NCBI GenBank assembly: GCA_029582155.1 | Contig: CM055908.1 | Coordinates: 23,459,757 to 23,523,756 of the forward strand | Length of the DNA stretch: 64,000 bases | Reading direction: 5' to 3' | From: Panopea generosa | Taxonomy: Eukaryota; Mollusca; Bivalvia; Adapedonta; Hiatellidae | Shown here: piece by piece, positions 1 to 64,000 of the stretch | How the letters are laid out: every line of letters starts with the position of its first letter | How positions within the stretch are numbered: the first letter of the stretch is position 1 | Position numbers and translations under genes: made by a program | The notes under the pieces: generated by a model | What the model was told of the DNA's origin: nothing | Databases searched by the model: none | Seen by the model: only the letters and a program-made list of their open reading frames with translations

Positions 1-394
1 AGTATATATGACAGCAACACAGTTCTGGCATCCCTCAGATGACATAAACAACTGTAGAAGAGATTGCCAATGTAAGATCAGTATATATGACAGCAACAGA
101 GTTCTTGCATCCCTCAGATGACATAAACAACTGAAGTAAAGATTGCCAATGTAAGATTAGTATATATGACAGCAACAGAGTTATGGCATCCCTCAGATGA
201 CATAAACAGCTGAAGAAGAGATTGAAAAAGAAAGAGTAGTATATACAACAGTGACAGAGTTCTGGCATCCCTCAGATGACATAAACAACTGAAGAAGAGA
301 TTGAAAAAGAAAGATTAGTATATATGACAGTGACAGAGTTCTGGCATCCCTCAGATGACATAAATAACTGAAGTAGAGATTGCAAGCTGCAGGC
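1..394 (-). repeat. 79 bp minisatellite carrying TRPM splice acceptors and exon starts
   Basis: Five tandem copies of a 79 bp unit. On the minus strand each contains a pyrimidine-rich tract, a CAG acceptor and the same exon start, read as LFMSSEGCQN. First exon bases would be 367, 288, 209, 130 and 51, exactly 79 apart. The reading follows the previous exon (ending LAASSNDQ) as expected for TRPM, where a segment of the type F-x-S-x-x-G-x-Q comes next. The copy at 51 borders the window edge and is the best candidate for the exon that is really continued. Confidence 0.85.
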
Positions 395-3300
395 ATTCCA
401 GCAATCTTATACCTACCAGATCATTAGATGAGGCAGCCAGCTGCAGACATGTCATATCATTCCAGCAATCTTATACCTACCTGATCATTAGATGAGGCAG
501 CCAGCTGCATGCATGTCATATCATTCAAGCAATCTTATACCTACCAGATCATTAGATGAGGCAGCCGGCTGCAGACATGTCATATCATTCCAGCAATCTT
601 ATATCTACCTGATCATTAGATGACGCAGTCAGCTGCAGACATGTCATATTATTCCAGCAATCTTATACCTACCTGATCATTAGATGAGGCAGCCAGCTGC
701 AGACATGTCATATCATTCCAGCAGGGAGATTTCCGCTCCACAATCATCATGGTCTTATCAGGATCTTTCTGGTTACATTCATTAAGAACATTGGTAGCCA
801 ACTCCTCAAACTCCCTGGAACACATGAGATAAAAACAGTCAGTACAATACAAGGGACTTAGTAGCAGTAATTCCTTCTTCAAGATATTAGGTACAAAAAA
901 TCAGTAAATACAGGTAAATAAGTAAGTAAAACAAAACAGAAAACATGAAGCATATGGTAATTTAATTATTGGCGTCCCAACAGTTGCTACTGCTATAAAG
1001 CTCAGATACTTACTGCTTGTAGGTATGTAACTTGTCATTGATGATGGAATCATGCCTTGGTATATGTCTGGCCATGGCACTGTACAGTCTTGTTGCTGCT
1101 AAAGCACTTGTGATGGGCTCGTCCCCCATCTCCCAGAAAAACTTAGCTATACTTTGTCTGCCAGTAGAAACAAAATATCTCATGTAAGTCAATTTCTTAC
1201 TTAACATAGCATTTAAAAAATAACTCTACCATCAATGTTTAAAATATATGTATATTGGTTGCTTCCAAATGTTATTTCTTTTAACATTGCCTTTTATTCC
1301 AAGGATCACCAAAAAATGTATTGGTTAACTGTTATATATTATTAATACCTTATTTGCAATATTCTTCATAGGTTTGTTTACTATTTAAACTTCATTTGCT
1401 TCATTAAGCACCTAGACTGTTATGTAAGGAACTTATTCGAGTTGTATTTTCCCTATATAAACTTTCAAATTAACTGGAAATCCCATGTATTACAAACACT
1501 TTTACACCATCAGCAAATATAGATAAGTTCTATTTGTCAGCCTGAAAATAAAGGGGACCCTTTTGTTAATTTCTACTGAATTTACCTATTCAAGAGTACA
1601 GCCCAGATGAAGAGATGTTTAAATGGGTTATTGTATTTTGCCGTCTTAATATCGATTGTTTCAACATCAGAGTCTTCCAGATCCAGCTCAGCCAACCCAA
1701 GGTTATCTTTGTCTTCATCATACCTGTATATGAAACAGAAACAATATATTTACATTTGATATATGCTTAAACATTTGCCATATCTGCCTTATTTTGACAA
1801 TTTGTACAAAGCTTACCTTGGGTGAGAAAACAAAAGTAAAATACATGCAGTATGCTTCGAATTCATTTGAAGTGGAAGCTCAAAAGTACAAAAAGTTACA
1901 GCTGTTTGTTCGACAAACATACATGTATACCAAATGCTACTGATATATTTTATGGTGAACAAAAGTACTTACCCATCCATTCATGTGATAAAACCACGAT
2001 ATATTTTATACAAGTATTAACTTAGTGTAATATCACTGCAGACTCATTTCTTGGTGTTGTAATGATGCTTGTTCATAAAAAAATGAACTGATTTCGGACT
2101 TGCCCGAACATGTAAATGCATCAGTTAATTATCGAAAATTGCATTACATGTATTTTGCCATGTTGACATCATAAGATGACGCAAACTATAACATTAATTA
2201 GTGTCTTGTAAAAAGAATTATAGTGTCTTAAGTTATGATTGATTGATTGATTGATTGACTGATTGAATGAATATTTAGCATCATTTTACGCCATCGAGGG
2301 CTAACACACAAACAGTTAACTTAACCACTGTTTCATGTGAATTGGAAGGTTAACCAGTACTCGAGCACACTCCATCTCCACAAGTAAACGATAACTTTCC
2401 CACTTGAATCAGAAGTGAGAGATGAATGATTATGAGACACAATGTCATATATCAGTCATCAAGGAGACTGTTGCTGGGAGGGGATTCATACTGAGGACTC
2501 CTGGATTGATAGCCAGACGCGTTACTGATTGAGCTTATCAGGCCTGGCCTGGAGTGATGAAATAAAAAATAAATAGTAAATGCAAAATGTTTGTACATGT
2601 ACTTTATGTGATTAAACCAAATCTCACATACATGCTCATTTGTAATAAAATCTTATAGCCAATTTATCAAATAAATACAACCATAACTAATCACTCATGT
2701 GAGATCCTCTTTATATGCTAACTAACTTTACTTTCATGTTTTTACAAATATTACTGACAGGCAACAAGCAGATTTCAACATTACCTGTCAAGCAGTCTAC
2801 GAAGCAATAGGCGGACATTTTCTCTGGTTAGTTCCTCTTTCCCCGTCAGTTGAAACAGCATACGATATAAGGGGTCATGCTTGGGAATCTGTCATATACA
2901 TGTAGCAATTATAAATACAAGTTTATGAGAGGCACATGGTTGAATAGTAGAGCACCAAACCCAGTAGAGATTTCTCCCCACAGTTGAAACAGCAGACGAT
3001 ATAAGGGGTCATGCTTGGTAATCTGCCATATACATGTAGCAATTATAAATACAAGTTTATGAGAGGCACATGGTTTAACAGTAGAGCACCAAACCCAGTA
3101 GAGATTTCTCCCCACAGTTGAAACAGCAGATGATATAAGGGGCCATGCTTGGTAATCTGCCATATACATGTAGCAATTATAAATACAAGTTAATGAGAGT
3201 CACATGGTTTAATGGTAGAGCACCATACCCAGTAGAGATTTCTCCCCACAGTTGAAACAGCAGACGATATAAGGGGTCATGCTTGAGAATCTGCCATAAA

Positions 3301-6300
3301 CATGTAGCAATTATAAATGCAAGCTTATGAAAGGCTCATGGTTTAATGGTAGAGCATCAAACCCAGTAGAGATATCTCTCCACAGATGAAATTTGCCCTC
3401 TTTTCTACAGATAATAATGTCTAACATTTCTACTGTACAAAATATCCATATCTTAAGTATTTTTTTTTCCACAGCAGAAATGCATCCACATGTTTAAATG
3501 CACATAACTGGTGGGTTAAAAAGATTATTTTATAAAAGTATTGCAGTGACATCCTTAGATTTCTTTTAAACAAGAGCTGTTGGAGAACAGCAATAACTAG
3601 ATTATTCTACCCTTGTCACAGAACCGTAGTAAGTGTGTGTGTGTGTGTGTGTGGCGGGGGGGGGGGGGGGGGGGGGGGCAGCAATACTTAAAAATATATA
3701 TATAGAAATCAAGGCGGGTTATGGGAGCAGTAATTAAGTTGAAATATGGTATTTCATTTAATTTTAGACAAAATTTAAAAAAGAAATGGAGGTGGAGGGT
3801 CAGAGTATTTCATTTTATTTAAAACAAAATCTTAAAAAAAAAAAATATTTCTAGAAAATAAAAATAGGAGGTACCTATGATTCATTTTGAAAGTTTTTTG
3901 TAACAAATTACACAGGACTCTTTTTTTAACACGAAAATCTTGCTACTTTCACTGAAAAGGGGGCTCAACTGTGTAGCGAGATGTATAGGCGGATGGCGGG
4001 TTTATTTCCTCATCTGGCCCACATGTTGTGTTTGTGTAAAGAATGTCTATCTATTTAGCTATATTTTATTATATTTCAGTAATAAACAATCATGTTACAG
4101 AGAAAGTGGTATGAATTCGAGTAATTAACTTTACGTATTTGAAAATTGTACATTGATATTTTTGAGTAATTGGTAATGATGTTATTAAGAGACAGGTAAG
4201 TACTTGAGTAATTTACTTTCATGTATTTGAGTATTTTACTTAGAAGTATTTAAAAGTATTTTATTTCATATATTTGAGAATTTTACTTTGATGTGTACGA
4301 GAAATTGATCTGACGCAAGAACGACTATAGCCCCGCCCTCTGGCAATGTGCCAATGTTTGCCCAAGTAAATACAATGTAGTGTTTACTTAGTCATAGTTT
4401 GTCTTGCAAGGAAAAGGTTAGTAAGCAAACAATATCGACTGATGAATGGATTATCACAATGTATGATTGGCAGTCAGCAGGTCAAGTGACAATAGTGTCA
4501 TAGAGAAACAGGTATGTATTTGAGTATTTAGAATTGAATTTATTTTGAGTAGCTAAAGAATTGCTTAAATATTTGAGAAATTTACTTTGATGCGTTTCAG
4601 AAATTTGCTTTGATATATTTTATAAATTTACTTTCATGCATTTGATTAACTCTATTTGACGTATTGCATTCATCACTGTAAGAAAATTGTACAGTCTAAC
4701 CTTAGAAATAGGCCACCTCTATTAAGAAGTCACCTAGTTGTAAGCAACCATATTTTCTATTTCTATTTTCTATGCTTTCAGAGTAAATTAACCTGTATTT
4801 GGCAACAATCTGTATTAAAAGGTCAATTTTGCTTAAGACAGATTTGACTGTATATGATTATTTTATGAACTGATGGTTTTATTCTTACATTGAGGTAGAG
4901 GTTTTCCAATCTCTCACGAGTCAGATATTCCTTAATCATGACTCCTTGCTGCAGTATGAGGTCCAGAAACTTCACCTTTTCAGTCTCAATGGCCTCGGTG
5001 ATAAAGTCATCTAGGCTTCCTGTACATACAAGTGATTACATATAAATACTTGGAGATCACAGATGATCATGGTTACGTTAGATTATCATAAACATGTAAA
5101 CATGTGGGACAAGGGTATTATAAGTCAAGGGCTAGAATTCTGATATTCATACAGCTTTGTATTAATAAGTTCTTCACTTGAAATCTATTTTCTGAACTGT
5201 ATTTTAGGTTTTCGTTCAATTAATTGAATTAATTCAATGAATACATTGTATATTATGTTAACTGTAAAACTCAAAGATGAATTTAGACAGTCAGATAGTG
5301 ATAAAAATGCTCTCAAGGAAAATAGGTAAATTATTTTGGGAGGTAAATGAATAAGCTATGAGGACAAATATCCTGTATGTTTAAACATTCACCCTGGACT
5401 CCTATTAACAACAAATTCATCTATTATTCCCAGGCAATTACATCATGTACTAACAATATGATAGAAATATTAGTCGCAATGCTGAAATCTATATATTGCT
5501 GACAGCCTTAAGCCTCATCTGTTTACATTTTTATTAAAAAAACTCTTCATTAAAAACAAAGTAGGCCACCAGACCTGCTTAACATACCACTATTTTCCAG
5601 TGATAAATTTCAACATTAATAAACGTACTTGGTCTCCATAGGACATCCTCTCTGAATATTTCCTCCTGTGCGATATCCACTCTGTCCCACATGAGGGCAA
5701 GTTTGAGCTGACTCAGACGTTGGACCTCGTCTCCTCCAGACTGGGCCTTCAGCAGCACGGACAAAATGGCAAGGTCAAGGTCTTCATGCTTGTTCATGTG
5801 GAACACTATCATCTGTAATACATAAAACATGTAGGTGTACATGTGAAACACTATCATCTGTAATACATGAAACATGTTGGTGTACATGTAGACAGCATCT
5901 GCAGATTGCAGTTTCATCAGTGTAACGGGAATCTCGTACCCTGCAAATAAATATTGATGAGGTATAAACCTGCAAAGTAAATGAGCCCTAAATCTTTAAG
6001 AATAATGTGTATAATTTATATACATGTACATTATATACTTTATTTTTTTTATTTGTATCAATGCAACCGGCCCATACACAATACAATAATATATGTACAT
6101 GTATATTACTAAACACCATGTCTCTTTCAAAATAACCTAGCAGTAAAAAAATGTGCATCCCCACATGTAAGTTTGTATGGAGCAATAATTGGTACTCCTC
6201 CTGTAATATCTCTGTTTCTCAATTTTCCTGTATTATACAGTCAAACCTGTTTTTATACTAATTTTTTTTAGCTTGCGATGAAAGCTCAGAGCTTATATGA

Positions 6301-9300
6301 ACTGCTCTCGAGTCCACTTCCTGGATAGAACCAGTACTGAGTGTTGTTTTATGAGGCATCGGTCGAGCTGGGGATCAAACCTGCAACTTCTGGCATGAGT
6401 GGCCAACACTCTACCCATTACAGTATTGTCACCCCACCTGTCTTAAGCAGCTAGTTAAGGGGAGGAGAAAAAGTGGCCTTTTTAATACAGGTTGTTGTTT
6501 AATACAGGTTAATTTGCTCTGAACTCGTATACATGGGAAACAACAAATGTGGCTGCTTAAGACAAGTGGCTGCCTAATAGAAACACACTTATACAGGTTT
6601 GACTGTATATCAGAATGCAAAGAATAATGTTCAACGATGTCTGTTCATCAAGTATGAACCACTGAGTTTTATAAAAAGGTTCAATGAGAGAGGTGATTCA
6701 CATATGTAAGTATTAAATTACAAATTTACATTTGATGCATCTACTTACAAATTCCAAGTGGTCATGAGGTTAGGCTAGGACAAATTTATTAACATTTAAT
6801 TTTATTAAAAAAAAATGATTCCTGACTCCTAGTTTTGTAAATATTTTGATTTTAAAGGAAAACTTTAAGAACTAAAGCCAAGAAGGTTGATTATGAGTGG
6901 TTACACTATTTTTTCCATGGACGCGGATACACTAGTATGCTGCTGTTGTTTTACAGCATTTTCAAGGATTCTTCAGGCATAAAACTGTCCAATGCCTATT
7001 AAATCTGTAAGTTGAATTGTTGTTTGTTTGTTGACATCTTTATGTCTATTAAAATTTAAATGTACATTTTGTGAAACCATAACAGAATACTATTTACATG
7101 ATATGTAATCTGAAAATGCAAAGTGTAACATTACGCAGTGATTTACAATCAAGGACATGCTGTATGTAATACGATCATTATTTTATGTTTATATTTCATA
7201 AGACATTTAGCTTAGTCAAGTTTGAATACTTATCATCATTTTATTCCATCAAGGGATAACAAATGATCAGTTAACCTAACCATTCTTTCCTGGGATCCTC
7301 GCAGGTTAATCAGTATCAGAGCACACCTATCTCTGCAAGTAACTAATAACTTCACCACTTGAACCAGCAGTGAGACGAATGACAAAGAAACGCAATGTTG
7401 TATATTAATCATACTGGAAACAGTGGCTTGGCAAGGAAATTAAACTCACGACCCCTGAACTCACGATCCCTGAAATGATAGTTAGACAAACTACCAATTG
7501 AGCTAACCGGTTAAATACAGTAAATTAAGTAACACCCCATACCAAGTCAGCATTCTGGCAACAAATCTGCACTGATTTCTTGATACTTTCAGTTTTCATA
7601 TCAATTTCTTCGTCCTTCCATGACTTTCCATACGCGTCATATATCTTATCCCTCAACTTGCTGATGTGCTTCTCCCTCATTTCACGCACACCACTGAAAT
7701 AAATAATACTTTTGTGTTTATCTCATAAAATATATTTTCAGTCAATGATTAATTTTATCAGGTAACGTACTGTCTGTGAGCTGAAAACATCCAATCAAAA
7801 TTTTCTATATATTCTCTAAATCGTCCCATTGGTGCAATAAGATATGAAGTGTATATGAAATAAGAAGGTACTTGGTGCCTTTTTGAACCAATGGGACCAA
7901 ATATCCTCAAATGATGTCATTTAATACAGCTCTGTATTACCCACAAGTTTAACTTGGCTTTCGTATGTAAAATATTGATCTTCAGTATAACTTCTTTGGC
8001 TCAAACACAGATGGCTGGAACACCACATATAGTTTGAACAACTCCTATTTCAATATACATACATGCATGGTATGATGTTGAATAATACTTGGTTCGAACA
8101 ACCCTTAACTTAAACTATTTTGGCCAGTCCCATCGAGTTCAAGCCATTGAAATTCTTTGGAACCTTCAATAAATCAATATTAATCATTTTGGATCTAGAT
8201 TAAAAAAAATTTATAACAACTGATTTACAGATGTTGTGAAGCCGACACTAGAGGGCCATGGATTCAGTCCTCCCCCCAACTACATAGTGAACTTTAGTCA
8301 CCTTTGTTTAGTACTTGTTCTAGCTAGGAAGACATTTAGAAAGATCAACTTTGTATAAAATGTTTATAAAATATTTCAATACATGTAGTTATTAATTTTT
8401 TTTTATTTTTTGTTTTTTTACATAGATTGTAAAATATTTTACATGAAGAAATATTAAATTTGTATAAATGTTAATAAACCATTTTAATAGTGTTTTTTTA
8501 TCTATTTATGTTTTTTTACACAGATTGTAAAATATTTTTACATCAAAGGCTGCATTGTAACACATTACCTTTTAGGAAAGCTTGATAAGTGTTATAGTTA
8601 CATATCTGAAATTTTGTATGCTCCGTATCTTAATTCAAAGATTTCACATACAAGTACAATGGGCTGCAGAAGTAGAATAATATTTTATTACGATTGCCAG
8701 TAAATTATTACCTTGGATGCATTGAATCTCAAAATATCATGAATTGAAAATTCAGCTAAACATAGTGTTATGGTAACAGTGCTTTTAACAACTCAGCCCT
8801 GGCGGTAGATAATGGCATGTGATTAAAGCTTGACCAGTGTAATAGTTACATACCTAGTTGTAGTTTTGGTGTGTGAGTATGCGTAACTGAGTATATCAGC
8901 AGCCCGGCCAGTTCCTGCACACACGACAACTGGGATACGATGTTCTAGAGATGTCTTAGCATCAGCAATGGCATCCATGCCCCCTTCCACAACCACCAGC
9001 ACAACCGGAATACCTAGACCACCCTCTGCAATCAGGTTCAAACAAATGTTACAATGGTTGGAAGTATTTTTTTAAATATGACCAAACTTGTGTTATCTGT
9101 TTACTACACAGTACAACCCCTTTTTTGAAATGGTTAGATGTTGAACTTATTTACTTTTGGTAAAGTCAATTATAGTAAAAGATATTAAATGGAAAAGACC
9201 ATTGAGCAAAACACATACATGTATTATATAATTATTGAATTCAGTTGTTAGAAGTATTTTTTTCAAGGGAATTACATCATATATCAGAAGCCCATTTTGA

Positions 9301-12300
9301 ACTATTGCACCAGGTAACACCGAATGCAATAATTACTTTGGGGCTCAGAAGTACTGAACAAAATAAAACAGGTAAAATAAAACCTATCTTAGACACAGAT
9401 TGACTATTGAATTACTTAAGGACTATTGACCATAAAATATGAGAGGTGTTCAATAAGTAATGTTTTATCGGTAATAAAATGCAAACAACAAATAATATCT
9501 TGATAAATATTGGTTTATATCTTCAAAGTAATTTCCTTTAACAAATATGCACTTGTTAAGTCTTTTAACCAATGCAAAAATTATATCCACTTAGTCTGTT
9601 TTGTGCATACCCTTCAAACACTGAAATATCATATTTTTGTTTGCAATGCAAGGCCTCTGTTTGTCTTTGGTGGCCATACTTTGCTGGCATTATTTCTATG
9701 GGGCTAATGGTCAATTTTCTTTCTAGTACTATATACATACAAAAATCTGTGATGAACGTACTACACTTGTGCAACATGCATTCATACATCTCCATATTTG
9801 AGCACATTTAGTAGCTCTTTTTCCAATATAATCGACTGCAGTGTATACGACTGTATGTGGTCAAGATTTCGATAAAAAGTCTTTTGGAAATCACGTTTTG
9901 TTTGTTTGTATCATCAGATGTACAATAAATAAATCTACACGACTGTGAAATTTCACGATTTACATGATCACAGTTCATAATTTATGGGAGGAATAACATT
10001 ACTTATTGAATGTCCCTCATAAACTGAACAAAAATTATAATTATATACACTATGGATTTAGATCAAATATCTAGATATAAGTATAATGAAAACACCATAT
10101 TAGGACAAACATTACAAAGCAATGTTTTCAGTGTTTCATCAGAACTTGAATAATTTTGAATGAAAAGACCAAAAATATTGATTTTGAAATTAGCATTTGA
10201 CCCTAAACTATCTTATATGCTGTGCTCAACTATATGGACGACACGCACCTGATTCTGGTTTAGATATCTTCTGCTCCAATTTAGCCCTTACCCCTGCTAC
10301 ACCCCCATATCTGTTCCTGTACCCATCATCTACAAAGATAAAGTGGGTGTGGTCTGGATTGAGGGGGACAGGCTCCCCATGCAAGATTACATTACTTGTA
10401 CGGAAATCTGCATTAAACTTGCCCTGTAAAACATGAACTTTTTATATAATAACATGACATATATATATTGTAACATTTTTATGTATTTATCCTGCAGCTA
10501 CACAATTTATTAATATAATAATACAGTCGATTGTTCTTTTAACACAGATTGCAATAAGTTTAGCTTGTTAAGAGAAATATTTTATGACATGGTGACAAAC
10601 CCATGTGACTTAATATTCTATGGAATGGTGCAAAAAAAAAGAAAAGAAAAGTACCTGCTTCAGGTAACACTTTTGTACTTTTCCTCAGTTTTTTTTCTTC
10701 AGATGGGGCGGTAGTGTAAAGGATAGTGTTGGCAAGTTGCGCCAGATGTCGCAGGTTTGATTTCCAGTGTCATCTTATGCCTCTCAAAAGACAATAGCCA
10801 GTGCTGGTTCTAACCAGGAAGCTGACTCGATTAGTGATTCATATAAGCTATGAGGTTTCTTCAAAATCAAGCTAAGATAAATTAGTATTAAGTCCCATGG
10901 TTTTAACCATATGATAAGGTATGAAATAAAATTGAAAAGGAAACATCCAAGATTTCATGTAAGCAAAAAATATATAGCATATCCAGTTTTACTGGTGGAA
11001 GAAGATCTCAGAATGAATCTGAGTAGAACCAGCATTCTTCCACAAGTAACTGGCAAATTTTATCATATTAAATAGGAGCAAGCAGGACTCAAACTTATGA
11101 CATTAGCAGCGAGAGGTTTATGATCCCAAGATGACACCTTAGACCACTCAGCCGTGGAGGACCTTTATGTCTGCAGTATAAGATAAATTGTAAGTCTTGC
11201 AGAACACAAACAAATAAATGGCCAAAACTCCATTGAAAACCAATGAACCCGAATGCTGACCATAATGACAGCTAGATGACAGATGATCGACAAAAACCAA
11301 TCTTGATCAGGTGGGCTAAAAAACTTAACGCTGAAATACTGACCTGTCCATCAACGCTCTCCAAGGTCGTTCTTCCTTTGACATAGCCCCATGGAGCAAT
11401 ACCAATACAACGCAGCACATGGGCCATTCGATTGTTGTCCCAGCAAAATGACTGGCCTTGTTTAACAGCTTGTCCGACTGCCTTCATTACCCCCATGTTG
11501 AATCCAGAGGATATCAACCAAGCTGATGTTGTTTTAGCAGCCTGATTGAAAAATAGAGGAAAAATGAAATCTTGCTTCAGCTTCCTTAATAAAAATAACA
11601 GGAACAAAATAAAACATGTTTTTTGCAGCCTAATATAAATAACAAGATATTTAATCATGATAATGTGCATGATGTACATTTAATGAATTCAGTGGCATAG
11701 CATTGAACCCAGGATCATAGGATTGATCCTCTGCCACAGCTATGTTTGGTGTTTTGAGCATGACACTTTATGTCCGCATTTGCTTAATAATGGTTCTACC
11801 TAGAAATATTTTGAGTGTCATTTGAGTAAGCTTTAAGAACTTTTTTCAAAATCAATGTAAAATGAATGAAAATAATCCATGTGTAAATCAGTACCTTGAT
11901 GAGTCCAGTGGAGAAAGTATCTCTCATCTTGCCATCAAGTTTGAAGTTTTTTGCCCCACCCACAACAGAGATAACAAGGTGAGGGGCCTGAGGTTCCATG
12001 ATCTTCCAGTATTCCTTCATTAGATGTAGCAGGTCATCTATAGAGTCCTCCTCAATCATACGAATATACTGCCAAAATATAAAACACGATTATACACGGA
12101 GTTAAATGGATTGTTGCCAGTTACAAGTAATATTACACAGCAAACAAACTGTAATTTATCTTTTCATTATTTGAATGTTCAACCTTAATTTCATCTTCCT
12201 TTATTCCTGAACTTTCAAACTATGCAAAACATTAAATGTTGTACGTACATATATAAACAAGCATTTAAAATAATTACATATCAATGTAAGTGCAATTTGA

Positions 12301-15300
12301 CACTATGCATCAACAAGTCAAGTAAACACACGAATGTGAATACAAACCTTGGCCGGTTTCTTCCCTCCTATATGCTCCACGTTGACAAAGTTAACCTTGC
12401 CATAAGCATTGGTGACAGTTGACCGAAGATTGGCAGGATTCCATGTGACCTGAGGAAGCCGTATCGACGGCGGGTCATCAAGCGTTTTACGACTGATGAA
12501 TCGCTGAATCTCTGAATACAGAAATAACAATAGAAGGCAGGCTGACAATAAGGCTATGGACAACTGATACAAAATGATAACAAATGGTAACAGCAACAGT
12601 TATGTATCTTGTAGTACTTTTTATATGTTGGTAGTATATTAATTGTGAAATGGCAAAATAGTTAAATCACAATATTTTTGTTTTTAATAGTAAAATTTAC
12701 TCAAAGCTATAAATGAACGTCTATGGGTAGATATGCATTCGCAGAAACTATGTATACATGTTTGATGAAGGATTTTGGTCATGAGAGTATATAAACATTT
12801 ATAATTCTCAAGTTTATGGTTGAAACTGTATTGATATTGCAGAAAAACACCAACAAGGAAAGCACAGAGAATGAAATAATGGAAGTTTATTGTGCTGTCA
12901 AAAATATATGAGAGCCATTCAATCAACAAATTAAAATTACTACTTACAAATTGGTATGTACAACACACAAAATGGCATAAATTATATAATGCACAAAACA
13001 GCATATATTACACAGTATATCAAAGGTCACTGATGTCAGTCAATAAAATGAGAAATTAACTACATATTATTTCTGCTAGGTTATGTGACTACAAATTACT
13101 ACATGTATGCATAAAAATAATTTACCTTTTGGCATGATGTAATATTCCATCACATTTGCGGCAGCAGTCGTATTGGTATGCATTCCAGCATGCGCCATCA
13201 GTACATCACCACAGTGGCACCTGGTGGCAAATAAATAAAAGCATTATTTTTAAAAAAAAGTTTCCATAATTACACTGTTTGTTGATGATGATATTCATGT
13301 TAATCAAATATTTTAGATTGTTAACATGTTGGTCCTTCAAAGTATATATAAGCATCAATAAGATTTGAACTTTTTCAAATCCAAAACGCTGTAAACTCAT
13401 ATTCACTGTATGAATGACCATTCATTTCGACCTACAACAAATATTTGTACAAGATAAGTGTTGGTGTAACATTTTAACCCTTCAGAGATTAAAATTTTAA
13501 AAGAATACTTGTATAAATATTTGTCAGAAACACCATGATACATATATAAGACTTTAAGAGTAGAACATACTTGAGGTCTCTGTTTTTCTTCACCTTCTGT
13601 CCTGGGGCTGGTACAAACATTGAACATTCCTTCATATGGAAATGCTGCCTGATGTACTGTCGAAGGTCGTTCATAAACTGAAATATACCACAGAAAAATG
13701 TCATAACAAACTGAAATAAACACCATGATCATTGAAGGGTCAGAGAAATATTTTTGTATACTGAAACTTTGTAAACTGCCCTCTTTGAGAACTTGTTAAA
13801 CTCTGAAGGAATTATGTTTCAAAGTTTCATGTAACTGGTATGAAGTGTATACCAATTTAAAACACAACATATTGTATAGAGTTAGCATAGAACTAAACAA
13901 GTTGAACATATATATAGATCTTTACATAGAACTTACTACCAATCTATTTATACATATACTGGTTCCTGTTTCACCATCATATTAAAATATATACCTAAAT
14001 ATTTTAAAAACTTAAATTGAAGAAAAGCATCCAGGTAAACATGACTTTAGTCTGGCTGTAGAAAAACTGCATTTAGTTTATACTAATTTATTTGAGCTCA
14101 ATGTCGATGAAAGCTCAGAGCTTATATGAACTGCTTTCGAGTCCCCTTCCTGGTTAGAACCAGTACTGAGTGTTGTTTGATGAGAGGCATTGGGTTGAAC
14201 TGGGAATCGAACCCGCAACCTCCGGTGTGAGCAGCCAAAACTCTATTCATTACACCACTGACCCACTTAAAATTTGGTTACAATGACACTTATTAAAGTA
14301 TATTTTATTTTTATGATATATTCATAAGCTTTCTCAATAACAGTTATAAAAAACCTAGAAGTATGCCACGACTGTGCCTGTAGCCTTATTACAACAATAC
14401 CATTTGACTGATGAGTTTCAACTAGACTACTAGTACTACTACAGAGATGACAAAATAAACAACTTAAAAATGTACTGCTACCTGCTATAAGTTTGAGAAG
14501 TAGTGCTGACAATAAATAATATAATAAATATAAATGAAGGGCTGTAACTCCACCATAAGTCAATGGAGCAGAACGTGATGATGATGATAAAAGTAACTAG
14601 CTTCATATTCATATTACCTAACAATATCAGTTACAGTTGCATTATCAAGTTTAGGTCTAGTGCTGACAAGAATTAACATTATAAATAATAAAAGGACCAT
14701 AACTCCACCAAATGTCAAGGGACAAAACATGACGACACGCACCTAGACTACATACAGATACTCAAAAACAAGTTTGACTGAAGTCTGATGAAGGAGTAGA
14801 TTGATTGATTGATTGAATATTTATCGTCATTTTTATGCCATCAAGGGCTAACAGACGATCAGTTAAACTAACCACTGTTTCCTGGGATTAACCAGTACTC
14901 AATCACACCCCATCTCCGCAAGTAACTGATAACTTTCCCACTTGAATCAGTGGTGAGAGACAAATGATAATGAGACACAATGTCGTATATAAATCATCAC
15001 AGAGACTGTTGCCTGGTGGGGGATTCGAACTCATGACCTCTTGATTAATAGTCAGACGCATAACCGACTGAGCTAATCGGGCCTGGTTGAAGGAGTAGAG
15101 CTGACAAGAAAGTGTTATATTTACAATTAAAAATAAATAAATATAAACTTGCAAAAAGTCACCAGACCTTAATACAAAAACAATATTAACAACTGGACTT
15201 CATACTGATACGTCCTAACAAGTTTAATAAAAATTGGTTGAGAAGTCTAGGAATTGTACAGCTTACAATAGTTAACAATAAATAATTAAAGCGACAGAAC

Positions 15301-16617
15301 TCTGCCAAAAGTCTAAATACTATAGACTTCATGCAAGTAAGTGAGAACTAATGGAAAATTTTAGGAGGAGCAAAGGTGATTAGAAAGTGTGACGTACTGA
15401 TGGATGAACGGACAACAACTAAAGGGAAACTATACATGCATCCAATTATCTTTTTTAAAATGAAGTATAACTGTGTCAAGTTAACCAAGTGTATACATGA
15501 ATATCTGGTTACCTGCATCTGTGGGTCCAAATCAATGAACATTTTGGAACGATTCTTCGGCACAGTTGACACACCCGGGATTTTCCTTCGCATCCTTGAA
15601 TATCTAACCTCCTGCAAAATTGTACCGAGATTAGTGGTGCAAGAATAAAAAGTGCAAATGTTACAAATTTTTGATTTAAGAAAGACAGTACTTAGTGCAG
15701 TGGATAGAGTGTTGATCACTCAAACCTGAGGTCAAAAGTTCAATATCAGAGGTTACCTAATCGCCTCTCAAAAACAACACTCAATACTTGCTTTTTTTAC
15801 AATCGCCCTAAAATAAACCAGGGTTCTCCACAGGAAGGAATGCAAGCTCTGGGATTAGAGCACGTTAACCCCTTCAACACATTTTCGCTGAGTAAGGCTC
15901 ATTGAAATATGTTTCACCTAAAGTCTTTGAGTGCATGTACAAATAAACATTCAATATTAAATGAAAAATCTTTTTAGTGCTATCCAAACTTTTACATGCA
16001 ACAAACATTTTCTTTTAAAAAATAATAAAATTCAATTAAGACAATTTTAACCAGAAAAATGTAACACAATATATTCTTCCCATCCCAACTATGGTACCCT
16101 ATATATACTGGTGTTAGGTTCTCATCAATAGTAGTCTAGGTGACATAACAGACACAAGTCTGAAATTTGAACTAAGAAAGGCCAATATAAATTAATTGCT
16201 AGATTATCATCCAAACTTTTCTTAAAAAGGGTGAGGTTTGGGGAGGATTTTATTTATTCATTTTTCCCCATATTTTTTGTTATTTTTAACAAACAAAAAT
16301 TATGAAAATAAAAGGGTCGGAATGGCATGATATTAGGGGGTGGGCCGGGGTGATAATCTAGCAATTATTTTATTATGGCCTAATGGTTATGGATAATGAA
16401 TGTTTATTCACAGACATTAAGACTTATTTACCTGCAATGTTAGACTGTTGTTTGCAAAGTTTTCTGCCTGCTTCTGTCTGCTGTAGGAATGTGATGATGT
16501 TGCCAAGTCCAGCTGGTCAACTGGCACTGTTTCCATGACACCGCGGTGGACACCTGATGATGATGGCAGCACATCCATCGTCACGGGATGTATGCGACTG
16601 GTTCCACTCACAGCCAT
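51..16617 (-). CDS. TRPM-family cation channel, N-terminal 788 residues (16 exons; 3' part off window)
   Basis: Exons, read on the minus strand: 16617-16432, 15611-15513, 13677-13571, 13220-13126, 12511-12348, 12068-11895, 11541-11344, 10423-10249, 9025-8854, 7693-7543, 5812-5629, 5019-4889, 2888-2785, 1723-1586, 1157-1014, 814-673, then a partial exon from an acceptor at 51 (or an upstream copy). All have AG/GT borders and phases that join into one 2364 nt frame. The product matches the TRPM melastatin homology region, which folds as a SLOG/LSDAT ligand-binding unit followed by ankyrin-like helices: residues 96-140 (IRQHFHMKECSMF, then CHCG), 276-341 (AWLISSGFNMGVMK, IGIAPWGYV), 342-400 (HFIFVDDGYRNRYGG), 400-457 (VVVEGGMDAIADA, VVVCAGTGRAAD), 508-569 (DLDLAILSVLLKAQ, LALMWDRVDIA). 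TRPM proteins are tetrameric cation channels; the pore and C-terminal domain lie beyond position 1. The start is the ATG at 16617; a 5' noncoding exon is possible. The TRPM subtype cannot be told from this part. Confidence 0.93.
395..724 (-). repeat. 64 bp minisatellite carrying TRPM splice donors and exon ends
   Basis: Five tandem copies of a 64 bp unit made of the last bases of TRPM exon 16 (encoding WNDMTCLQLAASSNDQ) plus its GTAGGT-like donor and a little intron. Exon-end positions on the minus strand are 673, 609, 545, 481 and 417, exactly 64 apart. Only the copy at 673 is joined to the full upstream exon. The copies at 545 and 417 have CTG in place of CAG before the GT. Confidence 0.88.
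2235..2553 (-). mobile_element. tRNA-derived SINE, family 1 (diverged copy)
   Basis: Read on the minus strand, it starts with a tRNA-like head (GAGCTNA...CAGT near 2530-2545, box-B-like GGATTCATAC complement near 2485) and ends in a GATT(GATT)n tail at 2238-2265. The body matches the copies at 14800-15084 and 7225-7512. It lies in a TRPM intron. Confidence 0.75.
2889..3425 (-). repeat. 134 bp tandem repeat carrying TRPM exon 13 acceptor
   Basis: The start of TRPM exon 13 (KHDPLYR) with its CAG acceptor recurs three times upstream in the minus-strand sense. Potential exon starts are 2888 (true), 3022, 3156 and 3290, exactly 134 apart. The extra copies keep only about the first 40 exon bases, then diverge from the real exon at the CAACTG junction, so they lack the rest of the exon. 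Confidence 0.85.
3634..3680. repeat. (GT)n followed by a G tract
   Basis: About nine GT units run into a stretch of more than 20 G broken by one C. It lies in the TRPM intron between exons 12 and 13. Length is likely to vary and to be hard to sequence. Confidence 0.9.
4692..4850. mobile_element. MITE, Tc1/mariner-type ends (CAGTCAAACC family), old copy
   Basis: Flanked by TA on both sides, with termini CAGTCTAACC and its inverted partner GATTTGACTG. The internal part matches the copies at 24430, 24796 and 6238. TA target duplication and CAGT ends are typical of Tc1/mariner-derived nonautonomous elements. It lies in a TRPM intron. Confidence 0.75.
5812..5901 (-). repeat. 45 bp duplication of TRPM exon 11 acceptor
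   Basis: The acceptor and start of exon 11 (CAG, then ATGATAGTGTT) are present at 5812 and again at 5857, 45 bp apart, with part of a third unit behind. The spacing is a multiple of three and the inserted stretch has no stop, so splicing to the distal copy would add 15 in-frame residues beginning MIVFHMYTYM. Confidence 0.85.
6238..6605. mobile_element. CAGTCAAACC-family MITE interrupted by a SINE
   Basis: Left terminus CAGTCAAACCTG at 6238 and right terminus GGTTTGACTG ending at 6605, both next to TA. The normal 180 bp element is split by about 185 bp of inserted SINE (6252-6437), after which the MITE resumes with CCTGTCTTAAGCAG. Nested insertion dates the MITE as older than the SINE copy. 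Confidence 0.8.
6252..6437 (-). mobile_element. tRNA-derived SINE, family 2, nested in a MITE
   Basis: The minus strand begins GGTGACAATACTGTAATGGG, continues with box-A-like GGGTAGAGTGTTGG and box-B-like GGTTTGATCCCC, then a body with GGTTCTATCCAGGAAGTGG. The same body occurs at 14085-14268 (minus), 10700-10890 (plus) and 15680-15870 (plus). Confidence 0.78.
7225..7512 (-). mobile_element. tRNA-derived SINE, family 1
   Basis: It has the same body as the copy at 14800-15084: a CATTTTATNCCATCAAGGG end, then GTTAACCTAACCA, and a tRNA-like head near 7450-7510 with GAGCTAA. It lies in the TRPM intron just before exon 10 is reached on the minus strand. Confidence 0.72.
10700..10890 (+). mobile_element. 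tRNA-derived SINE, family 2
   Basis: Plus-strand copy: GGGGCGGTAGTGTAAAGGAT head, box-B-like CAGGTTTGATTTCC, and a body with GCTGGTTCTAACCAGGAAGC, as in the minus copies at 6252 and 14085. It lies in the TRPM intron between exons 7 and 8. Confidence 0.72.
10975..11165 (-). mobile_element. tRNA(Leu/Ser)-like SINE, family 4
   Basis: The minus-strand head CACGGCTGAGTGGTCTAAGG is a type-II tRNA-like box A, with box B GTTTGAGTCCTGC. The body contains CTTCCACCAGTAAAACTGGA, matching the plus-strand copy at 51270-51480. Confidence 0.7.
11690..11880 (+). mobile_element. SINE, family 3
   Basis: tRNA-like 5' part (GTGGCATAGCATTGAACCC, then GGATTGATCCTCTGCC), then TGTTTGGTGTTTTGAGCATG and an A-rich end with TCAAAATCAATGTAAAATGA. 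A second copy with the same order of segments is at 30130-30325. Confidence 0.65.
14085..14268 (-). mobile_element. tRNA-derived SINE, family 2
   Basis: Well preserved minus-strand copy with box-B-like GGTTCGATTCCCAG near 14200 and body GGTTCTAACCAGGAAGGGG. It lies in the TRPM intron between exons 2 and 3. Confidence 0.8.
14800..15084 (-). mobile_element. tRNA-derived SINE, family 1 (best copy)
   Basis: Minus strand: CCCGATTAGCTCAGTCGGTT (box A), then GAGTTCGAATCCCC (box B), a body with CTCTCACCACTGATTCAAGT, and a 3' end of GATAAATATTCAATC repeats. This is the best preserved copy of the family in the window. Confidence 0.88.
15680..15870 (+). mobile_element. tRNA-derived SINE, family 2 (diverged)
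   Basis: Head GTGCAGTGGATAGAGTGTTG, box-B-like AAAAGTTCAATATC, then CCTCTCAAAAACAACACTCA and AACCAGGGTTCTCCACAGGA. More diverged than the other copies. It lies in TRPM intron 1. Confidence 0.62.
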
Positions 16618-19600
16618 ATTTGTTATCAAATTTGTTAGAGATCACACTCCAATAGTGACCGATTATCATTTGTCAATCTGTGTATTAGTAAATGTAATTA
16701 CAATGTTTGTACAAAACATATTTGTTACTAATCTCAAGTTTAGATATGATAAATCAATTGTTTTGAGTGCTAGTTTAGATTGTAGCATATTTTTATAAAT
16801 TTATATGTATAAAACATAGACATAACTGGTTCAGCACGAAAGTTTCTAAAACCCTTGGATCATACTAAAACATTTTGATATTCTATTCTTTTCATTGACA
16901 AAGTTTTTCTTCCAAATATAAGCAGCTGCTGAGCGAGCAGTCATATATATCACTTGAGACAATATTTTGGTAGTGTCAATATTTTGGCCATTTCCAACTT
17001 TTCCCCTTCTTTGTGTATTTAAATATATTCCCATTTTGTCAATATTGTCCATGTTGAATTTTTGGATATCTTAAGCCCAGTTTAAGTTCCCGATTGATCT
17101 TTTACACATTTAATTGAATGTTTGTCTCGATACTATAAATTTTGACATGATATTGTTTTCCATGTCATGTGAAAATCTGTGCATGCTATTTCTCACAGTT
17201 TGTTTAAGACAGGACACTATCAATTACCCATCTACAGTAAATGTATCAGTTTAAATGACAGAAAGAGTGTTGCAAACATGGTGTCATTGAATCGAGTGAT
17301 TGTATGTAAATTGTATAAATATTTGATATAAATCAGCCTCATTGTCAATATGACAGAGCAACTTACATGTCAAACAGTCGAGCAATTCAAGTGACGTCAT
17401 TGATTCTTGTGTTCTAAAAAAAATGATGATTACAAAGTGTGTGAAATTCAAAGTGCATGAAAACCAAGTACCTGACGATATATACTGGTCATACCTTATA
17501 CCGCGAGTCTAAAAAATTTCAACCATGTAAAGAATGGCATCAATACTAAACAGTAATAAGGTTACTTAAGTGCTGAGTAAAAAACAGTTGCCGATATGAA
17601 ATGCAAACAAATGCCGATGCTAACGGAAGTTGGTGCTTTGCGCATGTCTTTCAAGATTGTTATCATATAGCCAATCGTGGTAATAGGTATATCCCGGTAT
17701 AAGGTATACAAGAGATTTATCCTCGCAGTACCATGGTTCTAAATGCTAACGTACAAATTCAAAACAATAAATGAGTTAAGTCATTTCACAATAAAATTTC
17801 TACTTATTTGTTTGAATAATTCCACCTCCCTCTAAAAAAATGTTCCAATTGATAGTATTCACAAAAGAGACCATGTAAAAACAGTCAAAAAACAGTCATG
17901 TTAATAAATATAGCAGTCTAAATACACAACCTCAAATCGAGGATATAATGTCAAAGCAGACAGCCAATTTAATCATGCGACTTAAAAAGTCAAACACATT
18001 CAGTACTATTAATTATGATTTCTTTTTAATTTTATCAGTAAATACAACAATTCAAAGCAATGAAGTCTTTTCAAACACATAGCAGGTAAGGTTTTTAATC
18101 TTGTGTTTTCCGTTTTGCTAAATAGAGGACATACAAATATTTCATCTCTTTTTAGTCTTAATACAACAGTGCTGCGAATACATTGGGCCTAAATGTTTAC
18201 ATGAGTTCCCATTATTCAGAATATCCCATTTAGAACGCAAATACTTGCTTCTGACGGTCTGCAAATAGACTTTAAAAATAATCAAAAAAGTAAAAATAGA
18301 AAACTGGGGCGAAGGGTTATCGGTACGGAAAACACATTTTTTTTGCTTCACCTAAATACATATTTCAACTTCCGCCATGTGATCACCATTGATAAAATGG
18401 CGACAAAAGCAATTGAAGACATTTCAAATTTTAAATTTTGGGTACAAATGACCATAATTTAGAAATAGTGTTTTAAGGTAAATTTTCAACTATCCATAAA
18501 CATTTTGATAACTTACCTCCTTAGAATATATTTTATAGGTTTGCATGGTTGAGTAACTTTGTAGTAAACCATGTCATAATTATGGCAAGTGCATTGTGAA
18601 ATCTCGTGAGAATAGCGAGAAAATAAAAATGGCCTCGAACCAAGGTTTATCTCAATTTAAGGGCATTCTACGATATGTTAATTGAAACAGACTATAGACT
18701 GACCACACTATATAAGAATCATGAACATGATGATGCTGCGCATTTGTAAAATAAACAATTCATAGCTTAGATTCACATTGGTGTTCTAGTTATTAGTAGC
18801 CATTTGGCTTTTACAAATTATTTTAATATACAACAAGTTAGAAACCACAACATGATGTAATGTTCACATCACGCCAGTCCTTGGGAATAGGTCCAGATCT
18901 TAGACTTAGAGACAAGTTGTATCGCAGTATTTGGCATATAAGCGATAATATTACGTTAACAGTTAGCATGAAATGTTCCACATTTGATTCAATATTTTCC
19001 CTTGATATATTTTGTAAATAGCACTTACGGTTACATGCCAAATTTGTTGTTTTCCTTTATTTAGTCAACAGACATCTTAAAACGGAAACAATCGTCCATG
19101 GAAATAACGTAAACTTCCGGAACTTACAGTCGGTGGTGACATGTAATACGCAAATCTGTGATAATCAGACATTGTCACGTACATTAGTCTGACAGCAATG
19201 TCACCCCGTCCAGTATACGTTACATAAACGGCAACTACACAACACCCGGTAAGCCGGTACTTCCTGTTATTTTTGTGCATGCGGTCGGGCGGTGAGGTGG
19301 AAAAAACACTTTATTAACGTATTATTATTTCGTTTTTAAAACAAAGATATAGCCGATACGAGCAGCATTATATTCAAGTTTTAAGCGAGCATGTGCTTTT
19401 TAATGGGAACATGACCGTTTCCTCAAACATTCGAGAAAAGTGACAGAATTAACCACATTCAGATTGAAAACACATGATTTACAGATCCGTTTATATCGTT
19501 AAAAGAATACAAGTTGAGAATATACGGCTGCTAAACGCCAACATTTGCTTAGTACGTAGCATAAGTAGGTGCCTCGTATATTGTACGCTACACAAGTTGA

Positions 19601-21555
19601 GGCAGGTATTCAATTACATGAAATACTTCTTCTTATCAATATTTTTGGGTTGTTATTCAATTTTTAATTATTTATAAACGCCATTATGCATTAGTACAAT
19701 ACCTATGGTAGGTAAGATCATGTTGCATCACATTTGCTTTCTGACATGACTTTTGAATATTATTACTGTTATGCATACCACCTTCTCCACTTTACCCATG
19801 CTGAAATTTAAATTTAGTCGATATGATTTATACCATGAAAATAACATTGTAACTGTTTATTATCATTAATTAACCACTGTCTGGCATACACCATGTACCA
19901 GATGGGCCTGCGTGCCTATTGGATATTGGAAATAAAATCATATCATATAATGTCGTTTTCGACGCGACATTTATCGTTACCACAGAGTGATCTACCCTAG
20001 CAAGAGTGCTTGTATTCATTGTTATAATAATATATTAACTGATGTAGGAGCTTTTCAATTATGGGGGTGGGGGCAACCTGAGGAGAGAGTGTATGAGGAT
20101 GTATGAGGAATATACCGACCCACCTTTCCTGAACATTAAACGGGTCACTATATTGGTCACCTGTGGTACAGAGTATTGTACCGAAAACAAGGTAAGAAAT
20201 ATTTACAGTTTTTTATCGGAGAAAGTATATAGAACATAAGTAAGCAAATTTAGAGAAATAGGTGAATACGGGTATAAAAAAGCTTTAGGTTGAAGAATGA
20301 AATCTTTATCAGACAAACTGAAAGCAGAATAGAGTAGTAATAGTGTTTGAAAAAACAGTTATCAAATATGATATCCATATTAAATATGGACTCAAACCGG
20401 TTTATTCAAACACCAGAACAAAAAGTTATATTACTGGACATAAGAAAGATAGAAGCCAGAAAAGGGCGCTCAATCCTCCACGACCGGTGATTATAGCAAT
20501 TGTAAGACAACCACATCCCACTGGATGGGTTGACCTCAACTCAATGAGGATTTCAAAATTAGGCTATTCGCAGTACTAGCAAACCGCCTGAACGTATGGA
20601 TACAACATACACATTTCGAGGTCATTTATAGTTACCAGCAAAAACTTTTAGTCTGTTACAACGATTTGCATAACATAAAATGTATATCAAACGTATGAAT
20701 TAATTCTAGTTCCGGTCAACTACAATGACGCCCCTTTCAAGACTTAACAGCTTTAAAAGGTGTTAACTGTAACACTGTTATTAGGCTCCAAAGTGGTCTA
20801 ATGGTGTAAGCCGTTGACTGTCACTCAGGATGTCGTATGTTCAAACCGCAGTAAATGCTAAAAAATACAAAAATAACAAAACATTTATTTTATTTATCAT
20901 TTTTTTATCGAAACTGTTACCGGTATTCAGCTGACACACTTGAAAAATATGCCAACTTAAAGTAACGACAAAATCACAATATCTCTCGCAATCCTGTGAT
21001 GTAGAAGTATACATGTGTTTGTATGAAAAGCGATATTATTATGCTGAGGTATCGGATATGTTGAAGTAGTTATTCTATGATATTGTCGTGTTTGATTTTA
21101 CAGGAGGCACAATCACAACTTTGCTAGCGGCGTCCAGGGGCATGCTTAACAAGTAGGCATGGAAAATCTGAGAAAGTGATGCTAATTGAAGATTAGAAAA
21201 CGAGTCAAAGTAAAAATAAAAAAGAAATAAAACTGTGCTTTTACAAGAAATATGATAAAATACGTTTTGCCTCAGATATCAGATGTGATGCGATTTAATT
21301 AGCATTACCCACCCCCTCCGTCATCATCACCACCACCACCACCACCCTCTGTCGTAGTAAAATCAAAGACTCTATATAATTTCTTTGTAAAATCAGTCAA
21401 TCATGCAGTAAAGCATTATATACCGAGACATATGAGGGGAAAAAGAGCAAACAGATATGAACATAAAATAATGTTCAGCAGGAACACTCATTATATAGTC
21501 AAGGCAATTGAGCAAAGCGCATATATACGAGTATAATTAAGCACACTCTATCTTA
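16618..21555. other. Intergenic region between divergent genes
   Basis: No coding exon could be supported here. The first few hundred bases must hold the TRPM 5' UTR or promoter on the minus strand. A short inverted repeat (TACCTTATACC near 17495, GGTATAAGGTA near 17695) may bound a 200 bp MITE. A tRNA-like SINE head lies near 20783-20860 (box-A-like TGGTCTAATGG, box-B-like ATGTTCAAACC). A G-rich stretch followed by a 27-28 bp segment shared with position 37200 is at 20060-20107. The rest shows nothing I can name. Confidence 0.5.
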
Positions 21556-21760
21556 AACGGAACTTCAAACAAAGCATGACTGGAAAACATAACTTCAAAC
21601 ATAGCACAACTAGAAAACAGAACTTCAAATATAGCACAACTAGAAAACATAACTTCAAACATAAGACCATTAGAAAACAGAACTTCAAACATAACACCAC
21701 TAGAAAACAGAACTCAAACATAGCCTAACTAGAAAACAGAACTTAAACATAGCACAAATA
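21555..21760. repeat. 30 bp tandem repeat
   Basis: About seven diverged copies of a 30 bp unit of the form AACTTCAAACATAGCACAAC followed by TAGAAAACAG. It directly abuts the 60 bp array. Confidence 0.85.
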
Positions 21761-21764
21761 GATG

Positions 21765-22985
21765 AGACAGTGTACATTGGTACAACGGTATTTCTTATAA
21801 TAGTTCATTGTGACAGTGTACTTAGATGTAACGATATTTCTTATAATAGTTCATTGTGTGCCTGTGATAGAGACAGTGTACATCGATGTAACAATATTTC
21901 TTATAATGGTTCACCGTGTGCCTGTGATAGAGAAAGTGTACATCGGTGTAACAATATTTCTTATAATAGTTAATTGTGTACCTGTGATAGAGACAGTGTT
22001 CATCGATGTAACAATATTTCTTATAATAGTTCATTGCGGCCTTTGATAAAGACAGTGTACATCGGTGTAACAATATTTCTTATAATAGTTCACCGTGTGC
22101 CTGTCATAGAGAAAGTGTATATCGGTTAAACAATATTTCTTATAATAGTTAATTGTGTACCTGTGATAGAGACAGTGTACATTGATGTAACAATATTTCT
22201 TATAATAGCTCATTGCGGCCTCTGATAAAGACAGTGTACATCGGTGTAACAATATTTCTTATAATAGTTCACCGTGTGCCTGTGATAGAGAAAGTGTACA
22301 TCGGTTAAACAATATTTCTTATAATAGTTAATTGTGTGCCTGTGATAGAGACAGTGTACATCGATGTAACAATATTTCTTATAATTGTTCATTGTGTGCC
22401 TATGATAAAGACAGAGTATAACGGTGTAACAATATTTCTTATAAAAGTTCACTGTGTGCCTGTGAAAGAGACAGTGTACATCGTTGTAACAATATTTCTT
22501 ATAATAGTTCATTGTGTGCCTGTGATAGAGACAGTGTACATCGGTGTAATAATATTTCTTATAATATTTCATTGTGTGCCTGTGAAAGAGACAGTGTACA
22601 TCGTTGTAACAATATTTCTTATAATAGTTCATTGTGTGCCTGTGATAGAGACAGTGTACATCGGTGTAACAATATTTCTTATAATAGTTCATGTTGTGCC
22701 TGTGATAGAGACAGTGTATATCGGTGTAACAATATTTCTTATAATAGTTCATTTTGTGCCTGTGATAGAGACAGTGTACATCGGTGTAACAATATTTCTT
22801 ATAATAGTTCATTGTGTGCCTGTGATAGAGACAGTGTACATCGGTGTAACAATATTTCTTATAATATTCCATTGTGTGCCTGTGATAGAGACAGTGTACA
22901 TCGGTGTAACAGTACTTCTCATATTATATTACTTCTTATATAAGTTCATTGTGCCTGTGATAGAGACATTGTACCTCGGGATGAC
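21765..22985. repeat. 60 bp minisatellite, about 20 copies
   Basis: Tandem units containing AACAATATTTCTTATAATAG and GCCTGTGATAGAGACAGTGT. The left half is more diverged and has occasional one-base length changes; the right half (22450-22900) is very regular at 60 bp. Because 60 is a multiple of three and the unit lacks stops in several frames, long open frames appear on both strands; I regard these as artefacts. The array ends about 450 bp before the start of the next gene. Confidence 0.92.
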
Positions 22986-23439
22986 TTTACAAATGAAAGG
23001 TTAAATGCAGTAGTTAATCTTTTGAACCCATGACTCGGCCAGACGGGACGGTGGAAATAATAGATTTTAATACTTAAATCCCGTTTTAACGGACTTATGG
23101 CACATGGTCATATGTTAATAACGGCGCTATAATATTGGTTTGTTAATCTGTTTCACCTCAGTTTGGTGTATGTGTATTTATTAATTATAGGTATACGTTT
23201 ATATAATCCGATAATACCTCACTGTTAGCGAATGATCTTGGTATAAGAGCGTTTATTTAAAATTATTATTATTTATTTATTCTTTTTTTTAATAATATTT
23301 ACTTCTGTGTTACGTACCTTACACGTGCCAGTAGCTATACATTACCTCTAAAGACGATCAATATCAACGGATACTTGTGTGGTTCATGATGGACAAGGAT
23401 TGATGTATTCTGTTAATATGCTGTTATAACAACACAACC

Positions 23440-26400
23440 ATGGAATCTACCGAGATTATGAATATTATTAACCGATCTGATGGTGCCCGCGTCAGTTCAG
23501 ACCTGGATGGCCTACCTTATATTTCACAGAATGATAAAGCAGCTAAGCGTCGTGTGCTGGTACAGCGAAATAAAACATTCTCTAACCGTCACAACGCGTA
23601 CGTTCCGCCGCCGGGAAAAGAGTATGATTTTCGACGGACACCTGATCCGGGTAGAGCAAGCCTCAAAAAGCAATTCCACGGTCAAATTCGACCACACCTT
23701 CCACCAGACACCGCCGAACTGGACGCACTACGGATAAATCTAGATGAGTCTCCGATACCGTCTGCGGCGGTTATAATGAGGAATAAACTGATGGAAAGAT
23801 TGGACGTCGGCAGGTGTCCTACGCCATTACCATCTGAGGAAAATTTTAACGCTAACAATAGCCCATACGCAAAGCGTCATCACGTGCCGCTAAATACAGC
23901 ACGGTCGGCCTGGAGCAAAGGTATGTCTTTGTTTTAAATAATGGTGTTTCAGCCAAACACGTGCGTGCTTGTTACTGTGGCTCTATTATAGTTATTGGCC
24001 GGAATTTATTTTCTGAAGCTAGCAGATTTCCCCTAGGCTAGGTCTTGTTATTGGAGTATGACTTACCCCTACCGTACTCTTCCTCAGATTTTAGTTCTCG
24101 TTTTGAATAAATCTACTTTACACCACCGAGCATGGTTATGGAAAGAAAAAATACCACAAAAACAATACAATTATTTATGTTTATTTTGAAGCTGTATTTT
24201 TGACCAATAGCTGTTTACCTTTTTTGATCGACAGTTTTGCCGAGTTCTACGACATTGTCTACAGATTACTTACCTGCGTTCAACATGCATTTATTATGTA
24301 TGATGCAAACGGATTATTCCACACGCTTAATATCCCTTACAAAATGTGACAAAACGTATTTCAGTTAAAACCTATTATCGAGATATTACAATCAAACTTT
24401 TAAGGTAGGGTAAGCCGATTTCTTACATACAGTCAAACCTACCTTAGCAGTCAGTCAAGGGAATGCGCAAAAGTAGCATTTTAAGACAGGTTGTTGCTTG
24501 AAACAGGTTAATTTGCTCTGAAAGCATAAAAACGGGAAATAGCAAATGTGGCTGCTTCAGAAAAGTGGTTGCTTAATAGAAGTGGCCGCTTAAACAGGTT
24601 TGACTGTATTGTAATAAAAGTAATCTTTAATGGGATATTATTAAAAAAGATAGATATCTGTCTATTCTTCCTTCCTTTTGACTCTATGTCTGTTCGTTCA
24701 CCCGCCAGTCTCCTGTCAGGTTGACCTACTTACTGACCGTCGACATGTGGTAAAGCTAATGGCCTAAATGAATAAGCGATGGGGAAATAATGATACAGTC
24801 AAGCCTGTTTTAAGCAGCCAGTCAAGGGATGGAGCAAAAATGACCCTTTAAGACAAGTTGTTGCTTAATACAAGTTAATTTGCTCTGAAAGCATATAAAT
24901 GGGAAATAGCAAATATGGCTGCTTAAGACAAGTGACTGCTTAATATAGGTGGCCACTTACACAGGTTTGACTGTAATTAGAAAAAAAAATAGATTAATCA
25001 TCACGGTGACCGTAGACGGGTGGAGGTATGTCTCGAATCCGCGACCTCAGGATGACCATTCCAACATGTAAGCAACAATGTTACCGTGCCCTGTTTACCA
25101 TATTTGAAACAAAGGTATATTATTCTGAAATATAATATATCATACTTTTATAGTTAACAAAATGGGAACAGCGAGATAGAGAGAGACATGCAAGCATATG
25201 TGTGCATGTGTCAGAGTAAAACTTCTACGTTGAATTACTAGTAAAGTAAAAATCCCCCCTTTATGTCATTTTTACACAAACACATAATAAGTCTAACATG
25301 TATCGTTTCATAAAAGGCGTTAATGGTATAAACTTTTCAATTGGCCAATTATAAATTACTATCTATTATGTACAAGGTTATGCCACTAATTGACTCTTAT
25401 TGAAAAAATCCTACATAAAGTCGATTCTATCACAAAATTTAATAATAAATAGCATTAATTTCTTTACTTTCCAACATTGAATGTGGTTTAGATAAGTTAA
25501 GTATATGAACTGCGTGTTGAGTGTAGAAAGTCTACTTTACTTATACGCTGTAAAGGTTGACAGTTAGTAGTATTATACAGTTTCAAGATTCAAAATTACT
25601 TTATGTACAATTTAAACATAATTATAATGTTTCTCATTACATGCATATATTATACATACATACATACATTCAGTATATTTATCACATACGTGGGTCCTGG
25701 GTTAGATTTATGGTCACAGCCAAACTGTAGACGTTCTTCGAATCATGTATCGCGGTCTTAAATATTTGCATATATTTTTTATTAAAGTCTCATCATAGTA
25801 TAAACATATAACATTTACAGTTTAACATAACATTAACACATATACATGTCATTCTATAATAATTGTAAGAGACTATTACATCAATATATCACATTGTCGA
25901 GATCACTGTTACAGAATAAAACAATATATATAGAAAATGAGTAAGAATTGGGCAGTCGCTGTTAATCTTAACCCTGCCATATCACCTAGTTGGTTGTATA
26001 CCACAATCTAAAAGAGTTCTAAAATAATGATTTAATTAAGAAACAAAGTATGAAAAAAAGCGCCATGGTGTAATTATAAACGCATCATGAAATATTTAAA
26101 AAAATCATTTATCATCACAAATCAGATTTGTCATGACCTGATTAACAACGACCGCTCAAATGAATTGTCCATTTACATTATTTATAAGTAAAACAATCAC
26201 TAAAAATCTTGTTAATTCAAAATCTATTTGCATGTATACTAATTAATTTAAGTCAATTGGGAGGTAATCCCAGAGCCTATGTTATTCACCCCAAGTGTTT
26301 TTCCCCGGATGGAGCCATCGCTTTGTGTTATCTGTACGAGTCACGGAAATGGTAATTCTAAGCTTGAATTTAACTGTTAAGTATTTTTAAAAACATAATT

Positions 26401-27493
26401 ATTTCGGCCAAGTGTCAATTTTTTTTTCAATTTTGCAATAAAAATAAAGCGTATTTTTTTTTAATATTTTGATAAATAGGTCAGTTGTACAAGTACAAAT
26501 ATTGCGTAGTGGCACTGGCTGGTCTGACTGGTGAAATAGATCTCTGTCGTCGATTGAGACTAATCATACGTTTACTCGTTTTAATTTAATACGTGATACT
26601 TGATAGTCTAAAATAATATTATTGCGCAATGGTGCTCTTTTTTCATGTCGGAGTTTTAGTATTTGTTTATCTTAACACACTTTTAATAAATCTAATCACA
26701 GCATTTACATATATTCTTATTATGTGAATAGCTAATTGTCTTTTTGCATTGTGTGATAGTATCTTGAATGCCTATATACATACGTGTATATTGTATGGAA
26801 TTTATGTTACAATCATTGCGTTGTACATAGAATAGTCTGAAATAAAGATTAAACATATACCTGTCTATATTGTAAACCACTATTTCGCGTTTTTCATTGC
26901 CTTTTCTTTATCAAAACCGAGCTATCAAAACATTAAGACCACTCAACAAAGTTGCATCCCTTTGTGTGAGGAATTGGTGCGCATGAAAATCTCTAGAAAT
27001 CTTCTTTAATTTCGTTGGAAGATCAATAATTTATCTATAACATATACTGCAATACCTTCGTTTTTAATCAGTTTTGTATATTGTTCTATTTTATTTTCCC
27101 TGCACAGCTGATGTGAACGTGGGAGAAATGGCTGGCGAAGATGACCTAGCTGACGTTGTCTACGACCCCGATCTGGAAACGCCGAGGTATCCAAATGCTC
27201 CCGTAAACGATTCCTTGCGGAAGTATAAATCTGACGCACAAGTGAACAAATATGACGTCATCCTGTCTGACATAGAACATGAACACGGTGCTATGACCCC
27301 CACGCCAGCTTATCCGCTCGATCTCACAGAAAATGTTTTGCACTACTATTTTCAAAAGCCCGTAGATAAAGACAAAAGAATTGTGAAATGGCTGATAGAC
27401 TGTGAAGAAAAGTCATATAACCAACTTCCTACTCATTTACCCAACATTGCAGCGTCACGCAGAAATGTGTACGTGACATTCGAAGATGCGTGA
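23440..27493 (+). CDS. Unrecognised two-exon gene, 288-residue protein
   Basis: Exon 1 is 23440-23920, ending WSK plus one base at a GTATGT donor. Exon 2 is 27108-27493, after a TTTTCCCTGCACAG acceptor; phase 1 joins cleanly. The start has a strong context (ACAACCATGG). I do not recognise the family. The protein is polar and probably largely disordered: basic and proline-rich in the first half (YVPPPGKEYDFRRTPDP at about 54-70, SPIPSAAVIMRNKLMERLD at about 104-122), acidic in the middle (GEDDLADVVYDPDLETPRYP) and more ordered near the end (VLHYYFQKP, RIVKWLIDCEEKS). There is no signal peptide or membrane segment. Codon use and the clean splice support a real gene; function is unknown. Confidence 0.8.
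24430..24606. mobile_element. MITE, CAGTCAAACC family
   Basis: TA-flanked element with termini CAGTCAAACCTA and AGGTTTGACTG, in the intron of the unrecognised gene. Internal sequence GTTGNTTNANACAGGTTAAT is shared with the three other copies. Confidence 0.85.
24796..24973. mobile_element. MITE, CAGTCAAACC family
   Basis: Second TA-flanked copy in the same intron and the same orientation, 190 bp after the first, with termini CAGTCAAGCCTG and AGGTTTGACTG. Confidence 0.85.
25005..25100 (-). mobile_element. tRNA-like SINE head
   Basis: The minus strand reads GGGCACGGTAACATTGTTGC and then GGTCGCGGATTCGAGAC, spaced like box A and box B of a tRNA gene. No clear SINE body was identified. A functional tRNA is unlikely since no acceptor stem closes. 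Confidence 0.45.
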
Positions 27494-27530
27494 CCTATAT
27501 CGTTCTATTTGTAAAAAAAAAAAAAATGGA

Positions 27531-27668
27531 GAATACCATGTTAGTGTCTGATATTATCAACTTTATCAGGTGTGGCTTAGAAAAAAAACATGACGAGGCT
27601 GCCGAGTTGGGTTTTTTTTTGTGCCGAACCTGATAAAGTTGATAATATTAGACACTTACATGGTATTC
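27531..27668 (+). repeat. Long inverted repeat (hairpin) in the 3' UTR
   Basis: Arms 27531-27571 and 27628-27668 are 41 bp each and pair with only two mismatches; the loop is 56 bp. It begins 38 bases after the stop codon of the unrecognised gene, so the transcript would carry a strong stem. It could equally be a small foldback transposon. Confidence 0.88.
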
Positions 27669-27764
27669 TATTATCATGTCAATATTGCTAGTTCGTTTTT
27701 TATTCATTTTAAGTAAGATTAAAAGTAGTTCCGTCCAGGTCAAAATGTCATAAGTTACATAATG

Positions 27765-27845
27765 ACATTATGACGTATACATTATGACGTCATGTGCCTG
27801 ATAAACTTGCAATGACGTTATAAACCTATGTTTATCAGGCAGGCA
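27765..27845. promoter_or_regulatory. Cluster of TGACGT (CRE-like) motifs with a short inverted repeat
   Basis: TGACGT occurs at 27771, as full palindromic TGACGTCA at 27785, and as TGACGTT at 27813. GCCTGATAAAC near 27796 pairs with GTTTATCAGGC ending near 27840. It may be part of a mobile element rather than a regulatory site. Confidence 0.35.
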
Positions 27846-28549
27846 GTTTATCAACAGAAATTAATGCATTGACATGATAAAACTATTAACCTCTACAAGC
27901 AAGAGTATGATACAAGTTGATTAATAGATACTGCACATTGCAATTCGAGTCTTATTCGATTGTTAATGTGAATGTATTGTGATGTACCGTGGGTTGCACA
28001 TAAAAATCAACACGCTTGGTTATCTGTATTTATTAACTACACTAAAATCGCGCAAAAACAACAACCCCAAATGCTTTAAGAGTTTTAAACTTACATTTTA
28101 AAGAGGCATAACCAGTACATATAGCATTTCAAATCAATCAATAGATGTATTTATAATTGTTATATTTAGTAGGCTACAAATTGTGAATATTACCATGTCT
28201 GGTGCAAAATACAGTTGTTTATCGTCAAAAAATATGTATTTGAACTCGCTTTTCGCCTATCTTTGTATCAGACCTAACCCATGGAATAATGAAAATGATT
28301 TAGTAGTTATATTCATTCGGAGATGTTCGGGCATCATCGATTACATCCGGCTAAGCGATAAAGATTACATTTAGATTATTGATATATTCTAATATATCTG
28401 CAGATTGCCGGTCGCTCGATCCGAGTACGAATCCCGTCACACGTTTTTTTTTATTTTGGCAATGTATAGTGCCCCATAAACGGCTTCTAAGATAATTAAA
28501 AATAAGGATCCAACAAAATGAAGAAAATAAATATTTGTCCTTATATGCA

Positions 28550-28745
28550 TTTATGAGGCCCTCCCAGGGGGTGGGGGAGGGTCCCTGTTCTCTGGATCTC
28601 TTACAGTAATGCCTATTGTTCTTCAGATCTCCAAAAGTATTTGCCAAAGTTCTCCAAAAGTATTTTGTCCATATTCCCCAGATCTCTAAAAGTATGTCCA
28701 CTGTTCCCTAGATCTTCAAAAGTGTTAAACATAGTTCCCTGAAAG
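28550..28745 (+). repeat. Degenerate ~36 bp repeats, plus orientation
   Basis: A GAGGCCCTCCCAGG-type head is followed by several diverged units built round CCAGATCTCTAAAAGTA. A related block in opposite orientation lies at 30425-30580. Confidence 0.55.
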
Positions 28746-30129
28746 TACCAAATAGTGTTTCCTTAAGCAAAACGTCTACAATAATCTTCTCTATTATTAT
28801 TTGCACATCATCATAACAGGCAAAATCCATGTACTGTCTTCTTTTCCTTGTTAAAAAATATCTATGGTCTATGGGTTGAACTTTCAGAGAAAAAGGTGTT
28901 TTTTAAGTTTCCTTAAAAATGTGTTTGTAAGCCCTGTGGCAGAGAGCATTTGTGGTTCAATTACGCGGGTTCAAGAACTTCAAGAGTTTGTGGTTATACA
29001 AATGCTGTGCGCGTTTGGATAAGATTCTTTGAAAAATGTGGGGGATGCTATAGCTTCTACAAGAAAAAGGTTAACGGATGGACGATGGACAATTTACCAC
29101 GACATAAGCCCTGCTGGCCTTTGGCAAGTAGAGCCAAAGAAGATATCGATGGAAGGACATAAGAGACAAACAAATTGAACAGCTGAACGGTTAATTGACA
29201 AAAGGCAATAAATACACATAAATAATTATAAATACACATAGATAATTGACTTTATTGCGTAAACACGATCTAATAAATGGGGTTGAACACCAGTCATTAC
29301 GATCCGAAATCGACGATATTAACCACTGCACTATTCTGCCTTTACTCATCAGTACCGTAAATATATCTTTGGTCGGAATTACCATCCAAAATTTATTTCG
29401 GTTACATACGATTATGGGATGAAGTTGTTCAGGGTCCCAGACTAACACGTAAGAAACCTCCAAAGCTGTCAAAAGCTGTTTCAAGCAGTCAACATCTCAT
29501 TTTAAAAGTAAATTATGATCAAGTATAAAAATTATACATAAAATCAGTGACTTAATTACAGAGACTGGCAGGCTAATAGCAATATAATGTCCACGGGCAC
29601 TTTTAGTATTTCTATAATAACTCTTTCGAATCTTGGTCTGAATTAAACAATTTTGGTGCCAAAGTAAAGCTGATGAAAATGATGACCAACTTCAATTATC
29701 AATTATTTAATATTGTTCTTCTGAATTTAAATTATTACGGATTAAAATCGAAATATGTTGAAATTTCACGAAAAAAAAAAGATTTTTAAACAAAAAACGA
29801 CAGTCTTGATTTAACAAATAACATGTACGTTTAAACAAAACACAATAAAAATAGAAATATTAGGTAGAAAGATGAGGCAGTAAGATTTCCATCGGTGGCG
29901 AAAGTTTCATATTGATATTTATTGACGTCGTTTTTCTTACTTCTTATTTCAAAAATGGACTAAAAAAAGAGAAAACGATCACACACAAAAACATTAAGCG
30001 TAAAATTCTTCATTTCTTTAAATTTAAAAAAGAAAAAAAAAATTTCCCAAATCAAGCCCTTTCTTTTGATACCATAATCACAAAAATATGTTGTTTGATA
30101 CTGGAGGATGTATGTTTCCATGATTTAGA

Positions 30130-30325
30130 AAACGCCACGTGATCTCGTTGTAAAGCACCGAACTCGTGGATATTTCCTTCGCCACGACTATGTGTGGTGT
30201 TCTTGAGCAAGACACTTTTTCCACATATGCTTAGTACTGGTTATACCCAGGAAAACTTCGAACGTGATTTGTCTAAGTCGTAAGAACTTGTTTCAAAATC
30301 GAAGTAAAATAAATAAGATCAAACT
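30130..30325 (+). mobile_element. SINE, family 3
   Basis: Same segment order as the copy at 11690: GTAAAGCACCGAACTCGTGG, TGTGTGGTGTTCTTGAGCA, ACTGGTTATACCCAGGAAAA, and an end of TCAAAATCGAAGTAAAATAA. Confidence 0.65.
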
Positions 30326-30424
30326 AAACTAGAAAAAGCCAAAAAGTGCCACCTGAAATTTAGACAAGTGCCTCCAGTTGCCTATCTCTGTTTATATGTC
30401 TCTGATAAAATTGATCAAATTAGG

Positions 30425-30580
30425 TACTTTTTTCATTAAGGACAATACTAGTATCCCTAGATCTCTAAAATTAGGCCTTTGATCCCTGGATTTCTGAAAG
30501 TAATGGCCAATGTTCCCCAGATCTCTGAAAATAAATGGCCTTGTTCTCCAGAACTCCAAAACCTCCGGGAGGGCTTCATT
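30425..30580 (-). repeat. Degenerate ~36 bp repeats, minus orientation
   Basis: The minus strand begins AAATGAAGCCCTCCCGGAGG, then repeats CAGAGATCTGGGGAACA-like units. It matches the block at 28550-28745 in reverse. Confidence 0.55.
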
Positions 30581-31666
30581 TATATCTTTGCACATATCTA
30601 GCGACCGTTCTAATACTGAAGGATGACAGAACTGGGCGAGCACATACAATTGAATCGGAAATTTCACAATAATTTACGTCAACCAAACAGCTAACTTGCA
30701 TATTAGAATTACTGATTAGTAAATTAAGGTTTGAAACACGATTTTTTCACGTTTAAAAGAGTATCAGCTGTTATAAATGCATCGAAGGCCATGATAATTC
30801 ACAAAAAATGTTTGTCATTCATCAACAAGTTGTTTCTTTCTTTAATAAGCAATATCTTCAGATACTGGTTATGCCACCTTAACGAACTCACAATATCTGT
30901 TTTTATAATATGTGAATCTAGCACAAAATGAATAACACACACACTTGCAGAAACAGTTAAATACAATGATATTGTAACGGATAATGACTGATGATCACAT
31001 TTTTCAAATTGTTTTTCTTTTCATATGCAAAAGTATAATAGTATATCATTTCTTATACAAGGGTCTGCAAGAACATGAGCTTATGTGTTCCATGCTTAAA
31101 AACAAGAATACACATATCGGATATGTTTTTGATTTAATAAACAAACACGTTTTTCAAGTGAAAATAACGTAGCACCAAAGTGTATCAACATATAACATGT
31201 TGGCAGATATACCAGACATACGACAACATACGCTTTTTACAAAGATATAGACATTTAACTGAAGGTTACACGAGGATGACACTTCGTGAAGTTTGCTCCG
31301 ACATTGACACTTGTATATCCAGTTGAAATATAATACTTTTATCACAGAAATTTCAGGCTTAGATGCTCGTCTCCAAAATTACACTTTCTGTGGGACCTTT
31401 ATATAACTTATTATTCTGTTAATGTCCTTTATTATGTATATGTATTTTAATGACTCAATTATGCTATATATAGATTGTTTTCATTGACCTAACTACCAGT
31501 CTCGCCATTAAGTACATGGTTTTATCGCCAGTCTTAATGGTGTGGCTCCAGACGAAACGTATTGACTTTTGTTAACGTTTAAAATAAATAAACGCATTCC
31601 ATGTGTTGTTTTTATATACATTTATTTTGATATTATATATGTATTATATTATGTATGTAACTGCTA

Positions 31667-34600
31667 TTATACAGGTCTGGCACAGCAAGATTTATTCCTC
31701 GTCACCCTGTGGTCTTTCTTCCACGATAATTTGATAGATTCATGATGAGCTGAAAAATAATATAAACGTCTTAAATAATTAAAACCTAGACACTAACTAC
31801 AAAATACAATTTTTGAAGAATTCGGTAGGTTTGAAAATAAAAAAAAGTTAAGCTATATGTTACCAAGACAACATACACTCCTTAGAACTATGAACTAGGT
31901 ATCAATTACAACCACGAAAACCTCTTTAACACAGGCTGTAAATTACTACATGCATAATGCCAACTAAAACAATTTTAAGGAATCTGTTACTACCTAGTAG
32001 AGTATTATGTAGATTCAATGGCATAGGGTATGGAGCAAAATACAGAGGACACATTTTATGTAGTATTTTGTGCGTGGAACTAAACTCCATCCCATTGAAG
32101 GTCTAAATTAGTGATACGAAACATTGTCACGGTGGCGAACCACGCGATCTAATGTAAAACAACGAAGGAAAGGTGCCCAATCAGTTAACGTTGATTCAGA
32201 AAACTTAATATTTAACAGAAATCACAAAACAAAGACGAACACCACCTGTAAGGATGAATCATCGATGCTTTCAAAAAAAACATGCAAAACTGCTATTTTT
32301 GGCAAAGAGTGCAACGGCGTACTTTTGTAAATTGCACTGCTCCACTCCATAATTTTTTTCACCGTTGTACCGAGTTGTACCGAGTTGTACCGAGTTTTGC
32401 ATGACCACTTGATGGTTCATCTCGGGACGGCATTTATCTTTGTTTTGTGATTTTTTATGAAGTATTTATAAAGGTATCTGCAAAAGTTACCTGAAATGGA
32501 CACGTTTCCTTTGGTTTTTTACACCGCTCATTAGCCTTAGGTCAAGTGGTCTCATAGAAATTTGAAACAAACGGACAATGCTTGAGTTTCTGAGCAGATG
32601 TCAAAAATAATAATTTCCAGGCATGTTAAGGTTGAAATAGAGACAGCATTTGTTTAGAATGGGGCGAGTGAAACAGACACTAAATTCCATACAAGCTCTA
32701 GACGGATAAGCAATTATGTGTAAAAATCTGAAAAGAATCAGAAAATATTTATTGTACGAGCAATTGAGCGGACATTATATTAAACGTAATTGTAAGTTTT
32801 ATAAAATGGGCATATTGTTCGCCCGTCCGTCCATACAGCCTGCATGAAGAAAATACGTTTCGGGTATAAACGCATATAAAAAAAGTTGTCAATCGAAATA
32901 ATTATCTTTTTACTGGTAATATATTATGATAAAAATGATGCGTTGTGATATTGGAGAGGCATGCATTTTTACAAGCTGGTCAAGCACCCCGATAATATAA
33001 AATAGACGGTCGAACTTAACTGTTATGAATGCTATGTGGAACTTTAGATATTTACATAAACGTAATTGCTTTCGATATGCATTTATAACCAATAAAGTCC
33101 AACCTCTTACTGAAATATAAACACAGATGTACGGTTGCATTTATAGATATTAGTTAACTATTTACGATTTGTTTTATTAAATGTGTCACGTGATAAATAT
33201 ATTGGATGAATGTTATGATATCTGTACGTAAGGAAAAACATTATATGTTGAATTAACAAATTAAGAAATATTGAATTGAAATTAAATTAAATTGAATATT
33301 AATATGTAATACTGAATTTTAAAAAAAAATCACATCACCACCTTCTATCATACAATTACTGGTCCGTACACATAAATGTGTCTCCAAATACAAAATACAC
33401 TAGCGTAATACGTGAATAAATGTTACTTATTTATATGATCACATGAATTTGTTTGTTCGGTTGGATCCCCGCCTGACACACTCTACTTTTCCCACATTTA
33501 TTTAAAAGCGGTCAGCTCACCTTATGATCGTTCCCGGGATACGCTAGGCGGTTTACAAGTACTAGACATATATTATCCCTAAATAACAAGGTTCGTAACA
33601 AATCATCACAGATACATATCCGAGGAGGGGGGTTGGGAGTTCGTATTCACCTTCTCTGAATTGACAGTCGGGCGTGTTACAACATGAGATATCACACAAG
33701 TCACTGACTACATCCCCACTTATTCAAATGTGGGAAACTCATGGCAGTAGGACAATGTCCATGACAATTCATTACAAATACGGTGGAAGGGCCAAACGCA
33801 GGATCACTGACAGTCAGCCGCTGTTCTGAATGCGATAGACGGTCCCGGCGTCATACAGAGAGAATATGCGAAACTCTGCTTAAATATATAATCAACTTAA
33901 ATGAAAAATTAATTAGAACTCGGCTTACAATTTCCATTGCACACGGTATCAGTATCTGTTATTGCAACCCCTTTGGCTATTTTCTTGAATAAAGCATCTG
34001 AAATAGAATAGAATAAAATAAAATAGAACATATTACAGTATATTTTATTCCGGCTATAATCCATCTCTGGAATATAAGTCACAAAGTATTTAAAAAACAA
34101 GCACAAACAACATGCTGATAAATGCCTAGTGTCTAGATTATGATAATAAGTACCTAGTGTCTAGATTATGATTATAAGTGTCTAGTGTCTAGATTATGAT
34201 TAAAAGTGCCAAGTGTCTAGATTATGATTATGCTTAGTATGTTCTATTCGTAATTTTGTGAGAAAAAATGTAATGTAATCACATTCATTACACATCAACA
34301 AATTAAGCAGGTTAGTATGTAGTGTGTATTTTTTTTTCAATTATTCTTATTTTATTTCTTGAAAAAAATGTTTATCGGAGTAAAATAAACGATAAAAGCA
34401 TGTCGTTCGTCATTCACCTTGCTTGAACTGTAAGTATGCTAGAATAGTGCACTGCCTTTCAAAGTTGATAAGGTTCTGCACGAAAACATAATACTGAATT
34501 GGCAGGGCATCAGTTTGTTGTTACCTTTTATCTCACATTATAAACTTTGTTGGAAAAGTCACGATAAACAATTAACGGCAGAGAAAATGACATGAACTGT

Positions 34601-37600
34601 TATGAATTCGTAATTATAGTTATTTTATTTTGTTTAAAAGCTTCAATAATATATTTTGCTTAATAACCTTGAAATAGTTAATTACCTTGATAAATTTATG
34701 CATACATAGTAGTTCGTATATATGTTACCTTCTCAAAATCTTTAAGAGCAAAAAGGTACCAAGTGCCTTCTTATTTCATATACACTTTATTGATCTAATG
34801 GGTTTCCTACATATGTCAACACAGTGACAATCAATAGGAATGTCACATCAAGGCGGTCGTACATAGTTTCATTTCATTAAAAAGAGCTTTTTCATATATT
34901 CCGTGGCTGTTCGATGATTTCAATGGTATTAATGATATGACTGAAACATTTTAGGTATTTGAATTGGAAATTAAATTAAAATAAAACACTTCATTGGAAG
35001 ATCTTTAGTTGAACTTAGTTCAACATTTCTTTTTGAAAATGATACTGACGCTCTCTATCTATAGGTTAAACAACAATTAAATGTAAGTTTCCCTTCTATT
35101 CAAATAACCACTTGTAGCCCTGGTTATAGTTTCCATATTAAATAATTATATGTAATAAGCCTGCTGGGGGTATGTGTAGTAATTTATACTTAATGAGTCG
35201 CGTGGATTAGTTTACTTTAGAACAATTGTTTTTTATATTTCTAAATGTATGTTTAATGTATTGACTGGCTTCTATTATAGTATCATAATGGTACTTAACC
35301 AACAAACAAAAAACAAACGCAGAGTACTTGGTGATGAACATTTGTCAGTTTGAGACCCAGTTACGCATAAACATAAACAAATAATTTTGGTTTAAATCAT
35401 GTATATATATTTTAAACTTAAGTCTGATTTACAGCATTAATTTGGTAAGAAACTAACTGAGTGATAAACACAATCGTACTATCCACGCTTACATACCAAT
35501 ATTTTCTCCTGTCTTGCTTGATGTTTCAAAATAGTCCGCTTGCAGATCTGCAAGTATATATAAATATAAGCTTCAGACATATGGAGGTGTAAAAAGGACA
35601 TCCAACTATTCCATGATGAATGTACAAATATAATGATGATTCAAATAATGTGTACAATTACAAATTATAATAATAATAATATAACTTGTCGAATAAAGAC
35701 AAACCCTGATAATCGAAGAGAAGGTCCAATGTGATTATGGTCTAGTGTGAGTATCACGCATACACCGCCTGTTTAACTTACTTTTACAGGAGTTTTCCAC
35801 CATGGTAGGGCAGTTACCTATGACTTTCAAAGAACACAAACAAATGATAAAGTTTCTATGTATTACAAAACTTAATCGAAATAAGAGCCTGTTTAATTAT
35901 TTTGTGCTAGCAATATCAAAATAAGAATAGATGGCTTATGATTCAGATGGATTTCAAAAGGTTCTGGAAATTCGATTGACCCGTCGATTATTGCTCGTCT
36001 GTTGTTGAAATTGATACATATTATTTACATGCACTGGGTATAACTCTCCCTGCACACAGGACCGACTGCTTTATGTAAAGCACTATGAAACTGTGTTTGG
36101 AGAAAAACGGATTTGCATAACACCATCTGAAGTCTATGGAAGATTATACCGGTGGCGGTGTATAGTGAATGGCCTGAATGGCGCAAAAAGATACTGTTTA
36201 TATTTAACACCTGTTTATGTTTTACAATTCGTCACATATAACGGTCAATCTAATATCATTATCTAACATGAGAAGTCCAAGCCTATAGCATATGTAAGGG
36301 GAATAACCACTGTAACGAAAGGTTAACTGATTGCGCTGCGGGAGTTGTCTACATCCAAAGCTTAAAGTCGGGATAATCTAAAACAAGGATCGTCTATTCC
36401 ACAGTTAAGTAAAACAACTGACACATCTTAAACATGTATGGCTGGAGCAAGTCACGAACAACAGTTGTAAAATAACAAAAAACAGCGGGAATTTGTCATA
36501 CGCCTACATTGTTTTTTGCTACATATATCTTTATGATTCAGTTCGTAACTTCATATAGAGAAGACAATTAATTTTTATTGATGATATTAGATAATAGTCA
36601 ATTGGGAACATTGTTTTGTGAATATTAGTTTATGATTTTTGCAATTTCAGATTCCAGATTAATGATAAAAAACATGTAAATATATATATATGCCAACATG
36701 CACACAGGAAACTTAAAACAGAAAGGACGCCAGGAGTTGGAAGGTTTTTAATAAAACGTTAAATAAACAAATGGCTTTGATTAAAAAAAACAGTTTTGAC
36801 TTTGATAACTATCACAACAGTTCACGCATACCTCTGCATGCCTAAATCATAGAGACAGTAAATGTTGTTGTACCCTGAAGTAAAAAAAGACGAATTAATA
36901 AAATAATTCAACTGCTTAAACAACCGGTATTTTACCTATAGAACTTTTTGTAAGCATTCAGCTAATACTAATGAATTAATAATACTTATGATAAACAAAC
37001 AAAAATAATACTGCTTTTAGTGTCTAAAGAAAAAGCACTAGCTTGCATTGTAAATAACAGAATTTATATTATTAACTCATAGATTTATATTTTAGACAGA
37101 TATTAATTTACTGCATGTACATTATATTCTTCTCTCATGAACATAGGTGCGTTTCAATATAAATTTTTTTGTGGGTGGGGCGGGGGGGGGGAGGGGGGGC
37201 TGAGGAGAGAGTGTATGAGGATGTATGATAAAGCCCTCGGCTCTTACACCTTTGAATCTATTACAAAAACTGCGTCATACTACGTTAAGCTTCGTTGGAA
37301 AAGAAAGTAGTTTTTCAGTTGATCAAATTGTGAAAATGTTTAAACTTCACTTTGAATATAAAGATATAACGTTATTATAATGATAATGATTTTAGGTGAT
37401 GTTTCACCACATTTAATGAGTATAGTAATAGTAAATAAGCCATAAATCTGTCGTTACATGCATATGGGAACAGTAACGATATTTTTCAGCGTTTCAAGTA
37501 CAAAGCGTCAACTATTAACTGTTGTGGCTTTTAAACATACGGCAAGTATAATTTAATTCGTTCAGCTCTGAAGCACAAATACAGCTATATGTACAAAACT

Positions 37601-40600
37601 ATACTAGTCAAAGTCATTCAGTTTATTTTCCGTGGGAATTGTCGATTACCGCCAGTCTATGGGAACCACATTATCCCGACGTTATATTATCTAGACGTTA
37701 AAGTTAATGAGTGTTATGAGGTTACTGATTGCTTTGTTTCAAATTCTTGACGGTCAAGGTTATGGCCAGGTTGAATAGTATGCCGAGACATATCATGCTC
37801 ACAGAAAGTGCTGTATCAAAGTGATACGAGCTGTCTATTCAGTGATGCGGGGTCATTATAATGATTAACGTCGTAAAGTTATTTTTAATGAACAGCTTTA
37901 ATGTTTTGCTTAGAAATGAATAAACAAATCACCACTGCCTTATAAAATGGGGCCATGGATAGATGTATTAGATGCTGTGCAGTTTCTTGTATTCATATGA
38001 AGTCATGCTTTAAGTGACACAATTACAATTATATTGAAATCAATTATTTAATCCTCCTGTCAGTCGATGCTTTACAATTAAATGGATATTGCTGCAGTAC
38101 ATTGCCCTATTTTTGGTTTGATGTGATTTTTTTGCATATTGGCAGGCTTTGTTTTAACGTTTATATTTCCATTTGGTTTAAATATGAGGAATTATGTGCT
38201 TTCATCGACAAATCGCTTCCAGTTCAAACGGTACGTCAACCTTCCATTTAATGCTGGTTTTGTTATATAATCTGTATAGTGGCAGGCTTAGATGGACATC
38301 AATAAAATGAAAATGTGACTATCGGCAGATTATGCTATTTGATTTACATGATTTTGTTTTGATAATATATCGACAATTACGTACGTAAATTATTACATTC
38401 TGATTGTTGTGATATTGCCAGAAATAGGTATTACAAATCACCCTGTTTTGGTTTGATAACAATATAAATTGTCAATTTGGTTTAACATGATAAAAAGTGT
38501 ATACATAAAATGTGCACTGTTATTTAATCTAATTAGCTTTACTATGATGAAATGTGAATATTAACGGAATATATTCAACAGATATAATACCATATTAACA
38601 TAAGCAGAATATCTAGAATGTAGTTAATTATAACAGCTCGGTGTAATATGATGCAATGTGTATAATGGCAGAATATATACAATCTAGAGCATTCCCCCAT
38701 TTGGTCTGATATGGTGGAATGTGGTTATACAGTATATACAAGGTATTAAATATCCCATTTGAAATGTGTATATTGGCAACATGTGATAAACATACTGTAT
38801 TATATCTTATGATATAATTTTGAGTGTGATTTATTTTATATAAATTTAAATTATTTAAGTAATTTTATAATAATTCATTATTTTAGTTAAAGCAATATTT
38901 TAATGTGTTCATTACGGCATGGTTGTTATAACATTGAGTTGAAAACATGGCCAAGTTATTCCAACAAATATAAACGAGTTGTAATGATTGTATATTTTTC
39001 TAACCCGTCTTTAATAATGATAAATTAATGATAACAAACACAATAATAATAGTAATAAAACTTTCAATTAACAAGAGAACTCATTGTAACAAATCACACT
39101 TCCATGAGGCTCTCAAGCATAAATATATCATTTACATCACCGTGCTAAATAACACAAAATAACCTTAAACAATATGATTATAGTCGTCTATGTTAGGTAT
39201 AAAAATAATGATGGTATATTAAGATATATAAGTTTAATAATTTATTTTAAGGTGATTTTCTCAATATTTGCATTTTTGTGTTTTAAGAAAAAGTATTTTA
39301 ATTGTTTTACCCAGAATATATGATGAATCGACTAAATAGTTCATGATTTCGTCGGGGAGTAAATACATTAAGAATAGAGGAATATCTTAAATATCCTTAA
39401 TGAATATCAGTATTTAGAATAAATGCATTTCTGATTTATGAGGGAGAAAGGTTATGTAACATTTTTTACAAAAGAAATGGATTTTTTTAAAAATTATTTT
39501 CCTTTAAAGGGAAGGTAATCCAATACAATTTTGCACAACGCTCAGCAGAAAAGGTTATAAAAAAGGTATAAGTCTTGCACCCATTTTATAATAAAAAAAA
39601 AGAATTTCATCAATGTCAGTTTAGCGTAGAAAGCTGTTAGCAAGAACAAAACAGTACATGATAAACTCAAGATGAACATTTCCCTGCAAGTCTTTTTCAC
39701 ATGTGATTGTTCCATTGTAAATTCATTTACTGCCACAAGCAATATTCCGGTGTGAATATATTGTAATTGACTTTCAGGGACATCTTTCTATCTTTGAGTC
39801 TATTAAATATACTACACCAAAGGATCTGTTAGACATTTGATAGACCTGTATTATCTTTCTTTATATTTATGCTCCTAAATCAAACTATGATATTAAGAAG
39901 CAAAATAAACAAGTATTATTTACAAAAACATACACGTTTACACACATGTTTTATAGCTACGAAAGTATTTCACATTTAAAAAGGATGTGTACAATTCAGT
40001 GGTGAATCGGTCGTTTTAAGAACGCTAGTCCCAAAATATAAGGATTGAGAAGGGGGCTAAAAACAATACTTTATTAGCCGGACTTAATGTCAAAGGCATA
40101 GCATTGTCTATGTGGTCGTGATCAAGCTTTGCAGTTTTTATCACCGCCAAAAGATCATACGCGACAAGGACTGCTTTTTATTCCTCGAATTTCATTTTTC
40201 ATGCATATAATATAAGCAAGCAGAAACAAATCCAATAATAAGAATACATTGTGGACATTGTATAATGTCGTTTTTAAAAAAAACTATTGCATAAAATAAA
40301 AACTACAATAATGTCAATCAAAATAGGAAGGCGTATGGATTTTTTTAAAGTACTGACTTTTAGTACTTTTAGTACTTTGTTTTGTTTTTTATTTATACGA
40401 TTCAATTAACAATATGTTTTACACGTTTTATTCATTTAACCTATATTTTAGTGCAGATTCGTCTAATCAAAAAACTTTAATATCTTCATCAATTATATTT
40501 TATATCCTAATAATTATACTATGTAAATATCTATTTCCCAAAAGAGTGCAGTGGGAAATTAGATAAAAAAATCCCGAGTCCCTTTTAATTCTAATTTTAA

Positions 40601-43600
40601 TTTATTTCTGTTCGTTAGACACGCTAAATACAGACGGACATCATACTACCCTTTTTCTTGTTGAAAATGAATCTAATTGTTCTATATTTCCTTCCTCTGA
40701 ACTTCCTTCTAAGAAAATTAAGCTTTCAGCAAGTTCTTCTCTTACAATTTTCATGTGTGATAACTTGCTTTTAAGCGATCTTATTGCGCCTTTTATACTA
40801 GATTCAAGTTTTATGACAAGATCCCATTTCAGTGATTACTGGTTTAACACTGTTGAAACTCACACAGTTTTGTCCTCACTTTCATTAAAGTAACTTACGG
40901 AGATAGGTGGTATGGTTATGTTTTGATTTTAGGTAGCATTTTAACCCCTTAGATATTTAGAAAATATCCTAACATCTCAGTAACAACTAGTCATACATAA
41001 GCAAAATATCATAGCTGTCTCAGCTGTCATTAAGGATACACGTCGGATAACTCTATTTTACCCAGAATGAATGCCCTTGTTATACTTATACACACACCAA
41101 GCTTTTAAAAGTCGAGCGCGTTGTCCTCCGACAGATCTTGTGATGTTTCAAATGTCATAATTCTGATATTAACTATCTGATTTGGCCAGTTTAAAAATTT
41201 GTCTGTGTTATTATTGATTATATAACACACCTGGAAACATTTAGCGAGAACCAAATTGCTGATGCAGGTGCTAGAGCTCTCAAGGTTGTAAAAGTTAATG
41301 GACGGACGACGGACAATAGACGGTAGACATAGAGGACCAGAATAGCTCACCTTGAACATAACTCAAGTGAGATTAGTATGTTCAATCTCACATTTTCATG
41401 TGAATTTGAAGACAACATCATCGTACGTTTGAATAAACTGATTCTAGTTTAAGTAAGAACTGTGAATAATGTTCATATAATCATGATAACTGTGACAAGA
41501 AATAATACTATTTCTAGAGCTTGTGTTATTAAGATTTTTTTTCAGATGGAACAGATTGTGAAGAAATAAAATTATTTTTACAATTTAATTTAATACGCTC
41601 ATTTTAAAGGGAGTTTATCAAGTTTACACGTTGTAAAATTGGTTCGTCTTAGAAAGAGTCCGAATGACGATGTGATGGTTGTCTAGCAACATTTAAGTAC
41701 TGTCTATTTAAAAAATGAGAATTTCAGTTCAAGTTTACCACTGAGATTTAAATAGTGATTTTGTCACATTTTGGTAGATTTGACATACTAAGCCATTGGT
41801 ATTTTATTTATTAATGGTAATGAGACGTATTTTAACTGTTTTAAAAATAATTTTGTTTCTTGCAGTTGCTTACTAAAAACCAGAAGTGTACCACATTTGT
41901 ATTTAAGTAACTCTTTATTGAAGGAAAAGTGAAAAGAATCGACTAAAAAGCAATACAAATGGCATGCATGGTATCATAAAGATCCACAAGTCATTGCGCT
42001 CTTCAATCATTGCCAATACGCATATTTCATTCAATATTGAATTCATTGGCTCATATATATGAATATTTTATATGTAAACATTTAGAACACCTTAAAAACG
42101 ATGTTTGGTTACAGTGTTACGGTTATACACATGTTATATGAACTTATATGTGAAAACATATATGATTTGAAATTGCAGCATGTATCATAGTAACACGACT
42201 AGAGAAAGTAACTTAACACATTTCAATATTGACTTGAATAACCCACAACCATAACAATTCTTTGATTAAACAACATGTATTTTTAACGTTAATGTTGAAT
42301 GTTTGATGAATTGGTTCTGTCAGTACTTAATATTATTTGCGGTTTCTAGTTAGTAAATGTGTTCTCCCTACATCAGTTACTAACATGTTATTGTTTGACA
42401 ATACTTTATATTATTTGGGTTTCTAGTTAGTAAATGTGTTCTCCCTACATCAGCTACTGACATGTTATCGTTTGTCAATACTTTATATTATTTACAGTTT
42501 CTAGTTCTACATCACCAAGTAAACTAACATGTAACTAATATGTAACGATTAATAGCAACAGGTGCATACTTATTATGAATACAAAAGTAGAGAATAATAA
42601 ATATTTATTTTATTAATTAATAAATATAAATATATGGGAAATATTAATGATTAATTCAATTAACAAACTAATGAACATTGTTATCAAAATATATCTGAAT
42701 ACAGCATTTTATTGCATTGCAGCTGCTAATAGATGTCTCACATTTGAATATACTAGTTTTAAAACTGTTCGTAAAATATTCAAATAGAGAAACAGAGGAA
42801 TGTTCGTTTGAAAAGACAATAAACTCAAAGAGGAATATTCGTCTTTAAATTCAAATATCGCACAGACGAATGTTTTATCTGAGCGTTGAAAAATATCACA
42901 CAGGAACTATCGTATGTTAACTCAGTTTCTCGCAAAGTACAATATCTCATCGAGGAATGTTCCGCTGAATAATCAAATAACTCAAAGATAATTATTCGTC
43001 TGACCCGAAAGTTCATTTGGAAACTTGGGAATGTTCGCCTGTGAAATAAAAAAAATCGCCTTTTCTGCATAAAAAACTTAGGTTTTCAAGATATTGAGAA
43101 AAAGAGCTAAAATGTCCGAATATTTTCATTTCTAGCATCATTCTACGGAAAATGGGCGTTGTGGAAATTCCTTTTTTTTGTATTTTGGAAAGTCTTAATT
43201 AGAAACTTTAATTATGTAAAGCATTTGCACATAAGACCGCATGCTAGGTAGGTACATGTAGTATAAATAGACAGATATGTACATGCTAAACGGGAATAAG
43301 ATGATTACCTGTGGCTAAATCTCGTGCATCTGATCTGTTTACCGCCCGTTTGCTTGGGTTATTGTCGATAAGGTCTTTCTTAGTTCCACATACGCATATC
43401 TTACAATCCTGGAATTTACGGTTAAGGACTCAAACATACGTTTTAAACACATCTCAGTGAAATAATATGAAATGCAGTTGTCAACTGGAATAATAAATCT
43501 AAAGGCAGGAACATGTTTATACAGGACCATGACTTATTGATGCAATGTATTCCATGGGAAAGTATGCATCAAATACTGAACAGAACAGACAACCCGCCAC

Positions 43601-46600
43601 TTTTGTATTTCCAATAACTTCCTCAAAATATTGAGTAGCATTATTAAAATGTGTATACGAGTAATACGACATTAACTGACTGTGTATAGAGTAATACGAC
43701 ATTAACTGACTGTGTATAGAGTAATACGACATTAACTGACTGTGTATAGAGTAATACGACATTAACTGACTGTGTATAGAGTAATACGACATTAACTGGC
43801 AATGGCCACAGCCTATTTGTCCTTTCCTATTCAAGTGCAAATTTCAAGGAAACTGTTTTTATATTTATGAGAAAATATATAAAAGGTTAGGTACATGAAA
43901 TTTTAGGTGACGTTTTAGGTGTTATGTTCACTATATAAACATGTTATCATGTTATAATTGTTAAAGCAATGTCATCAGAATTTAAAAAAAAATGTTTTCT
44001 CAGTTACATGATGATCATGCCTGAAATCATGACGAATTGCTTTGCTGTTTTGGTATACTATATTTAAACATGTAAGGTGTTTCTATATTCCTATTACCAT
44101 TCCCAAAACTAAGGGATAACTATGTGATACTATATAATAAGAATAAACATGACCATGTTTCACTTACAGGATTAAAGTACTTTACACATACAGCAGAATG
44201 TCAGCAAAATATCGTCAGACATACAGTATGCGGTATACATATGTTTTAATGTTCCGCACTACTTAAAACCTGTTTACACATATTCAGACAAGACATTGTC
44301 TTGTAAAAAAGAAACCAGTGTTATATTTATTATTCATGGTATAACCTCATTACATTGATGTATATATTTGCTTTCTATATAACTTTTTTATGAGACAATT
44401 GTAATTCGACAGAGTGTACTTGAAAATCAACTTTAAATCGGAAAATACAATCCTTCTATATTTCATTATCTTTTTACAAGTTTTAAAGTGTTAAGTGGTC
44501 AGTGTCAGTTTTTTGTTAATACCTAACTAGCCATAAACATCACAGGTCAGTATATCATTACACACGTAAATAGCCATAAAGACTACAGGTCAGTATATTA
44601 TTAAACACCTAAATAACCATAAACACTACATATATTAACCGGTTCAGTTTCCAACAGCTCTGAGACCCAGTATCTGGCCCGGTCATATGTGCCGCGGTCT
44701 GTGAGGTCAAAACAAATAATGGCCGCTTTAGCATTACGGTAGTACATCCGGGATATTGACGCATAGCGCTCACTTCCGGCTGTATCCTGTAAGAGTTAAA
44801 ATAAAATGATAAAAACCGAACGAAGCATATATGAACAACGTGCTATGTAGACGACGGCAACACCAATACTAGTAAATGAACAAAGATAAAATAACTAGCT
44901 TATTTAGAAAACTTGGTGCTTATTTATTGGAAATGTGTCGAACCAGTCAAACATATATTATATACAAACTGCCAGCCACATGCACATATGGTTTATTAAC
45001 TATCTTTTACGCAAAAGCTACACTTCGTTATCACCATACTTTATATGGGGTGGGGGGGTTAACAGTTGAATATCTTGAATCCTAAATTTAAGAAAACTTT
45101 CGATATTTAAGGCTGATAACATTAGTCATCAACTTATTCATCAATACTGTTTTAATACCTTAATCACGCGTGTGCCTTTACGTGACCATATCATAATATA
45201 TATTAGAAATGCAAGTTCCATGTACACCAATTCACTAAAGATACGAAAGGTTTCTATGACATATACGTATCCAGGACTTGATAACCAGCTGGATTGCAGC
45301 CTTTAAGTGCACTCGATCGATCTAAATGGCAGAAAGTCCTTTCTCTATCATTATCATATTTTCAATTTTCTATTTTTAATATTTTCAAATAATTAATCTA
45401 TTTCCATTGATTGTTGTTTTATTTATAGTAGTGTAAACTATTGCCATTATCATATTTTAATTGTTCTTATCTTAATATTTTCAAGATTATTAATCTATTT
45501 CCTGTGATTGTTGTTTTAGTTATAGTGTTACCCATTGTCATCTCAATTCTAATGTCATTTATAAATTGAAGGGGAAGATCGGCACAAATGTTGTTAGAGT
45601 GTGTGGTCAAGCCTTTTTGTGTTTTATTTGAAAATAACGTAATATGTTGTAATCAGTTCTAATCAATATTGAACACAAGCGACACTCTATGTTCTTATTT
45701 GAAATGCTGTGATAGTTACCTTCAACAGTACGGAACTAGCATTTTTAATATTTTAGGAAATGTATAGACAATATGATTAGATTTAATTTAAAGTTCTAAG
45801 TATTACAAACTGCTTAATAGGAAGTAAATTCTAGTAATTGTGACAAAACAAGTGCAATCGGACAGGATGATATACACTAGCCTTGAGAAAATCAAGTGGG
45901 TGTGCAAAACTAGTTTTACTCAAAATGTACTATGAAGGTAGATAGACTAGTTTTTGCGTCAAGACCTAGAGTGTTATTTTATAAAAAATAAACCCACGCT
46001 TTCATACCAGAAAAATAAATATACACACACTGCTACTCATACATACAAACATAATTAATTTACCCAGCATCCTAGCGTCACCGTTACACTTCCAACTTCC
46101 TCATTTTTTGACTTAAAGGCACCCGCTACAGTCTGTCGAAAATAAATTAATTGTGTAATAAATTATACATAATTCTACGTTATGTGCACATCTGTTGCTT
46201 CAAGTTCACTTCATGTCACATTGTTTAAAAATGTATTCAGTTGTTCCATATTAGACACATCATGCCTGAAGTCTTCAAAGTCAGAACCTGCATGTGCGGG
46301 TAAAAGAGTCGTCATTCTCAAGTTCACCACACATGGAGATGGCGGGCGATAGAGCATATTCAGCTACGCCATTTGTTAGAATTATAGAGGGAAGGACCGA
46401 TCCTTGTGTTGACAAAATGTGTGGCCAGACGCAATTTTAAAATAATTTGAAATAAAATATGATTAATCTTTCCAATCATAAACTCTCCGATCACTCTCCG
46501 TTGCGCTCTTCGTACTCAAATCTTAACATTTTTTATCTATCTTAAATCGATATTGGGCAACCAAATAACAATGCTCATGACCTTAAAAAGGACGTGTGAA

Positions 46601-49600
46601 TCAGAAGCAATAGCACATGTAAAGCATACTTGTAAACACGTATATGGATTTACAATAACAGGAAATATGAACTAACTTCCGTTAGTTTATCTTTGAACGA
46701 AGTAGCCTCGTACATGTGTTTATAGCTTTACGACATTAGGATGCACAGTCAGTTGTGACGCAATTATACTGTTATGATACTATTATAAATAAGTTTACTA
46801 AAATGTAAAATGAAGTAGGTATAAACCGAGTACGCTATTGTGAAACTTCGTCATTTTATTTATAATTAGACTCGTCCAATACAGGGGACACATTAATATT
46901 GAATCTATTGTATTGGATAATGTATGTAACAGATGGATGTGCTGTCATCCCATATAAGGTAGGTTAAAACCAAAAATAGAATGACGTAGTTTCAAAATAG
47001 CGTATTGGGTTTATATATACCTTACTTCTAAATAACTGCCTATCTTTACCGTTAAACATCTTTAAATTATCAGCATGAAAATCAACAGTACTGTCGTCTC
47101 TGTCGTCATTACGTGTTATATAAGCCAACATGCTAAGGATCTTCTCCGATATGGCATTGCTGTGTTTGGTTTACTTGACATTAGACGTATTATAAACCCA
47201 ATACGCTTTTATGAAACTACGTCATTCTATTTTTAGATGGAACCTACCGTATAAGGGATGACAGCACATTTATATATAACATAAATTATGCAATACAATA
47301 GATTCAATATTAATATGTTACCTGTATTGGACGAATCTAACTATCATAACTATCAACAAAATGACGTAGTTTCACAATAGCGTATTTGGTTTATAGTATA
47401 TATCCCAAATACCATAAAAATATAGTTATAATACATGTATGTGTATATACCAGACAGTAACGTGTAACTCCAATGTATGTATGTATTGTCAACTGATATG
47501 GCAAGGTTGGTGTGTGCACAAAGTGTTATTACAGTATATATTGTAAACTAATATGGAGAGGTTGGTGTGTGCACGTAGTGTTATAACACTATATATAGTC
47601 AACTGATATGACGATGTTGGTGTGTGCACGGAGTTTTATTACAGTATCTATTGTCAACTAATATGGCGAGGTTGGTTGTGCACGTAGTGTTATAACACTA
47701 TATATAGTCAACTGATATGACGATGTTGGTGTGTGCACGGAGTTTTATTACAGTATCTATTGTCAACTAATATGGCGAGGTTGGTTGTGCACGATGTGTT
47801 ATTACAGTATATATTGTCAACTGTTATGGCATGGTTGGTGTGTGCACGGAGTGTTATCACAGTATATATTGTCAACTGATATCGCGAATGTTGGTGTGTG
47901 TGCAGGGAGTGTTATTACAGGATATATTGTCAACTGATATAGCGACTGTTGGTGTGTGCAGGGAGTGTTATTACAGGATATATTGTCAACTGATATAGTG
48001 AGTATTGGTGTGTACACGGAGTTTTATTACAGTATATATTGCCAACTGATTTAGCGAGTGTTGGTGTGTGCACGGAGTGTTATAACAGTATACATTGTCA
48101 ACTGATATAGCGACTGTTGGTGTGTGCAGGAGGTGTTATTACAGTATATGTTGTCAACTGATATAGCGATTGTTGGTGTGTGCACGGAGTGTTATTACAG
48201 TATATATTGTCAACTAATATAGCGATTGTTGGTGTGTGCACGGAGTGTTATTAAAGTATTTATTGTCAACTGATTTAGCGATTGTTGGTGTGTGCACGGA
48301 GTGTTATTACATTATATATTGTCAACTGATATAGCGATGTTGGTGTATGCAGGAAGTGTTATTACAGTATATATTGTTAACTGACAAGGCTAGTATTGGT
48401 GTGTGCAGGGAGTGTTATTACAGTTTATATATTGTCAACTGATATGACTTGGTTGGTGCATACACGGAGTGTTATAACAGTACACATTGTCAACTGATAT
48501 AGCGAGTGTTGGTGTGTGCAGGGAGTGTTATTACAGAACATATTGTCAACTGATATGGCCTGGATGGTGTGTGCACGGAATGTTATAACAGTATACATTG
48601 TCAACTGATATAGCGAGTGTTGGTGTATGAACGGAGTGTTATTACAGTATATATTGTCAACTGATATAGCGAGTGTTGGTGTGTGCAGAGAGTGTTATTA
48701 CAGTATACATTGCCAACTGATATAGCGAGGTTGGTGTGTGCAGAAAGTGGTATTACAGTATATATTGTCAACTGACATGGCGAGTGTTGGTGTGTGCATG
48801 GAGTGTTATTACATTATATATTGTCAACTCACATGGCGAGTGTTGGTGTGTGCAGGGAGTGTTATTATAGTATATTTTGTCAACTGATATAGCCAGTGTT
48901 TGGTGTGTGCGGGGAGTGTTATTACAGTATACATTGTCAACTGATATGGAAAGGTTGGTGTGTGCACAAAATTTTATTACAGTATATATTGTCAACTGAT
49001 ATAGCGAGTGTTGGTGTGTGCAGGGAGTGTTATTACAGTATATATTGTCAACTGGCATAACGGTGTTTGTGTGTGCACGGAGTGTTATTACAGTATATAT
49101 TGTCAACTGACATGGCGAGTGTTGGTCTGTGCAGGGAGTGTTATTACAGTATATATTGTCAACTGACATGGCAAGGTTGGTGTTTGCAAGAAGTTTTATT
49201 ACAGTATATATTGTCAACTGATATGGCTTGGTTGGTGTGTGCAGGGAGTGTTATTACAGCATATATCGTCAACTGATATTGTGAGGTTGGTGTGTGCAGG
49301 GAATGCTATTACAGTATATATTGTCAACTGATATGACGAGGTTGGTGTGTGAACGGAGTGTTATTATAGTATATATTGTCAACTGAGGTGTGTGCGGGGA
49401 GTGTTATAACAGTATATATTGTCAACTGATATGGTAAGGTTGGTGTGTGCATGTAATGTTATTACATAATATATTATCAACTGATATAGCGAGTGTTGGT
49501 GTTTGCAGAGAGTGTTATTACAGTATATATTGTCAACTGACATGGCGAGGTTGGTGTGTGCAGGAAGTATTATTACAGTATATATTGTCAACAGATATGG

Positions 49601-50157
49601 TGAGGTTGGTGTGTGCAGGGAGTGTTATTACAGTTTATATTGACAACTGATATGGTGATGTTGGTGTGTGCACGGTTATAACAGTATATATTGCAAACTG
49701 TTATGGCGAAGTTGGTGTGTACACGGAGTGTTATTACAGTTTATATTGTTAACTGACATGGCGAGGTTTGTGTGTGCACGGAGTGTTATTACAGTATATA
49801 TTGTCGACTGACATGGCAAGGTTGTTGTGTGCACGAAGTGTTATTACTGTAAGTGGAAGTCTTAAGTAACTACCAGATACTACCACTGTAACAACAATAG
49901 TAACCGAACACCTCACTCGTTGCACAAAATGTATAGCTGTATAACTTATAAACAACCACCTATTTTCTATGATAACAGTTTATACCAGCCAATATTTAAC
50001 ATAAGTGTAATGTTTGCTACATGGATAACTCAGCATGTCTTACCGTCTCGGTATTTTGTAGAAATTCTCCATGTATATACCTCGTCAACAGGCACGTCTT
50101 TCCGGAGTTTGCACTCCCCAGCAGTACTACCTTGCATGTACAATCGAATTGCGACAT
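31667..50157 (-). CDS. RAB24: Rab24-like small GTPase, complete, 210 residues, 7 exons
   Basis: Exons on the minus strand: 50157-50044, 46132-46064, 44786-44640, 43408-43309, 35547-35497, 33997-33929, 31749-31667. All borders are AG/GT and phases join into 633 nt including the stop. Motifs: P-loop GSANSGKT (14-21); switch II WDTAGSERY (61-69), with Ser where most Rabs have Gln; TKKD (119-122) for NKxD; ETSSKTG (151-157). The Ser at the catalytic Gln position, the Thr in TKKD, YYRNAKAAIICFDLTD, and a C-terminal CC followed by a few residues (CCARPV) are all Rab24 traits; vertebrate Rab24 ends CCHH and has about the same length. Rab24 is a low-GTPase-activity Rab linked to autophagic vesicle clearance. 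Possible AATAAA at 31626-31621. The paralogue most likely to be confused is Rab20. Confidence 0.92.
32127..32570. mobile_element. Decayed DNA transposon or MITE related to 57656-58058
   Basis: Left end ACGGTGGCGAACCACGCG resembles the terminal repeat at 57656, and internal stretches (GTGCAACGG, CCACTTGATGG, TTTTTTATGAAGTAT) occur in the same order. The right terminus is lost. An added 12 bp unit GTTGTACCGAGT is repeated about three times at 32365-32398. Confidence 0.6.
34126..34235. repeat. 28 bp tandem repeat, 4 copies
   Basis: Units of the form CTAGTGTCTAGATTATGATT plus ATAAGTGC. They lie in the Rab24-like intron just before exon 6. Confidence 0.85.
34240..35490. other. Rab24-like intron 5, no further feature
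   Basis: AT-rich intron. A segment at 34745-34800 (AAAAAGGTACCAAGTGCCTT and following) is the reverse complement of 7830-7890, so it is part of a dispersed repeat. Nothing else seen. Confidence 0.45.
35550..42340. other. Rab24-like intron 4, largest intron, mostly unannotated
   Basis: Very AT-rich, with no supported exon on either strand. A G-rich stretch at 37170-37200 is followed by a 27-28 bp segment identical to one at 20079-20107. Poly(A)/(T) runs are frequent. Confidence 0.45.
42341..42515. repeat. 77 bp tandem repeat, 2.3 copies
   Basis: GTTTCTAGTTAGTAAATGTG occurs at 42342 and 42419, and its start again near 42496, each 77 bp apart. Confidence 0.8.
43651..43800. repeat. 30 bp tandem repeat, 5 copies
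   Basis: GTAATACGACATTAACTGAC plus TGTGTATAGA, repeated at 43661, 43691, 43721, 43751 and 43781 with almost no change. It lies in the Rab24-like intron upstream of exon 4. Confidence 0.93.
46820..47015 (+). mobile_element. MITE with long terminal inverted repeats (copy A)
   Basis: The ends TATAAACCGAGTACGCTATT and its imperfect reverse complement AATAGCGTATTGGGTTTATA form arms of about 40 bp. Copy B at 47191 is the same element in the opposite orientation. Confidence 0.85.
47191..47394 (-). mobile_element. MITE with long terminal inverted repeats (copy B, inverted)
   Basis: Starts TATAAACCCAATACGCTTTT and ends ATAGCGTATTTGGTTTATA. The interior (GGGATGACAGCACAT, CAATACAATAGATTCAATAT) is the reverse complement of the interior of copy A. 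Confidence 0.85.
47475..49860. repeat. 55-57 bp minisatellite, about 42 copies
   Basis: Tandem units containing TTGTCAACTGATATGGCGAG, GTTGGTGTGTGCACGGAGTG and TTATTACAGTATATA. It occupies about 2.4 kb of intron 1 of the Rab24-like gene. Copies differ by many point changes and a few small indels, so the array is not very recent. Confidence 0.93.
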
Positions 50158-51269
50158 ATTATAAATCGGCAAATTAGCACACGTGGGAAGTAACGTTATT
50201 ACCGCTTACATAAGCAAACACAAACAAGTAACATATAAACATTTAAATCATGTAACTCGTAAGTTACATTTTACTTACATTCTCGAATGTATTAACTAAT
50301 GCTGTCAATCAAATTACACAATTAAAAAAAAATACGGTTCACAAATATAGACACTTATAAACAAGTGTATCAAACACAAACGGCACACATGGATGGCTAG
50401 TTATAACACTAGTTGGTGTACGCTATCTGACACACTTACAAGTTCCTGATAAAGATGTATACACCCGTGCACTGGTTAACGTCACGTTTATAGTCACACA
50501 CGATTAAATATTTTACACACTTATATTCAACCCGGCAGTATTTAGTACAGACACAGACCTATTTTTTCTTACTAAACGTGACACAGGTATGCTTTGTATA
50601 TTAATCGCTTTAACTCACTGGTATGTTATTTTCAGAAGTACGTATAAAATGCATTTTCCGTACGCTGCCAAGACTTAATAATCTTCCTTCCGCACATGAC
50701 GTGTATGTAGGTCTGTTCCTTAATATGTCGTACCGGGTAAATACACATTAGAAGCAATACATCGATTTGTTGTACATACACATTAGAAGCAAAACATCGA
50801 TTTGTTGCACACTTAATATCTTTATATCATTTTTAATCATTATATATCACAATAAACGATTAGCATCGTAACACAACTAAACACCCAGCATGGCGACTGA
50901 TGCGCAAAACTATATATATAACCATCCAGTCACTTAGTATACACTGCATAACATAAACTATGATATCACCATAGTGTCTCCATTCACATCCGTGATATCC
51001 AAGCAAACTACTTCACAATCAGAAATCACACTTAGCTTTTGCAGTTATAACTTCCTCATTCAATGAAAAACCACAGCCCATCAACCGGAAAGATTTAACA
51101 ATTGGTTTGACTATCAGCCATCCACATACTTGTTTAAATATTCAGCTTTTATGGTGATTTTTGTAAATATCAACCGAATACATGACCTATCGATTATTTC
51201 CCTTTTTACGATACATAGAAATTTTAGATAGTTAAAACAGATCTATAGTGACTGTTCAAGATGTGGGGG

Positions 51270-51480
51270 TCCAGTGTGGCCGAGTGGTCTCAAGAACAAG
51301 TATCTCTCGTAGGTTCAAATCCTGCTCGTATAAAACTTTACTTGGGAATTAACTGCGGTTCTACTTAACTACTGAGGTCTTCCCCCACCAATAAAACTGG
51401 ATCTGCCGTATCATATTTAACATGAAATGTGTTGAAAGTGTTAAACCCCATTCAAAAACAGTACATTAAAGATAGGCACA
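51270..51480 (+). mobile_element. tRNA(Leu/Ser)-like SINE, family 4
   Basis: Head GTGTGGCCGAGTGGTCTCAA (type-II tRNA box A) and GTAGGTTCAAATCCTGCTCG (box B). The body, with CCCCCACCAATAAAACTGGA, matches the minus copy at 10975-11165. Confidence 0.75.
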
Positions 51481-51602
51481 ATGCCAACACTTGTAGTCAA
51501 ATAAACCTAATCAAGAATGTGTGTTGTATTTGTTTTTTCCCCATATTTAGATGAAGGCAAAAACATTTTTAACACTTTTGCTTTAAAACGTTTATTTTCT
51601 GT

Positions 51603-51773
51603 TTAAGTAATATTCAATAAGAAATGTGGCCCATCCTGTCTGCACGTGCACGGATAAACATCCTGGGCATACCGGATCCGCGTATCAATTATTACATACG
51701 ATATTTCTTCTCTCGTGACATCACACATACTGAAGACCAACACAATCAATAAAATAAAGGTGAAGGTCACCAT
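51603..51773 (-). CDS. Possible small secreted peptide, 56 residues (tentative)
   Basis: A single open frame beginning MVTFTFILLIVLVFSMC, which looks like a signal peptide, followed by a short mature part with one CTC motif (PCTCRQDGPH). No homology recognised and no splice or promoter support. It could be chance, or one exon of a larger gene. Confidence 0.25.
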   Translation of the reverse strand: MVTFTFILLIVLVFSMCDVTREEISYVIIDTRIRYAQDVYPCTCRQDGPHFLLNIT

Positions 51774-53553
51774 GATCTTATCTATTAAGGAAACACGTTT
51801 TTGTATAAGCAGTCGAAAAGCACGGACAGACTGTTTATGGCATGTTATATATATATATATATATATAATCACATTACTGTAAAGTTTATATCAATAGTCT
51901 TGCAAAACAAATATCATCAATTTTCTTTCGGGATACAGATAACATATCCCAAATCTTTAAACTATCACTAAATCCATACCACAGTCCTAATTAATACTTC
52001 TGAGTAGCAGCCATTTTCTAATTATTCGCTATAAATATCGAGTTTTCTAATCTGCACCGCAGCGAGTTCTCGTGGTAGTGCTCGTACTAAAGACTTACAA
52101 AATGGTACTAGAAGGGTTCTCGCTTGGTGCTCAGCATCAAGAGGATAGTTCCTGGTCTAGTCGAAAATGTTTCAGTATAGTGTGACTGGGTGGGGTATCA
52201 TATCATGTGTCTGCGGCATGATACTGGCATCGCTCAGAATACTGTTTCAAGTAGACACCGTCGCGATATGACTGAAACAATGTTGGAAGCGGTGCTTATC
52301 ACCACACAACAACGTCTCCCATCTGCAAACAAATCTCTGATTTTTCGATCTGGTTTTTTAAAACTGATACTCTGATGGTAATGAGATTTACAAGCAAAAC
52401 ATCCATAGTCAAGTTTCACTGTAAACCCTTTTATCTTAAACATATCAAGAGGTTTATCAAATATGTCAATGACGTATGCTTCTTTGATTCGCCCGCTAAC
52501 AGATCTTCCCTTTATTGTGCGACAAGTATTTAATATGTTTTATTTACTATAGCAATAAGCAGGAACTCAGCGGTGTTACAGCTTTAAGAGACACATCCAT
52601 AGAATGGGGTTGATTGTTCAAAATGTTAAGTGTAGGCAAAATAACCTCCTTTTACAAATTGGGAACATTTCCTTAATAACAAACATATTTTTGCATATCT
52701 ATACATCAACTAAAGTATATACATGCATATTAACAAACGAAATCACAAGAACAATCACTAACATGAGTTTAAAGAAATATTTATATTTTGAATGATTTAA
52801 AGTGCAAATTTCACCATACACAAAAGCACATAGTTTCCGAAACGTTAAAATAAATAATAAGTTAGATAAGCTTAATCCGTGTTTTGGACAAGAACCTCAT
52901 CTCTAACATATTAACAGTGAAATTAAAAAAATAACAATATGATTTTGAAGAAATGTATTTATTAATGATTGAAAAGTGCAAATTTCACCGTTTACATGTA
53001 ATATTGACCAATATTTTTTTTTTATTTTAGGTAGAATAATGTCTGTAAAAAATGCTGTAGAGAATTTACGAAATATTCAAATACGAAAGGTTGATGTAAT
53101 ATCGAAATATCGATAAAACGTGTAATGTATCAATAAATTGAGCTGACCAACTAACCCGCCCATTGTCCTATTGTTATGCAGTAAAGCGTTACATGATACA
53201 GAGTACAGGTATTGCTGAATTATAAAACTACGAAGCGCGTAAGGGACATAGCTATATTTATCCCGCCCTATTTCTGTGCACATTGTTTGAAACACGGACG
53301 CATTCATAAAATTAGTATAGATATATCAACCTGCCGATTGAGGATTGTTTTTTTCTGTGGAGGAAAATTTAGAGAGAAATCTCGTTGGTGTAAAGAAATA
53401 TATAATGCTTATACAAAATCTGGTGATATCCACTACAGAGTGTTAGCGTCACGTATAGTCATATTACTTATACATTTGGGATGTTAATACTCACTGATGA
53501 CTTGCTAGTGTCTCCAGGGGCACTATGCTACAAGCAACATTATACCATGCACA

Positions 53554-53979
53554 GTGGCCCATGTCGCGTCTGTCTTAACAGGAACAGAAACTACATCCAT
53601 AGCAACGTGCCTTAATGACAGTAAGCTATATACATCTTATTGCCAAAGGTTATTGGTTATTGCAAATGACGTGGAATTTAATCCAGGGCTATCGTCTGAG
53701 ACTCAGCAAATATTGGATGCTATTTCGAACTCAAATATGGAAATGTCAGATCAGCTTAATGAAGTTAAACATGAGGTAATGGCCATTAGGACAGAAATGT
53801 TGTCGGTTCGAAAAGATGTTGCAGATATAAGGGAGAACATTGCGAGCGTTGAATTGAAGCAAAGTGATCTCGAAAACAGATTTACGGAAATGGAGTCGAA
53901 ATTTGATAATCTTTCGTACGGGAATGAGATCATGGATTCTGAAATGCGTGCTATTGCATTGGAAAATGAAATAAAGTAA
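53554..53979 (+). pseudogene. LINE ORF1 remnant with 2A-like motif and coiled coil
   Basis: An open frame of about 141 residues. Near residue 40 the segment ANDVEFNPGLS resembles the 2A consensus D-V-E-x-N-P-G-P, with Leu instead of the last Pro. After that, a heptad-rich stretch (VKHEVMAIRTEMLSVRKDV) looks like the coiled coil of LINE ORF1 proteins. A stop at 53977 is followed in frame by MEMETRKNNLRVFGL, typical ORF1 continuation, so the protein is broken. Confidence 0.8.
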
Positions 53980-54490
53980 GAGCTAATTGAGAAGCTTGTA
54001 CGACAAATTGACTTCATGGAAATGGAAACCAGGAAAAACAATTTGAGAGTGTTTGGACTTACCGAATCTGAAAATGAATCTGATGAGTTATTAAAATCGA
54101 AAATAAAATCAAAAATTATGGATACCGCATATACAGGTGGAGACTATAGTTTAAGGATTTTGAAAGAAAATTGAAGTTGTTTTCGGTTAGGGCTGATCTG
54201 CGTGAAAAGGGTTTACGAATTTCTAGTGATCTTACGACACTGCAAAGGGAGAAATTAAATGAATTGAAAAGGTTTGTCCAATATGGCTATTTCAAAAAAT
54301 GGAAAATTAGAAATAATTACTCCCAAGGGTGATAATTAGTCTGATAAAAAAAGTGAAATCAAGGGTGTATAAAAGAAGAAAATTAAACAATATGAGCATG
54401 CCAGCTGCAAATAACGACATGAACATGGGTATAGAGATCGAAGTTGATGTTGAATAGGACAATGGTCAACGCCCACCACATTCTAAACTA

Positions 54491-55290
54491 AAAATACTAA
54501 CCTGGAACATTAACGGTTTAATTGACAAACTCGATGATACAGAGTTTATTGATTATTTGAGGCAGCATGATACCATATGATTTGTAGAAACTTGGATAAA
54601 CGACTTAACAGTAATTCAAAATGTTTTGCCTGAGTTTTTAAATTGTGTATGTTTAGCAAAAAGGTCACGAGCAGATGGTCGAAATATGGGTGGTGTTTTT
54701 TTTGTCAACAATTGCTTTTCAAATGTCGTCTCGAGAATCATGGATGATTTTGAATTCGGTCTTATACTTAAATTTGATAAAATCATTGTAAATATGCAAA
54801 CAAATTTTATACTGATGTGTTTATATTTGCCACCCGAAACTCTCCATTTTATTGAGATCTTAGTCAAAAGGGAATACAGTGTTTGGAAAGGTTACTTGTA
54901 AATAGTAGCAATTTACTTACAAATTGTAATATATTGTTATGTGGGGATTTAAACGCCCGAACAGGTGATTTTGATTAAACTGTTTCTATTAATGACATCA
55001 TTCGTGAATTTCAGGAGTATGTAAATATCTGTGATGATAACCATTGTCATAAGAGATATAACCAAGAAAATACAATAAACAAATTTGGTAGAGATCTATG
55101 TAAAGATATAACTTTCTAATTATAAAAAATTTTAATGGTAGATTAGGGTCTGATAAATTTCACAGTGGCTTTACATATATCAGTATACAGGAATATAGTA
55201 CTGTAGACTATTTTATTGCTACCAGAAACATATTTGATAGTGTTATTGATTTTAAAATAAAGACCAGGTCAGACAATGATCACTTGCCTG
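54491..55290 (+). pseudogene. LINE APE-type endonuclease remnant
   Basis: Recognisable pieces: ILTWNINGL (start of the domain), a stop, then FVETWI, GDLNARTGDFD, STVDYFIA and SDNDHLPV near the end, which are the usual endonuclease landmarks. At least two in-frame stops and frame changes are present. SDNDHLPV is followed directly by RT sequence, so the stretch between endonuclease and RT is deleted. Confidence 0.85.
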
Positions 55291-55299
55291 TGAACCGTT

Positions 55300-56324
55300 T
55301 TATGTGGCTTTTGTTGACTTTAAAAAAGCGTTTGACTCTAAATAATAGATCTAAATTGTATACACTGTCACAACAAATTCTAATTAAAGGCCATCTATTT
55401 CAGTCCATAAAAAGTATTTATCGATCCGTAAAAGCTAAAGTAAGAATCGGATCAACCTTTACAAAGTGTTTAATTGTCCACTTAGACGTAGAAAAGGCTG
55501 CAAGTTAAGCCCTTTATTATTTACATTTTTTATAAATGAATTAAATGTAACTGCTGCTAGCAGTGGTACAGATGGCATACAATTAAGTCCTGAAATCACT
55601 GAAATCTTTCCATTACATTTTGCTGACGATGTAGCATTAATTTTCGATACTGTTAGCGGTTTACAGCAACAACTAAATTATCTCCATCAGTACTCTCTGG
55701 ACTAGTTGTTGAATGTAAATGTAGGAAAAACAAAAACTGTTTAAAAACGGTGGCCAGTTAGCTAGGCGTTAAAATCGGTTTTATTATAATCATCAATAAG
55801 AAACAGTAAACGCTTTTTCCTATGTTGGTTTGCTACTTACAAGTAAACTATCACTTTATAAAATGTCTGAAAATATGGCAAATAAAGCTTAACGAGTTCT
55901 AATATCTGTTCTAAAAGGTGTGAATAATTACTACCTGCTTCAACTTTTTTTTAAAATAGCTGATACAAAAGTTTGTCCTGTATTAATGTATGGTGCTGAA
56001 TTGTGGGGTCTAGAACAACGTGATTGTGTTGAGCGTGAACATATCCATGCATGTAAAATATATATGAATGCACCATTTAGATCTTGTAATGCCGCATTTA
56101 TTGGGGACTGTGAGAGATATCCTATGTATATAGTAGTTGCTAAACGTTGTATTATCTTTTGGTTAAGAATATTGAGTTTACCAAATACTAGATATGTTAA
56201 AAAAGGTTATAATATGCTTAGATTATTTGACGAACAAGGGTACAAAAATAGGGTGTCTACTGTTCGTATGAATTTGTATAAAAATGGATTTGGTATAAAT
56301 AGACTTAAAGATCAATATATTTAA
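55300..56324 (+). pseudogene. LINE reverse transcriptase remnant (C-terminal part)
   Basis: Pieces: a KKRLTLNN-like relic of the first catalytic motif, SIYRSVKAKVRIG, RKGCKLSPLLFTFFINEL, then HFADDVALIF with the catalytic ADD, and a C-terminal part with CPVLMYGAELWGLEQRD at 55978 onward. Frameshifts near 55500 and stops near 55705-55900 break it. Confidence 0.85.
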
Positions 56325-56329
56325 AACCG

Positions 56330-57650
56330 GTATGCTGATTGCTCACAGAATAACAACGACAGCGTATGCATCAAATGTGACTTTTTGTCAATCTATTGTT
56401 TTTCCCACAATTTGCATTTCTATGTGTATTGATGTAAATAATATAAAACTTTATGATGGATGATTTATAAACACAAGTTTGAATCAACATTTAAAAGCGA
56501 TTACAATTTTATGTGTTTTATCAACTTATGTAGGCGTATACAATAATTATTATGATTTATAACGTGTTTGAATAACTTTAAGACAATGTTGTTTTCAAGT
56601 TTATACTGGAAAAGACCGAATATTAAAAACTTGTAGAACTTTTTAATATTTGTACGAATATAAAAAATCTAGGAATGTTTATTCATAAAACATTTCACCT
56701 TAGAACCAGTATTTTGTTCAACAATGTGCGTACTGAATAATATGAACTGCTGAAATAAATGTCGAGTTGTTGTAAAATTTAACCAAGCTAATACATAATA
56801 TTTAGAATGTAAAATGTTTCTTTAGACTAATAAGTTGGTCTCATTACAACCAGTGACAAGATCAACTACATGGGTATATGAACTTATTAATGAAATCTAG
56901 ATTGTAATGTTTATGTTCCATTGCTTGATCTTCAATGTATGTTTCGATATCGGACATGATCAATTCGATATAGATTTTACCTACAAGCTCATATTGTACA
57001 ACGTGTATGTTGAGTCTAATAAAATAAATTTTGTCATATATAAACTTATATAAATATACAGTCGAACAAAGCATGAAACTTCAATCTGCACAAGTGTTCA
57101 TGATATAATACATTAAGTGCTTTATGATATTGTATAGTATTATGTTTTATGATGTTTATTAGACTTTGTCGCCATATTTGTAATCATATTCATGTGACTA
57201 TTCCTCATGGGTCTCAGACCTTCTGGAAATAATGGAAATAAACGTGTCAAAACTTGCCAAACTATTTTCTTTTAAATCCGATTTACAAAACGGTTTGTTT
57301 ATAACTTTTTAGCAGTTAAAAGGAGATTGATATTGAAGAATCTTTATTTTCCATAACTATCTTTTATCGGAATATGTGTATCGTCTACTTATCCGGCGTT
57401 GTGTTTTATTCAATAACAGTGTTTTCACATATGGATCGGAAACTTTTCCGTCAAAAGTTACGTGATTGTTGTAATGTACGCTACAATTTATAGTCTCGCA
57501 ATATCAATTTGTTACTGTTTGTTACTGTTTCTGTTTGTGTTGCATTACATTGACTTAATTCGTGCCAAGCCCAACATTTATTCGTATATTAGGAGTGTAA
57601 TGTTTGGGACTAGAGCCCTTATGACCAGTTGATATTTATGTTAGTTCAAA
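56330..57650. other. No feature seen
   Basis: AT-rich sequence between the LINE and the next DNA transposon. No exon, tRNA-like sequence or clear repeat recognised. Confidence 0.4.
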
Positions 57651-57655
57651 TAATC

Positions 57656-58058
57656 ACAGTGGCGAACCCGCGTTATCAACGCTATGGATCTCAATTCAGG
57701 TAAGATCTTTGCTGATAACTTTCTCAATATTTCAGGAAGAAATACTAAACAAAGACGAATGCTTTCTATTGTTTGAGACGAACCATCGATTTTGCAAAAG
57801 GTGCAACGGTACATTTTGCGTATGGAGTAGTGCAATTTACAAAAATACATCATTGCACTTTTATATAAAAAAAATGCAAGTTGCTTTTTGGCCACTTGAT
57901 AGCCCCGATGGGTCATCTCTCTACAGAGATTTCTTTATTTCGTGACTTTTTTATGAAATATTAAGAATGTTGTCTGCAAAATTGTTACCCGAATCGAGCA
58001 TTTTTCCTCCGATTTCAACACCACTCAATAGCATTGGGTCACGTGGGTTCGCCACCGT
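57656..58058. mobile_element. Nonautonomous DNA transposon with inverted ends, about 400 bp
   Basis: Left end ACAGTGGCGAACCCGCGT, right end ACGTGGGTTCGCCACCGT; these pair as imperfect terminal repeats. The interior is non-coding and shared in part with 32127-32570. Confidence 0.8.
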
Positions 58059-60450
58059 AAATAACGATATCGGACTGGTTTTAATAATTGTGAGGTCTTG
58101 AATGCTACATCGACCGAGGTAACTCACTTCTATAAGTAGAGCACGTTCATAGATATGGTATTGCATTAATATTTTTAAATATGGACCGGATTACGCCACA
58201 GTCCGCACAATATTATTATAAGGCCTTATGTACGAAAATCTAAAAATATGTAAATGAAGTAGAGTATTTACTAGAAAACTTATCGCCTACTGGCTTGTTC
58301 TTTTGTAAAAAATGATCACCTGATCATTAACAATGGCATTTAGTAGATAAATACAAATAGAAATGTTGGAAATTCAATGAATAGATATTTCATCTGATAT
58401 CTTTAGAAAGTTTCACACTGGATACGTTGAAGGTTCAACAACAATAACAACATGCAAAAAAAAAGTCGTTTACCTCACGCACTCAACCACGTGCATTATG
58501 TTTCGCAACTAGTGTGAATATTATTCATTTAAAATTGATGTATGTTAGCAAGAAAGGTGAGCGTGAACCGGTGTAACGTTCAGCAGTATACTCACGTACA
58601 CTACATTATTACAGCTGCCCACTACTGTGTGCCTATAAAGTTTTGATCTATTATTATAATGGTTGACGTTTTTGTACAGTCAACTTCCCAATCCGGTTCG
58701 CAATGAATGATAAATAGTATTAACATTATCATACTGTTTTGTTGTAACTTTCGCACATCATTAATAAAACAAAAATAAAAACTATCATCGTAATTACGAC
58801 AGCTGTACAGCTGTAACAACATTGTAGCATTATTATAAGTTACTGAATGTGTATGGTGAAGTATTAGTTGGGACGAGGTGTTTTGGCTTTACTCCTTTAA
58901 ATCAAAGATATATTGTTTAAGACTGATACAATCAATGTGTGCATTACTACTGCAACGGTAAAAATGAACTGGAAAGATTAACTGCATTTCATTTTATATT
59001 GAAAACAATTGCAGATGGGCGGAACTAAAAGTACCAGTTTTCATTTCATTGGGTGCACGATCTTGTTTTGCTGGTGCGGCGTCATGTTGTCATGAGTGTC
59101 ACATGACGTTTGCATATTACATTGAATACGTTCAGTTTATAAAATAGTAAAATAGCATAACAGTTTTATCTAAAGCAGGGGGAGGGGGGGATAAAGTAAA
59201 TATAAGTATTAAAGGCACATTTTTTAGTTTTCATCGGTTTTTTGGGCTTCAAGTACATTAAACCAGCCCAATGTTTTTCATCACATGGTGTTTTTTATCT
59301 TTAATCTAATGAAAATTCAACGTCTAATACAGGTATTACCTAAGCTATTTCCACTTTTACGAACGTCGTTTTCTTTTATAAGATGGCGAAAAGTAGTTCC
59401 TACTTCCGTTCGGGTTGTTAAAGTTCCCGTTTAAAATCCATTTGTGCGGTATTATTATTATTATTTCACATTAATTTCAGTCTCTATGTCAAATTCCCAA
59501 TACCCGATCAGTCAATAATTTTTATTACTGCTCAGTAATATTGACCGGCCAAATTATAACACGTTCGAGACTTTATAAAAATTTATATATTTAAATAGCT
59601 TTTAATATCCTGTAAGGCACCCTGTACGATATTTAACAAATAAATCGTAGAGCGGTGTACCATACGAGTCTGGTACACTATGTTATACTATGTTAATTAT
59701 ACGTTTTTATGATACGCTTCCCGTTTTGATCACAGATAATTGCGTTCCAGTGACACAGGGCAAGTGTGTTTTTTATGGCACAGTACGGTATAGCCTTGAT
59801 CATGTTGGACGCTTGCTTTTCTTAAAGATGTGTTTGTCTGTGCTTATTAAATCTTACTTATGTTCAGAACAAATAGACCATTTCCGTGTGCACATATTAG
59901 CGGATGCTGTGGAACGTTCAACTGCAAAAAGTGTCAAGACATTTGTCTTTTAGAAAAGTAAGCGTCTTACATGGTCCAGACGAATAAATATAGGTAAACT
60001 TTGCATGCTAACCTTTAAACGTTTGATTCGTATGTACTGGTGCTACATAATCACGTTGTTTAATTTATCACAGAGAATATACCATATAGCTGTTGGAAAT
60101 AAATCGCCTTTCAATATGTACTCTTCCATATATTCCTGCCAAACTACCAATTTAACCAATATAAGCTGCGTTGAGTAGTGTTAAACAGCAGGTACATTTT
60201 GCTGCCTGGTTCCCTAAATTTAATTTATAATGCGCTAATATAAAATTGCGCCAGTTGCCAGTTATCTAAATTTGATAATGTTAGCAAATGTTTTATCGGT
60301 GGGGGTTAAAAAGGTACCTAAATATTAAATATTCTTTTATTTTTGTCATTGTTGAAATAAAGTTAGAAGAAATCATCATATGTTAACTTACCTTCGCTGA
60401 AATAGGGTCGTACCCAGAAGTAATAGCTGTTTTTTGTACACACAATATCT
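58059..60450. other. No gene seen
   Basis: Intergenic. A G-rich tract (AGGGGGAGGGGGGG type) lies near 59176. An 87-residue open frame at 59690-59953 has no recognisable features and is not called. Confidence 0.4.
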
Positions 60451-61110
60451 TAAATACCATGAGAGTATACCAGCAATATCCTAACAGTTACATCAAAATA
60501 CTCAACAAGACAAGCCATTATGTTAAATAACATGTGAGTATACCAGCACTATCTTAACAGTTACATAAAAATACTCAAAAAGACAAGCCATTATGTTAAA
60601 TAACATGAGAGTTTACCAGCAATATCCTAACAGTTACATAAAAATACTCAACAAGACAAGCCATTATGTTAAATAACATGTGAGTATACCAGCAATTTCC
60701 TAACAGTTACATAAAAATACTCAACAAGACAAGCCATTACGTTAAATAACTTGAGAGTTTACAAGCAACATCCTAACAGTTACATCAAAATACTCAACAA
60801 GACAAGCCACTAGCTTAAATAACACGTGAGTATACCAGCAATATCCTAACAGTTACATAAAAAGACTCAACAAGACAACCCATTATGATAAATATCATGA
60901 GAGTTTACCAGCAATATCCTAACAGTTACATAAAACTACTTAACAAGACAAGCCATTATCTTAAATAACACGTGAGTATACCAGCAATATCCTAACAGTT
61001 ACATAAAAATACTCAACAAGACAAGACATTATGTTAAATAACATGAGAGTTTACCAGCAATATCCTTATAGTTACATCAAAATACTCAACAAGATAAGCC
61101 ATTCCTTTTT
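60450..61110. repeat. 73 bp minisatellite with alternating (146 bp) unit types, about 9 copies
   Basis: Units with ACCAGCAATATCCTAACAGT and CTCAACAAGACAAGCCATTA. Unit starts at 60461, 60534, 60607 and 60680 are exactly 73 apart. The variants GAGAGTTTACC and GTGAGTATACC alternate along the array, so the larger repeat is 146 bp. It lies downstream of the glycosyltransferase gene. Confidence 0.92.
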
Positions 61111-61118
61111 AAGGAATC

Positions 61119-61124
61119 TTTATT
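61119..61124 (-). terminator. Possible polyadenylation signal AATAAA for the glycosyltransferase gene
   Basis: TTTATT on the plus strand reads AATAAA on the minus strand about 370 bases after the stop codon. It is the nearest such hexamer seen downstream. Confidence 0.4.
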
Positions 61125-61495
61125 AATTGAGCTGTATCAGATTTGGAATAGTTTAACAAATAATCCGTAGAATTCCAGTAAATATAAAGGTTACAGATTG
61201 AACGTTAAAGTTTGTTCTTACATCAATGCCACCATTATCAATTATAAGAATATAGAAACACTATAATCCGGGTATATTGCTGTTAATAAAAATATAAATT
61301 ATTCTATCTCTAAGTGTTCGTCTGTTTTTGATTGAATGTTCTTTTTATATCCTTAATATCTGATCTTGTACGTTTGAAGAAATAATGGGCGGTGAAAGAG
61401 CTGTGTGATATATTCTAGTTTTGTAACAAAGTCAACTGTTTCACATTATTCAGTTCCGTCATGTTCTTTCGGCGGTACCCCTGTTGGACCAATTA

Positions 61496-63781
61496 TCATT
61501 GAAAATACCATTTTTTCTCCTCATTTTGCAGTACTTCGTAAGCATACTCATATCTTGTATACGGAGTGCTTCGTAGTTTTCTTCGTCTTTTATTGGTCAC
61601 CTTTGGCGGCCAGTTGTTACCTAAGTGAGAATAACAATGATAAACACCAGCCTTTGTAATGGGAACACTTAGGGCACTACTATTATTGTTGCTAAACTGA
61701 TATATTTCATCTATCAGTTCATCTTTGCTGTCATGAAAACGCTTACCATAGCTGTCATTTCTGTATGACTGATGTGTCATACCTGTTGAATGTCCTATAC
61801 TTTTGTATAAATCTCCTATTGAGATTGTTTTAATATCATCTGAAATCATATCGAAGCTTGGTCGTGTTATCTTGTTTCTGTATATATCACTAAGATTTAC
61901 TTCTTTGGATTTGCAGCACCGACAGCTTGGGGTTAAGGATGTGAATCCTGTAAACAATGGCAGTAAAACTAATGTTATTAACATTACTAAAACTAACATC
62001 GTTCGGTCGAAAAATAAAAATACCGGGACACCAGCCAGTATTGAAAAAACGGAATAACTCCACAAATGTTTAAAACTTAACATAAATGGATTGGACTTCT
62101 TGAATTCCTCTTCCACTGCCCTCTGTGGTATCCATTTAACATTCAAAGACACATTTGCATAGAGTGCACGACATATACGAACGCAGCCTACTAAAGCTTC
62201 TGGTGTAAACTGGATAATGGACGCTAAAGTTTCCAACAATATATATTTGTAATTTTTTTTGTTACACGTCGCAAATTTTGGAAATATTAGAACAATAAAC
62301 ATTACAGTGATGATTGAGATATACCTGTACCTGAGGTGGACACTTACGTGAAGAAGAATATACAACAATAATGCCGGTTTCATTATCATTTGTCTTAATG
62401 AAGCGTGAGCTATGTATGATGTGACAAAATCCATCTTCGTTTCGGTCCTAAGAATTGTTCTATTAAACTTTGATTTCTGAAACTTCTTTTGCAGCCATCT
62501 CATGGGTTTTCCGAATGCGTTTTTCCAGAAGTACATGGCCAACAGGATTTCTCCCCGGTTCCATCTCCTTTCACGAATGCTCCAAGTGACATAGTTGTAG
62601 CTTGGCGCTTCTAACAAGTAAGTACTTCCTGCATATAGCGGTTGCAAAAGAGCTGCCTCGAAAGTGTCATGACTCAATACATCAACGGGAACTCTCTCAA
62701 TAAGGTACTTCTTGCTACCTATAACATTGTCAATATAAAGTTTGTTCTTTATCAATGCTTTACCAAAATATGCCGATTGGTCGAAAAGGACCATGATAGC
62801 GTTTGTCATAGGCTCGTTAATTGACTGTCGTATTGATTCAAGATGCATAAACATTGTGTCATCTACTGAGCAATGGAGTTTAATTGCAGGTTGAATAATA
62901 CATCTCTCCGGATATGCTGCGGCAATTTGCAACATATCGAAAACACCACCTCTAGGTACAATTGTATCTGCATCTAAAACTAAAGTATAGTCAAATCCAC
63001 GTCCTAGAATATTTGAAACGTCTTCACATGCAAGAAACATTGGTTTCCCAGGTTTTCTTGCACTTTTCGAGTAGAAAGCCGGATCACAGTAACTAAATGC
63101 CTCGTACTCCCCCTCGGACAACAACATGAGGTCCTGATACTGACCGCATTTCCGCAAAACTCTACTTACTCTGTGGACAACCATAAACTCTTTCGCATAT
63201 TTATCACAGATGTCGTTCAAGTGCTCATTAACGAAAACATCTTTATTTACACCCTCGTATATTTGCCAGACGTTGTGAAAATGCAATGGATCAATTAAAT
63301 CATGTTCACCATTGACAAAAGCAATACCTTCCCTATATAACTCATCATATAAAACTGTTCGATATATGTCCCTTACTTTTAATTCATATTTCTTCAGCTC
63401 TTCGTCTCGAGTAGCACTTACTAAAACTGCTGAAATATTTGGACTTAAATTCCCGATAAATCCAATGTACATACTATCAAAACATTCCAAGATATCACTT
63501 TGTCCTGTGGCCAGTAAATTATAATTTAGAACCGCGGTCAATTTATCACTAGGTGCACGCTTATTTTCTAATCTTCTGCCTTGATATATAAAAGTAGCTA
63601 TAGTTTGAACAGGTAATTCGAGGATGGAACCTTGTATTACTCCAAGTACTAATACTATGAAGCAACCGTTTACAATATCAGTTTTGGACCAGTCAATATT
63701 AATGATATTTAGAACAACACAAATAAAACCCAGTAAAATCCAACATGAAAAGTATAAGTAAACACGCACGTTTGTTCCCAT
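61496..63781 (-). CDS. Intronless GT2/GT84-like membrane glycosyltransferase, 761 residues
   Basis: Start ATG at 63781 in context AACAATGG; no intron. Domain order: two membrane helices (about 8-28 and 36-66), a cytosolic glycosyltransferase domain (about 80-440), further membrane helices (about 455-505 and 575-620), then a 140-residue polar tail with a Cys cluster (CRCC). Catalytic motifs of processive GT-A enzymes are present: LVSATRDEE (121-128), LDADT (269-273), VLSHDTFEAA (368-377) and RERRWNRGE (403-411, R-x-x-R-W). The combination FGKAL, LSHD-x-x-E and R-x-x-RW resembles the synthase domain of bacterial cyclic beta-1,2-glucan synthases (NdvB, GT84) and OpgH rather than animal chitin or hyaluronan synthases. 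The GH94-type domain of NdvB is absent. It probably moves glucose or another sugar from UDP-sugar to a membrane-exported glycan; substrate unknown. The AT-rich composition is like that of its neighbours. Confidence 0.82.
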   Translation of the reverse strand: MGTNVRVYLYFSCWILLGFICVVLNIINIDWSKTDIVNGCFIVLVLGVIQGSILELPVQTIATFIYQGRRLENKRAPSDKLTAVLNYNLLATGQSDILECFDSMYIGFIGNLSPNISAVLVSATRDEELKKYELKVRDIYRTVLYDELYREGIAFVNGEHDLIDPLHFHNVWQIYEGVNKDVFVNEHLNDICDKYAKEFMVVHRVSRVLRKCGQYQDLMLLSEGEYEAFSYCDPAFYSKSARKPGKPMFLACEDVSNILGRGFDYTLVLDADTIVPRGGVFDMLQIAAAYPERCIIQPAIKLHCSVDDTMFMHLESIRQSINEPMTNAIMVLFDQSAYFGKALIKNKLYIDNVIGSKKYLIERVPVDVLSHDTFEAALLQPLYAGSTYLLEAPSYNYVTWSIRERRWNRGEILLAMYFWKNAFGKPMRWLQKKFQKSKFNRTILRTETKMDFVTSYIAHASLRQMIMKPALLLYILLHVSVHLRYRYISIITVMFIVLIFPKFATCNKKNYKYILLETLASIIQFTPEALVGCVRICRALYANVSLNVKWIPQRAVEEEFKKSNPFMLSFKHLWSYSVFSILAGVPVFLFFDRTMLVLVMLITLVLLPLFTGFTSLTPSCRCCKSKEVNLSDIYRNKITRPSFDMISDDIKTISIGDLYKSIGHSTGMTHQSYRNDSYGKRFHDSKDELIDEIYQFSNNNSSALSVPITKAGVYHCYSHLGNNWPPKVTNKRRRKLRSTPYTRYEYAYEVLQNEEKKWYFQ

Positions 63782-64000
63782 TGTTATCAGTCAAAAACAT
63801 AGTTTGTCTACTTATTTTCTCATTAAGTTGTTAATATATATCACCGCCAATTTACTTTTCATCTCTGCCGATGGTACGTATACAGGTTTCACGTAATTTT
63901 CAGCTGTAACACTAACTTGAAGCGTTTAAGCGCAATCAAAATGACAAACAGGTAAATACTTAATAAACAAGATAAATGTTAATAAGGTGTAAATTTATAA
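63782..64000. other. Upstream region of the glycosyltransferase gene
   Basis: It should hold the 5' UTR and promoter on the minus strand. No specific motif recognised. Confidence 0.35.

Follow-up and report, generated by a model that had tools for sequence, protein, structure and literature searches.

The TRPM locus and its gene model

The window, i.e., the whole stretch of DNA analyzed here, comprises 64,000 nucleotides of the Panopea generosa genome (G000:C15:23459757-23523756; genome size 1.47 Gb in 39 contigs). Its left part is filled by a TRPM channel gene, TRPM-A, located on the minus strand. The TRPM identity proposed in the initial annotation was borne out by the Pfam TRPM2 domain (PF25508, E = 1.6e-44) and by matches to TRPM3 chains and structures (E = 4e-36); the gene belongs to the TRPM channel genes by its domain, by colinearity with known TRPMs, and by its match to mollusc TRPM-like proteins. 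A protein search with TRPM-A among the 8000 candidates sharing most words with it returned seven proteins, all from molluscs, the best one from Mya arenaria. A second search with exons e9-e12 returned one protein already found before and nothing further, and a tRNA scan of the whole window revealed no tRNA.

The gene model consists of 16 exons and is free of stop codons both in TRPM-A and in its paralogue B. Upon reading the minus strand, the end of exon e10 is ..CWNDMTCLQLAASSNDQ, which then runs into a tandem array. The following exon e11 comprises 78 nt (LFMSSEGCQNSITTTWKHGVLSGWAM) and its 3' end is an ordinary donor.

Two facing arrays fill the intron between exons e10 and e11

The intron between e10 and e11 contains an array of donors followed by an array of acceptors (Table 1), for which Tandem Repeats Finder reported 92% and 90% matches, respectively. 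The GT of the donor copies starts at positions 672, 608, 544, 480, and 416 of the minus strand, 64 bp apart, in agreement with the initial annotation, which had described a donor array facing an acceptor array. On the same strand, the first exon base of the acceptor copies is found at positions 367, 288, 209, 130, and 51, each after an AG and always at a spacing of 79 bp. These five acceptors had been listed correctly with respect to position and AG, but the array is cut by the window. Extension of the contig to the left, which had been suggested as a check, identified a sixth acceptor at window coordinate -28, 29 bases outside the window; this copy opens the true exon e11, which encodes LFMSSEGCQN as the acceptor reading required. 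TRPM-A has 5 donors and 6 acceptors in total, giving 30 possible pairs; the equal copy number noted at first was an artefact of the window edge.

Table 1. Features of the TRPM-A locus, in window coordinates.
Feature	Position	Strand	Remarks
TRPM exon e10	673..814	-	142 nt; ends ..LQLAASSNDQ at donor 1; open gene model over 16 exons, colinear with paralogue C
Intron e10/e11, part inside the window	1..672	-	700 nt in total; end beyond the window
64-bp donor array, mirage of exon e10 end	394..723	-	TRF score 590; junctions
Array junction, last donor to first acceptor	368..416	-	49 nt; identical in paralogue B; yUnAy branch-point match not found
79-bp acceptor array, mirage of exon e11 start	1..385	-	TRF score 595; AG/exon junctions; continues left of the window (L005)
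134-bp acceptor mirage, exon e7 of TRPM-A	2847..3391	-	4 copies; 20 in paralogue B (G000:C15:23360570-23363276)
45-bp acceptor mirage, exon e5 of TRPM-A	5791..5889	-	2 copies in register

The 64-bp unit is composed of 50 nt of exon end and 14 nt of intron start (GTAGGTATAAGATT, which varies in one unit each of A and B), the 79-bp unit of 47 nt of intron end and 32 nt of exon start. Both units span an exon-intron boundary, and the splice signal is present in every copy of A and B (GT in 13/13, AG in 12/12); the arrays are thus mirages, i.e., exon-edge minisatellites. Altogether, repeats account for 690 of the 700 intron bases in TRPM-A (98.6%), so that the description of the intron as consisting almost wholly of repeated splice signals holds. 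The first acceptor, at 367, is exceptional: only its 3' part matches the 79-bp unit, its upstream half being donor-array sequence without a yUnAy match. Every array donor precedes every array acceptor. From this order it follows that a cassette exon cannot be formed from array sites and that an inner splice still leaves the outer pair.

Paralogue B shares the layout

Paralogue B, located at a distance of 102 kb, shows the identical layout with 8 donors and 6 acceptors, i.e., 48 pairs; its e10/e11 intron comprises 892 nt, 882 of which lie within the arrays. The 49 nt linking the last donor with the first acceptor are the same in A and B, whereas three other introns compared are only 91-94% identical. 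The facing arrays are therefore probably older than the A/B duplication. Over the 16 exons, the coding sequences of A and B differ with dS = 0.061 and dN = 0.036. Copy numbers have diverged at the donors (5 in A vs. 8 in B), at e7 (4 vs. 20), and at e18 (3 vs. 34), and are equal for the acceptors discussed here (6 vs. 6).

The outermost copies are nearly unchanged between the paralogues, with 0/64 differences for donor 1 and 1/79 for the last acceptor. The decoys, in contrast, differ on average at 6.9/64 positions for donors (28 pairs) and 9.2/79 for acceptors (16 pairs, without the first acceptors). Conservation of the outermost copies partly reflects coding constraint.

Only the outermost splice sites give an open message

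An open frame from e10 to e11 results from 1 of the 30 pairs in A and 1 of the 48 in B, in both cases from the outermost donor and the outermost acceptor. The initial annotation had envisaged up to 25 ways of splicing; on paper there are 30 in A, but in 29 of them a stop codon enters the frame. The product of joining donor 1 to the last acceptor aligns colinearly and gap-free with paralogue C along 74 residues; in C, e10 and e11 form one exon. The interpretation of the repeats as an intron is thereby confirmed. We infer from these sequence comparisons that the outermost pair is the one used. Furthermore, 16 mirages of A, B, and C were examined, and in each of them the edge of the gene model coincides with the outermost copy, an outcome to be expected from the geometry of duplication.

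The training set of a splice-site weight matrix comprised 32 donors and 28 acceptors from A and C. In A, the last acceptor scored 5.4 bits, acceptors 2 and 3 scored 7.8 and 7.1, acceptors 4 and 5 slightly above the last one, and acceptor 1 below it; donor 4 equaled donor 1, and donors 2, 3, and 5 scored lower. As the matrix does not single out the used sites, their choice seems to be based on position. A branch point was also considered as the basis of acceptor choice and rejected: yUnAy is absent at acceptors 1 and 3 of A and acceptor 1 of B, but it is likewise missing from 8 of the 31 acceptors modelled as true in A and C.

Conservation of the decoys

The decoy dinucleotides (AG or GT) were intact at 102 of 108 sites over the 16 mirages, as compared to about 95 expected from a mean mismatch of 6% per site. 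By our own arithmetic this excess amounts to about two standard deviations, the copies not being independent. Within the 64-bp unit, the 14-nt donor part was changed at 3/182 positions and the exon part at 45/650 (Fisher P = 0.006, again for copies that are not independent). The 79-bp unit showed the opposite pattern, its exon part being more conserved (8/320 vs. 37/470, first acceptors of A and B excluded). Slow decay of the decoys and the conserved donor part could be explained if inner sites are sometimes used; this sign, weak and at the level of sequence, counts against the explanation favored below.

Arrays at other exon edges

Mirages are also found elsewhere in these genes. Upstream of exon e18 of paralogue B (L009/L010, G000:C15:23340163-23343020), 33 extra copies of the acceptor region with an 80-bp unit were detected, 4 of them without AG; in TRPM-A, the copies total 3. 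In paralogue C, exon e14 (L023 about 4420-5286, G000:C15:51332420-51333286) carries a 75-bp donor mirage of 11 copies. Its period is divisible by three and the frame stays open for about 230 codons; hence use of its downstream donors could lead to in-frame insertion of 25-residue repeats. Beside a more distant gene, TRPM-D (L018 1-465), a 79-bp array of about 6 copies has a unit with TTTTGTAG/GATGCTATTGCTGCTGCC, which looks like another acceptor mirage. A 30-bp array of about 28 copies with GAG/GTAAGC (L005 1916-2813) was dismissed as a donor mirage: it is located inside the intron before e15, where there is no exon edge. Further large minisatellites in the window occupy positions 21812-22923 (60 bp x 18.6), 47479-49851 (55 bp x 43), and 60446-61103 (73 bp x 9).

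Of the span modelled for each gene, tandem arrays with a period of at least 20 occupy 18.1% in A, 33.0% in B, and 15.9% in C. Modelled exon edges located at least 12 bp inside an array numbered 7/36 in A, 7/34 in B (14/70 for both), and 1/29 in C; edges with any array overlap numbered 7, 7, and 2, the corresponding averages over 5000 circular shifts being 6.6, 11.2, and 4.6. Exon edges of A, B, and C thus revealed no enrichment of arrays by circular shifts. These counts refer to placeable edges and leave out the first exons and e17 as well as a number of edges in B and C; in paralogue C, the e15 acceptor edge was placed 2 nt off, and the e14 donor mirage lies outside the 29 edges and inside the 16 mirages. 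Mirages with only two copies in register are those of e5, e15, and e19 of A, e19 of B, and e18 of C.

Across the genome, arrays crossed 5 of 80 edges of myosin and kinase exons. In a first batch of 20 myosin exons, 4/40 edges were crossed and 10.8% of the flanking bases were in arrays; in a second batch (9 myosin and 11 kinase exons), the corresponding values were 1/40 and 3.9%. This sample was hand-picked from 81 myosin and 136 kinase matches by taking short stop-free open frames; its 40 exons, 29 of myosin and 11 of kinase genes, do not include the 30 kinase loci L024-L053. Edges were those of the HMM matches, splice sites not being set individually, so that mirages located farther out were missed. 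The crossing arrays were found at myosin exons L056, L058, L065, and L066 and at kinase exon L084, with units of 41, 44, 60, 34, and 111 bp.

Introns with both ends in arrays were observed once in A (0.47 expected from the array frequency among 17 introns) and once in B (0.40 among 15 introns), and the facing pairs of A and B very likely represent one shared event. As arrays at exon edges do not exceed the number expected from array density, no linked process is required to explain a facing pair.

Origin of the intron

The phylogenetic tree groups A and B with P0006 of Mya arenaria and a Dreissena protein (99/98), and unites C with P0001, the other Mya gene (93/95, not starred). Gastropods and Tegillarca are located across the midpoint root from the A/B and C groups. 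Another intron, at LLDR/YDEDKD, is present in A and B and absent from C; conversely, an intron near LLKGK/GADEAQ is present in C and absent from A and B.

The intron might have been made by the arrays themselves, i.e., by tandem duplication of an exon segment with AG/GT according to the model of Rogers, Gao and Lynch, followed by further amplification. This was favored at first because of three paralogues without the intron, in which this place is read as part of one exon: C, with 71% identity over the region, and D and E, two distant TRPM genes of the P. generosa genome, with 33% and 31%. The high repeat content of the A intron and the innermost donor-acceptor core of 49 nt, the same in A and B, also point in this direction. 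The idea was set back by gene models and by tests of the core. In the predicted models of Mya arenaria (P0006) and the sea slug Elysia (P0007), the exon breaks off exactly after ..DQ, other exons being skipped in P0006 too; this exon edge therefore seems older than the bivalve paralogues. Moreover, the core tail matched the exon end no better than shuffles did (10225/20000), the donor piece gave no clear match to the would-be following exon (4016/20000), and no exon stands out as a source for the intronic half of the 79-bp unit. The shuffle tests thus did not trace the intron ends to an exon, although old divergence could mask such an origin. From the sequences compared, an old intron which was lost in C seems to fit better than a gain by the arrays, and the latter is considered unlikely.

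Both P0006 and P0007 have no counterpart of e11-e13, and e10 is joined to e14-like sequence. In A, these three exons comprise 78, 138, and 132 nt, each divisible by three; their absence from the two models reflects a genuine isoform or else an error common to both predictions.

Interpretation and alternative explanations

The best explanation, which we regard as probable, is that two mirage minisatellites arose by neutral tandem duplications across exon edges and are tolerated through the choice of the outermost sites by exon definition. A tandem duplication across a donor would leave the original donor at the exon and push the extra copies into the intron; upon duplication across an acceptor, the original would likewise stay beside its exon. 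As duplication would leave the originals at the exons, the copies would be tolerated if the spliceosome joins the outermost donor and acceptor. Exon definition may select these sites, since the exons delimited by them are the shortest (142 and 78 nt). Inner copies would then be ignored, or removed by nested splicing, or their products would be destroyed by nonsense-mediated decay.

Alternatively, the stacked decoys could be a selected device that lowers or tunes output, inner-site transcripts carrying a stop and being degraded. Such a role would agree with the intact dinucleotides of all 13 donors and 12 acceptors in A and B and of most decoys across the 16 mirages, and with decoys scoring at least as high as the used sites (donor 4 and acceptors 2 and 3 in A; donors 2-4 and acceptors 2-4 in B). 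However, decoys diverge between the paralogues much faster than the used copies, and some are weak, e.g., donor 7 of B with 4.6 bits, below all 32 training donors. Furthermore, copy numbers of A and B are unequal at other mirages and at the donors, even if equal at the acceptors, exon edges of unrelated genes are crossed at about the general array rate, and the excess of intact sites is small for copies that are not independent. We consider this device very unlikely. Quite unlikely, too, is a self-correcting "onion" intron, in which inner pairs would be spliced first, shell by shell, the decoys being kept because they speed removal or set timing. Each inner splice would leave the outermost pair available, so that many splicing routes would converge on one correct mRNA. 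If this were true, onion introns would be a class in the P. generosa genome that directly tests exon against intron definition.

A linked process had been raised as one possible reading of the 5 and 5 copies counted as long as only the window was considered; pairing of the arrays, for example, would keep donor and acceptor copy numbers equal. In fact, A has 5 and 6 copies and B has 8 and 6, and facing pairs, which very likely represent one shared event, hardly exceed expectation; we regard such a process as extremely improbable. An assembly artefact or a dead gene is scarcely credible either. Repeats are generally hard to assemble and a dN/dS of 0.59 between A and B indicates only moderate constraint, but the array units carry individual substitutions, both the layout and the 49-nt core recur at two separate loci, and the 16 modelled exons are open in both genes.

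The intron is a natural experiment in site choice: nearly identical donors and acceptors are lined up at intervals of 64 and 79 bp, and some of them match or exceed the used ones in strength. Intron definition predicts use of the innermost sites, which are 49 nt apart, and exon definition predicts use of the outermost ones. Splice tolerance of repeats becomes measurable genome-wide, and, as a warning, genes with such arrays may be miscalled by gene predictors.

Comparison with known systems

Mirages were named in lancelet Adh3 and are also described for globins, TnC, and PGBD5; donor and acceptor sides are both represented, according to passages of these papers (PMC3087553, PMC3902484). There, splicing is called undisturbed for Adh3, globins, and TnC and is thought to be so for PGBD5, with little cDNA support (PMC3087553, PMC3902484); globin RT-PCR and Adh3 data are reported to suggest that mirages leave splicing undisturbed (PMC3087553). 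The arrays of P. generosa resemble the lancelet mirages of Adh3, BflGb6, BflGb9, TnC, and PGBD5, as far as these are characterized in those passages, in their boundary-spanning minisatellite units and in the many copies with AG or GT. Copy number is variable in the lancelet mirages; in P. generosa, it differs between paralogues A and B at several mirages. The arrays of P. generosa differ in the mollusc host, in the donor and acceptor mirages that face each other in one intron, make up 98.6% of it, and are common to two paralogues, and in the number of acceptor copies, which is as many as 34 at exon e18 of paralogue B. The facing pair is not described in the lancelet mirage passages.

A second related system is intron gain by tandem duplication, with potato RdRp as a case (PMC4974935), which likewise involves duplicated segments with splice signals and an intron of duplicated sequence. 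Unlike in this system, the intron of P. generosa seems older than its arrays, its ends are not clearly traceable to an exon, and it leaves the coding product unaltered.

The initial annotation knew of no described case of paired donor and acceptor satellites. This stands for the facing pair, as far as the literature was searched: no report of such a pair or of mollusc mirages was found in the sources covered, most subscription journals being outside their scope. Exon-edge minisatellites as such were known from the lancelet mirages (PMC3087553, PMC3902484). Within the literature searched, the kind of structure is therefore a known one, and the facing pair that fills an intron and its occurrence in a mollusc appear to be new, extending mirages from lancelets to a mollusc.
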